The position numbers and the translations under genes were made by a program. Source: Capsaspora owczarzaki ATCC 30864 (Eukaryota > Opisthokonta > Filasterea). Taken from it: a stretch of 64,000 nt of DNA. Below the pieces are notes generated by a model that saw only the letters and a list, made by a program, of their open reading frames with translations, did not search any database and was not told the origin of the DNA. Positions 1-64,000 of this stretch are shown piece after piece; within the stretch, counting starts at the first letter, position 1; each line of letters starts with the position of its first letter. The stretch is taken from assembly GCF_000151315.2 (NCBI RefSeq), contig NW_011887304.1, forward strand, positions 393,872 to 457,871, given 5' to 3'.

Positions 1-2
1 CG

Positions 3-737
3 ACGCCAACTGTGCCCCAGGGTCAGCAACATACAGCACCTTTCGCTCAGCCTCCACAAGGACAGTCGCCGCAGCAGCAAGCGCAGCATCAGCAAACACA
101 GCAACATCCCCAGCTGCTACCACAAATGCTGCCTTCGCCCCAGCTGCTTCCCAACGGCCAGCTGCCCATTCCCCAGCTCCAGTCACTTCTGCCCATGACG
201 CCGGAAGACATCCAGCGTCAGTTTGAACGGATTGCGCTTGGCGGCGCTGGTGCAGCCCCCGGTCGTGGCGGCCCTTCGCAGTCGTTCGTCCCCGAACCAT
301 TCTACCCGTTCGTCCCGCCATTCTCGCACTATCCAGTCATGTACCAGCCAATGATCGACCAGTATGGCCAGGTGATGGGCGCTCCCCCGAACGCCATCCC
401 GACCTCGCCGCAGATTGCGGGCGGCTCGCCAGTTCGCCATCGCGGTGGTGTTGGCTCGCCCGTGCATCAACAAGCGCCATTCCTTGGCGGAGGCGCAGGT
501 CCTGTCGGAAGTGGATTTGATGCCAACCCCGGCTCGTACGTCTACTACCCAGACCCGTATTACCAAATGATGATGGACCACCAGCAGCCCCGAGCGCAGT
601 CGCCCCAACATCGTTTCGTTCCGCCGCCCATGGCTGCCGCGCGCGGATCTGCAGCCCTCAAAATTCAACCACCCACCGAGCAACACCTAGCTCGCAGTCG
701 CTCACAGCCCTCTTCACAGCCGCCAACGTCACAATAA
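3..737 (+). CDS. 3' end of a Gln/Pro-rich low-complexity protein (5' truncated)
   Basis: The reading frame is open from the first bases of the window to a TAA at 735-737, so only the C-terminal ~244 residues are present. The first third is Gln/Pro-rich. It is followed by a less biased stretch (around EDIQRQFERIALG), then by Pro/Tyr/Met-rich sequence with PFYPFVPPF and several tyrosines, and a Ser/Gln tail. There is no intron signal in this part. Composition of this kind is common in disordered tails of RNA-binding or transcription proteins, but no domain is visible and I do not recognise the family. The coding assignment rests on the long uninterrupted frame and codon-like composition; the TAA is followed by a T-run and AT-richer sequence. 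Confidence 0.7.
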   Translation, partial: TPTVPQGQQHTAPFAQPPQGQSPQQQAQHQQTQQHPQLLPQMLPSPQLLPNGQLPIPQLQSLLPMTPEDIQRQFERIALGGAGAAPGRGGPSQSFVPEPFYPFVPPFSHYPVMYQPMIDQYGQVMGAPPNAIPTSPQIAGGSPVRHRGGVGSPVHQQAPFLGGGAGPVGSGFDANPGSYVYYPDPYYQMMMDHQQPRAQSPQHRFVPPPMAAARGSAALKIQPPTEQHLARSRSQPSSQPPTSQ

Positions 738-1087
738 CGCACTGAAACATCGGAGGATTGCTTTTTTTTTTTTTTGGTTGTTTCGTTTCCTCTTCTCCCT
801 CGCTACCAGTATGACGTGTTCCTGAGCTGTTTCGGTTTCATTCGTTCAGTTGGCATCCGTGTGGCATCCGTGTGAAGAAGCGTGAATGTTGCGGATTGTG
901 TTTTGTGAAAAAGCCATCGCTGTTGTGGGTCAACTCAGAGTGTTTAAAAAATCGTTTATCGTGGCCACGTAGAGTCTCACAAAATCAACCAAAAAAACAG
1001 CATGGGTCAAATGATCAGATGGATTTGATAATTCAACGAGGGAATAAGTTAGAACGAGTGTGCATAGCGAAAAAAAAGTCGTGAACG
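738..1087. other. Convergent intergenic interval
   Basis: This is 3' flanking sequence between the Gln/Pro-rich gene (+) and the Tul1-like gene (-). It holds a T11 run near 763 and an imperfect direct repeat (GGCATCCGTGTG-like) near 850-872. Short open frames here have no recognisable content. No gene is called. Confidence 0.6.
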
Positions 1088-4000
1088 TCAATCGTCCCAC
1101 GCAGCGGCTCGAGACGTGTCCGGCACAAGATGCTGACGGCAAGTGGGACATTGCATTTTGACGTCCATCCACTGTGTATGTCGAGGTCAAAGAGAGCAAA
1201 GAGAACAAGCAAAAGTCTCGGGTCAACAACCAAGAGCAACAACAAAAACCCGAAACCAGACCAGAAGAGTTGACCCACCCGTTGCAAACAGTCGGTATGG
1301 AAGATGTGCGAACACGGAGTAATCATGTAGCCACGGCGCGTGTAGGGAATTTCGTTCATGCAGACCACGCAATCGGTGCGAGCCGTTTCGGGATCGTACC
1401 CCGTGAGAGACGTGAAGACAACTTTTCGGTAGTAGTCATACTCTTTGGGTAGAAACTGGATGTGGAGATGAATCACAAAGTGAGCTTCTTCAAGCAATTC
1501 AAAAAACAATTCAAAGCACTTGCGACATACCAGGGCAGGAATGAAAAACCGCGATCCGAGCATGTCTTGAAGCAAGAGCACGACCACTTGAAGAGCCACC
1601 CAGCCAACGAGCATGGCAGCGTAAGGAACATCAGGAGCGTTTACCACGTTAAACGGGCAGGCAAAAAAATCTGACGAGGCCAAACCAAAAAAAAAAAAAT
1701 GAGCATCAGAAAGTCAAAACCGAACAAAGACATGCCAAAACTGCTCGAGTCTCAAACTTACACAAAGGTGCGATGAGCCGAGTGCATGAGATGCCAATCG
1801 TGTACTTGCTGCAAAGGTGCACACATAAAGCGATCACGAAAATTGAGCAACAAGCCAACTGGTGCATCACATCAAACACGCTACAAAAAGCCTTACTGAT
1901 TCAGGCCGCCGTTCGTGCCGCGAACAGAGTTGTGCGCAATTTGAGGCACCCAGAACGAGAAGGCCACGAAAAGGAGGAGCTTGATGTGGCTCAACCAAGA
2001 ATAGCCCACAAATATGCCAATCAGCAATGCCAGATCTGATTCCCAAGTCAGACATTGGAAAGTGAGCAGCCAGCAGATTCGCAGAGGACACAAACACCTT
2101 CACAAGACGAATCGTATGCATACACATGCGCGTGTAAAACATGGACACCTCTCTTCGAATTGTTTCGATCGAATTGTCGGCGTTCGGATCGAGCTCGCGT
2201 CGCGAGCGCCAGAGCAGAATTAAATAGCGGGTCTCAAACAACGAGAATACGATGAATTTGACAAGGGCGGCGACTCCAAGCACTGGCAACAGTTGTCCTG
2301 TGAAGAAGGGGGGAAATTCAGCATGAATGCAGTCGCCCCGCCCCCTCAATTAGAATCGCGTCAAGCCTCCGCCAAATTCACCGAAATGCAAAAACATAAC
2401 ACCTCTTACGAAAGAGCGCGCCGACCGTCAAATAGGCCAGAATCATGTAATTGTCCATGATGGTTTGGGCGCCGATGGTCAGCAGCGACACTTTGGCAGC
2501 TGCTGAAGGAGTGTGCGACCGCTTGATTTGCTGCGTGATAAAGTAAATCTCCAGCAAGGTGAGAAGCACGAGCACGGTAAGGTAGTTGGTGGCTTGGTCG
2601 AGATAGAACTGAACGTGGATGGTCTCGGCGACCGCGTCAATAACACGCCGTTGAAATGGCGCCCGCGCAACCAAATGCCCTTCCAATCGAATGAATGGAG
2701 CATTCAGGTCGTCCAAATCGTGCGTGAGCTCCAAGCGAGCCAGGTCGTTGTCCTTGATGATGTCGTCTTTCACCAAGACCTCCGTCCGGAACTTGTCGTC
2801 GCCGTCATTGTCTGCTGCTTGAGCGAGGCGCCGGCTGCCAGCGCGTCGAGGTTGCTCCTCATCAAGTACGCCATTGTTATCCGAATCCAGCGCTGCACTG
2901 CCCGCTTTTACAAGCCCGCCAGACATTTGCTTGGATGGACGGCTTGATGCCTCGAGATTCGGGCTGGCCATTGGCAGCAGCGAATCAGTGGGCCCAACGG
3001 AAAAGTTTGTCTCGTTGGCCGTCAAGGCGAAATAGGCACGGAAGGTGCATGCCGCACTCTCCGTGGCAGCCTTCTTGGAATCTGGCTCATCGCTCACAGA
3101 CGGCGGAGACGTGGCCGTAGCAGGCTCGCGGATGATGCTCGCAGCTCGAGCTTGCGCAACAATCTCCAGCATGGCACGGTGGACGTGCCGCTCGAGCCGA
3201 GGAAACGACGCCACAAGCGGAGATGCTCCAGTCTCAGATTCGGGCAAGGATAGCATCAGCAGAGCCGACACAATCATGCTTTTCAGCTCCACAACGTCAT
3301 CCAACGTGAACATGAACTCTGGCGAGCCGAGCAGCGCGACGAGCAGCTGGTGGTGTGGGAGATGCACACCAAAGAGCGAGTACCGCGCGCCAGCGTCGGT
3401 GAGATACATGCCATCTCGCAAGCGTGCGGAGCCAATCACAACGTGCATGTCAGGCGTGGAAGTGGCGTACGTGTGCAAATGAAACAGCATCGCGCCCGAG
3501 TACCCTGCAAACCCCAGCACCTGTCGGGAGGATGCCAAGAGGGGCATTTGCCACTGTCCCTTAAACAGTCCCGTCACATTCACCGGCGGAGGCCTCACGT
3601 GCTCGAGCATCTCGACAGTCAAGTTTGTCTACAAGAGTGACCAATGGTAAGTCAAAATTCTCCATCACGTCCGCCCCAACATGCGCCATTGCTGGAACAT
3701 AGCATTCTACGACGTACTTTTCGCAGCCGTGGGAGCAAGCGAGTCAAGACATCCGCGTCGCTTGCAGCTTGTACGTCGGCGAGGCTGAGCTCGTTCGATG
3801 CCAATGGCTCGTCCGTCGTCCGATTCAACGAGCCCGCCAGCGGAGCCGTCGTCTCTGGATTGATCTTGTCTTGTACACTTGCATTGCGTGACGCATGATC
3901 AGCACCATTGCTGGGCTGCGACTTGGTCGCGTCATCAAGAACTGTCAAAGCGAGCTCGAGTCCGACCGACGTCCGAGCAACGCGGTCCACGGCGGCCTGT

Positions 4001-4152
4001 GCGTCTGCAGACTGCTGCTTATTGATCACAGAGCCATCCGGCGATGCGGCGCGGCAGCCCACAGCGAGCAGCAGGACGACGACTGCAGCAAACAACCAGC
4101 CCAGCGCAGCGATCGCACCAAAGCGAGCGGCACAGCGTCGCCGCCGTCGCAT
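1088..4152 (-). CDS. TUL1: Tul1/Dsc1-like transmembrane RING E3 ubiquitin ligase
   Basis: Seven coding exons in transcription order: 4152-3718, 3628-2410, 2297-2124, 2035-1897, 1808-1762, 1670-1279, 1171-1088. All introns are GT-AG, phases agree, and the product is ~829 aa. The protein starts with a basic stretch and a hydrophobic signal sequence (residues ~1-36). A long lumenal region with Ser-rich and DxDxNG-like acidic parts follows, then several membrane segments containing the family patterns FYTRMY, SFWVPQIAHN and LLLQDMLGSRFF. The C-terminus is a RING-H2 (~772-816: CVVC, CSHIFHTDCL, then CPTCR in the last exon). This order matches Tul1/Dsc1 of the Golgi Dsc E3 complex in fungi and the plant FLY1/FLY2 proteins, which ubiquitinate membrane proteins. 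The last exon was found by splice phase: it restores QRWMDVKMQCPTCR. The function is inferred from family membership. Confidence 0.85.
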
Positions 4153-4521
4153 CAGAGCAAATCTAAGGAAGAGGAGGAGGACGAGGAGCTGATTGCCCGC
4201 CTGCTCTGCCGAGGGGGTGGGGTGGGGTTTGTGAGGGGTGCGGTTGGAGGGTTGGGAAAGGTCGGCACTGATCTGCTGAGATAGAAGGGACTGAGTTGCT
4301 CAGAAACATGAGATGGCATAGAATTGTTTTTAATAGAACTACCATTGTTCACTGTGGCAAGCCAATAATCAATCATCACCATCACCATCATCATGCATAG
4401 CATAGAAATAAGAAAACACACAACATTCAACTTCTATCAAACATCATCAACCCGGAAAAGCAGCAGCAATCCGATAAACAGCTTCAACTCAACAACGAAA
4501 AGCAAGGGGAGGACCGCTCCT
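4153..4521. other. Intergenic, upstream of Tul1-like gene
   Basis: This 369-bp interval lies between the start codon of the Tul1-like gene and the stop codon of the kinesin gene, both on the minus strand, so it must hold the former's promoter and the latter's 3' UTR. It includes a G-rich stretch (4200-4255) and an AT-rich (ATC)n-like stretch near 4370-4395. No gene or RNA is recognised. Confidence 0.5.
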
Positions 4522-7500
4522 CTACTTTTTGGATGCGCGGGTTCGCGTGCGGCCGGCGATCGGCGACAAGAGACGCTCAATCGGAGCGGCAGCAACGGTG
4601 GCGTGCAGACGCATGTTGCTGGGCGAGTCCGCCATGCCGGAGGTGCCATTGAGCAGCTTGGAGGTTGTGGCAGGACGCGCCATCAGCTTGCGAGTGCCAG
4701 CCTTGGTTGGCTTTGCCGCAACATCCGTCTTGGCAGCAGCAGCAGCAGCACCAGCGGCAGTTTGTGCGGCCTCTTCAGCCACTTCCATTGCAGCCTGGTA
4801 GTTGCGCGTCGCAAACACCTTCTTCATGATTGGCGAGTTGCGCAATGCCGCGTACACTCGACCTGAGGCAGACCCTGGATTGCCGGGAGACGAGGGAACA
4901 GCAGCCTCGGGCAGCTTGAGCGACCGCTGCGTTGGCTTTCGACCAACAAGACCGGGGGTTTCTGCAGGCGATGCAGTTGCCGACGCGGACTGCTGCAAGG
5001 GCGACAAGGGCGATCGAACGTTGAGCGCGCTGGCAGCTGCAGATTTGGACGTCTTGTCCATGGCGCAATAGTACGAATTGTTGCGCTGCGAGCTGCGCGA
5101 TGCCGAGCCAGGCTCGTCGTCCAAGTTGCCCATGTCACTGATGCGACGCGGCGGAGACTTTTCTGCGGCCTCAATGATGGCATCAGCAACGACAGGAGTG
5201 TCTCCACCCGAGGTCGAAGCTGCAGAAGAAGCCGGTGCCACACTGCTGCGTCGCTTCTTTCGGCCACCTTCAACAGGCGTCACACCAGCCGAAGGAGCTT
5301 GTTCGTCAGCTCCACCTGTCTCGCCAGACCTGCGTTTCGCGGAGGTTCGCTTGGGTGCAGCAGCCACAGAAGAAGTATCAGCAACAGCAGCAGCAGAAGC
5401 AGCGGCCGCCTTCCCACGGCGCTTTGAAGCAGCAGCAGCAGCCATCGCATTCGCTGCGGCCGCTTCAGCAGCGGTCAGCGGCACTGTGTTTTTGGCAATC
5501 TGCTCGCGCTCGAGTTCTCGGAGCGAGGCATCAGCAAGGTGCTCCAGCTCATCCACAGCAGCGCGTGCGGAAGAAAAGTCGCTGGGTCGCACCGCCTTGA
5601 ATGGGCTGGCAGTTGTGGTTGTTGTTGTTGCTGCTGCTGCTGCTGGGGCACTGCTGGATGCAGCATTGTGTTCTTGCAACTGAGCACGCAGCAGAGTCAC
5701 TTCCTCGGCAAGGGAAGCCAGCTGGGCCTCGATCGCACGAGCAACAGCGTCGGTCACTTGCTGTGAAACACCGTTGAGGGTAATGTGCACCACGGCGGAA
5801 GCAGCTGTTGACTTGAACTTTTGGAGCTCGGCATCCATCGCTTGCTGCTCCTGAGCCATGGTTTGCAGCTCCTGAATGGCCTGTTCCAAGTCTGAAACCA
5901 TGCTTTTCGCTTTGGCCTCTGCAGCCGCGGCTCTGGTCTCGGCAGCGGTTGTCTTGGACCCGGCTTGAGCCTGTGCTTGCAGGGCCTCGGCGCGCGCCGC
6001 TGCAAGCTCTGCAGTCAAGGCCTCGACTTCGGCCACTCGGGCAGTCAGCTCGGCCGAAAGCTTGGCTTTCAGGGACAACAGCTCCTCGGACTCGTCGGCC
6101 TTCTCGCGCAGCGCATCCATCGTTTCTTCAGCGCTGCGCAGCTTGGCAGACAAGCGGTGGTTTGTATCGGCGTGGCCCTGGACGGACTCTTGCAGCTCTT
6201 GGATTTTGACTTGCTGCGACTCGAGGGTGCAGCGCAGCGTGGCAAGCGACATGCGACGGCCCTCGTCATCCACAATATCCAGCAGCTCGGCCGAGGAAGC
6301 GGCGGGCAACACCTGGGCTGCAGGCTGCTGGGACTCGGCTTGACTCGAGGAGCTCGCGAGCGACTTGCGGCCTACCGCGTTGGGCACGAGTGACAAGCGG
6401 CCCAGCGACGGACGAGAGCCATCGATATCCACAATGGACAGTCGAGTCTGACGGCGAACGAGCTGCGAACGACGCTCTTCGATGATGCGCGTGTAAATGG
6501 CGACAGTGTCGTCCAGCCTGTCGTTCATGCGGTCGTTTTCCTCGGTGAGAATGGCCTTGAGCGACTCTTCCCATTCAGCCTGCTGCTCCATCATTTCCTG
6601 GGCCACCTCGGCGCGCAGCTGTGCCTCCATGGCAATGAATCGCTCGTCTGCCTCTCGCTTTTCGCGAAGCAAGTCCTGAATGAAGCCGCGCAGACGCTCG
6701 ACCTCAGCCGCATCGCTGGCCGACGCCTCGACAAGCCGCTTGACGGCCTTATCGTCCACCAATGAGGTCAAGCCCGTGTCAATCTTTGGCAGAATGTTCT
6801 TGAACGTGGTGACCTCTTGCGCGGTCGCCGAAAACCCAAGCACATGGGACGTTTCGTCGCAGTCCGACACGCTGGGGTTGATGTTGACAATCATTCCCAC
6901 ATGGCAGGAGACCGAGTTCTCAGCCAAAAAGTTGTGAAGAATGTGGGTCAGCTTGCTCTCGCGGTACGGGACGCGCATCAGAGTGACACGCGGTGGCGGA
7001 TTGATCTTTGAAGCGGCCAGCATGCGCTGCTGGTTGATCTGCAGTGCTCGCAAGACCATGCCGAGATTCATGAGCGACGAGTTGATGGAGCATGCCTCGT
7101 TGAAACGATCACCCGTGTTTTTGGTCTTGCCAGATCGCTCCGATCCTGCCAGGTCGAAGAAGGCCATGCTGGACGCAAACGCATTCGTCAGGTCGTCCTC
7201 GCTCAGGGAGCGCACAATCTTGATGGAAAAGATGCAGTGGCTCCGACTCGAAGCGCTGTTCAACAGAGTGGAGGCCACCTGGCGAGCTCGTTGGCCAGAG
7301 CGCAACACACGGTAGGCCTCTTCGACCGAAAAGACACGGATTTCGCGCACATTCTTCATGTAGACATTCTGCTGCGCGTCGCTTCCGAGCTTGAGACTGG
7401 GCCGAGCCTTGCCTTGGACTGGAGCCTGCAGAAGGTCGTACAAGTTTTCATTGTACACCTCGACGTAGCTCACCCAGACAGAGTACCTGTAGCGGTAGTC

Positions 7501-8910
7501 GGTCTTGAAGGCGCGCTTTTCCTGGCCTGTGGCGCGAGCTTTGCTCTCAGCATCAGCGACAATGTGCGAAGCGCTCTTCTCGTCCATAAAGCGGCCGCTG
7601 AGGACGTGGTGACGAAACTCGTTCTCTTGGGCCTCTGCCTCGGGGCTGAGCAGCTGCACGTCGTTGAAGCACTTTGGCTTGAGGCGGGAGTTCCTCAGCT
7701 GACGGCCTGCAACGCCATTAAAGACATACTCGACAGATCGCGGCAACACACCCTCGGCATTCGGCGCGCCTTGCATGGTGTATGTTTTGCCAGCGTTCGT
7801 CACGCCGTAGCAGAGGAGGACGCAGTTGTGGCCCTGCTCGACGTCTTGGAGCAGAGGCAGCGTTGTCTTGTCAAAGGTGGCCCGCTGGTCCGTCTCTGGT
7901 CCCATCACGGCCGTGAACTTGTATTGCTGCTCTTTGGTCAGTGTGTGCGCGTTTGCCGGCGGGTGCAAGATGACTGAGGATTTGTTGACAATCTCCACGC
8001 AGCTGCCTCCAGACGAAAGCTCCACGGCGGTGAGCGGTCGAACGCGAAGATAGACGTGGATGGGCTCGCGCAGCGATCCAGCTTCGTCGTCCGCGTTGTT
8101 GTTGTTGTTGTTGTTGCCCTGGATCATGGTTGAATCGAGACTGTCGTCGGCGACAGCAGACTCGTCGCTTTGGTCGAGCGAGGAGTCGTCGTTGATGCCT
8201 GACACGTCCATTTCCATCGTCATGATGGGCTCTGGCTGCTTGGAGAGGTGGGCGTCTGAGGCGACAGCAGCGGCTGGCTTGGCAAACCTCGTCGCAGTCA
8301 CTGTGCCAGGCTCCTCATCCTCGTTATCGTCGTCATCAGACGCACTGTCGTCCTCCATGTCTTCTTGATGTGTGAGGGCTGCGACGCGTGGGTCGACCTG
8401 GGAGGTGGCCATGATTGTGTCGTTCAAATCCCGCGAGCCGAGCACGCTCAGTGCCGACGGACCGCCCACCATCGGCGTCTGGAAGAGCTTGCGCTGAGCT
8501 CGATAGAACGCAGCAGCTGGGTCCTTGGCTCTCGACTTCTCGTCCTGGTCGTCCTCGTCGTCGTCGTCGTCGTCGGAAGCGTCGTCCTCACTGTCGGAGC
8601 GGTCTCCGTCGCGGCCTCCGGGCAAGACCGTCCCGTCGTTCGCATCGTCCTCGTATGTATCCATCATTGCATATGCAGGTGCAGCAGCAGCAGCAGCAGC
8701 AGCGGGAACAGCAGCAACGGGAACAGCAGGCTGAGCGGACTTGCCCGTTTGAATTTTTTGAATCGCGCCGTTACTGTTTCGCAATGCATTTTCAGCGTTT
8801 GCGTCGCGCAGCCCTCCCGCAGCACCAGCACCAGCACCAGCACCAGCAGTGGACGTGGCAGTGGTTGTGGCAGCTGGCTTGACGGGCAGAGGCGCCTGGA
8901 AGCGTGTCAT
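4522..8910 (-). CDS. KIF20: Kinesin-6 family motor (KIF20/MKLP2-like)
   Basis: A single 1462-codon frame runs from ATG at 8910 to TAG at 4522. An acidic, Ala/Asn-rich N-terminal extension (~280 aa) precedes the motor domain (~285-740). Motor motifs are present: P-loop GVTNAGKTYT (~369), switch I LNSASSRSH, switch II DLAGSERS, and YRESKLTHIL. The GVTNxGKT P-loop, the ~95-residue insertion between motor strands before YSVWVSYVEVYNENLYDLL, and the NPxxxxxDETxHVxxFSA block are marks of kinesin-6. Downstream is a neck coiled coil (EEWEESL-like region), long coiled coils (~780-1090) and a basic, Ala/Ser-rich tail. Family members organise the central spindle and recruit cytokinesis factors; an MKLP2 rather than MKLP1 role is inferred from the large motor insertion. 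There are no introns, in contrast to most neighbours. Confidence 0.92.
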   Translation of the reverse strand: MTRFQAPLPVKPAATTTATSTAGAGAGAGAAGGLRDANAENALRNSNGAIQKIQTGKSAQPAVPVAAVPAAAAAAAAPAYAMMDTYEDDANDGTVLPGGRDGDRSDSEDDASDDDDDDEDDQDEKSRAKDPAAAFYRAQRKLFQTPMVGGPSALSVLGSRDLNDTIMATSQVDPRVAALTHQEDMEDDSASDDDDNEDEEPGTVTATRFAKPAAAVASDAHLSKQPEPIMTMEMDVSGINDDSSLDQSDESAVADDSLDSTMIQGNNNNNNNADDEAGSLREPIHVYLRVRPLTAVELSSGGSCVEIVNKSSVILHPPANAHTLTKEQQYKFTAVMGPETDQRATFDKTTLPLLQDVEQGHNCVLLCYGVTNAGKTYTMQGAPNAEGVLPRSVEYVFNGVAGRQLRNSRLKPKCFNDVQLLSPEAEAQENEFRHHVLSGRFMDEKSASHIVADAESKARATGQEKRAFKTDYRYRYSVWVSYVEVYNENLYDLLQAPVQGKARPSLKLGSDAQQNVYMKNVREIRVFSVEEAYRVLRSGQRARQVASTLLNSASSRSHCIFSIKIVRSLSEDDLTNAFASSMAFFDLAGSERSGKTKNTGDRFNEACSINSSLMNLGMVLRALQINQQRMLAASKINPPPRVTLMRVPYRESKLTHILHNFLAENSVSCHVGMIVNINPSVSDCDETSHVLGFSATAQEVTTFKNILPKIDTGLTSLVDDKAVKRLVEASASDAAEVERLRGFIQDLLREKREADERFIAMEAQLRAEVAQEMMEQQAEWEESLKAILTEENDRMNDRLDDTVAIYTRIIEERRSQLVRRQTRLSIVDIDGSRPSLGRLSLVPNAVGRKSLASSSSQAESQQPAAQVLPAASSAELLDIVDDEGRRMSLATLRCTLESQQVKIQELQESVQGHADTNHRLSAKLRSAEETMDALREKADESEELLSLKAKLSAELTARVAEVEALTAELAAARAEALQAQAQAGSKTTAAETRAAAAEAKAKSMVSDLEQAIQELQTMAQEQQAMDAELQKFKSTAASAVVHITLNGVSQQVTDAVARAIEAQLASLAEEVTLLRAQLQEHNAASSSAPAAAAATTTTTTASPFKAVRPSDFSSARAAVDELEHLADASLRELEREQIAKNTVPLTAAEAAAANAMAAAAASKRRGKAAAASAAAVADTSSVAAAPKRTSAKRRSGETGGADEQAPSAGVTPVEGGRKKRRSSVAPASSAASTSGGDTPVVADAIIEAAEKSPPRRISDMGNLDDEPGSASRSSQRNNSYYCAMDKTSKSAAASALNVRSPLSPLQQSASATASPAETPGLVGRKPTQRSLKLPEAAVPSSPGNPGSASGRVYAALRNSPIMKKVFATRNYQAAMEVAEEAAQTAAGAAAAAAKTDVAAKPTKAGTRKLMARPATTSKLLNGTSGMADSPSNMRLHATVAAAPIERLLSPIAGRTRTRASKK

Positions 8911-9640
8911 GATTGAATGCAGAGAAGAGAAATCGAAAAAGGATGAAAGGGGAAAAAATGAAACAAGAAAAAAAAAAGGCGGGAAAAATTTGAAAAAAAA
9001 AAAAGTAAACTGCGCAAAAAAAAAAACAGCAAAAGCAACGAGCTGGAAATGCTTGCATTTTGGTCGAGGAAACGAACGAACGAAGAGGTCATTTGAAAAG
9101 CAACTCGCGTTTAGATGCTAGATGATTCAACTCATTGGCCAAAGCAAGAATTGGTCTCGAATTTGATTTTCAATTCGCCGAAATGAGACGCTACAAACCA
9201 CATTTCATCGCACCCGACGCTCTCCGCTGTTGAGACGAATGTGTTGCAAATATGATTTTGAGTTGATTTTGTTTGTGTTCGGGGCGTGTGAAGGAACGAG
9301 GCGGGCTTCGAGCGTGTGCAAAAGCTCTCGAAACAAATTCTACGAGGTGCTCGAGCTGTTTGGACGCCTTTTTTTGCTTGCAGGCGGCGAAGGTATTCAT
9401 GCTTGAACAAGGGCATGGTGTTGACAGTGAGTTAACGCGCCTGGAAATTCTGGCCACCGTACACGATAAACCAGAATCGGGTTATGAAACACAGCTCTCA
9501 CCTTTGCCAATGTCACGTTGTTTTGTAGCAAGTCGGACTTTCGAGCTGTATCATCTCGCCATAATACTATATTGTTACTATATTCAACAGCAAACACGCA
9601 CAAAGCGTCAAAATTATCTACACACAAATCCACGACGCGC
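8911..9640. other. Intergenic region upstream of kinesin-6
   Basis: This 730-bp interval contains the kinesin 5' region and the 3' region of the orphan gene at 9641. The part next to the kinesin start is purine-rich with several A8-A12 runs (8965-9025). The short open frames are homopolymer-driven and carry no recognisable protein. No RNA gene is seen. Confidence 0.5.
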
Positions 9641-10564
9641 TCAATACTCTTTGGCCGGACCGCCACGCGAAATGAACGCTGCAGCATCCTCGTCTTCGGA
9701 CTGGCGCGGCTCGGGTGCTGGCCTCGGCGTGCCAAAGTGGGTCACCTCGACAGAAGGGTCGAGCCGGAGCACGTCGCCTTCCACCTCGGGCACCGTCCAG
9801 CTGACCGTTTCCGCGAGAGCCGACGACGACTCGGCGGCGGGCGATTGTTGCTTCGCCACCATCCGTGAGTCGACTTTGGGGATGACTTGAGGCTGCGGTT
9901 TTCTTGCGACAGACCCAGAGTGCAGGCTTCGTGCGGGCGGGGCGCGGAAGAGCACGGCATGGACATGGTAGGGCTGCAAAGTTATCGGATTGATCGCCAC
10001 GGACGTTGCCGTCACCACTCCAATCCCGCGCACCTCCACGTTGGCAACGCGCTGGCCCTGGTGGTGCGGAGGCTGCTGCTGGGCCACATTCGAGCTCGCC
10101 GCGGCCGCGCTCGACGACGGAAGCGCCATGCGTTGAAATGCCTCAATGTCGTCGTTCATGTTGGATGTGCTGCCGGCTTTGTTGCTCAGAACGTTCATCT
10201 TTCCTGCATCCGGCAGGCCAAGCGTGGTGGTCGCGGATGCGGCAGCACTGGCGTCCGGCAACGAGGTCAATGAGACGCGACCCGCAGAAGCCAGGGAGGA
10301 AGACGAGGAGGACGCCGAAGGAGGTCCGTCGCGGTAGGACGTGGTACGAATTGAAGCAGGTTGCCGTGGTGCGTTTTGGTTTTGAGTCGTCGTCGTCGTC
10401 GTCGGAAGCGTCGCCGAGGTTGGTTCGAGTAGTGACTTGGGCTTTGCAGATGCGCTGGCAGTCGCCGCAGAAGACCGCGCGGCTGAGGCGGATTGCGTTG
10501 TCACCGGAGTAGCGGCGCGCTTAGCGGTTCCGCTCAGCACACGCTCGACAAACTTTCTGAGCAT
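9641..10564 (-). CDS. Orphan Ser/Ala/Thr-rich protein
   Basis: A single-exon 307-codon frame runs from ATG at 10564 to TGA at 9641. The N-terminus MLRKFVERVLSGTAKR is basic and amphipathic and could be a mitochondrial presequence or membrane-binding helix. A long Ser/Thr/Ala-rich disordered segment follows. The second half is less biased, with the block VEVRGIGVVTATSVAINP and a conserved-looking VSWTVPEVEGDVLRLDPS-type stretch. No known domain is recognised. It is divergent with poly(A) polymerase across 254 bp. It is called a gene because of the uninterrupted frame, its place between two assigned genes and the plausible start; the product function is unknown. Confidence 0.65.
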   Translation of the reverse strand: MLRKFVERVLSGTAKRAATPVTTQSASAARSSAATASASAKPKSLLEPTSATLPTTTTTTQNQNAPRQPASIRTTSYRDGPPSASSSSSSLASAGRVSLTSLPDASAAASATTTLGLPDAGKMNVLSNKAGSTSNMNDDIEAFQRMALPSSSAAAASSNVAQQQPPHHQGQRVANVEVRGIGVVTATSVAINPITLQPYHVHAVLFRAPPARSLHSGSVARKPQPQVIPKVDSRMVAKQQSPAAESSSALAETVSWTVPEVEGDVLRLDPSVEVTHFGTPRPAPEPRQSEDEDAAAFISRGGPAKEY

Positions 10565-10818
10565 TTCGATAGCTTGGATGTGTTTACTTTTTTGTGAAAA
10601 GGAAGATTGACGATAGGGTCAAAAGCAACCAAAAAGCAAATCGTGAAATGACAAAGTGAGACACAGCTGGTCTGAGCTTTTTGAACTTTGGACAGGTTGC
10701 AGCTGTGATTGGGAGGCTTTTCATCACTAATCACATCAAGTACAGTACGTTTAATATTTTTGCTCTTGCTCGTCACATTAAAAATCTCAGATTCTCAGTC
10801 CTCCATTATCTTGTTGCC
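10565..10818. promoter_or_regulatory. Shared promoter between orphan gene and poly(A) polymerase
   Basis: Only 254 bp separate the two divergent start codons. The PAP side ends in a pyrimidine-rich stretch just before its ATG, a pattern repeated before other starts in this window (34713, 37485, 38792). No specific factor site is identified. Promoter status is inferred from geometry. Confidence 0.5.
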
Positions 10819-14174
<3,356 letters not shown>

Positions 14175-14779
14175 TGAGCAAGGGGAGATTGTGTTTGGCA
14201 GAGGATGTGTTTCTCGAGGTCAGAGCCTGAGCTGAGAAGGCATAGTTTCTGCAGACGGCAGTTTGTAAATTCGATGCATGATAGTGACGGCACGATGCTG
14301 ATTCGAAGAGCTGGCAATTTTTTTTGAAGCTTTCGAGTTGATCCGTTTTCTTGCTCGCCCGTTCCCACTCCTTCCCCCCCCCCTCTTTTTGTTTGGAAAC
14401 ATTTCTCGCTACACGGTTCAGGTTACCTCTCAAGCTCTGACTCCCATTATGTTTTGTTGTTTGAATTTATGCCACTGGTTTGTGTATTCAAGCTCGTTTT
14501 TGTCGTTCGCGCTGATCAAACCCCATGAATAAAGATAAAACAACTTTATTTTCGCACAACTGGTCAAACTGGTTTGCACTGATTTGAGGGTCCGGTTCGG
14601 AAAAGGGTTGTTGCAATTCTGTACAGCATTGTTTGATCATACGTTGCCTTCGTTCTGACGAAGGCCGCTTTCGAGAGTGGCTCACAGCTGTGTTGAAGCT
14701 GAGAGCGAGCGAGCGCATCATGCATCAAGCGTGTCCTTGAGCGAGTCAAGCAGTGCAAGTCGGGGTCGAGATGAGCACG
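14175..14779. other. Convergent 3' interval between PAP and the Z-alpha-like gene
   Basis: This 605-bp interval holds the 3' UTRs of two convergent genes. AATAAA occurs on the plus strand at about 14528 and its minus-strand equivalent (TTTATT) at about 14545, so the two transcripts may end close together or overlap. No ORF or RNA gene is supported. Confidence 0.5.
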
Positions 14780-16208
14780 TCACCGCACCATAGGAATTGG
14801 ATCAGTCTCAATGGAGAACGACAGAGTCAGCTCGGTCGGAACAACCACTGGAAGTGACGAAAGAAACTTGCGGGTGTCCTCATCAGAGTAAGTGAAGCGT
14901 GTGTCGATCTTGTATCCGACAGCTGTGCCTTCAGTCTGGCGACGATACAGTTTGCTCGGAAGCTGACCGATAGCCCTTTCCCGCTCAGGCGAGTCCGTGG
15001 CGGGACCCACATCAGCGCAGGAGCAACAATTCACCTTGATGTGGATTGCACCTGTTTTGACGCGATACACAGCCTGTGCCACGGTCCAGACAAGCAGAGC
15101 GGCGCGAGCACCTTGCTGGAGAGCCTTCAGTACCTTTGCCGGAGCACACGAGGCCTTGATCTCATGAATCGTGCAGCTAAACGCGACATCGTTGCTTTTC
15201 GTCCATTCGGTGATCATGTCGATTTCGACGGTTGTGCTTGGACTAGTCCAAAAGTTTGCCTGTGGTCAGAGCACGGCAAGACCTATGTGAGCAAACTCCT
15301 CAAACTCGAACACTTTCCAGGCGAGCGGCGTTACCTTTGCTTCTTCTTTGAGAGTCTTAGCAATGAGGAGAGCCACTGACGACTCGTAGTCGCCCGGAAA
15401 CTGCTTTGAACCCAGGTTGACAAGCGTCGTGGTTTTCGTTGGCTCGAACCACACGTTGCCGTTTTGAACTTCTCGTTCAAAAAGCTGCTGGATTAGCTTG
15501 ATCTGAGTTGCATTCGGCCATAGTGAGCAAAACGCATGGGTCAGAAGCAAGAGAGCGCTTAGAAACGGAGAAACTTACCAAGCAGTCATTCTTGCATCCG
15601 ACTCCAGTCACACGCGGCTTCAGATCTTTCGCGAGCAGTTTGAGGTCTGCCAGAGTTCGTAACTCGACGTTGTTGAGGTTCTGAGGGTACTTGCTTTGCC
15701 AGTGTTTCTCTGCCTGAGCACCCCGCACGTCGGAGGTCATCATATCGCGAAGTTTGTTGATGTCCCTGTCAACAAGCGCCGCATGCGCTGCAGGAACCGC
15801 AGTCGTCGCAACACCAGGAGCTAGGTCATCAACCCGCGCGGGCTGGATTGGCGTGAGGGTCGAGGTCGCGGAAGTCAAAGCTGCTTGAGGCCGCCGAGGC
15901 GAACGATGGGAAGGAGGGGTTGGTGGCGGTGACGGCATTGGCGAGCTGACCGCCGCGGCCGCCGAAGCCACCGCTGAAACGGGGACACGCGGCGAGGCTG
16001 GAGGATAGACTTCAGGCCCATACCAAAGCGGACGAGAGCCGGTCTCGCGGCGAACAATTTGCCCAGCCTTTTCAAGGGCGTACAGTGTTGGGTTGATATC
16101 CTTTTGTGTGACTAATTTGGCTTGCTTTGCCACAGCCAAAGCATCGACACCAGAGTTTTTCAGAACAAAGTCGAGCGCAGTCTGCTCGAGAGGCGGAGGA
16201 GTCTTCAT
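14780..16208 (-). CDS. Protein with N-terminal Z-alpha-like winged helix
   Basis: Three phase-0 exons (16208-15579, 15502-15335, 15259-14780) encode ~425 aa. Residues ~7-63 look like a Z-alpha (Z-DNA/Z-RNA binding) domain: LEQTALDFVLKN, a short helix, then QKDINPTLYALEKAG and a wing ending SRPLWY. Against ADAR1 Z-alpha the core Lys (K36), Asn (N39), Tyr (Y43), second wing Pro (P60) and Trp (W62) are kept. The Arg after Asn is Pro, and the first wing Pro is Arg. A Pro/Ser/Ala-rich linker (~65-150) leads to a ~270-residue globular C-terminal region I do not recognise, with a CxCxD-like stretch near VNCCSCADVG. The start at 16208 is preferred because the domain begins at once and the upstream in-frame sequence is non-coding in character. 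Nucleic-acid sensing is an inference. Confidence 0.7.
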
Positions 16209-16532
16209 TGATATTTTGATGAGTGCGCTTTGCCTTTTCAAAAAAATTGTACTTTTTGGGACGAGGATGGAGTACTCTTGCAGCCTGATGACATCACTCT
16301 GACCCAAGTTGATCCGGTTTTGATTGTGGAGTACAAAAAGCAAGTTATGAAAATGCAAACGACTGTGAAGGTGTTCCGAGCTTGTGTCACCAAAGTGCAC
16401 AAGAGTTGGAGAAAGCTACCAAACTGGAAAATTGGATTGAAACTTCCGAGCCAATCTTTATGAATTGTCAAGGAACAACAAGTCTGGAAATTTGCTCCTC
16501 GATCTAGGGTTGATTCGCCCCTCACAGTGAGC
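16209..16532. other. Intergenic, upstream of Z-alpha-like gene
   Basis: The 324 bp lie between the start of the Z-alpha-like gene and the stop of the ABHD-like gene (both minus). AT-rich near 16210-16260. It is open in the frame of the downstream gene but without protein-like composition. No other feature is seen. Confidence 0.5.
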
Positions 16533-18923
16533 TCATGCGGCCTTCTGGTGTGCGAGCATGCAGTGCAAAAACTCGCCCAGAGCCGACTCGACAAAGGATG
16601 AGCCAAACGGCGGCAGGTGCGATTCGCTGAAACCAATGTGCCCGCCAGTGGGCGTAAGGCATAGCAGGGCGTTGGGGTTTGCCTCAAACGCGGCAAACGG
16701 GATGCCTGGAGGGACGTAGGTAAGGAGGGAAGGACGGAAGAAGAGAAACGGTCAACAACAAGACGGTGAGTCAAACTCAAGTGAAAGGCTGCCAACCAAC
16801 AACACATCACAAAAACAACCAAACCTTGAACAGGAGAGAAGGGATCATCTGCAGCGTTGATGCACAAAAGCGGGATTTGCACTTTGGGCAGGTGATTGAC
16901 CGAGCTGGCCTGCGAATAGTATTCTTGCAGCGAAGCGAAGCCAAACATCGGCACGACGACCGTTTGATCAAAGTCACGAATAGTCCGGCACTATTTTCGA
17001 AACGAGACGAGTGAGCGAGATCAGGTTGCACAGCGCATTTCAAGCTATAGCAAATTTACCTTCTCGACATCCTCAATGGTAAACCATTTTTCGGGGGCAG
17101 CGTCAAACAAGTGTCGGTGGCTGGAACAAACGGGCACAATCAGACACATGACCCAAAAATACAGGCATTCACACAAGAGCAGCAGCGCTAAAAACTCACC
17201 GGAAGATGAGATTTTTGAGGTTTTTTGCCAATCGCTGGTTGTACAGATAAAGGCTTGGGAAGGACTCGAGTGACTTGGTGGATCCAATGATATCCCAGGG
17301 GTTTGACACGGCGACAGCAGCTTGGAGGGCGGTGGAGGTTCCTGTTCAAAGCGAAAGCATTTTTAGTGAAGAAACAAGAGTTCCGCCAGATTTTGATGAT
17401 GGAGCAAAACTGACCTCGCTCGGCCAAGTACTAGTTCACATCACGCGAAAAAAGTTCAAGATGATTTCAAGTGAGCAAAAGAGGGCTTGAAGCCAAAGTG
17501 ACAATTGAATCGGCGGTGTTACCTTGATCAAAATCATCGACCCGAGCGAAACACCAACAGCAAACAGGGGTGCTTTCGGGTGCTTTGCATGAACATGTTG
17601 GACCACCTCGGCAATGTCATCCGTGAACGTTGCCGAAAATCCGCGAGGAGTCTGGGTAAGTGAGAAGATGGTGAGTCGAGAACACAAAGACCAAGAACGA
17701 AAAAAGCAGGAGACGTACAATAGCCACAGAGTTGCCACAGCCTCGATTGTTAAACACGACAGTTCTGCGCGACGACAAAAGAAATTCAATGGCGGGGTGA
17801 GACAAAGACGTTGGTTTGTGACGATCGCATTTGGCTGAAAGGCAAACAAGCCCAAACCTACCGCCATTTGTTGCGTTCGGCTTCGAGCACAATGTGCTTG
17901 ACGTAATTTTCGTTGGAGCCGCCCGTCAAACCATGCAGCACGACAACCAGCGGCGTCGACTCCTCCATGTCCGGGATGTCGTGCCAGTCCAAAGCGACTT
18001 GTCCGCCATCGCTCATGCCAACGAGCTCTCTGTTCAAAGATCAATCAGTGAGTTGAAGCAAGTGCACTGAGCAGAAAAAAAAAGTGTGACAGTTTCCGGC
18101 CTGATCTGAGCAGAAGGTGACGAAGCGGTTTCAAGTTTCGCTTTTTGAGCCCCTTTTTCCATCGCTGAACGCTGAAAGCTGAGTCTCATTGTTTGGATTT
18201 TGTTTGCTCGATTTCTGAGCGCGCGCGTTCATTTTCTCAGGGTGATTCAGCTTTTTGGCAGGTGGTGTGCCAGATGTCCATCGCTCGGCTCAGAATGTCA
18301 AAACCACGTGCGGAAACCAATAAAGGCGAAAACCGCTGCTATTCACAAAACCCCTGGACTCATCGCTTTTGGCGGGCAAAGCAAAAAAGGCAGGCGTGAA
18401 ACAGAGCACACAACAGTGGAGAAGCAAGCGGAGAACGCGGGTGGAGTGGAAGAGCTCGGGTTTGGGTTTGGGCGGAAGCGGAGGAGAGGGAGTGACGCGG
18501 CAATCCACCTCCCTCCATCCAGAACGGAGACTTTTGCGACTGACTCGGATCCCTCCACATCATCCAAACACTGCGATGGAATCGTATCGTATTGTGGAAA
18601 ATCCCGCCGCCGCAACGAGGGAGAGGAGCGACAGTGAAGGAGCGGAAACGAACGAACCGCTCATAGGCCACGTCGGGATTGGTTCGCAGTATGACGCCAA
18701 AGACGGTCTGCGCGTGGCCGTTCAGCGCCCACCACGTTGGCAGAAACTGGCGCGAGAGTGTCTTCATGTTGTTGCGGAGCGTGCGGGCGAGCCGCGACTC
18801 GGGATGGTGGTGCAGCGTCGGCGGCGTGCGGTGGGTCGCAATTCGCGCCATCAGCAGCGCAGTGGCAACGATGGCCGTGCCAGACGCCAGCACAACCCAT
18901 CCAAAGTCAGCAAGCATGGACAT
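16533..18923 (-). CDS. ABHD3: Alpha/beta hydrolase of the ABHD1/ABHD3/YheT family
   Basis: Nine exons: 18923-18658, 18029-17862, 17764-17719, 17651-17523, 17430-17415, 17341-17200, 17120-17060, 16990-16825, 16705-16533. The product is ~388 aa. An N-terminal membrane anchor (~8-30, GWVVLASGTAIVATALLMA) is followed by PTWWALNGHAQTVFG, ELVGMSDGGQVALDW, VLHGLTGGSNENYV, VVFNNRGCGNS, the nucleophile elbow GVSLGSM, NAADDPFSP with the acid, and TPTGGHIGF with the catalytic His. These are the ordered motifs of the ABHD1/3 and yeast Eht1/Yju3-like group of lipid esterases and phospholipases. Exon 5 is a 16-nt microexon needed to join SMILIK to YLAERG in frame. The substrate cannot be read from sequence; the membrane anchor suggests ER or lipid-droplet lipids. 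Confidence 0.88.
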
Positions 18924-19069
18924 TAGTTGGAACGACAAAAGGAAACAAAGAGAAGAAAAAAAAAGGAGTGGTTGTTGCAAAGAGTTGGGAGAAGGAAGGG
19001 AAAACAATAAAAAAAAAAACTTAGACTGAACCAAACATACTAGTAATTTAGCAACCCAGAACACCAGAT

Positions 19070-22000
19070 CTACAATCGTAGAGAAGCAAACAGCGGATCA
19101 TCAATCAGGGTGGACATGCTGTCGCATAACAGGATGCGCTTTTGGAAGGCGCGAAGCGCTCGCTTCTCGTCGCAAACGGATTTCTTGCTCTCGCTCGGAT
19201 ACTTCTTCTCATTGATGAGCTTGTCGGCCAAGTAGTGCACCCACAGGACGTTCGTGTACGGATGGAAGGCTTCCCAGACTTGTCCGGTGAAGTCGCGCAT
19301 CTTGCGATAAATGTCAAACTGGTAGTCGCCCTCGCCTTCAAAGATGGCTGGATCTGCGGACAGATTGCTGCTCATGACAGCTCCAGGCTCTGCGAATCCG
19401 GGTCATCAAGCAAACGGTGAGGTTCAAAGAAAAGTCAATAGAGTGAGTCGCGGGCGTGCCACAGCAAAGCAGCAGCCAAACAACCAACCTGGTTCCAGGC
19501 GTGACAATGTAAAGTCAATGATGCTGGCGCGTAGTCCCATATTGTCAATACGGACTACTGGTTGGCCAGCACCCATGCCATACGAAGTCACACTTGCTGC
19601 TTCGCGCATGATGAGAATGTTGCCCCAATGAAGATCTCGGTGCTCGAATTTGAATCGCTATTTTTCGAAAGTACGTGTTTTTCAAACGCGCCAGTGAGTA
19701 TGGATTCCAGATGTCACATATCAACCATTGAGCTTGCTTGTTTGCTTACCTTCTCCGCCACCGCAATGCCAAGGCAGACTTGGTACAGGACGCACTTGGC
19801 CTCGGCGAACGTGTTGAACTCAAAGTGTTCCAAATCGCGCCCACCATTGGCGAACGTAAACACAACAAACAACTGGCGATTGTTAAAGCAATCTGAAGCG
19901 GGACGAGACGGAAATGGGCGGTGAGCGTCAGAACAGTGTGACAACTCGCGACGGAGACATACCAGGCCGATCATTTTCCGACTCGCGCTCCGTGTCGTAC
20001 TTGTCCCAGCTGGCCAGTAGCTTCTTTGGATACGGTCCATGGCAAAGATGAACGCTGGGCCACACATAGAGACAAAGCAAAAAACAAAACCAAAAACAAT
20101 GTTAGTGACGAATGCAGCGGATTCAAACATCGTTCAACAGAGCCTCGCTTACCTCATCAATTCGATAAAGGAGGTACTACTCAAGCCAGCAAAGTCGCTG
20201 GAGTTGGAGCTGGTCGCAACTTTCTTCAATGCGGGTGAGGCTGACTTGGATCCGGCACTCTTTTTGCCGTTTCGCCGAGCAGGGCGTTGCTCGGTGTCAG
20301 CTGCTGCCTCCTCACCACTCACATTGGCGGGCACTGAAGCTTCCAGAACAGCACCGGAGTTGCTAGCCCGCAAGGTGTGGAGCGACCGAGTGATAATCAC
20401 CTCGGGCAAGACTGCAGTCACCGACAACGGCCGACCCCCGTTAATCTCGACATTCAAGGCATCGGATTTCGAGGCTTCCTCGTTTGACATTGGCATGCCC
20501 TTCGACTTTGTAAGACACCCATCAATCGGAACCACCTTGAACGCAGCGTCCCGTCCTTGCCATTTGGCTTTGAAGACTTCACCGTACGCGCCTTCGCCAA
20601 TCTTGATGCAGGTTTTGAGCATGCTGGAGCAGCAAGAGAGAAGTGAAACACAAGCAAGCAGCAATTTTCAACAGTTGCAACTTGGTGCGAACGAAACTTA
20701 CTCTGCACCGAGATGCTGCTCCAGACTCGGAACATTGGTTTGTCCGCAAGCCGCCAGCAATCGCGTGCCAAGAGGAAGAGTCGTATTGGCGGCAATTGCA
20801 GGTAGAGAGGAGGAATGCGAGTTTGTGCTGTTGTCTGCAGCTGCTGGAACGGGACTCGGGCAAGTTGGCGCCGAGTCTGTTGTGGTCTCTTCCTCCGTGT
20901 GCGGCTCTGGGACTGCCCCCAGTGGCGCGGGTGAGTCGGACGGCATCGAGAGGGATGGCAAAGGACTCTGCAGGAATGCCAGAGAGTTTGAGTTGGAGAG
21001 GTGCACACAAATGATCAGCTCAAAGAGAATTGATACGTACTGGAGACGGCAGCGTGACGGAGGCTGCTACGGGGCTAGCAGAGCCCGATCCATTGGTTAA
21101 GGAGGTATCTAGTCAAGCCATCAGCCACCTGACACGTCAGAAACAGCTCAGAAAAAACACAGACGCAACGCACCTCCACTCCCTCACCTAAAAGGATGCG
21201 TGGATGCAATGATCGGCGGCGATTTCCACCAATGGTCATGCGCCGGAAAAGCGCGTTGGTTTCCATCACGGCGTCGTCTTCAAAGTCTGGCCAGGATCCG
21301 CCAAGCATGCTCAGATCAGCACCAGTTGAAGGGACCGGGTCGGCAGGCTGTTGCTCCTCCTCCTCCTCCTCCTCCTTCTCCTGCGTTGCTGTTCCCAGTA
21401 CATCAGTTGACGCTGCATGATGTGCTGGGGACTGTGGCGGTGAACTGCTGATCGTGACGGTCTTTCGCCTTGCCTTGACTGGCGACAAGACACCACCGAC
21501 TTTCTCCGCCATCCACTCTGCATCCGCGCTCATGCGAACAAACGGAGAATCCATTGTCAAGTCAACGGAATCATCCAAGACAAAGCGAGCCTCTGGCGAT
21601 GAGTGCATTGCGAAAGCGTTGGTTGGTGGATGCTTTGGCATCGGAGAGCTGGCATCAAAATGGGAAAGAACGGGAGATGCAACTGAAACTGCCGCTGTAG
21701 CGATCGACTTGCGGTTTGCAGGTGCAGCAGGAGCGCGCGAGTAGCGATGGTGGTTGTTGCCTGGTTGGCGCTGAGCTGTTTCTTGCAAATTGTGAAAGTC
21801 GAACGACGTGTCAAAGCTCATCGACAGATCGGCGAAAGCGACTGCCTTGCGCGCTCGTGGTACGACAAAGCCAGTTGAAAGTACGGGTGCAAGTTGGGTA
21901 GCTTGGCTCTGGCTTGCGGGCTCGACAGACTCGATAGACTCGACAGACTCGACTGACTCGACATTGTCCAGCACGAGGTTTGATGGTTGCTCGTGCGGCG

Positions 22001-22391
22001 ATGCCTCTGGTTGCTCGTCAATGTCAATCGATGCAGGTACCATGGTTTGCGGAGATGCTTGCTTGTCCTCGGTTTGTGTCTTTGGAGAGACTGCAGCTCC
22101 CTTGCCAGCTTTCGCAGCGCGACCACCACGCCGTGCCGGAACAACTGGATTTTCGGCATCCATCGCCTTGTTGGTAGCAGTCTTGGGGGCACTCGCTTTC
22201 TTCTTCGAGCCTTTGCTTGATTGTTGTGGCGACGCTGGCGACATTGCGTTGGTTGAATCGGTTAATACGAGCACAGGTTGAACTGCGTTGCCGGCTTGCT
22301 TCGAGGAGCTGCGCTTGGGTTTGCTCGATTTTGCTTCTGCCACCGGACTATTTTTCGAGCACATCATCAAGACAATCATCATGAGCATCAT
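19070..22391 (-). CDS. HASPIN: Haspin histone H3 kinase
   Basis: Eight exons: 22391-21188, 21108-21041, 20967-20702, 20623-20153, 20054-19963, 19892-19750, 19657-19489, 19389-19070. Phases are consistent and the product is ~910 aa. The large first exon is Lys/Ser/Pro-rich and disordered, with a VESVESIESVEP repeat. The kinase domain (~515-905) shows KIGEGAYGEVFKAKW, the inserted LPEVIITRSL, FIELMSVHLCHGPYP, FEHRDLHWGNIL (catalytic Asp ~756), and IIDFTLSRLE in place of a DFG motif. It ends with EGDYQFDIYRKM and FHPYTNVLWVHYLADKL. These are signature Haspin sequences. An unusual feature is a low-complexity insert in the N-lobe (EEAAADTEQ, then KKSAGSK). Haspin phosphorylates H3 Thr3 to place the chromosomal passenger complex at centromeres; that role is known for the family and inferred here. 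Confidence 0.93.
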
Positions 22392-22699
22392 CGAGTGAGC
22401 TCAAACAAATCCTTTCTCTTTGAAAAGCGGACGAAAGTTGGTGTCAAAATCAGAAAATCCCAAAAACGGAAATCAAAAAGTTTGGCGCGCTTTTTCAAAA
22501 TCCAATTCTGACTCGTATTCTGGTTGTCGGTTTGTTTTTAGGCCATCCGTCAGATGCATGTCCAACTTGCAATGCGATCAAGTGCGCAAGTGCATCGTGT
22601 CTCGTGCTATTGTGGTACGACCGCTCCATTGGACGCGGAATGCTGAGCAACAAAAAGCTCCATTGTGGGGGTGCAAAAAAGTGAAACGGTTTCAAAATC
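22392..22699. other. Haspin upstream region, possible extra exon of the neighbouring gene
   Basis: This 308-bp interval is upstream of Haspin and downstream of the Ser/Thr-rich gene. It contains an open minus-strand stretch that could be a second exon of that gene (acceptor near 22649, stop near 22495). The final 100 bp next to Haspin are AT-rich. Confidence 0.4.
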
Positions 22700-23278
22700 T
22701 CACCTGTTGCTTTCACTCCCACTGCTACAACTACTACTGCTGCTGTTGCTGCTCGGGCTGGGTGAAAAAGCACTTGAATCGCTTGCTGATGCTTTGGTGG
22801 ATGTGGTGGTGGACGTGGCTGGCTTGCGACCACCGCGGCGGCGTAGAGTGGGCGGCGGTTCCAGCTCGGGCTGGCTCGACTCGACCACGGGCACCGCGTC
22901 GTCGGCTGCAGTTACCTCCGCTGGCAATGTCACAGCTGGTTTGTCTTCATACACAGACCACGTTGAAGACGTGCCGACGGCTGGCTTTGGGTTGGCCGGT
23001 CCAAAGCTGCTTCCTGCGAATCCACCAAGAGCGTTGCTAAAGCTGCCGACGCCGCTGCTGCTGCTGTTGCTCGACGTGGCCATCATGGCATCGAACGCCG
23101 ATGCAGCATTGTTGAACATGGAAATGGAGCCGAGTGCATTGTAGCTGGTCGTGGTCGTAGTCGTCTCGGAAGGACTGTCCAAGCCGCTGTTGCCGCTCCC
23201 GCTCACCAACTGAGCCCAAGGATCGTCGCGCACCACCCGCGTCCCTGACTTGCCGAACGTCTTGATTGTCTTGTACAT
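22700..23278 (-). CDS. Ser/Thr-rich hypothetical protein
   Basis: A frame from ATG at 23278 to TGA at 22700 encodes 192 aa beginning MYKTIKTFGKSGTRVVRDDPWAQLV, then Thr, Ser and Asn tracts, and a Lys/Arg plus Ser-rich end. The stop overlaps a good splice donor (AACAG followed by GTGAGA), and an acceptor near 22649 would join in phase to ~50 more residues ending at 22495. Either the short form or a two-exon form of ~240 aa is therefore possible. The N-terminal 25 residues look structured, the rest disordered. No family is recognised. It is divergent with the LST2-like gene. Confidence 0.55.
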   Translation of the reverse strand: MYKTIKTFGKSGTRVVRDDPWAQLVSGSGNSGLDSPSETTTTTTSYNALGSISMFNNAASAFDAMMATSSNSSSSGVGSFSNALGGFAGSSFGPANPKPAVGTSSTWSVYEDKPAVTLPAEVTAADDAVPVVESSQPELEPPPTLRRRGGRKPATSTTTSTKASASDSSAFSPSPSSNSSSSSCSSGSESNR

Positions 23279-23719
23279 TTGATGATGTAGAACAACACAG
23301 TCAAGCTGAAACCAATCAAACCCCGAGCGAATAGAGGAAAAATAACAAAAATAGACGAAACGAAAGACTGAGCAAAGCTTGACTGAGCCAACGTTCCTAA
23401 ATCTGGACCTCCCTCCTGTTACAATCAAACCCAGAACATGACCTAAATTACTGCTGAACCATGCTAGAATGGCTGCGGAAGTCGATGAATCGTGGATTTG
23501 AGAATATGGCGATGCCTGACTGCCTGACTCTCATCTCTCACCTCACTCTCTCTCGTTCCGCTCCTCCATCGTTTCAAACTTTCTCCTTTTTTTGGATTTT
23601 TTCAACCACTTCAATCCTTCTTCTTTTTTTCTTTGTGTCTTTGCCCCATTATTATCGCTACGCTTACCGTTGATCTTTGTCCCTTCTCGCTTCACGTGTC
23701 GCTGCGAAATCATCACCAA
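23279..23719. promoter_or_regulatory. Shared promoter region, Ser/Thr-rich gene and LST2-like gene
   Basis: 441 bp separate the divergent starts. The right half (23570-23700) is strongly pyrimidine-rich on the plus strand, the usual look of sequence before starts here. No conserved box was identified. The promoter call is from geometry. Confidence 0.45.
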
Positions 23720-25517
23720 ATGCAAACCGCAGCCAGCGCCGCCGCCGCCGCTTCGAGCTCATCCCACGTCCACCAGCCGCACCAGCCCGTCAGCGTCAAG
23801 CAGATCTTCCCCTTTGTACGGAAGCCAAGCAGGCTGAGCTCGCGCAACCGACCGTCCAAGAGCGACCCGCGCCCGCTCGCCCGCTTTTACCACGCAGACC
23901 ACAAGCTGAGCAAGGCCGTTGCGCGTCTCGACGCAGCCACCGTCGCTGCCTCGTCCGCCTCCACCGCCGCCCCGTCGGCATCCTCTTCAGTGTCGTCGCC
24001 GTCGTCGGCTCGTGCAGGGGCGTCTGGATCTCCGCCGGCTGGCTCGAGTGGCAGCGCGTCGGAGTTGTCCCAATTGAATCAACTGAACGGTGGTGGCGTC
24101 GTTCAGCCACAGCCGAGCCAGGCCGCCGTCGCCGCTGCAGTCGCATTGGAGGCGGCCATGGCCAAGGTCCACACACTGCAGGCGACCACCCTTGCGCTCA
24201 TTCTCGAGATTATCGCTGCGCGACCCAACGCCGCCACCATTTTCGCCGACCGATCCTACCGCACACGATTTCCGAGTGACGTACAAGTGCAGCTCGAGGA
24301 CAGGTACCTCGAGCACGTCCTCTTTGCTGCAGAGTCCATCGCTTCGGGAATGCCCATCCTGGACGTGTCAGACGACCAGGAGGGCTTGGAACCGAACGAA
24401 CAACCCGTGCCGCCACATCTCGTCCCTCCAGCAAGACAGTTATGCGCGTCGTTGCAGGCCCTTCGATTCCGACTGCAGATGCAAGCTCTGACAGATGTGG
24501 CCGGCGATCTTGAAGCACTGTCGGACGTGCTGCACGATTTCGATACGGCGTGGTGCACTTTTGAAGAAGCGTGCATCAAACACACGCTTGCATCCGCCGT
24601 CGAGCAAGTCGACATTGCTCAGGAGCATCGCCAGAGGATGGCAGTGCTCATGAGCGAGACTGTCATGTGGGCGATGGAGCACAACTATGTCACAGTGGAG
24701 CAGATTCAAGACTACGAGCCGTCGTTGATGATTACGCTCCCTCGTCTGGCTTTGATATGGTACGGTCGGAGGAAAAGGGGGGGGGGCGAGGTTTGGAAAA
24801 TGGAAGAGATGGGAATGGTTGCAAGCACACGGACATGGGTTGCATTGTGATCCAAGGTCGCAGGATTTGACTCATTGGTTTGTTCTCGTTTTCCTCGTTT
24901 TTCCTCGTCTTGGTCAAACTCCCCCCTCTAACAGTGGATTGAACATCCACCCCGATGGCATCGACGTTTCGCCAGAAGGAGCCATGTCTATGCTGCAAGA
25001 ACAAGTGAACGAGCTCACGTGCCTCAAGGCGCTACTCGCCCCATTGTCGGAGGCCCAGATTGACCGCTTGTGTCGCATGCTGATTGCGTCAAACTCGGTC
25101 GACGACTTGTCAGAGCCACCAACACCGTCCGCGTTGCCTGTGATGGCGCCGTATGGCACCCTTCGTTCAGAACTTGCTCGAGTTTTTGCCTTCCCCGCTC
25201 GGAGACCAAGCAATGCTTCCTCGTTGGGTCCCGACTCGTTGTTGCGCTACAGCTTGACAAGCATCAAGCAAGGCCCTGGTCCCGGCAGTGCTGCTGCAAC
25301 CAGCAAACTCAACCATGCTTTGACGCCGGATGCGACGCCCCAAAGTTTCACAGACCCGTTTCAGACGAATGCTGCTCCCGAGCCTCTTCCTTCGCTCCAG
25401 CTCTTGTTCAAGCAAGTATCCGCGGTTGCCGACACCCTTCATAGTGGGCCGCATGCCAAAGAGCTTGTTGAAATTCTCAAAACCGTGTTTGGGATGTACA
25501 ATGACGCTGCTCGATGA
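23720..25517 (+). CDS. LST2 (lateral signaling target 2 / ZFYVE28)-like protein lacking FYVE
   Basis: Two exons (23720-24759, 24935-25517) encode ~540 aa. After an Ala/Ser-rich leader the protein follows the N-terminal region of LST2/ZFYVE28: LARFYHADHKLSKAVARLD, an Ala/Ser/Pro insert, FPSDVQVQLEDRYLEHVLFAAESIASG, a helix pair with DFDTAWCTFE, then VMWAMEHNYVTVEQIQDYEPSLMITLPRL joined by the splice to ALICGLNIHPDG. LST2 proteins bind endosomes and regulate EGF receptor signalling. The second exon continues with helical and Ser/Pro-rich sequence and ends at FGMYNDAAR, with no cysteine-rich FYVE finger. The splice is supported because it recreates the family CGLxxxPDG block. The start at 23720 is the first ATG in frame after a pyrimidine-rich leader. 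Confidence 0.8.
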
Positions 25518-25723
25518 ATTGCCTTTGAGGGCTGCTGTTTTTTTAGGAATCGGATTATTGAGAAACTGTCGTTTAGGAAAATCAAAAGCTAGTTTAATAT
25601 AGCGGTAGTAGCTGGTTAATGGAGACAATACAAAACAATAGGCACACGGACAAGAAGCGAGGATGGATGCAGAACACAGACACAACAATTTTTCAAAACG
25701 AAAAGGAGAATATGTCAGGTACG
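25518..25723. other. 3' flank of the LST2-like gene up to the gap
   Basis: This is AT-rich sequence after the LST2-like stop. It may also contain the end of the minus-strand membrane protein gene whose last exon enters the gap from the other side. Nothing else is recognised. Confidence 0.4.
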
Positions 25724-25831
25724 NNNNNNNNNNNNNNNNNNNNNNNNNNNNNNNNNNNNNNNNNNNNNNNNNNNNNNNNNNNNNNNNNNNNNNNNNNNNN
25801 NNNNNNNNNNNNNNNNNNNNNNNNNNNNNNN
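25724..25831. other. Assembly gap (run of N)
   Basis: A run of 108 undetermined bases lies inside or at the end of the last exon of the minus-strand membrane protein gene. True length is unknown, so any frame through the Ns is unreliable. Confidence 0.99.
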
Positions 25832-26865
25832 ATGCGAGGGTGATCATTGGCATAGCCATAAACCGTCGGCTCTTCTCCGGGAACAGCGTATCCGGACTCG
25901 GTTACTGACGTCAGCCCGGGTGTCTTCTTCTTAGGCTTGAAGGAAAACGGATCGGCATATCCACTGACCGAAATGCGTGGCTCTGGGTTGGTGCTTGAGC
26001 GAGTCAGGGTGCCAGTGTTGTTGTTGCTGTTGTTGCTGCTGTTGTTGTTGTTGCTGAGTGCTCGCGGGCCCGAAGAAGCATAAGGTGAAGCACCAGATGT
26101 TGTCATGGAGCGCGGGATGATGGTGCTTGGCTTTGAGTAAACTGTAGATCTATCTGACACCGGTACGGACTGATTCAAGGAAGAGAAACTGCTTGAATTA
26201 GACAACTCGCAGCCGCTGTCACGCACTATCGGTTCGTCGAGGGCTTCTGCCGGTAGCTTGCATGGCATTCGTCCTACACGACACGAGCAGTGGGGGGGGG
26301 GAAGAATGTGAGAAACGCGTGGGTTTGTGGGAAACGCGACAGTTGCTACTCACGCGAAGTTCCAGTGTTTGATCGCACGGCTGGTACAATTTCTCGCTCA
26401 GCTGCTGGTTCAATGTCTTGCTCAGCTGGTGCTGTTTGTCGCTCGGTCATGCCAACGGCGGTCGAATCAGCGGGCGCTGGTAACGTCACGACAGTGTTTA
26501 ATCTGTTTGTTTGTTTACGTCGGTCAGTACAAATGAATGTTGTCTGTACTTTTGGTTGGCTTCTATTCATCCAAAAACGGTCATCCAATGCCTTACTCGA
26601 CTTGGATGTCGGATGCTGGGTCCTTTGGAGCTTGTTCAAGTTTCTGAGGCTTGGACTTGCGGCGGCAACGGCAAATGGCAACCACCACGAGAAGAATCAG
26701 GAGAAAGCCGCCGCCTCCGTTGGCGGCAGCAATAATAATGGTTGTTGAGGAGTCGCTGTCTTGGCTGTTTTGACCACTGACTGTGGCTGAAGGATCCACG
26801 GCGGTTACAGCAGTAACAAAGCCGCTACAGGCCAGGAGCGCAACAAAAACGGCTGCTGGTTGCAT
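25832..26865 (-). CDS. Single-pass membrane protein with Tyr-containing tail (3' end in gap)
   Basis: Exons 26865-26597, 26502-26354 and 26273 into the gap at 25831; phases match. The first exon encodes a signal peptide (MQPAAVFVALLACSGFVTAV), a short Ser/Thr-rich ectodomain of ~25 residues, a transmembrane helix (GFLLILLVVVAIC) and a basic stop-transfer CRCRRKSK. Exons 2 and 3 form a cytoplasmic tail rich in Pro, Ser and Asn (an NNNNSSNN tract). It has recurrent GYA motifs (VSGYADPF, ESGYAVPGEEP, VYGYANDHP) just before the gap. I do not recognise the family. The tyrosine motifs resemble kinase or SH2 targets, which is inference only. The stop codon is not visible with confidence. Confidence 0.65.
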
Positions 26866-28496
26866 TTTGAGCTGGAACAAGTTTGGAACAACTTTGAGAA
26901 GAAGACTTGGTTGGACTCCAGTGGGTTTACGTGCAGTTGAGCTGTATGTGGCTCCAAGTCTGTAGGGGGGTGGTGAATGTTGATGCGGTTTTGTGAGCGC
27001 AATCTTGGTGGGAAAACAAATAAAAAAGACAAAAATAATAAAAGAATGAACCAAAAACAAAAACAAACACAAAGACGATACAAAATAAAACAACAACTGC
27101 AGTCAATTCGGCTCGGCATGACTGCAGACGTCAGGGGGAGAAAACAAAGGTTGAGGACAGGAAACACGAAGACCACAGGAAACACGAGGGGAAGACGCGA
27201 GTGTGAGCGATAGAGTGCGTGTGTGGATGTGCATGTGCATGTGCGAGATTTGCTGTCAAACAAAAAAGGTGGATCACAGCTCTTTCAAAACGCGCCAAGT
27301 CTAATTGTGGAATCTTAAAATTAAGATCTTTGTGACACGAGTTATCGCTTTTGTTTGATTTTTCATCAAACCAAAAAACCACAAGTGCACCAAATCGGGT
27401 GCGACGTTGCGGTTTTTGGCGAACGTGAAGCGAATGTTTGTGTTGGAACAGAAAAAGGGTGGACGGCCAGAAACCGCGCTACAACATCAAAGAGTGCGCG
27501 AATAGAGACACGCCCACACGCGAAAATGAGCAGAGAGCGGGGCGGACGAGAGGTCAGTGTGGATGAGGAGGACGAAAAGTCGGGTTTTGCGGGATCAGAA
27601 CGAAATTTCGAAAGAATTAAGCAGCAGTTTTTGTGGCTTTTTGTTTTTTGTGTTTGGAAACGCGAGCTGTTGGAGTCAACTTGGAGGAGAATAGCAAACG
27701 ACCCGAAGGAATTCTATTGCATTGCGGGAGAGAACAGGTGGAGGGGAAAGCAGCAGAAGCGAGAATACTGTATACGGCGAGGCCAAGACAAAGATGTAAA
27801 AGGGGGGGGGGGCGAGGTTTGCAACGCGCAGACACAGTGAAAGGAAGGGACTTCAGGCCCATACTGTAACCTGAGCCTTTTGAAATCCTCGATTGGTAAA
27901 GTGCGAGTGGGTGTGTGCGGGTTTTCGACGTTTCCCGCATCCAACATGAAAAACGACAATTGGATGAACGGGGGTGACTCCAGGCTGCCTGCCTGGAAAT
28001 GTGAGATAAAACTCACTGACCTTGTAAAACTGTGCCAGTGTGGGTTTTGAGGTGTTGTGGCCACAGAGAGAGCGCGCGAGCGAAGAGTGAGGAAAGCGAG
28101 CCTGCCGAGAAATGGATGAAAAATGAGACTGACACAATGTCGAAACTCCAATTGGCGCGATTCGAACAAAAGAGTTGTTGTCTCACTGCGAATCTGACAA
28201 TGCAGCGGACACAGCAGGAAAGACGACTGCAGAACGATGAGCAAAGTGGCAGTTTGACCTCTTTTTTTTTTTCTTTTCTTTTTTTCGCCTGTCCTGCTCC
28301 GCCTTGCCTGGTCTCGTTTCTTCGGCACAAGTCAAACACACTCGTCTCATTTTACTATCGGTTACGCTGGACTGACCTGACCTGACTTGACCGACGCAGA
28401 AAAGCTCAGTCCTTTTTTTTTCCATCTTCACTCTTTGCTCCCCAAAAAAGCGCGCTTCTCTCTCGAGGGGGACGTCCCATTGTTGATACATCAAAG
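26866..28496. other. 1.6-kb interval without a convincing gene
   Basis: This lies between the divergent membrane protein gene (-) and TAF1 (+). It contains purine-rich and G-rich runs (G10 near 27803), a GT/GCATGT-rich stretch (27205-27245), pyrimidine-rich sequence before TAF1 and several open frames of 100-200 codons on either strand. None has recognisable content. Some may be UTR or small orphan genes. Confidence 0.45.
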
Positions 28497-28583
28497 ATGG
28501 ACTCTTTCGGGCTTGGCTTTGTGCTGCCTTCGAACGGCACCATGGTCTCGTCGTCGTCCTCGTCCCAGCAGCAGCAACAGCAT

Positions 28584-28616
<33 letters not shown>

Positions 28617-28829
28617 GACGACTTCCACAACCACCACCACTCTGCCAGCCGGCCGATGGATCAAGATCGCCATCGCTCCAACGCCAACAACGGCGAGGAC
28701 GACGATGGCAGTGCGATGGACGACGGCGACGACGACGACGACGACGATGATGATGCTGGCGAAGACGACGACGACACGCAGCGAGCGCAAGCAGACCAGC
28801 ACGGCGCCACCCCAATGCAGGACGATCCG

Positions 28830-28879
<50 letters not shown>

Positions 28880-31800
28880 GCAGCAGCAGCAACGAAGCTC
28901 AGACGAGGCGGCCGCGGAATGGCAGCCCGCGCTGCTGCTCTTTGGCAACCTCGACCAAGCTGGCATGCTTGAATGGGACGACGATCAGGTAAAAAAAAAA
29001 AAAAAAAAAAAAAATCAAACAGCAAACAAAATTGGAGATCTCGCTGAAAATCTGAGCCGCTGATTTCGATTGTGTTGTCGGCTATTCTTTGGTCATGCTC
29101 GAGAGTTTTGACATCTTGACGCGAAAGATCGACGCGCAATGAACAAGCACCAAAACGCGAAAGCCTTCTCACTTTTCTGAATGTTTTCGTACATATCTTG
29201 AACGTTGAAATAGGAGCTTGCACGAGAACTCGAACAAGTATCAACACATTTGCTCGAGGAACTCGGCGCCGGATTTATCTTGCAAGCATTGAAAACAGGT
29301 CCCGAATCTCGCGCCGAGCGTGCAGAGCGGATTGACACGGAACGAGCGCTGGCTGCCGTGGGCCATTCACGCAAGCATCACCGCGGTGCAAAGCGCCCGC
29401 GAGTAGTCTACACGCCAGACATGCTGCCAACGCTCTTCCCGAGCTTTTCCAAGTCGGACGTGCCGCACTTTTCCGACTTGTTCGCGCCGCAAAAGTTCAA
29501 AATCCGACCGTCGCGCGCCTTTGTCCGCTCGGCCGAACAGGAAGCAGAGCTTGGCGACGGCAGCGATGACGATGACGACGACTTGTCCAGCGCCTTGCGC
29601 TCGACCGAGGAGGTTGCTGCCTTGTCTGCTGCTGCGGGTGCTGACGGACAGGTGCCCGCTCCTCTCGACAGCACGATGACAGAGCAACTGCCACCACGCA
29701 AGCGTCCTCTCTTGGAGGAAGACTGGGACGATGAAGCTCGGCTCTTCAATAGCCCCGTCATTCTTCCCACCATGATTCGGCATGGTCGGAATGCTCGCGA
29801 CACGGTGATGGTCAGTCTTGCGTGCCGCCCCCGAATCCCCTGTCTTTCTTTGTGTGTTATTGTCCAAACTAACGTCATTTTTTTGTTCTATCTTTTGTGT
29901 GTGTGCGTTTTTACAGGCCCAAGCCATCGATGCTGAAGACATTGGTCATCCTCTCGTTGCCATCAACCCGCAAGCTCAACCGCCAAAGCAGCAGCAATCA
30001 CAGCAACAACCACCTCAGCCACTGCCACAGCTGGTACCGGAACAACTGGACTCTGACCAATCAGACGCCGCCAAACAAACCCCTGCCATGGTGGAGGCCG
30101 CCCTGCAGTCTCTCAAAGAGCCAGACCAGCGAGCCTACAACCTTTCCTCGCAAATTGTGTGGGAAGAGCACGTCATTACGGACACGGATCGGTACAGCGA
30201 TGCCAAAGTCGTGTTTGAACCGACCGACCCTGCAATGCCGCTCTATCGCTCCAAGCCTTCCGGCGGCTATGTCGATTTGACGCCCGTCTCCAACTTGCGG
30301 CAGTTCCACTCGGCGTCGGTGACCGGATTTCTCAACCCGTACGAGCCTCTGCCAAAGTACTCCATTCTGCGCACACTCCATCAGCATGCCAAGGATGTGG
30401 CCGCCAAATTGGACGCCAAGCGCCAGGCTGACGAGCATTTGCTGACAGGAAAAGGTCTTGCGCCCATTGTGCAGGACGTGACGGGCGAAACCGCGCAGGC
30501 TCGCGCTTTTCTCGCCGCCGCACTCGCCGCCACTCCGACAACCCAGAAAGGTCGTGCAGCATCCCAGCGAAGGGCACACGCCGTTGCTCATCTCGAGCGC
30601 TTCAACGCTGCCGACACCCAGCAGTCCGCGGGAGGAGCCGACACCATCGACATCAAGGAGCCGACCGTCTACTCCATGTTTCCACTCAGCAACATGGAGC
30701 TGGCTGCACCAGAGTGGGAGGACGAGATCATTTACGACGAGACGGACGCGCCCAAGCGGCTGCCAAACACGTCGTTCATTTGGGACAAGTCGGATGGCAA
30801 CCTGCTCTACGGCTCAACGGCACCCAAAACGCTCAAATTCGTCAAGTCTGCCGAGGAGATTGCCGCCGAAACGCGCCGGAGGACCAAGAAAATGTCTTGG
30901 AGGGCTCGGCAGCGCGAAAAGGAGCGCATCCAGCGTGAAAAGGCCGCAGCCATGGACGCCAAGCAGATTGCCGCCATGCAGGGCTCGGATCGATTCAATC
31001 TCTCGGGCGACCAGTGGTATCGTGCTTCGAGCGGTCTAACAGCAGATCTCTTCCGCTCGTCCACATTCACGACGCCGCTGCGGCACTCGCTGCCCGCCCT
31101 CAAGCTTCTCGAAATCTTCTTCCACACCTCCTTCACCCAGGCGTCTCTGCGCTGTGCTCATCGACCAGTGCTCAAGACCCTGCCGCCAGTGGACGGAAAC
31201 GAAGGGGGTCGGTCTTGCACGCTCGCTTCCCTCGGTCGCTTCATCAAAAAGAAGGAGCACGAGCGCTTGCAAGAGCGCCAAAAGTCGGGTGGTGATGTGT
31301 TTTTCATGAAAACCCAGCGTGACCTGTCCGGCCGCGACGGCGACATTGTTCTACTCGAGTACTGCGAAGAGTTTCCGCCGTTGGTGTCGAACGTCGGCAT
31401 GGTATCGCGCTTGTACAACTTGTACCGTCGCACCGAGCCTCAAGACGACAATGCCCCCGAGCTGCCGTTCGGCATGACGCGCTTCCAAGGAGCGGCAGAC
31501 TCGTCGCCCTTCCTGGGTCAACTCAAGCCGGGCTCGGCGTTGCAGTACGTGGACAACACCCTCTACCTGGCACCTGCCTATCCGCACGAGATTGCCCCGA
31601 CGGATTTCCTCGTCATTCGCGTCAAGGACCACCATTACATTCGTCCGATTGACGGCCTCTTTGTGCTCGGCCAAACACTCCCCAAAATCGAAGTCCCCGC
31701 GCCCAATTCCAAGAAGGCGAGTGACTTTATGCGCAACCGCGTGCAAGCCTTCATCTACCGCCAGCTCAAGCAGTCCAAGCTGAGCATCAAGAAGAACGAC

Positions 31801-34336
31801 AAGTCTCGCCGGCCATTCGTCAAGCTCGGCGATTTGATTGCGGCATTCCCGAGCATTCCCGTGGCGATGCTGCGCAAGCGTCTCAAGATTCTGTGCGAGT
31901 GCGTGCGCAGTGGGCTGGGCGACCAAAGCGAGGAGTGGGAGCTCCGCACCAACCAGCGCATCCCGCCCGAGGAGGAGCTGCGCCAGCTGGTCACACCCGA
32001 ACAAGCCTGCGCGCACGAAAGCATGCTGGCCAGTCAACAGATGCTGCGCGATTCCGGTTTTGGCGCTGACGATTTAATCCTCGAGCCACCGTCCCTGACC
32101 CCGGACGGCGATGAAGAGGACCAGGACCAGCGAATCCAGACCGAGCTCAAGCTTGCGCCGTGGAACACAACGCACACCTTCTTGGACGCGCAGCAGGGCA
32201 AGTGCCATCTCAAGCTCACTGGGCCCGGCGATCCGACTGGCGCTGGCGAGGGCTTTTCGTACATCCGAGCCCCCAGCAAGCCCATCGTTCACAATCGCGA
32301 GCGTGAAGCTGCCAAGCCAAAGCAAAAGAAGGAGCCGCACAAGACGGTGGAAGGCACCGAGTCCGACTTGCGCAAAATCCCGTTGGTCGAGGCGCGCAAC
32401 ATGCTGCAGCAAAAGTTTGGCATTTCTCTCTCGCAAACGTCCAAGATGCCGCGTTGGGATGTCATTGCGCTTCTTCGCAAAATGTCCTCGAGTCAAGGCG
32501 AAGGGGCCGCCGATGCGACAGATCTGTCCAAGTGGGCTCGCGGCGAGCGGCGATCTGTGCAAGAGCACCAGCAGCTGTACAAGCAAGAGTGCCAGCGATT
32601 GTTCGACTTGCAGAATCGCATTCTAGCGTCTTCGGAAGAGCTGGAATCGGAAACCGAATCGGTCGGAGACGGTGATGGCGATGAAGGCGGCGACGATTTC
32701 GATGATTTGGCCGACTTTGGAAAAGAGCTGGAAAGCGCTGCGCGCTCGAGCCATACCGAAGCCTCGGCCCTCAGGTCGATGGAGGCACGCAGTAACGAAA
32801 TTGCAGAGTATCTTCAGCTGCACAAACTGCTCAAGCGATCACAGCAGGCCGCGGCTGGCGGCGATGAGGAGCAAGACGGTCAGGCGGACATGGATACTGG
32901 AGCTGATGGAGATGCGCAGGCGGAGGAAGCAACCGACATGCAGACCGAGTCCGCGGGTGCGGACGGAGCCGCTTCGACGTCTTCTTCTTCCTCTGCAGCG
33001 CCGCCTGCTTCTGCTGCCTCGGTTCCCAACCAACAGCCAGGTGAAAAGTACCGCGGCAAGCACCTCGTCATCAAGCGCAAGTTTGCCATGCCGGACGGGT
33101 CCGTGGCCGAACGCCAGGAGGTGGTGACTGATCCGCGCGTCATTGAAGCCTACCTGATTGTTCGCAACCAAGAATTGGCGGGAGTGAGCGAGGGTCGGCG
33201 CCGAAAGCTTCTCAGCCACGTTCAGCGACGACTTGCCGCTTCCCAGTCTGGCGACAACAACTCGCTGGGCGCTTCCCGCGTCCCGACAGGACGAACCAAT
33301 CGATGCGGCATGTGCGGCTCCTACGAGCACACCAAGTCCAACCGCGCCTGCCCCGAGCATCCAGAGCACCTCACCTTCCAACGCAGTCGGGCCAATGCTG
33401 CTGCTCGCAAGCGCGCTGCTCAGACGGGTGTGAACACGGATGACATTGCGCGGCGCTTTGCGCAGAGCGAGTTGGCGCGCGAGCGAGACCAATCTGCGTC
33501 TCAAGTCGTTTTTGGTGAAAACGGTCTCAAGATGAAGATCAAGTTTGGTGCAAGCGGTGCAGCGACACCTACAGCCGCCAGCGGTCGACGCCCACCCAGT
33601 TCCGGTGGACGCCGCGGAGGTCGTGGCGGTTCGTCTGCTCGCAAGTCGCCCAAGAGCCGCCGTGTTCGCTTCCGTGGAGATTACGACGATGATGATGAGG
33701 ACGATGACGATGACAATGTTGGTAACAGCGACGAGGACGAGGACGAGCAGAACGACTTCCGAGACGAGGAATACGATGCCTTTCGGTCGGTCGCGAGCAA
33801 ACGCCGCGGCGCTGTCACTGCCACTTCCCAGCTCAATAAGGTTTTGATGGAAGTGTGCCAAGATCTTTGGAATCATCAGTCTGTAAGTCGTGCGGGTTGC
33901 GTGGAGTTGGGCTGGCTGCAGAACGCGGGTGACTGACCCGCTTTTTGATTTTTCTTTTGTTGCAATGTAGAGCACGTACTTCCGCAGTCCGGTGGACGTA
34001 CATCAGTATCCCGATTACCTGCAGCATGTCCACAATCCGATGGACCTGACCACCATGCGCGCCAAGGCCAAGGGCAACAATTATCAGCGACCCGCGGAAT
34101 TCTTGGAAGATTTGGCGCTGCTTGTCATCAACTCCTCGGCCTACAACGGCCACGCTGCTGAAGTCACCACTGCGGCCTTCAATCTCATGCAGCAAGGAGT
34201 GAAGCAATTGCGGAGCCGCTCGCAGGGCTTGATGGAAGCCACCGCTGCACTCGGTATTGATACGGGCGAGTTCCTCAAAGCGGCAATTCAACGGACTCAG
34301 GCCGTGTACAATGAGCATTGCACCGCGTCTGGTTAG
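28497..34336 (+). CDS. TAF1: TFIID subunit 1 (TAF1)
   Basis: Four phase-0 exons (28497-28988, 29214-29810, 29917-33882, 33971-34336) encode ~1806 aa. The N-terminus has two polyQ tracts, an acidic run and the TAND-like LLFGNLDQAGMLEWDDD. A conserved core (~600-1200) carries NMELAAPEWEDEIIYDE, SGGDVFFMKTQRDLSGRDGD, GFSYIRAP and KWARGERRSVQEHQQLYKQECQRLFDLQNRIL, matching the TAF1 DUF3591 block almost motif for motif. A zinc knuckle (RCGMCGSYEHTKSNRACP, ~1491-1510) and an acidic stretch precede a C-terminal bromodomain (exon 4: YLQHVHNPMDLTTMRAKAK, SSAYNGHA). Animal TAF1 has two bromodomains; only one is seen here. Role: scaffold of TFIID at core promoters. Exon 1 ends at a donor followed by a ~23-base A-run. 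Confidence 0.95.
28568..28890 (+). repeat. CAG/CAA trinucleotide tracts in TAF1 exon 1
   Basis: Two tracts (about 28568-28617 and 28830-28890) of interspersed CAG and CAA codons encode polyglutamine, with a GAC/GAT-rich acidic tract (28725-28780) between them. CAA interruptions should limit slippage. They lie in frame within TAF1. Confidence 0.9.
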
Positions 34337-34712
34337 AACTTGGCTCGATGGTGCTTTCTATTGTTTGAGTTGATGATGCCGAAACAAACAAAGATCTGGC
34401 TTGCTCTTTTTGTTTGAGAGTTGTTTTGGAGATTCTGGAAGAGGTGGGATGTGCCCCAGTTTTTGTTCAATGTACTATAATTATGCTTTTATCGAGAGTA
34501 CTGTCTGTTGCGGTTCTGCGCACGCATGCAATTGTACTGTACTGGATTGAAAATAACGCAGCAAGATCAAAATTGGTTTGCGTTTATTTTCTGTGTCTCT
34601 CTGTGTGTCTCTGTCGTCCATTGCTGCTTCATTTACATCTTCTATGATAGTCCATCTACATAACACTTGCATGTTTTGTCAGTCTTTTTATTTTTTTCCA
34701 CTCTTTGCCAAA
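34337..34712. other. Intergenic between TAF1 and the phosphoesterase gene
   Basis: The 376 bp hold the TAF1 3' UTR and the next gene's promoter. The last ~40 bp before the ATG are T/C-rich (GTCTTTTTATTTTTTTCC type), as before other starts. No gene seen. Confidence 0.5.
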
Positions 34713-37208
34713 ATGGCTGATCTCGTTATTGCTCACTTCAACGACGTTTACAACATTGCCGAGCGGTAAGTACCAACAGTCCGACCTACAAAAGTTTGAG
34801 TTTGCATCCTCAAACATTGAACACGACTTTCCGCAAGCGAGTTGGTGTCAAGTTTGAGGCTTTTCTGCTTTTCTGAGAGTTTTACCCGCCATCGAACTCT
34901 TCTTCCATTTCTGACTCATATCCGACTCCACCTCACCGACCTCACCTTCCTAACCTCGCCAACCTCGAATCATGCATTTCTACAACTTGCTGTGACCTTG
35001 CTTGCCTTTTTGGCCTTTTGTGACTGACGGACGCTGACGCTGGTTTTCAGGACGCACGAACCGTTCGGCGGCGCTGCGCGGTTTGTGACTGCGGTGCGGA
35101 CGGTTGCGCAGCCGAGCGACAAGGCGCTGGTGCTGTTCTCTGGGGACGTATTCAACCCGTCGACCATGTCCTCGGTGACCAAGGGCAAGCACATGCTGCC
35201 AGTGCTCAACGCGCTCGCGATTGACTGCGCAGTGTACGGAAACCACGACGTCGACTTTGGCGAAGAGACGCTCATCAAGCTCGCAGGCCAGTGCCCGTTC
35301 CCGTGGCTGCTGTCCAACGTCATTGACTCAAAGACCGGCCTGGCACTCGCGCAGGGCAAGGAGACGGTCATGCTCACTCGCAACGGATTCAAGATTGGCT
35401 TGATGGGGCTGATTGAACGGCAAGTTTGTTCCCTCGCTTGCATCGTACAACCATCATAAAAAAGAGCTCAGTCATGAACTGCAGCAGCTCGAGGAGGGTT
35501 GTGGTGTCTGTGAATCGACCGAAAGGGGGCTGACTTTGTGGTTGTTTGATGCTTTTTGGTGGTTTCACAGAGAATGGCTTGATACGCTTCCTTCCGCCCC
35601 GCCGACGCTGGAGTACTCGGATTTCGTCGAAGTCGGTCAGCGATTGACGCGCAAGCTGCGCGACGAGGGTGCGGACATTGTCATTGCACTCACGCACATG
35701 CGCGAGCCGAACGACGTGGAGCTCGCACGGCGTGTGGACGGATTGGATTTCGTGCTTGGCGGCCATGTATGTTGTTTGTTTTTGAAGCGTATTTGGCTGT
35801 GGGTACATACCTAACAAGGTCTGTGGTCGTTGTTGTTGGCAGGACCACTTTGACGCCGTCCACCTCGTGAACGGCACGGTGGTTGTGAAGAGCGGGACAG
35901 ACTTCCGAAACCTCAGCGAAATCAAAATGCGCATGCGAGACAAGGCCAAAGACCCGTATGCATCAGATACGCGCGACCGCAGCGAGACGGCCTTTGGCTC
36001 GCTGGTGGACAAGCCCACCACGATTGAAGGACATCGCATCAGCGTCGATGTGACTTGTTTCGAGATCACGTCCCGCTTTGAGCCAGAGCCGACAATGGTC
36101 GCGATTGTTGACGATTTGTGCAAGGACTGTACGGTTTTGATTGGGTTTCTTTTCTGGAGCAGGGTTTTGGCTGGTGTTTTTTGTGCTCATCGTTGGTGTT
36201 TGTCTATCGATCTGGTTGATCTCAACTTAGTGACGGTCAAAATGCAAAAGCCCGTGGGAGAAACCACTATCGGGCTCGATTGCCGAATGGAGTCCAACCG
36301 CACGCGAGAGTCCAACATTGGCAGCTTGCTGGCAGATATTTTGCGCTCCGAGTATGGTGCCGACATTGGCTTGCTCTGCGGCGGTATGTTTTTGCGGTGC
36401 TGCTTCTCTTAAATTTACCCTCCTCGCTTTGTACTCATGCTTTCGGTGGGTTGTTGGTGTTTTTCTTTTCCTTTGTGCCTCACTTGCAGGTGCCATTCGG
36501 TCGGACGATGTTTATGGCCCGGGAGTCATCACTGCAGGAAACATTCTCGAAATTCTGCCGTTTGAGGACTGCTGCATGGTCGTGCGCGTGACTGGAGCCT
36601 CCCTCATGAAGATTTTGGAAAACGGCATCAGCATGGTGCCGAAAATGGAAGGCCGTTTCCCGCAAGTGTCAGGAGTGCGCTTTGTGTACGACCCGAGCGC
36701 CATGTCGGGCCAACGCATTGTTTTTGCACGCGTTGGCGACGACCCGGCAACCGACCGCCCTGTCGATCTGAACGCCAAGTACACGATCGCAACTCGCGCC
36801 TACATGGCCTCGGGCAAGGATGGCTACGAGGAGCTTGCAAAGGCTGAGATTGTTCGCGAGGAGGAGCAGGGCCACCTCCTTTCGACGCTCTTCCGCCGCT
36901 TTTTCCTCAAGCTCAAGGTGCTCAACGCCTTTGGCAACAGCCGTCGTGCGCTTCGCAGCGCTGTCAACCACTTCAAGGCGCACATCCACCATCCAAGCTC
37001 TGCAGAGCTGGTGGCCCCGCTGACGCCTTCGCCAACTCCCGCGGCTCAGCCCCTGCTGGCTCCTCCTGCCAGCGGCGAGCCTCCTCAGTTGAAGAAGAAC
37101 CACAGCGGGCTCGAGCTTGTCGGCAAGTTCCTCAAGCTCGCCCCGACCCCTCAAGACCGGATTCTGACGGTGGCCGAGGCCGAAGCGAAGGGCGTTTCGC
37201 TTGAGTGA
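34713..37208 (+). CDS. UshA/5'-nucleotidase-type metallophosphoesterase, predicted cytosolic
   Basis: Six exons (34713-34765, 35051-35419, 35571-35766, 35843-36128, 36231-36383, 36490-37208) encode ~591 aa. The calcineurin-like metallophosphoesterase domain shows VIAHFNDVYNI, FSGDVFNPS, YGNHDVDFG, LTHMREPND and GGHDHFD, providing the usual two-metal His/Asp/Asn ligands. A C-terminal 5'-nucleotidase domain follows (ESNIGSLLADILR, FEDCCMVVRVTGASLMKILENG). No signal peptide or GPI signal is present, unlike secreted CD73/UshA, so a cytosolic nucleotide or sugar-phosphate substrate is likely. The last ~120 residues are basic and Pro/Ala-rich. The intron after exon 2 begins GCAAGT, a GC-AG intron required by phase. 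Confidence 0.88.
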
Positions 37209-37484
37209 ACGTGTTTTTGGCTTGTTTCCCTTTTCGTTCTTTTCTTTGTTTGTTGCCTTCTTTGCTGTTGGTTTTTTTAATGTTGGATTTCTGTGTGTGC
37301 GTATTTTGCTTCAATGTTGCTTCCTCCTCGCGACGGTGACGATGCGATTGCTCTGTCCTGTACCTCGGCGTCGTGTTGAAATGAGGCTTTTGCTCACTTT
37401 TCACTCAATTTCACAATTTCAATTTCAGTCTGAGTCTCTCAGTCTTGTCAGAACTCTCAGTCTCTATTTTTTATTTCTTTCACA

Positions 37485-38438
37485 ATGTCTGGGAGTGGCA
37501 GCAGCAGCAGTGGCAGCAGTGGCAGCGGTCTGCTCCAGCATCGTCATCATCAGCACACACAGCGTGATTCAATGTCCGACGCACAGAGCATGACGGACGC
37601 GCAGGACTTTAACAGCACCTCGGCCATCTTCACATCCGCAGGCGCGCCATCGTCATTGTCAGGAACAACGCCGTTCGGGTACGACAGTGGCGGCAGCGGA
37701 GCGGGTGCTGGGGCGATGCAGATGAGCAGCGGCAGTGGCGGCAGCAGTGTGGCGCCGCCGTCGGCTGCTGTGGCTGTGGCTGCGGCGGGCGGTCCGCAGG
37801 GCTACGTCCCATCGCAGTACAGCAGCTACTCTGCCATCCGCGCTGGCGATGCGGGCGTCGAGCAGGCGATTCAGCACGAGCACCAGCGCGCCCAGCATGA
37901 TGCCGAGATGCACAACCAGCATCACCACCAGCACCAGCACCAGCACCACCTCCACCACCACTCTGCAGCGGCGTTGTCATCATCATCAGCCGCAGCAGCA
38001 GCAGCAGCAGCAGCATCATCGTCATCGTCGGCAGCCCACCCGCGGACGAGCTCTGGCGGCAGCGTCGACCATCTTCAGCCACGCACGTCCGCGTCTGCGC
38101 CGTCGTTCTTCCCGCCGTCGCCTGGGAATGCGGCCGCTGCGGTGGCGAGCTCGTCGTCGAATGCCGCACCGAGTGGTGGCGGTGGCGGCGGCGGCGCGGG
38201 TGGGTTTGGGTACGGGACGAGCGTCGGCGCTGGCGTTGCTGACGACACGGACGCGTCTTCGTTCAGTCACGCTGCGTCTGCACCGACGACGCCGAGCAGC
38301 AAGCAGAAGACCTCGATTCCGTACCACCACAGCACGAGCATCATCAGCGTCGGCGCCGGCGGTCTGCACTCGAACGGAACGACCGCTGCTGGGCATCATC
38401 AGCAGGGCGAAAGCACTCCGCTGCTCAGTCCGACCATG
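37485..38438 (+). CDS. Low-complexity coding exon: separate gene or 5' exon of PI4K2
   Basis: An open frame from ATG at 37485, after a pyrimidine-rich leader, runs 318 codons to a good donor (ATG followed by GTAAGA). The content is Ser/Gly/His/Ala-rich with polyH and polyA tracts and ends QGESTPLLSPTM. That end resembles the acidic-dileucine sorting motifs of type II PI 4-kinases, so this could be the first exon of the kinase gene, spliced in phase 0 to an acceptor such as the CAG at 38849-38851. Alternatively it splices to 38704 and stops at 38808, or reads through to a stop at 38504. Transcript data are needed to choose. Confidence 0.5.
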
Positions 38439-38791
38439 GTAAGAAGAAACAAACGCACACACAACCCAACACCCCACACCCATTACCAAAAAGTTTGCCA
38501 GTGACATATGAAGCACCATTGTGCAAAAGTGAAGGGTTGAAGGCCGTTGGAAACATGGCATTGGGATGTACTGCGAACGCAAGGCTTTTGTTTCGCTTTG
38601 TTTCGCTTTGTTTCGCTTTGTTTTCGTTTCAAGTGCACATACACAGTGGTCATTGATCTGTCATTGATCTGTCGTGCTGTCGTGTCTCGGATCGTCGTCG
38701 CAGAAGTGGGGGTATTTCCCCCTTAGCTTTTGGCGTTCATTCCTGCTTTTTCTGAGATTTTTTTATTCCTTTTCTTCTTGTTTTCACAAAT
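38439..38791. other. Intron or promoter upstream of PI4K2 kinase exons
   Basis: It contains a tandem decamer (TTTGTTTCGC, three copies, about 38587-38618), a doubled CATTGATCTGT (about 38650-38672) and a pyrimidine-rich stretch right before ATG 38792. It is an intron if 37485-38438 belongs to the kinase, otherwise a promoter. Confidence 0.45.
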
Positions 38792-41343
<2,552 letters not shown>

Positions 41344-41681
41344 ACACGTCTCGCTTTGCTTGGTTGGCCCGACCGACCGAGCGTGCTTTGTTTTGTAGCC
41401 GCAACTACGCGCTTCATTACTACTCGATTATTTTGAATTTTTTGAAACGGACGTCGTCACCTTCAGTGTTGTTTGAGTGTTTGTGTTTTGTTGCTGTTTC
41501 TTGTTGTTGTGTTGCGTTTGTTTTCTCGGCTGATTTGTTGTTGTTGTTCAGCGATTTGATCCTTTGGCTTACCATTTGAATTAAGAACGCCCCTTCTCTT
41601 TCGCCAATGATACAATTCCTGTTGACTAAACTGGGAGAAGCCAGTCCAGCTTCTTATTTTTGTTTGTGCAGCGATCTGAAA
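41344..41681. other. Intergenic between PI4K2 and multi-pass protein gene
   Basis: The 338 bp are T-rich with GTT repeats near 41495-41550. No ORF or RNA gene is supported. It presumably contains the PI4K2 3' end and the next promoter. Confidence 0.5.
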
Positions 41682-42903
41682 ATGTCCAGCGCTGAGCTGT
41701 CTGGCTGGGAAGCATCCAAGCCGTATCGCGTGCTCCTCTACTTTGTATCGCTTGTGATTTGCCTCGTTGTCTGTCTGTGGTTGTGCCGAAATGTTCAAGG
41801 TAACGAAAAGTCCAACCATCCGCCAATCTTACCGCCACCTCACGCCGAATGCTGTTCAGAACTTTGTGCTAAATCTTGGTTTCTGCATTTCTGAACGCAA
41901 CTTTTCCCCACTTTGTTTGTTCTAAGAAATTGCCCAAAGTAAGCGCCGACGCCTCGTTCAAGCCTATCTCGCGATCGCACTTGTCGCGCTTGCATTGACG
42001 TGGTACAACATTCTCTCGTTCCTGCATGTGGATTACGCACGCTACCGCGATGTTGATGCCTGGCTGGCCAAGTCCGAGTTCATGGTCAATGCATATGTGA
42101 CGGTCTCAGACACGACCGAGGGCTGGTTTTGGTCGTCGCAGCTGTTGCTGTTCACGACCGTCTTCATCGTCATGCTCGTCGTGCAGAGCCGTCGCCATGC
42201 GCAGCCCGTCTGGCACACAGTGGCATACGTGTGGCTTGGCTTTGGCGGGGCGATCAGCGTTGCGTTCGCCCTCTTTGCCTGCCGATTGCAAGCGCTGCGT
42301 GCGGTCGTCAAGGCTCCCGCCAACGGCAAGAAGGAACCACCAACGACACGGGCTCAGCAGACTGGAACTGGAGGTGGCGCGCTCGGCGGGTTGAGCATGG
42401 TGGCGCTCACTGCATTGATTCTCGCTTCGGTTGGGTCGATTTTCTGCTTCCCGCTGTACGCTGGCACCCGCTGGTTCAAGTTCCACCTCTTGTTTGTGCA
42501 TCTTGCGCTTGCCCTCCCTGCCGTGCTCCCAGCAGCGAAGGGGTCGTCGTCGTCGTCGTCAGTGCAGACACCCTCCCGCTCGTACATTTTGCTCCTCGCC
42601 ACGATCGCGTGCCTGTCGTTGGGCCACCATCTCGTACTGTGGCGCGCCTTGCTGAGTGGCCCAGGCGCGTTTGACACTATGACCCTCCTGCATGCGGGCT
42701 TTGCTCACTTTTGCCAAGCCGGCATTTCGTGGGATGCTGTTTTTGTGACTTTGCTGGCGACCCTATTTGCTGGTATTGAAAGCGGAGTGTTGGTCTCAGC
42801 AAGCGTATTTGTTGGGAGCGTCGTCTTGTCGCCAGCTGTCGCGTTTGCCCTATTTCTGATCCGCAGCGAGATGGCGCAGCAGCAACACGCCAAGAAGCAA
42901 TAA
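41682..42903 (+). CDS. Multi-pass membrane protein of unknown function
   Basis: Two exons (41682-41799, 41927-42903) encode ~364 aa. At least seven hydrophobic segments are visible: one in exon 1 (LLYFVSLVICLVVCLWLC) and others at LVQAYLAIALVALALTW, LLLFTTVFIVMLVV, VAYVWLGFGGAISVAFALF, SMVALTALILASVGSIF, LLFVHLALALPAVLP and near the C-terminus (two or three more). A Ser run and GKKEPPTTRAQQTGTGGG form loops. The C-terminus is Gln/Lys-rich. Topology suggests a transporter- or receptor-like fold, but no signature is recognised. The splice joins in phase 1 through a TAAG acceptor. It is convergent with TMA16. Confidence 0.75.
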
Positions 42904-43035
42904 CACAACCCCTTTTGATTTTTAGATGAATACTGATGCATTTTCGCGCATTTCCAAAGTTATTCAATAACAATTACAGATGACACACAAACGCTATTAA
43001 GCTGTCCTACAACAAAGACAACAAACTCTTAACGA

Positions 43036-44053
43036 TCAGCACGCACTCTCGTCGGATGGCGGAATGCCCAAGTTTACCGCTGAGGCGTCAAACATGGGCG
43101 CATCACTGCCTGTATATTGGAGTTGTTGTTGGAGCTCTTGGGGCTGCTGCTGCTGCTGCTGCTGCTGCTCGGCCAGCTGCTGCTCTTCAGCGAGGCGCTC
43201 TTGCTCGTGGTGAGCCATAATGTCTTGGAGCATGGCTTCCGCCTGGACTGCGACGGCGGACGACTTTTTAAAGCTGCGCATCCGCAGTGCCGGCAGCACG
43301 GCTTTGTTTCCTGAAAAGTTCTTGACGAGCTCGAGCGTCTTGTGGACGGTGAGGTCTGGCGCCTGGAAGCCCGAGTTGTACTCTGCAGTCTCGGAGGCAA
43401 TCCGGGCGTCGAGTGCGTCTTCGCGCGCGGCCTTTGTGCGTGACTTGCGCGAGGCATGCTCCTGCCTGATTTCATCGAGCTGTTGGTCGTTCCTGCGCAG
43501 GTAGGCCTGGATGAGGACGTGCATCTCGACCTCGAGGACCTGGGTCGTCTCTGTGCTGACGTGCTGCTGGAACCAGCTGACGCGCTGCACCAGCGGATCG
43601 ACCTGTCTGTGTGCGTGGTCGTCCTTGGACATTGTGACGCGGTTGAGCCGCAGGACGCTCCGTGCCATGCGCTTGGCCTCGCGCGACTCTGGGTGGATGA
43701 CCTTCTCGGCCTTGACGGCGGCCTTTGCCGGCTTGAGCTTTGGCTGTCACCCCCATTCGCACGCAGAAGCAGAAGCAGAAACATGATATATGAGTTAGTG
43801 TTGAAAAGTCAGAAACGGGTCGTCGTCGGCGGGGTTCACTGTGGGGATGGATTGATGCTGCCACATGGAAACCATGGGGCGTTCAGTGAGTTTGCATTGG
43901 GGGGGAGAGAACGAAGGATGGGTCACTGGTTGAGGTTTCAATAGCCCCCAAAATGAAGTAATATTCAACAAAAGCAAAGGGTGGAGGAGTGAAGTGAGGC
44001 GTGTGGGGGTGGGGATGGAAACGAGAAGGGGGGCAAAGTGAGTGAGTTACCAT
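43036..44053 (-). CDS. TMA16: TMA16-like 60S ribosome-associated protein
   Basis: The main exon, 43743-43036, encodes KLKPAKAAVKAEKVIHPESREAKR followed by LRLNRV, WFQQHV, IQAYLRRNDQQLDEI, FQAPDLTV and LPALRMRSF, matching TMA16 (translation machinery associated 16, a late nuclear pre-60S factor). A Gln-rich tail ends at TGA 43036. No start exists in the exon. An ATG at 44053-44051 directly followed by donor GTAACT gives a first exon of exactly three coding bases; after a 307-nt intron the acceptor at 43744-43746 yields MPKLKPAK, the expected family N-terminus (animal members begin MPK). The product is ~236 aa. It is divergent with ESD. Confidence 0.85.
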
Positions 44054-44410
44054 TGCAGACTAATACTGTGAAGAGACGACTGAATGGAACTGAGGGGAAC
44101 TGAGTGGAACTGTGTTGACAGAAGGAAAGTAACGTAACGAAATAGTAAAGAGAGCGCCAACAATGAAAGTAGTATTGCACTGGAGAGGGAAAGAGCGGGA
44201 AACAATGGCAGAGTTCTCCATTACAGCACATTACGGTACAGAATTGCCACTCAGCTCAGCTCAGCTCAGCGCAGCTCAGATCGCACTCCCATCATTCTCC
44301 CACTAGTTGAACCTCGTTTTAATGAATATCTTGATCTGAGTATCTGACTATGATGATGATCTCGTCGTGCTCACTCCACCTTCTTGTTGGTTACTTTCTA
44401 CTCGCAATCA
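44054..44410. promoter_or_regulatory. Shared promoter of TMA16 and ESD
   Basis: 357 bp separate the divergent starts. It contains a (CTCAG)n tandem repeat at about 44249-44279. No specific factor site is identified. Confidence 0.5.
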
Positions 44411-46194
44411 ATGTCGTCCTCCGACGCCGCCGCCTCGTCTTCTGACGCCAATGCAACTGCAATGCAGATCGACGCTGCCACTGAAGCCGCGCCGCCGACG
44501 CCGACCATCACCGAGGTCTCCTCGGCCAAGTGCTTTGGTGGCGTGGTCAAGCAGTTCAAGCATCGCAGCGCAGTGCTCGACTGCGACATGACCTTCGTCG
44601 TCTTCCTCCCTGCAGCTGCACGCGTCATTGACGTCGCAAACAAGGAACGCAACCCGCAGGACGTCCCTGCGCTCTACTGGCTCTCTGGTAAAGACCGAAC
44701 GCTCAAAAGGCTCAAAAGGCTCAGACAGTGTTAGAAAGCTCAGAAAAGCTCAGAAAAGCTCATATATATGTGGAAGTGGACAAGGTCTCGCTCAGACAAT
44801 GAATCCTTCTCTATTGCGCAGAGCTGGTTGAGGCGCTCGTCGCTGCTCACAATCTGTCACTGACCGGATTTTGTTCCAAATCACTCTTCACTCTTGCTGT
44901 ACTGTGCTAGGATTGACTTGCAATGATCAGAACTTTATTACCAAGGCAGGAGCTCAGCGCGCGGCTGCCAAGCACGACATCATCCTCGTCTGCCCGGACA
45001 CTTCCCCTCGTAAAACAAACGCAAAGACGGTGCATTCGCCGCTCATAGAGATGCTCCCCCCCCCCCATTTGCGTGTGTGTTATGTGCTGTAATGTTGACT
45101 CTTTCATTTTTGGTCCTGGTTTTGTGCGCTCACGTTTAGGTGGATGCAACATTCCCGGTGAAACCGATTCGTGGGACTTTGGTGCAGGTTGGTGAACTGA
45201 TATGATTCTGACGTTCGTGACAACGTGCACGCATGTAGAGCCGTGTGAGGTGGGCACTGACGAAATCTTGTGAAATCGTGGGCTCGCTCAGGCGCCGGAT
45301 TTTATGTGGACGCGACCGAGGACAAGTGGAGCAAACACTACAACATGTACACTTACATCACTGCCGAGCTGCAGGCCATCGTGGAAGAGAACTTTAACGT
45401 CAACCCAGAGAGGCAATCCATTTTCGGCCACAGGTAAACCAGAGGATTTTTGGGCGCGTAACGTTTGAGCGTACCGTAGCGGCGTAACTTGTGTAAAACT
45501 GATCTGTTTGTTGTGGATTTGCTTTGCTTACTTAAAGCATGGGAGGTCATGGCGCTCTGATTTGCGCCCTGAAAAACCCTGGCATGTACAAGGTAAGGCT
45601 TCGCGCACTCCGCAGGGTTTGTGACTGCCGCTTAACTCACCCTTGCTGCAACTTGCAGTCTGTCTCCGCATTCGCACCAATTTGCCACCCGACTCAATGC
45701 CCGTGGGGCACCAAGGCCTTCTCGGGTTATTTGGGTGCCGACAAGGAAACCTGGAAGGTCGGGGTCACTGCTATTTGCTACTGCTGCTTCGTTGCTTGTG
45801 CTGCGGCCATGCGTCGCTCATCCACGCTTGCATGCCTTGCTGTTGGGTCCTTGTAGGAGTGGGATGCTACGCTTTTGACCGAATCGTACAACGGACCCCG
45901 AATGGAGGTTCTGATTGACCAGGTACGATGTGTGCAAATGCCCATCTGTCGCTTTTTTATATTTATACATTAGCGGTTTACATCCACTCATCGCGCCGCT
46001 ACCCTTGACAGGGCACCGATGACAAGTGGTACAATGAGAAGCAGCTTCAACCGGAGCCGTTTGTGGCAGCTTGTGCGCAAAACGGCATTGCTGTCTTGCT
46101 GAGAAAGCAGGCTGGCTACGACCACGGGTACTACTTTATTGCCACGTTCATTGACAGCCACATTGAGCACCACGCTCGCTTCCTCAAGAATTAA
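44411..46194 (+). CDS. ESD: S-formylglutathione hydrolase (esterase D)
   Basis: Eight exons (44411-44687, 44911-45009, 45140-45187, 45292-45433, 45538-45592, 45659-45757, 45857-45922, 46012-46194) encode ~322 aa. A ~35-residue Ser/Ala-rich leader not found in bacterial or human enzymes precedes the hydrolase: [51 protein letters not shown], the elbow [10 protein letters not shown] (Ser189, split by an intron), SAFAPICHP, a DQGTDDKW segment with the acid, and GYDHGYYF (His300). The enzyme hydrolyses S-formylglutathione to formate and glutathione in formaldehyde detoxification; cytosolic. Its start is the ATG nearest the conserved region after a short leader. Confidence 0.95.
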
Positions 46195-46499
46195 TTGGAA
46201 GGAACATGCTCCACTTTGATGGGACGCCGTGCCTTTGTGTCTCTCCGCTCTTCTCGTTTCGATAAACTGCGCGTGGGTGGATGGAAAAAATACAAAACCA
46301 CTTTTTTTTTTTTTTCCCGGTGTTCTTCAGAAACAGCATCACAAAGCATCACCACACCCAAACCACAACTATCAACGCATGCACGAGAGAGATATCAGCC
46401 GGCAACTCGACGAAAGACAGCGACAGCAAAAATAATGAAATATCAAGACAAAAAAAAAAAACAGCAACAACAGCTATCAGCTCCGTCATGGCGCAGCTT
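46195..46499. other. Convergent 3' interval between ESD and the anillin-like gene
   Basis: The 305 bp contain T13 and A11 runs (46300s and 46450s). No gene is seen; it holds the 3' UTRs of two convergent transcripts. Confidence 0.5.
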
Positions 46500-48448
46500 T
46501 CAGAAAAGGGACACAGATGATGTGCGCGAGCCCATGCCACTCGACGAACTGGACGAGAACGAGTGCCAGTCGTTGTACTCGCGAATGCTCAGGCTAATGG
46601 ACGACAGCCAGATGGTAAAGTCAGCCGACGTATCAGTCACAAAGAAAGTGGGTGTGTCTTGACCCTGGAATTGGACAGTCATCGAGTTTTGACGGCCAGG
46701 ATTCTCGTTCCCTGTGGACTTGTGCACAGAGTCTGCAGTAGCCAAGTTCCACTCGGCGAGCGGCTCGTCCGATCGCGCAAACGTCTCAGGATTCCTCCAG
46801 CAGCGCAGCTGAGTGCCATCCAAGCGGGAGTAGTAGCGAGGGCCAGACAGCTCGCCTCCCGTTTGCACAACCAAGAAACCCGTGGTCTTGGCTCCGGCGT
46901 GCTCCTGCAGGTAGATGCGGCCGCGCACCTCAATGTCAGTCGTGATGAGCTGCGGTGCGTTGTCCTTGAGTGTTAGCTGAAGCATTTGCGAGGAACCAGC
47001 AATGGTCGCGGGAGAATGCCAGAAGGAGGTGGCGCCAAGGTAGTGAATGTTGGGGAGCGACCAGCTTGCAGCACCGTTCTCGCTCCTTGTAGCAGAGCGG
47101 GATGGCCTGTTTCCAAAGCCGAGGGCGTTTTTAAGCTTGGTAGGTGTGCTAACCTTCACCGGGGCCGAAGGAACAATGGCAAAGACCTCCACTGCGACTT
47201 CAAAGTTGCTCGACACATGACTGAACACAACATTTGCGTTAATCGTCAGTGCACTTCGGTCGAGGAGGTCGATGGCATCGGTTGAGAAAGTTTCAGTGCG
47301 GGAGCTCAGCACGCAAAACACACGGGTGCCAGGGGCGGTTCTTGTCAGCATGGCGGGGTGGAGAACAATGCTCTCGAGCGCGAGCGAACCAGGGTTGACA
47401 ATAGTGGGCAAGGTGGTGGGTTTTGACAAGCGCTGGTTCAGATCGTTTTGTAGCTTGGCCAGACGGAACAAGTTTGATCGGATACGGACCAGCTCAATCT
47501 TGGCAGACTCAACGTCGCCGCTCACCTTTTCTGTGCCGCGCAGCACAGGCAAGATGCCGGTTTCAAAGTCCATGAGACGATTGGTCTTCCGTTGAACGTC
47601 GCTCAGCAGCGCTTGAATCGAGGCAGCATTGACCTCGCTGCTGTTGAGCGCAGCCTCCACGCGATACGCAAACTTGGACGTGTCAAGCGTGGCAGCCTCC
47701 ACCGTGGTCGACCCGTGCTCTGCCGTCGAGTTGGTGACTTGACGAGAGAATCGGTGGGAAACGGGCCGAGCTGCGGCAACAGGTGCTGGCGCAGGAGCAG
47801 CTTTTTCAACCACGGCAGGACGAGCGGGAGTAGACTGGTCGAAGACGAGCTTGAGCGCGTCCACAAACTCCTTCTCATCAAGAGGAATGTGTTGGTGCAG
47901 CAGGCTAGTAAAGTCCACCATCGAGGCTGGCTGACGGTTGGCAATCGGAGTCAAGCTGTTCTCGTCTTGCTCCGTCTCGAAATCGTCGGTTGCCTTGGCT
48001 GGTGACGCGTACGACTTGCTCGACGCAACGGGGCTGGCCGGCTTGGCCGGTGACTTTCCTGCGGGACTCGAGGATCGGATCGAACCGCCAAATCGGGAGC
48101 GACGAGGAGTGATAGGCTCCTCCGCGGGCAGTGTGACCTTGGGCTGTGCGTACTGGGTGCCGTACAGTGCGACGAGACGCTCGCGGTTTGCAGCACGTTC
48201 TTTCGCCTTACGCTCGTGCTCCTGTGCACAGATGGGAAAATCCAAGCAAACCAAAACAAACATCAAAAGTGCAATGCTCGGTTGAGCGAACTTGTACAAC
48301 ACGTAATAACGCACGACGAATGCCACTTGGCAAGTTTCGTTTGGAGAGAATAGTCACCAACCTGTAGGGCCGCATTGAGGCCAGAGTCTTGTTCAAGCAT
48401 CGACATGCGAGACACCCGACGCGGGGTTACTTCCATAACAGAGCTCAT
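46500..48448 (-). CDS. Anillin-like protein (anillin homology plus PH domain)
   Basis: Two exons (48448-48362, 48221-46500) encode ~602 aa. The N-terminal third is Ser/Pro-rich with a short basic coiled stretch (HERKAKERAANRERL). A region with coiled-coil and C2-like features (~200-455) matches the anillin homology layout (LLSDVQRKTNRLMDFE, VLRGTEKVSGD, a lipid-binding-type beta-rich part). A PH domain (~461-590) begins GRIYLQEHAGAKTTGFLVVQ, contains RYYSRLDGTQLRCWRNPE and ends DFTIWLSSISLSIREY. Anillins link RhoA, septins and actomyosin at the cleavage furrow. There are no obvious actin- or myosin-binding segments, so it is closer to short Mid2/Bud4-type or rhotekin-like forms. The family call is from domain order and remembered motifs. 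Confidence 0.75.
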
Positions 48449-49688
48449 TTTCGTTCTGCAAGTCGAGAAGCACAAACGAACAAAAGCAGTGAGTTGGTGT
48501 GCATACGAACGGGGCTTTTGGGGTTTTCGAAGAGCGGGCGGGTGAGTTGGTTTGTTGATCTGCAGTCCGACGTTGATCTCTGCTCTGATGAGAAACAGCA
48601 AAAACCGTTTTTTTTTTTTTTTTGAAACGGTTTCGTTTCACAACCGAGTTCGCTTCGTTTCGGAACTCGTTTCAAGTTTCTTGTAGATTCGCTTTGACTT
48701 CATCTTCAGCCTGATCACGCCGACTCTCCCTCTCAGACGAGCACACACGTAGTGCTTGTAAATGGTGTGGAAGTGCGTGCCATGCGACACGGTCACGCTC
48801 GACTGACAGAGCGCTGACAGGAGCCCAACATTCCTCCTTGGCATTTTTCGGATTTTGAGTTTGAGTTTGAGTTTGAGTTTGAAAGGAACGGCTTTTTTGA
48901 TTTTGCTCTCTCGTCCGGTGGATCGTAGTCGTGGGTGAAGAGAGGGGTTGGCGTGATGGCTGGGTGGCAGGATTGGATCCATCAAGGTCAGAGTGTTGGG
49001 GAAAGCGGGAGGGGGAAGAACGCAGTCAAAAAAAAAAAATGAACGAACAAACGGCTCCATTCAGTTTGGCTGCTCGTCCTTTGCGCTCGATCTCTGCGCT
49101 GCTCTCCTCCTGCTCCCTCGGGTCTTCGGGTACGGCTGCAATACCAGCATATTCAATGTGCTTACATGTGTCAAACGAGCAGGAGGGGAGCTCAGGTCTT
49201 CAACGGAAAATTGTAAAAGTCAAAATTGATGGACTGAACCAGAATTCTCGCCCAAAATGAAAAAAAAAAAGTGGAAAAAAAAAAAGAACAAGAAAAACCG
49301 TTTCTTCCAACCGCAAAAAAAAAAAAAAAACGCGCCAACTGCTGCTGCTCCGAAAAGAAAAGAGTTACAAAAGACAGGGGAAAGAAAGTTGAGGGGCATT
49401 AAAAAAAACTGTGTTCAATGTTTTCAAAAAATTGCCGGGGTAACAGACAAGCATGCACAAGGGGAAATCCGGGAGAGAGGGGTGAAGATGAAGATCTTGT
49501 TTTAGTGTGTGTGTGTCGCCTAGGACACCGAAAAGACACAAACGCCAAGCCGCTTGACAGACGTTTGGGGGGAAAAAGCCCGTCGGCGCAAGTAGGCAAA
49601 ACAACGCAGAAAACAGCATCTCACTCAAACAAAAACAACCAGGTCGGGGGGAAATCATAAAACTACTCAAGAGCACGCGGGACGTCGC
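48449..49688. other. Intergenic between anillin-like and RACK1 genes
   Basis: This 1.24-kb interval lies upstream of the anillin-like gene and downstream of RACK1 (both minus). It is rich in A and T homopolymers (T16 near 48608, A17 near 49314), with a (GAGTTT)n tandem repeat at about 48852-48881. ORFs here are homopolymer artefacts. No RNA gene is recognised. Confidence 0.5.
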
Positions 49689-51158
49689 TTAAGCGTGGCG
49701 GGTGACTTGCCAGACACGGATGACGTTGTCAGTGTAGCCAGCAAAGAGGGTCTGGCCGTCAGCAGACCAGGCGAGGGAGATGCACTGGGGAAGCTGGGAC
49801 TTCTTGCCGACCGAGAGGAACTCGGGGCGGAGGTCGTCGACAAGGTTCTTGGACTCGAGATCCCAGATCTTGATCGAGGCGCCAGAGGCAGCGCAGAGCC
49901 AGTAGCGGTTGGGCGAGAAGACGAGGGCGTTGATCTCGTCGCCAGCCTCGAGGGTGTAGAGGTGCTTGCCCTCGTTGAGGTCCCAGAGCATGGCAACGCC
50001 GTCCTTGCCGCCGGAGGCGCAGAGGGAACCGTCGGGGGAGACAGTGACGGTGTTGACGTAGCCAGTGTGGCCGTAGTGGTTGGTGCGGAGCTTGCAGTTG
50101 TTGAGGTTCCAGACCTTGACGACGCGGTCCCAGCCGACCGAGACAATGTTGGGGTTGCTGGTGTTGGGCGAGAAGCGGACGCTCGAGACCCACTCGGAGT
50201 GGCCGTCCTCCTGGATGACAAACTTGCACTCGCCGAGGGTGTTCCACAGGCGGATGGACTTGTCGCGCGAGCCAGAGACGATCTGACGGTTGTCGGCCGA
50301 GAAGGCGACCGAGAGGACGTCAGAGGTGTGGCCGACAAAGCGGCGGGTGGTGACGCCAGAGTTCAGGTCCCACAGGCGGAGGGTGTGATCCCACGAGCCG
50401 GAGAGGGCGAACTGGCCGTCAGACGAGATGACAACGTCCGAGACAAAGTGGTTGTGGCCCTGGAGGCGACGCTTGGGGACGCCGTAGTTGGTCTCATCGC
50501 GGGTGAGGTTCCAGATGATGAGGGACTTGTCTGTGGAGGTGAAGGAGAGGAGAGAGGTGAGTTTGCAAGATTGGGATTGGTTTCGAACTCGACAACTTCA
50601 ACAGCCCGGACACCCGCAAGAGGTCGTGCTCTGCATCCCCCTCCGGTTGCCAATCCGATGCACAACAATGTGATGAATCGGATTGACGCCAGAGGAGGGC
50701 CGCGAGATGCGTCGATGATGGCAAAGGGCGGCGGGTACAAGGTAGAGCAGCGCGCCAAAAACGATCCGCATCTGGCGGGAAAACAAATCTCGCCGGCTCC
50801 TGCCTCGCGTTTGCTCGCGCTTTGGTCCGCGTTCCCCTCGCAAGTGCACTCTTATTGCTCATTCGCAGCCATGCACGATGACTGACGCTGTTCCATCTCG
50901 CCATCCACTGCACAAAACGACACGAGAAGCGACGTCTCTTTTTTTTTTTCTTTTTTTCTTTTTTTTCTTTTTTTTTTTTTTTGGTTCCTCTCGTCCTTCT
51001 TCCTCTAACTTTGCCCCGCAACGCAGCAGCATGATGAATTGAGACGTACCGCGCGAGGCAGAGACAAGGAGATCGGGGACCTCGGGGGTGGTGGCGATCT
51101 GGGTGACCCAGCCAGAGTGGCCCTTGAGGGTGCCGCGAAGAGTAAGCTGTTCCGCCAT
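49689..51158 (-). CDS. RACK1: RACK1 (ribosome-bound WD40 scaffold)
   Basis: Two exons (51158-51050, 50530-49689) encode 316 aa, the standard RACK1 length. Seven WD40 blades are visible: [27 protein letters not shown] across the splice, [99 protein letters not shown] and the final [11 protein letters not shown]. It sits on the 40S head and anchors PKC and other signalling proteins. GC-rich, biased codons leave almost no stops in any frame, as expected for a very highly expressed gene. The intron is 519 nt, long for this window. Confidence 0.98.
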
Positions 51159-51650
51159 TGTGTGAATTTGGGTTGGAAAAGAAGAGAGCGAGCAACGACT
51201 CCTAAACAAGAAGAACAAGAAGGAAATAGCAAGGAGGAAGAAGAAGAAGAAGCAAAAAAAAAAAAAAAAAAAAAAAAGCACTCAAAAAGGAGAGATCAAA
51301 GAGATCGTCAAAGGAAAACCAAAAAAAAAAAAAAAAAAAAAAAATGAAGAGCAGGAGGGGAAAGAGAAACAAGGAAGAAACAGCTGGATTTGGATTGCTG
51401 CTCAGACGCCGCTCAGATGCTGCTCAAACCAATCAATCCCGCCATCGCGATCAGCTTGGCTTGTGCGATCAATCATTCTGAAATGAGAATGACGAGCGCT
51501 GCTCTCGGAAGACAGGAACGCTTGCTCCAGGCATTTGGCGTTGCAATCCAAGTGGGATTGTCGCAATGATGCAAAATACCTCCTCCGCTCTCCCCCTTAA
51601 AACAATACACATCAGATGATGTGGTCAGTCCTTTTGAATCCCTTTGTTGT
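51159..51650. promoter_or_regulatory. Shared promoter of RACK1 and Vps41-like gene
   Basis: 492 bp separate the divergent starts. It holds two long A-runs (about 51255-51277 and 51321-51344) that would act as nucleosome-excluding poly(dA:dT) tracts. No factor site is identified. Confidence 0.5.
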
Positions 51651-54600
51651 ATGCCAAGTGGTGCTGCTGCTGGGTTTGGTCCCCGCACTCCCTCCACATC
51701 CGATGCTGCTGGTGCCAGCATGAGCAGTGCGACCGCTACTCCCACCACCACCACGACGACTACGACTACGAGTACGAGTACGACTACGACTGCCAGTACT
51801 GGCGCTGGAAGTCGACCTGTCGAGCCGAGCTACAAGGCTGCCCGGATGCAGTCCGTGCTCGAGGTGCTCGGTCCAGACGAGACCATCACCACCGCGAGCG
51901 TCGCTGCAGAGGGCTTCCTTGTCGTCGGAACGAGCCTGGGCGCCATCTTGCTCTTCGATGCGCAGGGTCGCTTCATCACAGGCCGGCAAGGCGTCCATCG
52001 GTGAGTTTGCGTCGGTGGCTCAATCGCGCTCAGTTCAGTGTTGATCGTGTGGTATCAACATGCAAAAGCCATTACATGCATGGGCATGGGGGAATAGCTC
52101 AGCAGAGGGCTAACCCATCCACTCATCACTGGCATTGTAATGCTTCTGCTTGCCTAGACACGACGTGCTTTGCTGCACTGTTCATAATGGATGCATCATC
52201 ACGGGTGGCGCCGATGGACGAATTGTATGCTACTCGTGGCTCACGGGCGATTGTGACGATCTAAACACGCCGTCGGGAAGCGGGAGCACCGCAGCGCTGG
52301 AACCAGTTGCAGGCGTGGCCGTTTCGCCCGACTTTGTCCCGCCAACGCTGGCACGAACGATGGCATTGTACTCTCATGCGTCCGCGTCGCCTGGAAACCC
52401 GAGTAGCCCGGCAGGCCAAGGGTCTGGCACATCCGCTGACGCTTCTGGTAACGCTGCTGCCGCGACAGCTGCTGCTGCTGCGGCGGCGGCTGCCGGCAAG
52501 AAGGACGCCAGCGCTGGCGTGTTATTCTACGCTCGAGCCAGCTCTGGCACGGTTGTTCGACGGCAAAAGGGTCTTTTTGGGTTTTCCGAAGAAGTTATTT
52601 GGAGCGATGGTGGGTTTTGGCGACATTTGGTGCTGTTGCTGTGCGTTTGATTCAGAACACCGTTTGGACTAACCTGTTTTTGTTTGTTTGTTTGTTTTGC
52701 TGTGTTTTTTTTTTTGCAACATTGCATTGAATCCTCTGCCAACCATCTACTGAATCCTTGCAGATGAGAGCCATTCTGATCGAGCGTGGACGGGCGCTGA
52801 TGCTCAGAAGCAGGGCACCCAGCAGCACGAATACCACGGCCCAATGTTCTCGCGCGATTTCCGCAACATGTGCTACTTTGCGCCATATCTGTTTTTCTGT
52901 TGGCAGGATTCGCTGTACATTTACAACAACGCCAAAGACAAGTTGGTTGGTCGCATCGGTCAAACTGCCGATGCCCAGAACGGCGGTAACATTGACTGTG
53001 TCGTGACCCCTGACCAATTGATCGTCAAGTGGGGTGCCGTGGTCTACTTTTGTGCTCGAAATTTCGGCGATCGTCCGTTGACTGTCTTGCGGCACTTTCA
53101 AGCTCGTCGCGAAGTGGCCAAGCTGTGAGTGAAGAACAGAATCAGGATGGGAGGGATTTGATCCGTTGTCGTTTGAGACTTGTTGTGTGTCTAGTTTTTC
53201 GACGTGAATGTGAAGCTGCATGCAGGATGTTCACTTCTTTTTTTTTTTCTTTTTTCTTGTTTGTTTGTTTGTTTGTTTGTTTGTTTGTCTGTTTGTTTGT
53301 TTGTCTCTGAATCTCTGTCGCAGATCTTTGCTCGGCCAACACCTAGTCATGCTGTTTGAAGACTTTCCACATTATCACTACGGCACTCCTTTACACGAGC
53401 ATGCGACCGACACAAAGGCGCACGCTCCGGCACCCATCCAAATCGCCCTGTTTCGTCTCGACACAATGACGCTGGTGGACCTGTTCTCCCTCCCATCAAA
53501 CCTCTCTGGTTACCTCATCGGCATTTTTGCCGACTACACTGTGGGCCAGCCGCAGGCGTACTTGTCATCGCCGTTGCGAGTAAGAATGGGCATGTGCAAT
53601 GGCTTGTCACTCAACAGGTCCATCGGGCGGCTGTGACAGAATCTCACCAGAGTCAACTGACTGGGCATGGTCTCGCTGATAAAACACAGGGCACAAATCG
53701 CTGGTTTTCGTCAGATCACACCAGCGATCTTTCCAAAATGATGCACTTTCCTTCCACATTTTCTCTAGCACTGCAATCCTCGTTCGCTTCCCCGCTGCCC
53801 GTGTCTGCCACGGCCACATTGTCTGCGTTCCAGGGCATCACGCGCCTCTACGTGGTGCTTTCTAACGACGTTGTCATTCTGCGCTCGCTGTATGTTTCGG
53901 AGCAAATCGTCTGGCTCGTGGAGCAACAGCGCTTCCCCGCGGCCATTCACATGTGTCAGCGACATCGGAGGTAAGCATTCGAGGAGGATGAAGCTTCATG
54001 TCGTGCGTGCTTGATTTTGACCGTTGTTGCATGTCGCAGAACGCGCGAACTCATCGAAGTTGCCAACGAGTATGCCTGCCACTTGTGGGACAAGGCGCAG
54101 CATTTGCTGGTGAGCTACTTTGTGTCATGGTTGGCGAGTTGTGTTGGGCCTGATCACGATGACTCAATTTTCTTTGTTGTGCTTGGGCGTTTTTGTTTTT
54201 TCTCTTTTTCCTCCTTTCTCGATCTCCCGCCTGACAGGCTGTTCAGCTGTGGGCAGAGTATGTGCTTCCAAGCGCCCCTCCACGATTTTGGCGGATCTTT
54301 GTGGACAGATTCGAGCAGGTATTGAGGCGATTCTAGTGAAGTTGCAGCCGAAATTGATTGTCGACTTACATGGACCGGCTGACTTACATGGACCGATGCT
54401 CTGCGCAGACAAACCAACTCCACTTGTTGGAAAAGTACCTTCCATTCAATGACCGCTCGCTGTTGTCGCCCGAGACGTATGCTCGAGTGTTGGAGCATCA
54501 CATTGAGACTGGCGAAAACCAGGCGCTTCTAGAGTGCGTCTCGTACTGGCCGGTACTGTATCCAATGCCTCGCATTGTGACGCGCATCATCGAGGCTATT

Positions 54601-55525
54601 GCTTCCGCCTTGCAACTGGTCCAGCAAGCATTGCAGGTCGAGGCAAGCAGCGCCCAGCTCCGTGGTCCAAATCATTCTGGCCGCTCGCCCGAGGCTGCCG
54701 AGGCGTCTTTTGATGATGACATGCAGTTTGAGGGCGAAGCTCGCGCTGCGCCAGACCAAGCCTCGGCTACCGCTCTGTCATCAGAGCCAGCAACAATGCA
54801 AGCTTCCACCGAAACGCCGGCCCCATCTGGTCGTGTTCTTCTGCCTAGCCAGCAGCTACTGCAAGGGACCCTACCACTCTTCTGGTCATTGTTCAAGCTT
54901 TTTGAGTTTGCCAACCGTCCTGTCGAGGCCGTACAAGTTCTCATTGTGCTGGAACGGATTGATCACACGGCATCAAAGGGATACCCGCTCGCCTACTTTC
55001 ACGCACACAACCTGTGGTCCATCTTTGCAGCAGAGTCTGCAAGTGTAGGAGCTGTCTCTAGTGGTGCAGAACAACCTCCGGGGCATGCTCTGCCACTTCG
55101 CTCTCGCTCACACGACCCGGAAGAAATGTTGTCGCCCAACAATCCCACATCCGACGTGGGCGGTACGGCGCTCTCGTCGCCTTCGACCCCGACTCCCGCA
55201 TCCAGCTCTTTGAATTCGGCTCAAGAAACCATGGAAGAGCTCACTCTGTTTGGCGGCCACACCGCTTGCAATCGAATTGGCATCCAAACAGCCTCGCAGC
55301 TGCTTGGCTCCCGCGCTTCCCAGGCACGATTGCTGATGCATCTTGTCAGCCTTGAACCCGATCGCGGGTGTCAGCATCTTGCCACTTGCGCCATGTCTGG
55401 TCTTCTTCGGGTGCGTCGGAAGTTGAGCTTTGTTGATTGTTGTTGTTGCTGTTTCAATTGGCACTCACTTTTCGTTTCTTTGGGGGTTTTTTGTTGTCTT
55501 CTTTCTTTTTCGGCTTCCCTTCTTT

Positions 55526-55592
<67 letters not shown>

Positions 55593-56244
55593 TTCTCCCT
55601 AATTGTAGGTGTCGTTTGTGCTCGACCTGTTTGCCTATCATCGCAGCTTGCTTCAACCACCAGAACAACGCGCAGTCACACGCAAGCTCGAATTGAGTGA
55701 ACACCCTGAACCAGACCAAGCTACAACGACATACACTGCTGCTGCAGTCTTGCTGGACACGGCTGCAAAGAACGATACGGTCGGTCTGTACAAGTTCCGC
55801 CTGTGGTACCTGATGTATTGCGTCATCCAGGACGTCAAGGGAACGCAGCTCCACCATCGCGAAGTGATCGAGTCGTGCAAAAAGATTGTTGGCTACACGG
55901 GCAAGGGCTCGCGACCGGAATCCATGCTGCTGCGGATGGGCTCTGATGGCGCCGACGTGATTGCGACCATTTCTGCGGTGGCGGCCGACCCAGAGTTGGC
56001 TGCACTCAGTGCGATGGAAATTCCCCCATCCCCCCACGCATCGCCGCGCAAGCAAGGGAGCAGCGGTCGCGCATACCCGCTTTCTGGCATGGAACTTCCC
56101 CCGGATTCACTCGCTCGACGCACCATCCGCGCCTACCAGCACCACCTTCATTTGCAACAGCAACAGCAGCAACAGCAGCAACAGCCGTCGCCACCCGTCC
56201 AGCTGCCTTCCCCAGCTCAACAACAGCAACAATCCGAGGCTTGA
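51651..56244 (+). CDS. VPS41: Vps41-like HOPS tethering subunit, no RING seen
   Basis: Nine exons (51651-52000, 52158-52609, 52764-53124, 53324-53579, ~53690-53970, 54040-54109, 54238-54318, 54409-55410, 55609-56244) encode ~1160 aa. A Thr/Ser-rich leader precedes a WD40 N-terminal half (FLVVGTSLGAILLFDAQGRFI, GGADGRIVCYSW, FCWQDSLYIYNN). A clathrin-repeat-like half follows: QIVWLVEQQRFPAAIHMCQRHRR, LAVQLWAEYVLPSAPPRFWRIFVDRFEQ, NQLHLLEKYLPFNDRSLLSPETYARVLEHHIETG. This pattern and the DWLLEKKKYEEAL-like block point to Vps41. Long Ser/Ala inserts interrupt it. The C-terminus ends in polyQ without the RING-H2 of animal Vps41. The exon 5 acceptor is the least certain (an alternative is near 53651). 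Confidence 0.7.
53258..53304 (+). repeat. (GTTT)n microsatellite in a Vps41-like intron
   Basis: Tandem GTTT with two interruptions lies just upstream of the exon 4 acceptor at 53323, where it can serve as polypyrimidine tract. Confidence 0.9.
55530..55592 (+). repeat. (CT)n microsatellite before a 3' splice site
   Basis: About 60 bases of near-perfect CT dinucleotides sit directly upstream of the exon 9 acceptor (TAG at 55606-55608) in the Vps41-like gene. Confidence 0.95.
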
Positions 56245-56561
56245 ACACGCTTGGTTGTTTCTCGTTGACTTGGCAGATGGTTTGGATTGTTGGCTCGCTC
56301 CCTCCCTGATGATTATTTTGTTCCTTTCTTTCTTTATTTGTAGTTCTCAGAGTTCAAATTATCGACACACTTTCAGACCAAACACTTAGCCAATTTCAGC
56401 CAATTTCAGCCAAAATTTCAGTCAACAAATTGGTGGCGAATTTTTTTTCATTTTTCGAGTTTTTGTCGCTTTTTTTTTTTTTTTTTTTTTGTCGCTTTTG
56501 TGTCGCTTTGTTGGTTCTCCCATCGTTTCACGCAACACACTTCCCAACGCCAAAAAAAACC
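56245..56561. other. Intergenic between Vps41-like gene and PDCD4
   Basis: The 317 bp include a tandem CAATTTCAGC (about 56389-56411) and a T20-type run near 56472-56490 followed by a pyrimidine-rich leader before the PDCD4 ATG. No gene seen. Confidence 0.5.
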
Positions 56562-59371
56562 ATGTCGACGGCTGCTGAGCATCTCACGAGCCCGCCAACG
56601 GTTCCGCAGACAGCGTCGCAGGCTGCCTTCCTCGCGCATTCCCGCAATGTCAACCACCACAGCGGTGGTGTCGGCAGCGGCGGCATCGGCGGCGGCGGTG
56701 GTAGCAACCACTCGCTCAGCGGTGGCAGCAGCAGCACTGGCAGCATTGGTGGCGGCGTTGGCGGCGTTGGGATTGGATTGAGCGCAGCAAGCAGCGGTGC
56801 GAGCCATTCTGCACCCATCGCAATGCCCCACCACAACAGCGCTGCGTACATGCCCCACAGCCACCACCAGCACTATGTGCGTGGAAACAGCCTCGACAAC
56901 GGCTCGTCGAGCGATGGCTCAACCAGTGGCGGCAGTGGCGGCGGTGGCAGTGGCAGTGGCGGTCGGCGTTCGAGTCGTGAAGCGATCGCCATCGCCGCCG
57001 CCGCAGCCGCTTCCATGCGCGGCCGTCGCAAGCGCAACACGTCCTCTGGCTCGTCCCGCAAGATCGTCATCAAGAAAGGTATGTATTTTGTCTGAATTCG
57101 GTCTCTGCGCAATCGCAATGAAAGTGAGAAAAAAATGCGAGACGAAAAAAAAAAAAAAAAAAAAAACAGACAAAAGCAGCGTTTTGTTGATTTTGATGAC
57201 GTGATTTCCAATTGTTTGAGCGCGCAACCGAAACTCAAACGGTCACTCAACACTGAAGTACAATGAATGAATCGTCGTCTGATTGTGTGGATTGTTGCTT
57301 TTTCCCCCGGGAAAGAGGGGTTGAGTATGGAAAAAAACAATCACACTCAGTGAACATTCAAGCACCGAACAAAGTGGATGAACATGGAGCATGCATCGCT
57401 CAAGCGAACAATTGGCATCTAAGGCCGAAGACCTGCTGGCGCTTTTGTGATTGGGAGTGCTTGGCGGTTGTGGGAATGGACCGCACTTTTTTTGGTGACT
57501 GCTACAAAGTGCGTCGCTGAGCTCTTCCTTAGATGTGATGTGGCTCAAAAAGCAATCATCATAAACAACGTCCGACTATGACTATGACTATGACATGTGT
57601 GCCTGAATCACTGATTGGTGATGCGTTTGTTGGTTTCGATTCGATCGTACTCCTTTCTTGGCAGGTGGAGCTGGTGGCAAGACTGTCTGGGGCAAGCCAG
57701 GGTGTGAGATTGATGCCGCGCCCGCGACGTCGAACGATCCGCGTGATCCCAACTACGTGGACGAAGACGAGGAAGAGGAGGACGAGGCGTTTGAGGACGA
57801 CGATGATCGCTTCGACCCGACCGAGCCGCCCACCCGGTCTCAGCGTCCCAGAGTGGGTCTTCCGCCCAAGCAGTCGTCCGCGTGGCAGGCCGCGGCTCAA
57901 GAGAAGGAGGAATGCCAGCGCTTACTGCAGCAAACGTTGCCGCACTACATGTTGAACGGCGATCCAACCGACATTGTCGACGCGCTCGAAGACGCCAACT
58001 TTTCGGCTGCGGGCGTCACGATTGTCGCTCATATCATCGAGATGGCTCTGGACCGCAAGGACTGTGACAGGGAACTGGCAGCCATTCTTGTAGCCACACT
58101 GGTCGCGCAGCGCATCGTGGGATCGGACGATGTTGCGAACGCCTTCGAATCGCTGTTGGCACGCCTGTCAGACATTGTGCTGGACACCCCTCATGTTGTG
58201 CAAACCCTTGCCAAGTTCATTGCACGTGCGGTTGCGGATGACATTCTTCCTCCAGTGTTTGTGACGCGCAGTCATTCCGGGTCCAACTCCAGTTCCGCGG
58301 CCAGCTCCTTCCCCGCCAGTCCGTCGACGCCTTCCAACACGCCAATCTTCCGGCCCATCACCTCGTCCCAGCGCACGCTTTCCACCTCCGTCCCGACGCT
58401 CGCCATCCCGATCGGGGCTGGCAGCGCCCCGCCTCGCAAGAGCTCTACGTCCACCCCAGCTCCCGCCAACAGCATTGATGAGAGAGCGTTTCTGTCGCTG
58501 CATGCGGCCCTGCTCTCGACGAGTCCGCGCGAAGCAATCAGTGCTCTTGAAGCAGCAGCCGCCAACTACGCCGCGAAACGACACAACAGTGTGTCGTCAA
58601 CGTCCATGTCTCCGGTTCCGGAACCGGATTTGGCCGTCGATGCGTTGCATCTTGCTAAGACGCTTATCAACATGAAGCACGGCTTTGTTCGCTTGGACAA
58701 TGTCTTTGGCGTCAACGGTGGCAGGCGCACTGTCAAGCAGCTCTCCAAACAGATTGGCCTGCTGTTGCGAGAATACTTGTTCAGCGACGATCTGGCCGAA
58801 GCGGAGCGCTGTGTTCGTGAGCTCGAGGTGCCGCACTTTCATCATGAGGTAAAGGAGAGGAGAGGAGGCGGGGGGAGGGGTTTTTGTTATGGGTGGAGTT
58901 TTGCTTTTTTTTTTTTTTTTTTTTGTGTGTGTTTTTTTTTTTTTTTTTTGTTTTTTTTTTTTCCTGATTCTTGCTTTTTTGGGACTGTGCTTTTCGTTGT
59001 GGTTGATTTTCTTTGCAAGAATCGCTTCACTGACACATTGTCCTTTGCTTCTAATGGATTGGGATGCTCACTAGATTGTGTACGAGGCAATCATCATGAT
59101 GATGGAGCGACCAGCGGCACGAGACCGAGCTGCCTTGAGCCGGCTGCTTGGCGCGTTTGCCAGAACGTTGTTGCTGACCCCCGACCAGATCGAGCAAGGT
59201 GTAGCGCGTGTGTATGAAGAGCTACCGGAGCTTGCAATGGACATTCCAAACGCCGCAGGTCATCTCGACGAATGCATGAAGGCTGCAATCACGGACGGTT
59301 GGATTTCGCAACCCACCCTTGTGAAACTTGCCGGCAAAGCCGCAGTGCAGCACGCACCACGTAGCTCTTAG
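56562..59371 (+). CDS. PDCD4: PDCD4-like double-MA3 translation regulator
   Basis: Three exons (56562-57078, 57665-58848, 59075-59371) encode ~665 aa. The N-terminal exon is Gly/Ser/His-rich and ends in a basic RRKRNTSSGSSRKIVIKK. Exon 2 opens GGAGGKTVWGKPGCE and DPRDPNYVDED, the exact lead-in of PDCD4, then the first MA3 domain (~250-365, LLQQTLPHYMLNGDPTDIVDAL, LDTPHVVQTLAKFIARAVADDIL). A Ser/Pro linker is followed by the second MA3 (~530-650, LLLREYLFSDDLAEAERCVRELEVPHFHHE joined to IVYEAIIMMME). PDCD4 binds eIF4A through MA3 domains and blocks cap-dependent initiation. The C-terminus lacks the S6K/phosphodegron-like tail that cannot be judged here. Intron 1 is 586 nt. Confidence 0.92.
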
Positions 59372-59763
59372 CGGCGTGTGGCAGTCTTTTTCCAGAGTGG
59401 GCGTAGCCAGCGAATGGGTTCTCCGACGGCGACTCGTTGCTGTGATGGAAAGTGTTTGATGTGTAGGTCGGGTGGTTTGGAATTTTATGAATCAGGTGTT
59501 TGCGCTGTGTCTTTCGCTGATCATTGTCAATACAAGCAATTTTGGAGGCAATGAGCTGAGTGGCGATGGATTAACCTTTCCAATTGGACTTGGTTGTGAT
59601 TGAAAGGCCCGGGATCTGACTTGACTCTGGCTTCAGACATGTACCGGCGCAACCTATGCAGTGCTTGCCAGTCCGGGATCCATCAGGCGAGCAACAAAAT
59701 CCAAATCCGAAAGCTCCATTCTCGTTGGTCAAGTCATTTGCCCAGGCGCGGACACATCGAAAG
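59372..59763. other. Intergenic between PDCD4 and tRNA-Ala
   Basis: The 392 bp contain the PDCD4 3' UTR and the 5' flank of the tRNA. No ORF of note is seen. Confidence 0.5.
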
Positions 59764-59836
59764 GGGCTTGTAGCTCATTTGGTAGAGCGCATCGTTAGCA
59801 TCGATGAGGTCAGCGGTTCGACTCCGTTCAAGTCCA
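59764..59836 (+). tRNA. tRNA-Ala (anticodon AGC)
   Basis: A 73-nt cloverleaf: acceptor stem GGGCTTG with CAAGTCC and discriminator A; D arm GCTC/GAGC; anticodon stem CATCG/CGATG with loop TTAGCAT giving anticodon AGC at 59797-59799; T arm AGCGG/CCGTT around TTCGACT. The acceptor has G3:U70, the main alanine identity pair. No intron is present. The internal A and B boxes are intact and a T8 run (59837-59844) provides a pol III terminator. The CCA is not encoded beyond its normal absence in eukaryotes. Confidence 0.97.
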
Positions 59837-59844
59837 TTTTTTTT
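59837..59844 (+). terminator. Pol III terminator of tRNA-Ala
   Basis: Eight consecutive T directly after the discriminator base; further T-runs follow at 59852-59880. Confidence 0.85.
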
Positions 59845-60639
59845 GCCTGGTTGTTTTTTTTTTGTTTTTTTTTTTTTTTTTGGTTTCCTCCAACCACCAA
59901 AAGCTCGCTGTGCCTCGTCGCTAGTATTGGCGTATGAAGCTCTAGTCAAACACTTGCAGCCCAGATTTGGTGTCTGGGATGCTAACAACATTTTGGTCGT
60001 CGCAGAGGACGAGAATCATCTTTTGGAGGGTCGATTGCGAGGGCGTTGCCCCAGAGCTTATGGAAGCCTGGGCTAGTCTTGAGTGCTTTGTTTGTGCGGC
60101 ATGTGTAGGTGTCTTGCCTCGCGCGATTGAGAACGAGGCTTCGGAAGTGCGCAACAGCATGAGTCGGGTGGATGGTTGTGTGATCGAAGCGAGCTCGGCA
60201 CCGCAACGTCCAGAGTGTCCATCGGGCCAGGTGGAACAAGATGGTCAGACACGAGCGGGAGTGGTCGTGCTTCTTGTCCACAATGAGCAGTTCGTATCGG
60301 TGTGTGCGCCAAGGTCCGAGCAGCTTCGTTTTGGGCAATGTTTTGTTTTTTTGTTTTTGTTTTCCCTCTCCTTCATGTTTCAAGTCGGCGTCCGTACTTG
60401 TCATCCTCGTCTATGCCCTTGTTGAGTTGTTGTGTTTTTCAGCCTTCTTGATGTTAGTCATTGTTCGTTGTTGTTGTGGCGGCGCTTTTGTTTTTGTTTT
60501 TTTTTTTCTTTGTTTGCGTCGCTGCCGCACTTTTCGTGCGTTTGGCTCTGCACTCTGTGTTTGAGAGATGATATGTGAAAGCCCAACCAATGAGACTGAC
60601 TGAAACAACCGCGTTGTTCCGATAGATTGAAAGTCAGCC
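59845..60639. other. Region between tRNA-Ala and LRR gene
   Basis: About 800 bp with T-rich blocks (59852-59880, 60340-60365, 60495-60508). Open frames of ~140-150 codons exist on both strands but look random. It probably contains the LRR gene promoter. Confidence 0.45.
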
Positions 60640-63358
60640 ATGCTGTCGTATCAAAATATGAGCGCGAGACAGCGCGAGTTGTACGACAAAGTCAAGAATG
60701 CGCGTGAATGGTTCAGGTAAGAAAAAGCCGGAAATATTGGACGACAAGTGGGTGATGTCAGCAGAGGGCATTTAGAGTGCTCACGGAAGGACGGAATGCA
60801 CAGTCTGCACGACAATCAAATTGGCGAAGATGGTGCGCGGGCGATTGCTGAGACACTCAAAGTGAACACGACACTGACTAAAATCAAGTAAGTCGTCTCA
60901 CATTGACTAGTGCATGTGAGTGGGTGGTTTCAGCAGAGGCATTCAGAGTGCTCAGTGGCGAATGGGACGGACAAGTCTGACTGAGAATCAGATTGGTGAT
61001 GCTGGAGCGCGGGCGATTGCTGAGACACTCAGAGTGAACACGACAGTGACCGACCTTGGGTAAGGCAATTCGCTTCGATTGATGCGTGTGAGTGGGTGAT
61101 GTCAGCAGAGGACATTTAGAGTGCTCACTGATGGACGGACAGGCTATGGAAGAATCAGATTGGCGATGCTGGTGCCCATGCACTTTCTGCGGCACTCAAA
61201 GTGAACAAGACGTTGATCAAGATCGAGTAAGGGGTGTCACTTTCACTCAACAGGAGGCATTTAGAGTGCTCATTGATGGAGGGGATGTACAGTCTGAATG
61301 GGAATCAGATTGGCGATGCTGGAGCACAGGCGATTGCTGAAACGCTCAAAGTCAACACGACGCTCGCTAACCTCGGGTAAGTCATCTCACTTTGATGTGA
61401 GTCAGCAGAGGTGCTCAGAATGCTTACTGATGACTGAACAGTTTGCACAATAATAAGCTTGGCGATGCTGGAGCGACTGCGATTGCTGAGATGCTCAAAG
61501 TGAACAAGATGCTAACTTCGCTCAGGTAAGGCAACTCACGTTCACTGATGTTTGTAAATGAGTGATGTCAGCAGATGGTTTTCAGAGTGCTCACGGATGA
61601 ACAGCCTGGATAACAATCAGATTGGCAATGCTGGAGCGCTGGCGATCGCTGAGGCACTCAAAGTGAACAAGACCCTGACTTGGCTCAAGTAAAGCATCTT
61701 TCTTTGACTGAAGCATACAAGTGACTGATTCAGCAGATGACATTCAAATGCTCACTGATGGAGAGATGTACAGTCTAAGTGAGAATCAGATTGGCGATGC
61801 TGGAGCGCAGGCCATTGCTGAGGCGCTCAAAGTGAACACGACTTTGCCGTGTCTCGTGTAAGTCACATCACTTTCCACTGATGCTTGTGCAGGTGTGATC
61901 CAGCAAACGAATTCAGAGTGCTCACGAATGGAGTGAATGGACAGGCTCCAGCAGAATCAGATTGGTGATGCTGGAGCGCATGCAATTGCTGAAGCACTCA
62001 AAGTGAACAAGACCCTGACTTGTCTCTTGTAAGTCATCTCTCTTCAACGATGCTTGTGTATGTGCGATCCAGCAAACGAATTCAGAGTGCTCACTAATGG
62101 AGAGAATGGACAGGCTCCAACAGAATCAGATTGGTGATGCTGGAGCGCATGCAATTGCTGAAGCACTCAAGGTCAACAACACAGGGCTAATTGTGCTCTT
62201 GTAAGGCATCGCACTTTGACTGATGCTTGTGAGTGGATGATTCAGTGGCCAATGCTTACTGATCGTGAGGACTAGTTTGAATGAGAATGAGATTGGCAAT
62301 GCTGGAGCGCAGGCGATTGCTGAGGCTCTCAAAGTGAACACGACGCTGATTGTGCTCTTGTACGGCCGCTATCCCTCAAAGTTCCACTTGGCGCAGAGAA
62401 CTAACTGATGGATGGAACGAACAGGTTGGGAGACAATCAGATTGGCGATGCCGGAGCCCAGGCAATTGCCGAAGCGTTCAAGGTGAACCAGAAGCCGAGG
62501 TTTACACAGTATGATGTCGTGCACTTTCACTTTGCCAGGGTCATCCATATCACTCACTCACATTGCTCAACAGTCTGGAGCGGAATTGCATTAGCAATGC
62601 TTGCTCTCAAGCAATCAATACACGCAGGGACCATGATGGACGGGGACCTTAGTAAGTGGTCCTTGCCAAATGAAGCCATTGAAGCTCACGCGAGCTGCTT
62701 CCAACCAATGGAGTGTGCCTTCCGATTGCTCATTTATGTTGCTTGTTCGTTGCGCAGCATTTACGACCAGGTCAATCCTCTTGCATTCTCCTTACTTCCA
62801 CGCTTTGCTACCGCTGACGACCTTCAGACCGTATTTTGCTTGCTGACCGGCGAACCGGCGCTAGAGGATCAGTCCTCACTTCTACCAGCATTACCAGCCG
62901 AGATTGCAGACATCATTATGGACGAAGCGCAATACTGGCAAGGCGTGCAGCATACCAAACGAAGCCCGTACGATGGCCGTCCTGTCAAGATCACAGTGCC
63001 TCAAAGCATCAATGGAAATTCGACCCGTGTGAAAGCAATTCAAGTGGTTCGGGACACGAAGAAACTTTACCACCGCATCGGTGACAACGTCTTTGACTTG
63101 ATTGTTCGAGATGAGCAAGGTGCTGTTCAATATGAATACGCGGCGAAAGCGACTTTTGTCGATTCTACACTCGTATCCGCGACGCTCTGGCCAGCGAGCA
63201 CTCCTATCATCAGGCAGATCCGTGTGGGTTGGCAAGTTCAGGTTCAACCCAGCAAGTCTCCCTATGATGTGTTAGATGCATGTAGAGTCATACTATCAGG
63301 ACTCACAGGCTCTGCAACTACCTCTCGGTCGTTCTTTGCGAAGAAGACTCGGCGTTGA
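60640..63358 (+). CDS. Leucine-rich repeat (RNase-inhibitor type) protein, one repeat per exon
   Basis: Exon 1 (60640-60716) encodes MLSYQNMSARQRELYDKV and a short helix. Then come eleven phase-2 exons, each one LRR: 60804-60887, 60976-61059, 61143-61226, 61293-61376, 61442-61525, 61605-61688, 61774-61857, 61945-62028, 62114-62200, 62276-62359, 62425-62499. A divergent repeat follows (62574-62651, LERNCISNACSQAI) and a last exon (62758-63358). Typical repeat: LxxNQIGDAGAQAIAEALKVNTTLTxL, 28 residues, of the NLRC3/RNH1 class. The C-terminal domain has LPAEIADIIMDEAQYW, an F-box-like or HET-associated look, then beta-rich sequence I do not recognise. The product is ~557 aa; retaining the last two introns also stays in frame (~617 aa). 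The role is unknown, probably protein recognition. Confidence 0.8.
60804..62499 (+). repeat. Tandem array of ~167-bp exon+intron units
   Basis: Eleven units of an 84-nt exon (one is 87, one 75) plus a 66-88-nt intron. Introns as well as exons are alike: most carry a GTAAGtca start, a TGANTGATGCNTGTGAGTG-type segment, CAGCAGAG and ATTNAGAGTGCTCACTGATGGA before the acceptor. Whole-unit duplication is the simplest cause. Confidence 0.9.
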
Positions 63359-63415
63359 TGTCTTTGTATTGTTTGTTTGCATGCGTTTGGAATTGCAGTT
63401 CAGTCTGCAAAGTGA

Positions 63416-63421
63416 AATAAA
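63416..63421 (+). promoter_or_regulatory. Putative polyadenylation signal of the LRR gene
   Basis: AATAAA lies 58 bases after the LRR stop codon and 75 bases before the next ATG. The position suits a short 3' UTR. Confidence 0.5.
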
Positions 63422-63495
63422 ACACTTTACAACAACATTGCCTGGCTAACCCTACCAAGGTCTTACACATTGCAGACTCTGACTACAGTCACCCG

Positions 63496-64000
63496 ATGTC
63501 TGTTGTAACCATTCCAACCAGCGCTTCGACTAGCGCTGAGACAAGCGCAGGCCCCGCGGCAAACACGAGGCAACAGACGGCAGCGAGAAAAGAGAAGATC
63601 GCGCTTCTTCAGGCGAAGATCGCTGCTTTGGAGCTCGAGAACTCCGATCTGGAAGGAGACTCCAAGGACGACGAGGAGACACTTCAACAGGATGAAGATC
63701 TGAAGGATCTGACGAAAGCGCACCAGGGTCAAGGCGGCGAGATCAAAACTGAAACGGACGTCGAGCCGCAAAAGCTGGCTTCGTCATCGTCAGTCCCACC
63801 CCCAGCAGTCTCAACCCCGGCGGTCCACCAGCCCGCACCCCGTCCGCAGGCAGTCGACTGGCAGCCCGCCAAGGCGCCCAAGCTGCTAGCCCCCTCGTTC
63901 GACGGCACGGCGGCAAAGCTGACCCAATACGAGAAGGACTTGAAGCGTTACCGATCGTACTTTCCAGAGGAGAGATGGAACGAGATCCTGTCTCTCACCT
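63496..64000 (+). mobile_element. Retrotransposon gag-like ORF, 5' part only
   Basis: The frame is open from ATG at 63496 through the window end (168 codons). An N-terminal Thr/Ser-rich stretch is followed by a coiled coil (KEKIALLQAKIAALELENSDLE), an acidic/Gln linker and a Pro-rich segment. It then reaches KAPKLLAPSFDGTAAKLTQYEKDLKRY and FPEERWNEILSLT. The pattern coiled coil, linker, then P.FDGT followed by a helix is typical of gag-like capsid domains of LTR retrotransposons or retrotransposon-derived genes. Pol and LTRs would lie outside the window. A domesticated gag gene or an unrelated coiled-coil protein is possible. Confidence 0.5.

Follow-up and report, generated by a model that had tools for sequence, protein, structure and literature searches.

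CAOG_07059, a 425-residue hypothetical protein of Capsaspora owczarzaki ATCC 30864, carries an N-terminal Z-alpha domain connected through a Pro/Ala/Ser-rich linker to an orphan C-terminal region. Capsaspora is single-celled and ranks among the organisms of that kind most closely related to animals. Its placement in the filastereans follows PMC9989829.

A Z-alpha domain has already been reported in Capsaspora, the same species (Herbert 2024, PMC11293857), a statement repeated in PMC11937930, and what is left beyond that report is the architecture: Z-alpha, a Pro/Ala/Ser-rich linker and an orphan region. In the main text of PMC11293857, 'CAOG' and 'nuclease' both have 0 occurrences, and neither a gene nor a partner domain was found named for the Capsaspora Z-alpha; it is very probably CAOG_07059, because the genome search returned a single Z-alpha. 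No description of CAOG_07059 or of its architecture was found in the main texts of the open-licence literature. The original prediction gave Z-alpha as known from ADAR1, ZBP1, PKZ and a few viral proteins, a list that is outdated in the light of PMC11293857 and PMC11298590. The latter describes Z-alpha domains, two of them validated experimentally, as predicted in other non-metazoan eukaryotes and in many giant viruses; its candidates outside animals have various partner domains, and 'Capsaspora' occurs 0 times in its main text.

Gene structure and overall architecture

The window, by which we mean the whole 64,000-nucleotide stretch of DNA that was analysed, corresponds to positions 393872–457871 of contig 13 (C13:393872-457871) in the 27.5 Mb, 29-contig Capsaspora assembly. 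The gene is on the minus strand, and its limits had been predicted exactly, with the ATG at 16208 and the stop codon at 14780–14782. It comprises three exons (16208–14780); the two introns between them are of the GT-AG type and in phase 0, with lengths of 76 and 75 bases, as follows.

15579..16208, minus strand, exon 1 (residues 1–210; from the donor site, the frame and identity to CAOG_07059)
15503..15578, minus strand, intron 1 (76 bases, phase 0, GTAAGT...CAG; from the frame and identity to CAOG_07059)
15335..15502, minus strand, exon 2 (residues 211–266; from the frame and identity to CAOG_07059)
15260..15334, minus strand, intron 2 (75 bases, phase 0, GTAACG...CAG; contains one in-frame TGA)
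14780..15259, minus strand, exon 3 (residues 267–425 and the stop codon; from the frame and identity to CAOG_07059)

The spliced product is 100% identical over 100% of its length to hypothetical protein CAOG_07059 of C. owczarzaki ATCC 30864, the single entry returned from ∼5.8 billion proteins searched. The gene is thus intact, with three exons and an identical public entry. The database entry has a precomputed PF02295 assignment and a UniRef name that starts 'Z-binding domain-cont'. Three features were located in the protein, in addition to the candidate motif considered below.

16020..16190, minus strand, Z-alpha domain (residues 7–63, with K36, N39, Y43, R59-P60 and W62; from PF02295 and phmmer)
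15780..16007, minus strand, Pro/Ala/Ser-rich linker (residues 68–143; from composition and pLDDT)
15023..15388, minus strand, orphan alpha-beta region (residues 249–345, spanning intron 2; from the low-confidence full-protein model)

Of the 76 residues of the linker, anticipated as Pro-rich, 17 are Pro, 17 are Ala and 10 are Ser; in the full-length model it has pLDDT values below 50, and residues 68–133 form neither helix nor strand. The C-terminal partner that the original prediction put at ∼270 unplaceable residues is borne out as 281 residues (145–425) that have no significant family match.

The Z-alpha domain

The Pfam z-alpha profile (PF02295, curated cut-off 21 bits) matches residues 10–62 with 33.3 bits (E = 5e-8) when residues 1–70 are searched alone and residues 12–62 with 29.1 bits (E = 1e-6) when the whole of CAOG_07059 is searched; at the level of sequence, this match exceeds chance. 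No family besides z-alpha, winged-helix or other, was returned by Pfam at E ≤ 1, a threshold that, like the E ≤ 10 used below, is limited by the HMMER filters, which discard most matches with E above ∼0.1. The predicted Z-alpha assignment is therefore upheld against rival winged-helix families.

Among solved structures, the best sequence matches are to ADAR1 Z-alpha and Z-beta. A phmmer search of the PDB sequences ranked a full-length ADAR1 chain first (E = 4.5e-6, adding up two stretches that score 12.4 and 14.3 bits), followed by 1xmk (E = 0.002), which we take to be ADAR1 Z-beta. Seven ADAR1 Z-alpha chains (E = 0.0044–0.11) and two chains of PKZ, the interferon-inducible eIF-2 kinase (E = 0.028 and 0.041), were also matched, and the last match was an ADAR1-type chain (E = 0.74). 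Three ribosomal L7/L12 sequences (E = 0.43–0.46) were set aside as chance matches.

In the alignment with 5zu1, Lys36, Asn39, Tyr43, Pro60 and Trp62 each fall on an identical residue of ADAR1 Z-alpha (presumably Lys170, Asn173, Tyr177, Pro193 and Trp195 in ADAR1 numbering), so that the contact set recognized originally is indeed kept. The two substitutions described at the same time, Pro for Arg after the Asn (Pro40) and Arg for the first wing Pro (Arg59), are also confirmed, and a third contact position, overlooked then, is changed as well: Gln35 replaces the first Lys of the Lys pair. The accessory contacts to Z-form nucleic acid are thus divided in this alignment between those that are kept (Lys36 and Pro60) and those that are changed (Gln35, Pro40 and Arg59). 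The Z-beta sequence in the phmmer alignment has Ile at the position of Tyr43. The NLYW motif of Z-alpha, N-x2-L-Y-x-[LM]-x(8,20)-W (PMC11293857), can be read directly in CAOG_07059 as N39-L42-Y43-L45-W62.

One copy of Z-alpha was found in the Capsaspora genome: a single match was obtained in 27.5 Mb even at E ≤ 10, in a search of six frames, exon by exon, from which an intron-split domain could escape. Protein searches at E ≤ 10 recovered nothing beyond the query itself with residues 1–70 (15 scored candidates), no relative with residues 145–425 (1900 scored candidates) and CAOG_07059 alone with the whole protein (the 7992 scored candidates sharing most words). These searches require shared five-residue words and similar length, and ADAR1 and ZBP1 were both missed by them; distant Z-alpha relatives are therefore passed over, and the absence of relatives is bounded accordingly.

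Predicted fold of the Z-alpha domain

In the full-length single-sequence model, the N-terminal region contains three helices (residues 7–17, 22–29 and 35–47) and two strands (residues 52–56 and 59–63), with pLDDT values of 42–68 by ten-residue blocks. Among the best 50 of 216 Foldseek matches to this model, PKZ Z-alpha (4lb5_B) is found at rank 36 (E = 1.6, TM score 0.57 by target), preceded by BlaI at rank 6 and by DsrD at ranks 14 and 23, and ADAR1 is not represented among these 50. An overlay on ADAR1 Z-alpha had been proposed as a check, and the agreement is weak: the expected helices and strands are predicted, at the confidence given above, and ADAR1 itself is absent from the best 50. A winged helix is thus supported by the model, and the fold search does not point to Z-alpha specifically, because the unrelated winged helices BlaI and DsrD outrank PKZ Z-alpha.

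The C-terminal region

Profile searches gave no significant family match for the C-terminal 281 residues, and the only matches to residues 145–425 in the Capsaspora genome at E ≤ 10 were three to the gene's own exons, with no paralogue. A comparison with viral contigs returned three pattern stretches, none of them a relative. In a tblastn search of phages, 12 mycobacteriophages matched residues 309–379 or 322–379 with E values of 0.4–5, which we take to be chance; the best of these matches lies in a small gene of unknown function between minor tail protein genes.

A SAP domain at residues ∼180–216, attractive by eye, subsequently failed profile tests. It is absent from the 16 SAP hits in the genome at E ≤ 10 and was not found in a Pfam scan of a 45-residue piece. 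A SAP profile (8 of the 16 genome hits) scored −4.6, at residues 293–302, and −1.0 over a single position when segment 176–230 was searched alone. Of 1000 shuffles, 396 yielded any score and 325 scored at least as high as −4.6.

The two models that cover the tail have mean pLDDT values of 42 and 39, and fold searches with them gave no match at E ≤ 0.001. In the full-protein model, residues 249–345 are predicted to form, in order, a helix, two strands, a helix and a strand. The second model, of the read-through sequence, repeats these elements and adds helices in the intron-derived insert. One short motif in this region was considered further.

15155..15229, minus strand, candidate PD-(D/E)xK motif (residues 277–301, VEID-x17-HEIK, giving D280-x18-E299-x-K301; from sequence)

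In the low-confidence model, VEID and HEIK fall within neighbouring strands, with helices on either side; a helix with Glu250 precedes the strands, and a helix with Gln314-Gln315, and then a strand, follow them. With patterns that were defined post hoc, 0.105% of 20 000 shuffles of residues 145–425 contained the tight pattern and 2.995% the looser one. The window has 115 stop-to-stop frames that are 150 residues or longer; one of them (that of CAOG_07059) contains the tight pattern, and three (CAOG_07059 and two others) contain the looser one. The nuclease-like folds that appear in the lists of the second model, CinA-CinB and Avs3, are insignificant matches, and no PD-(D/E)xK nuclease is among the matches listed in two other fold searches, one of them that with the full-length model. 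The candidate D-x18-ExK motif, placed in neighbouring predicted strands, would be a feature in common with the PD-(D/E)xK nucleases, from which CAOG_07059 differs in having neither a profile match nor a significant fold match. Since the pattern is post hoc, the models are poor and no fold match is significant, we regard the signature as possible and as a lead only.

Comparison with known Z-alpha proteins

Several of the proteins ZBP1, PKZ, viral E3, ORF112 and I73R join Z-alpha to a separate functional part, as CAOG_07059 may do. ADAR1, ZBP1, PKZ and E3 have the layout of reader, linker and effector that is proposed for it, with an effector that differs in each. The Asn, Tyr and Trp core and the helix–wing spacing are common to ADAR1 Z-alpha and CAOG_07059, whereas the latter has one Z-alpha, neither a deaminase nor a dsRNA-binding match, and Gln35, Pro40 and Arg59 at contact positions. 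PKZ Z-alpha is matched by sequence with phmmer and weakly by fold with Foldseek, but CAOG_07059 has no kinase match in Pfam at E ≤ 1. ZBP1 contains two Z-alpha domains and a RHIM; in Pfam at E ≤ 1, CAOG_07059 shows one z-alpha stretch and no RHIM.

Proposed function and alternatives

By analogy with these systems, CAOG_07059 is probably a single-copy Z-alpha protein whose N-terminal reader binds Z-form nucleic acid while the linker holds an acting C-terminal region nearby. The winged helix would bind left-handed double-stranded RNA or DNA through its Asn39/Tyr43/Trp62 core, with a wing altered by Arg59 and a helix altered by Gln35 and Pro40. The 76-residue linker, predicted to be flexible, would keep the C-terminal region close to the bound nucleic acid, where it might act as a diverged effector. 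The intact gene, the domain with its core residues and the linker are established from the sequence, whereas Z-form binding, the part of the tail as an effector and the chemistry it would carry out are inferred; the protein could be a sensor, as originally proposed.

The principal alternative, which we judge somewhat unlikely, is that the domain, Z-beta-like or an ordinary winged helix, stems from Z-alpha but has lost recognition of the Z form and now makes a protein–protein or another nucleic-acid contact. ADAR1 Z-beta is classically not a binder of Z-DNA, and 1xmk, taken to be Z-beta, scores slightly above the isolated Z-alpha chains in the phmmer search. The title of PMC13136903 terms ADAR1 Z-beta G-quadruplex-specific. 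The changed positions Gln35, Pro40 and Arg59 may reduce binding, and with both wing and helix altered, weaker or changed binding is therefore a real rival, to which the precedence of BlaI and DsrD over PKZ Z-alpha in the fold search also lends weight. Against it, Asn39, Tyr43 and Trp62 are all kept together with Pro60 and Lys36, the Tyr being the residue that is replaced by Ile in the aligned Z-beta sequence. Moreover, ZBP1.2, in which the wing prolines are absent and the conserved Z-alpha residues are kept, is described as still interacting with Z-form nucleic acid (PMC11293857).

The preferred reading, of a Z-form reader tethered to an effector, leaves the nature of that effector to be considered. 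If a single guess is made for the tail, the likeliest would be a highly diverged domain acting on nucleic acid, of the PD-(D/E)xK type, an assignment that we would ourselves call doubtful. The corresponding alternative, a protein that cuts nucleic acid marked by Z-alpha by means of a diverged PD-(D/E)xK nuclease in its C-terminal region, is likewise unlikely: the motif in its predicted strands, with Glu250 and Gln314-Gln315 in the flanking helices, and the rarity of the tight (post hoc) pattern in shuffles and window frames argue for it, but searches of Pfam, NCBIfam and PADLOC at E ≤ 10 returned no nuclease for the tail. Less probable again is the fuller proposal of a pre-animal effector in which Z-alpha would guide a PD-(D/E)xK-type nuclease to left-handed RNA or DNA. 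Such a layout, for defence or genome surveillance, was not found in the main texts of the open-licence literature; if the proposal were true, Z-form sensing would here be coupled to destruction, and not to editing or cell death. The function of the tail would show the use made of Z-form recognition in the Capsaspora lineage.

Relationship to ADAR

ADAR1, or a protein ancestral to ADAR1, has been traced to Capsaspora (PMC11942513, PMC11451048), but another report states that filastereans have no ADAR (PMC4323055). Only one A_deamin gene was found in the Capsaspora genome, on contig 14, as two pieces of one 602-residue frame (847–2655 of the contig 14 locus). A_deamin is the sole Pfam match of this frame at E ≤ 1; no Z-alpha or dsRNA-binding match was found within the frame itself, which among solved structures comes closest to ADAR2 chains. 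Judging by eye, we take the gene to be probably ADAT1. The three dsrm matches in the genome are on contigs 2, 3 and 8, and Z-alpha is on contig 13. CAOG_07059 itself has no A_deamin or dsrm match, and its Z-alpha domain is not part of an ADAR. That CAOG_07059 is the Capsaspora forerunner of ADAR1, combining Z-alpha with an unrecognizable remnant of the editing enzyme, would accommodate the reports that trace ADAR1 to this species, but in view of these results its probability is close to nil.

A Z-alpha domain on a protein that has no deaminase, together with an A_deamin frame that has no Z-alpha or dsRNA-binding match, conflicts with claims of a dsRNA-editing ADAR1 ancestor in Capsaspora. In so close a relative of animals, this combination speaks to the order of events: recognition of the Z form can exist without RNA editing.

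Genomic surroundings

Nine neighbouring or long frames of the window were scanned against Pfam; three were matched, none of these three to a mobile or viral family, and six had no match. A single long frame of 1462 residues at 4525–8910 (minus strand) encodes a kinesin motor protein. A piece of an alpha/beta hydrolase gene lies at 17439–18044 on the minus strand, like the Z-alpha gene and upstream of it; this frame alone scores 23.4 bits with Hydrolase_4, under the cut-off of 27. The long frame at 29818–33933 (plus strand) matches DUF3591 (PF12157; E = 1.1e-117), presumably the domain of TAF1, a large transcription factor subunit. The one tRNA gene in the window, tRNA-Ala (AGC), is located at 59764–59836 (plus strand), on which ARAGORN and Rfam agree.
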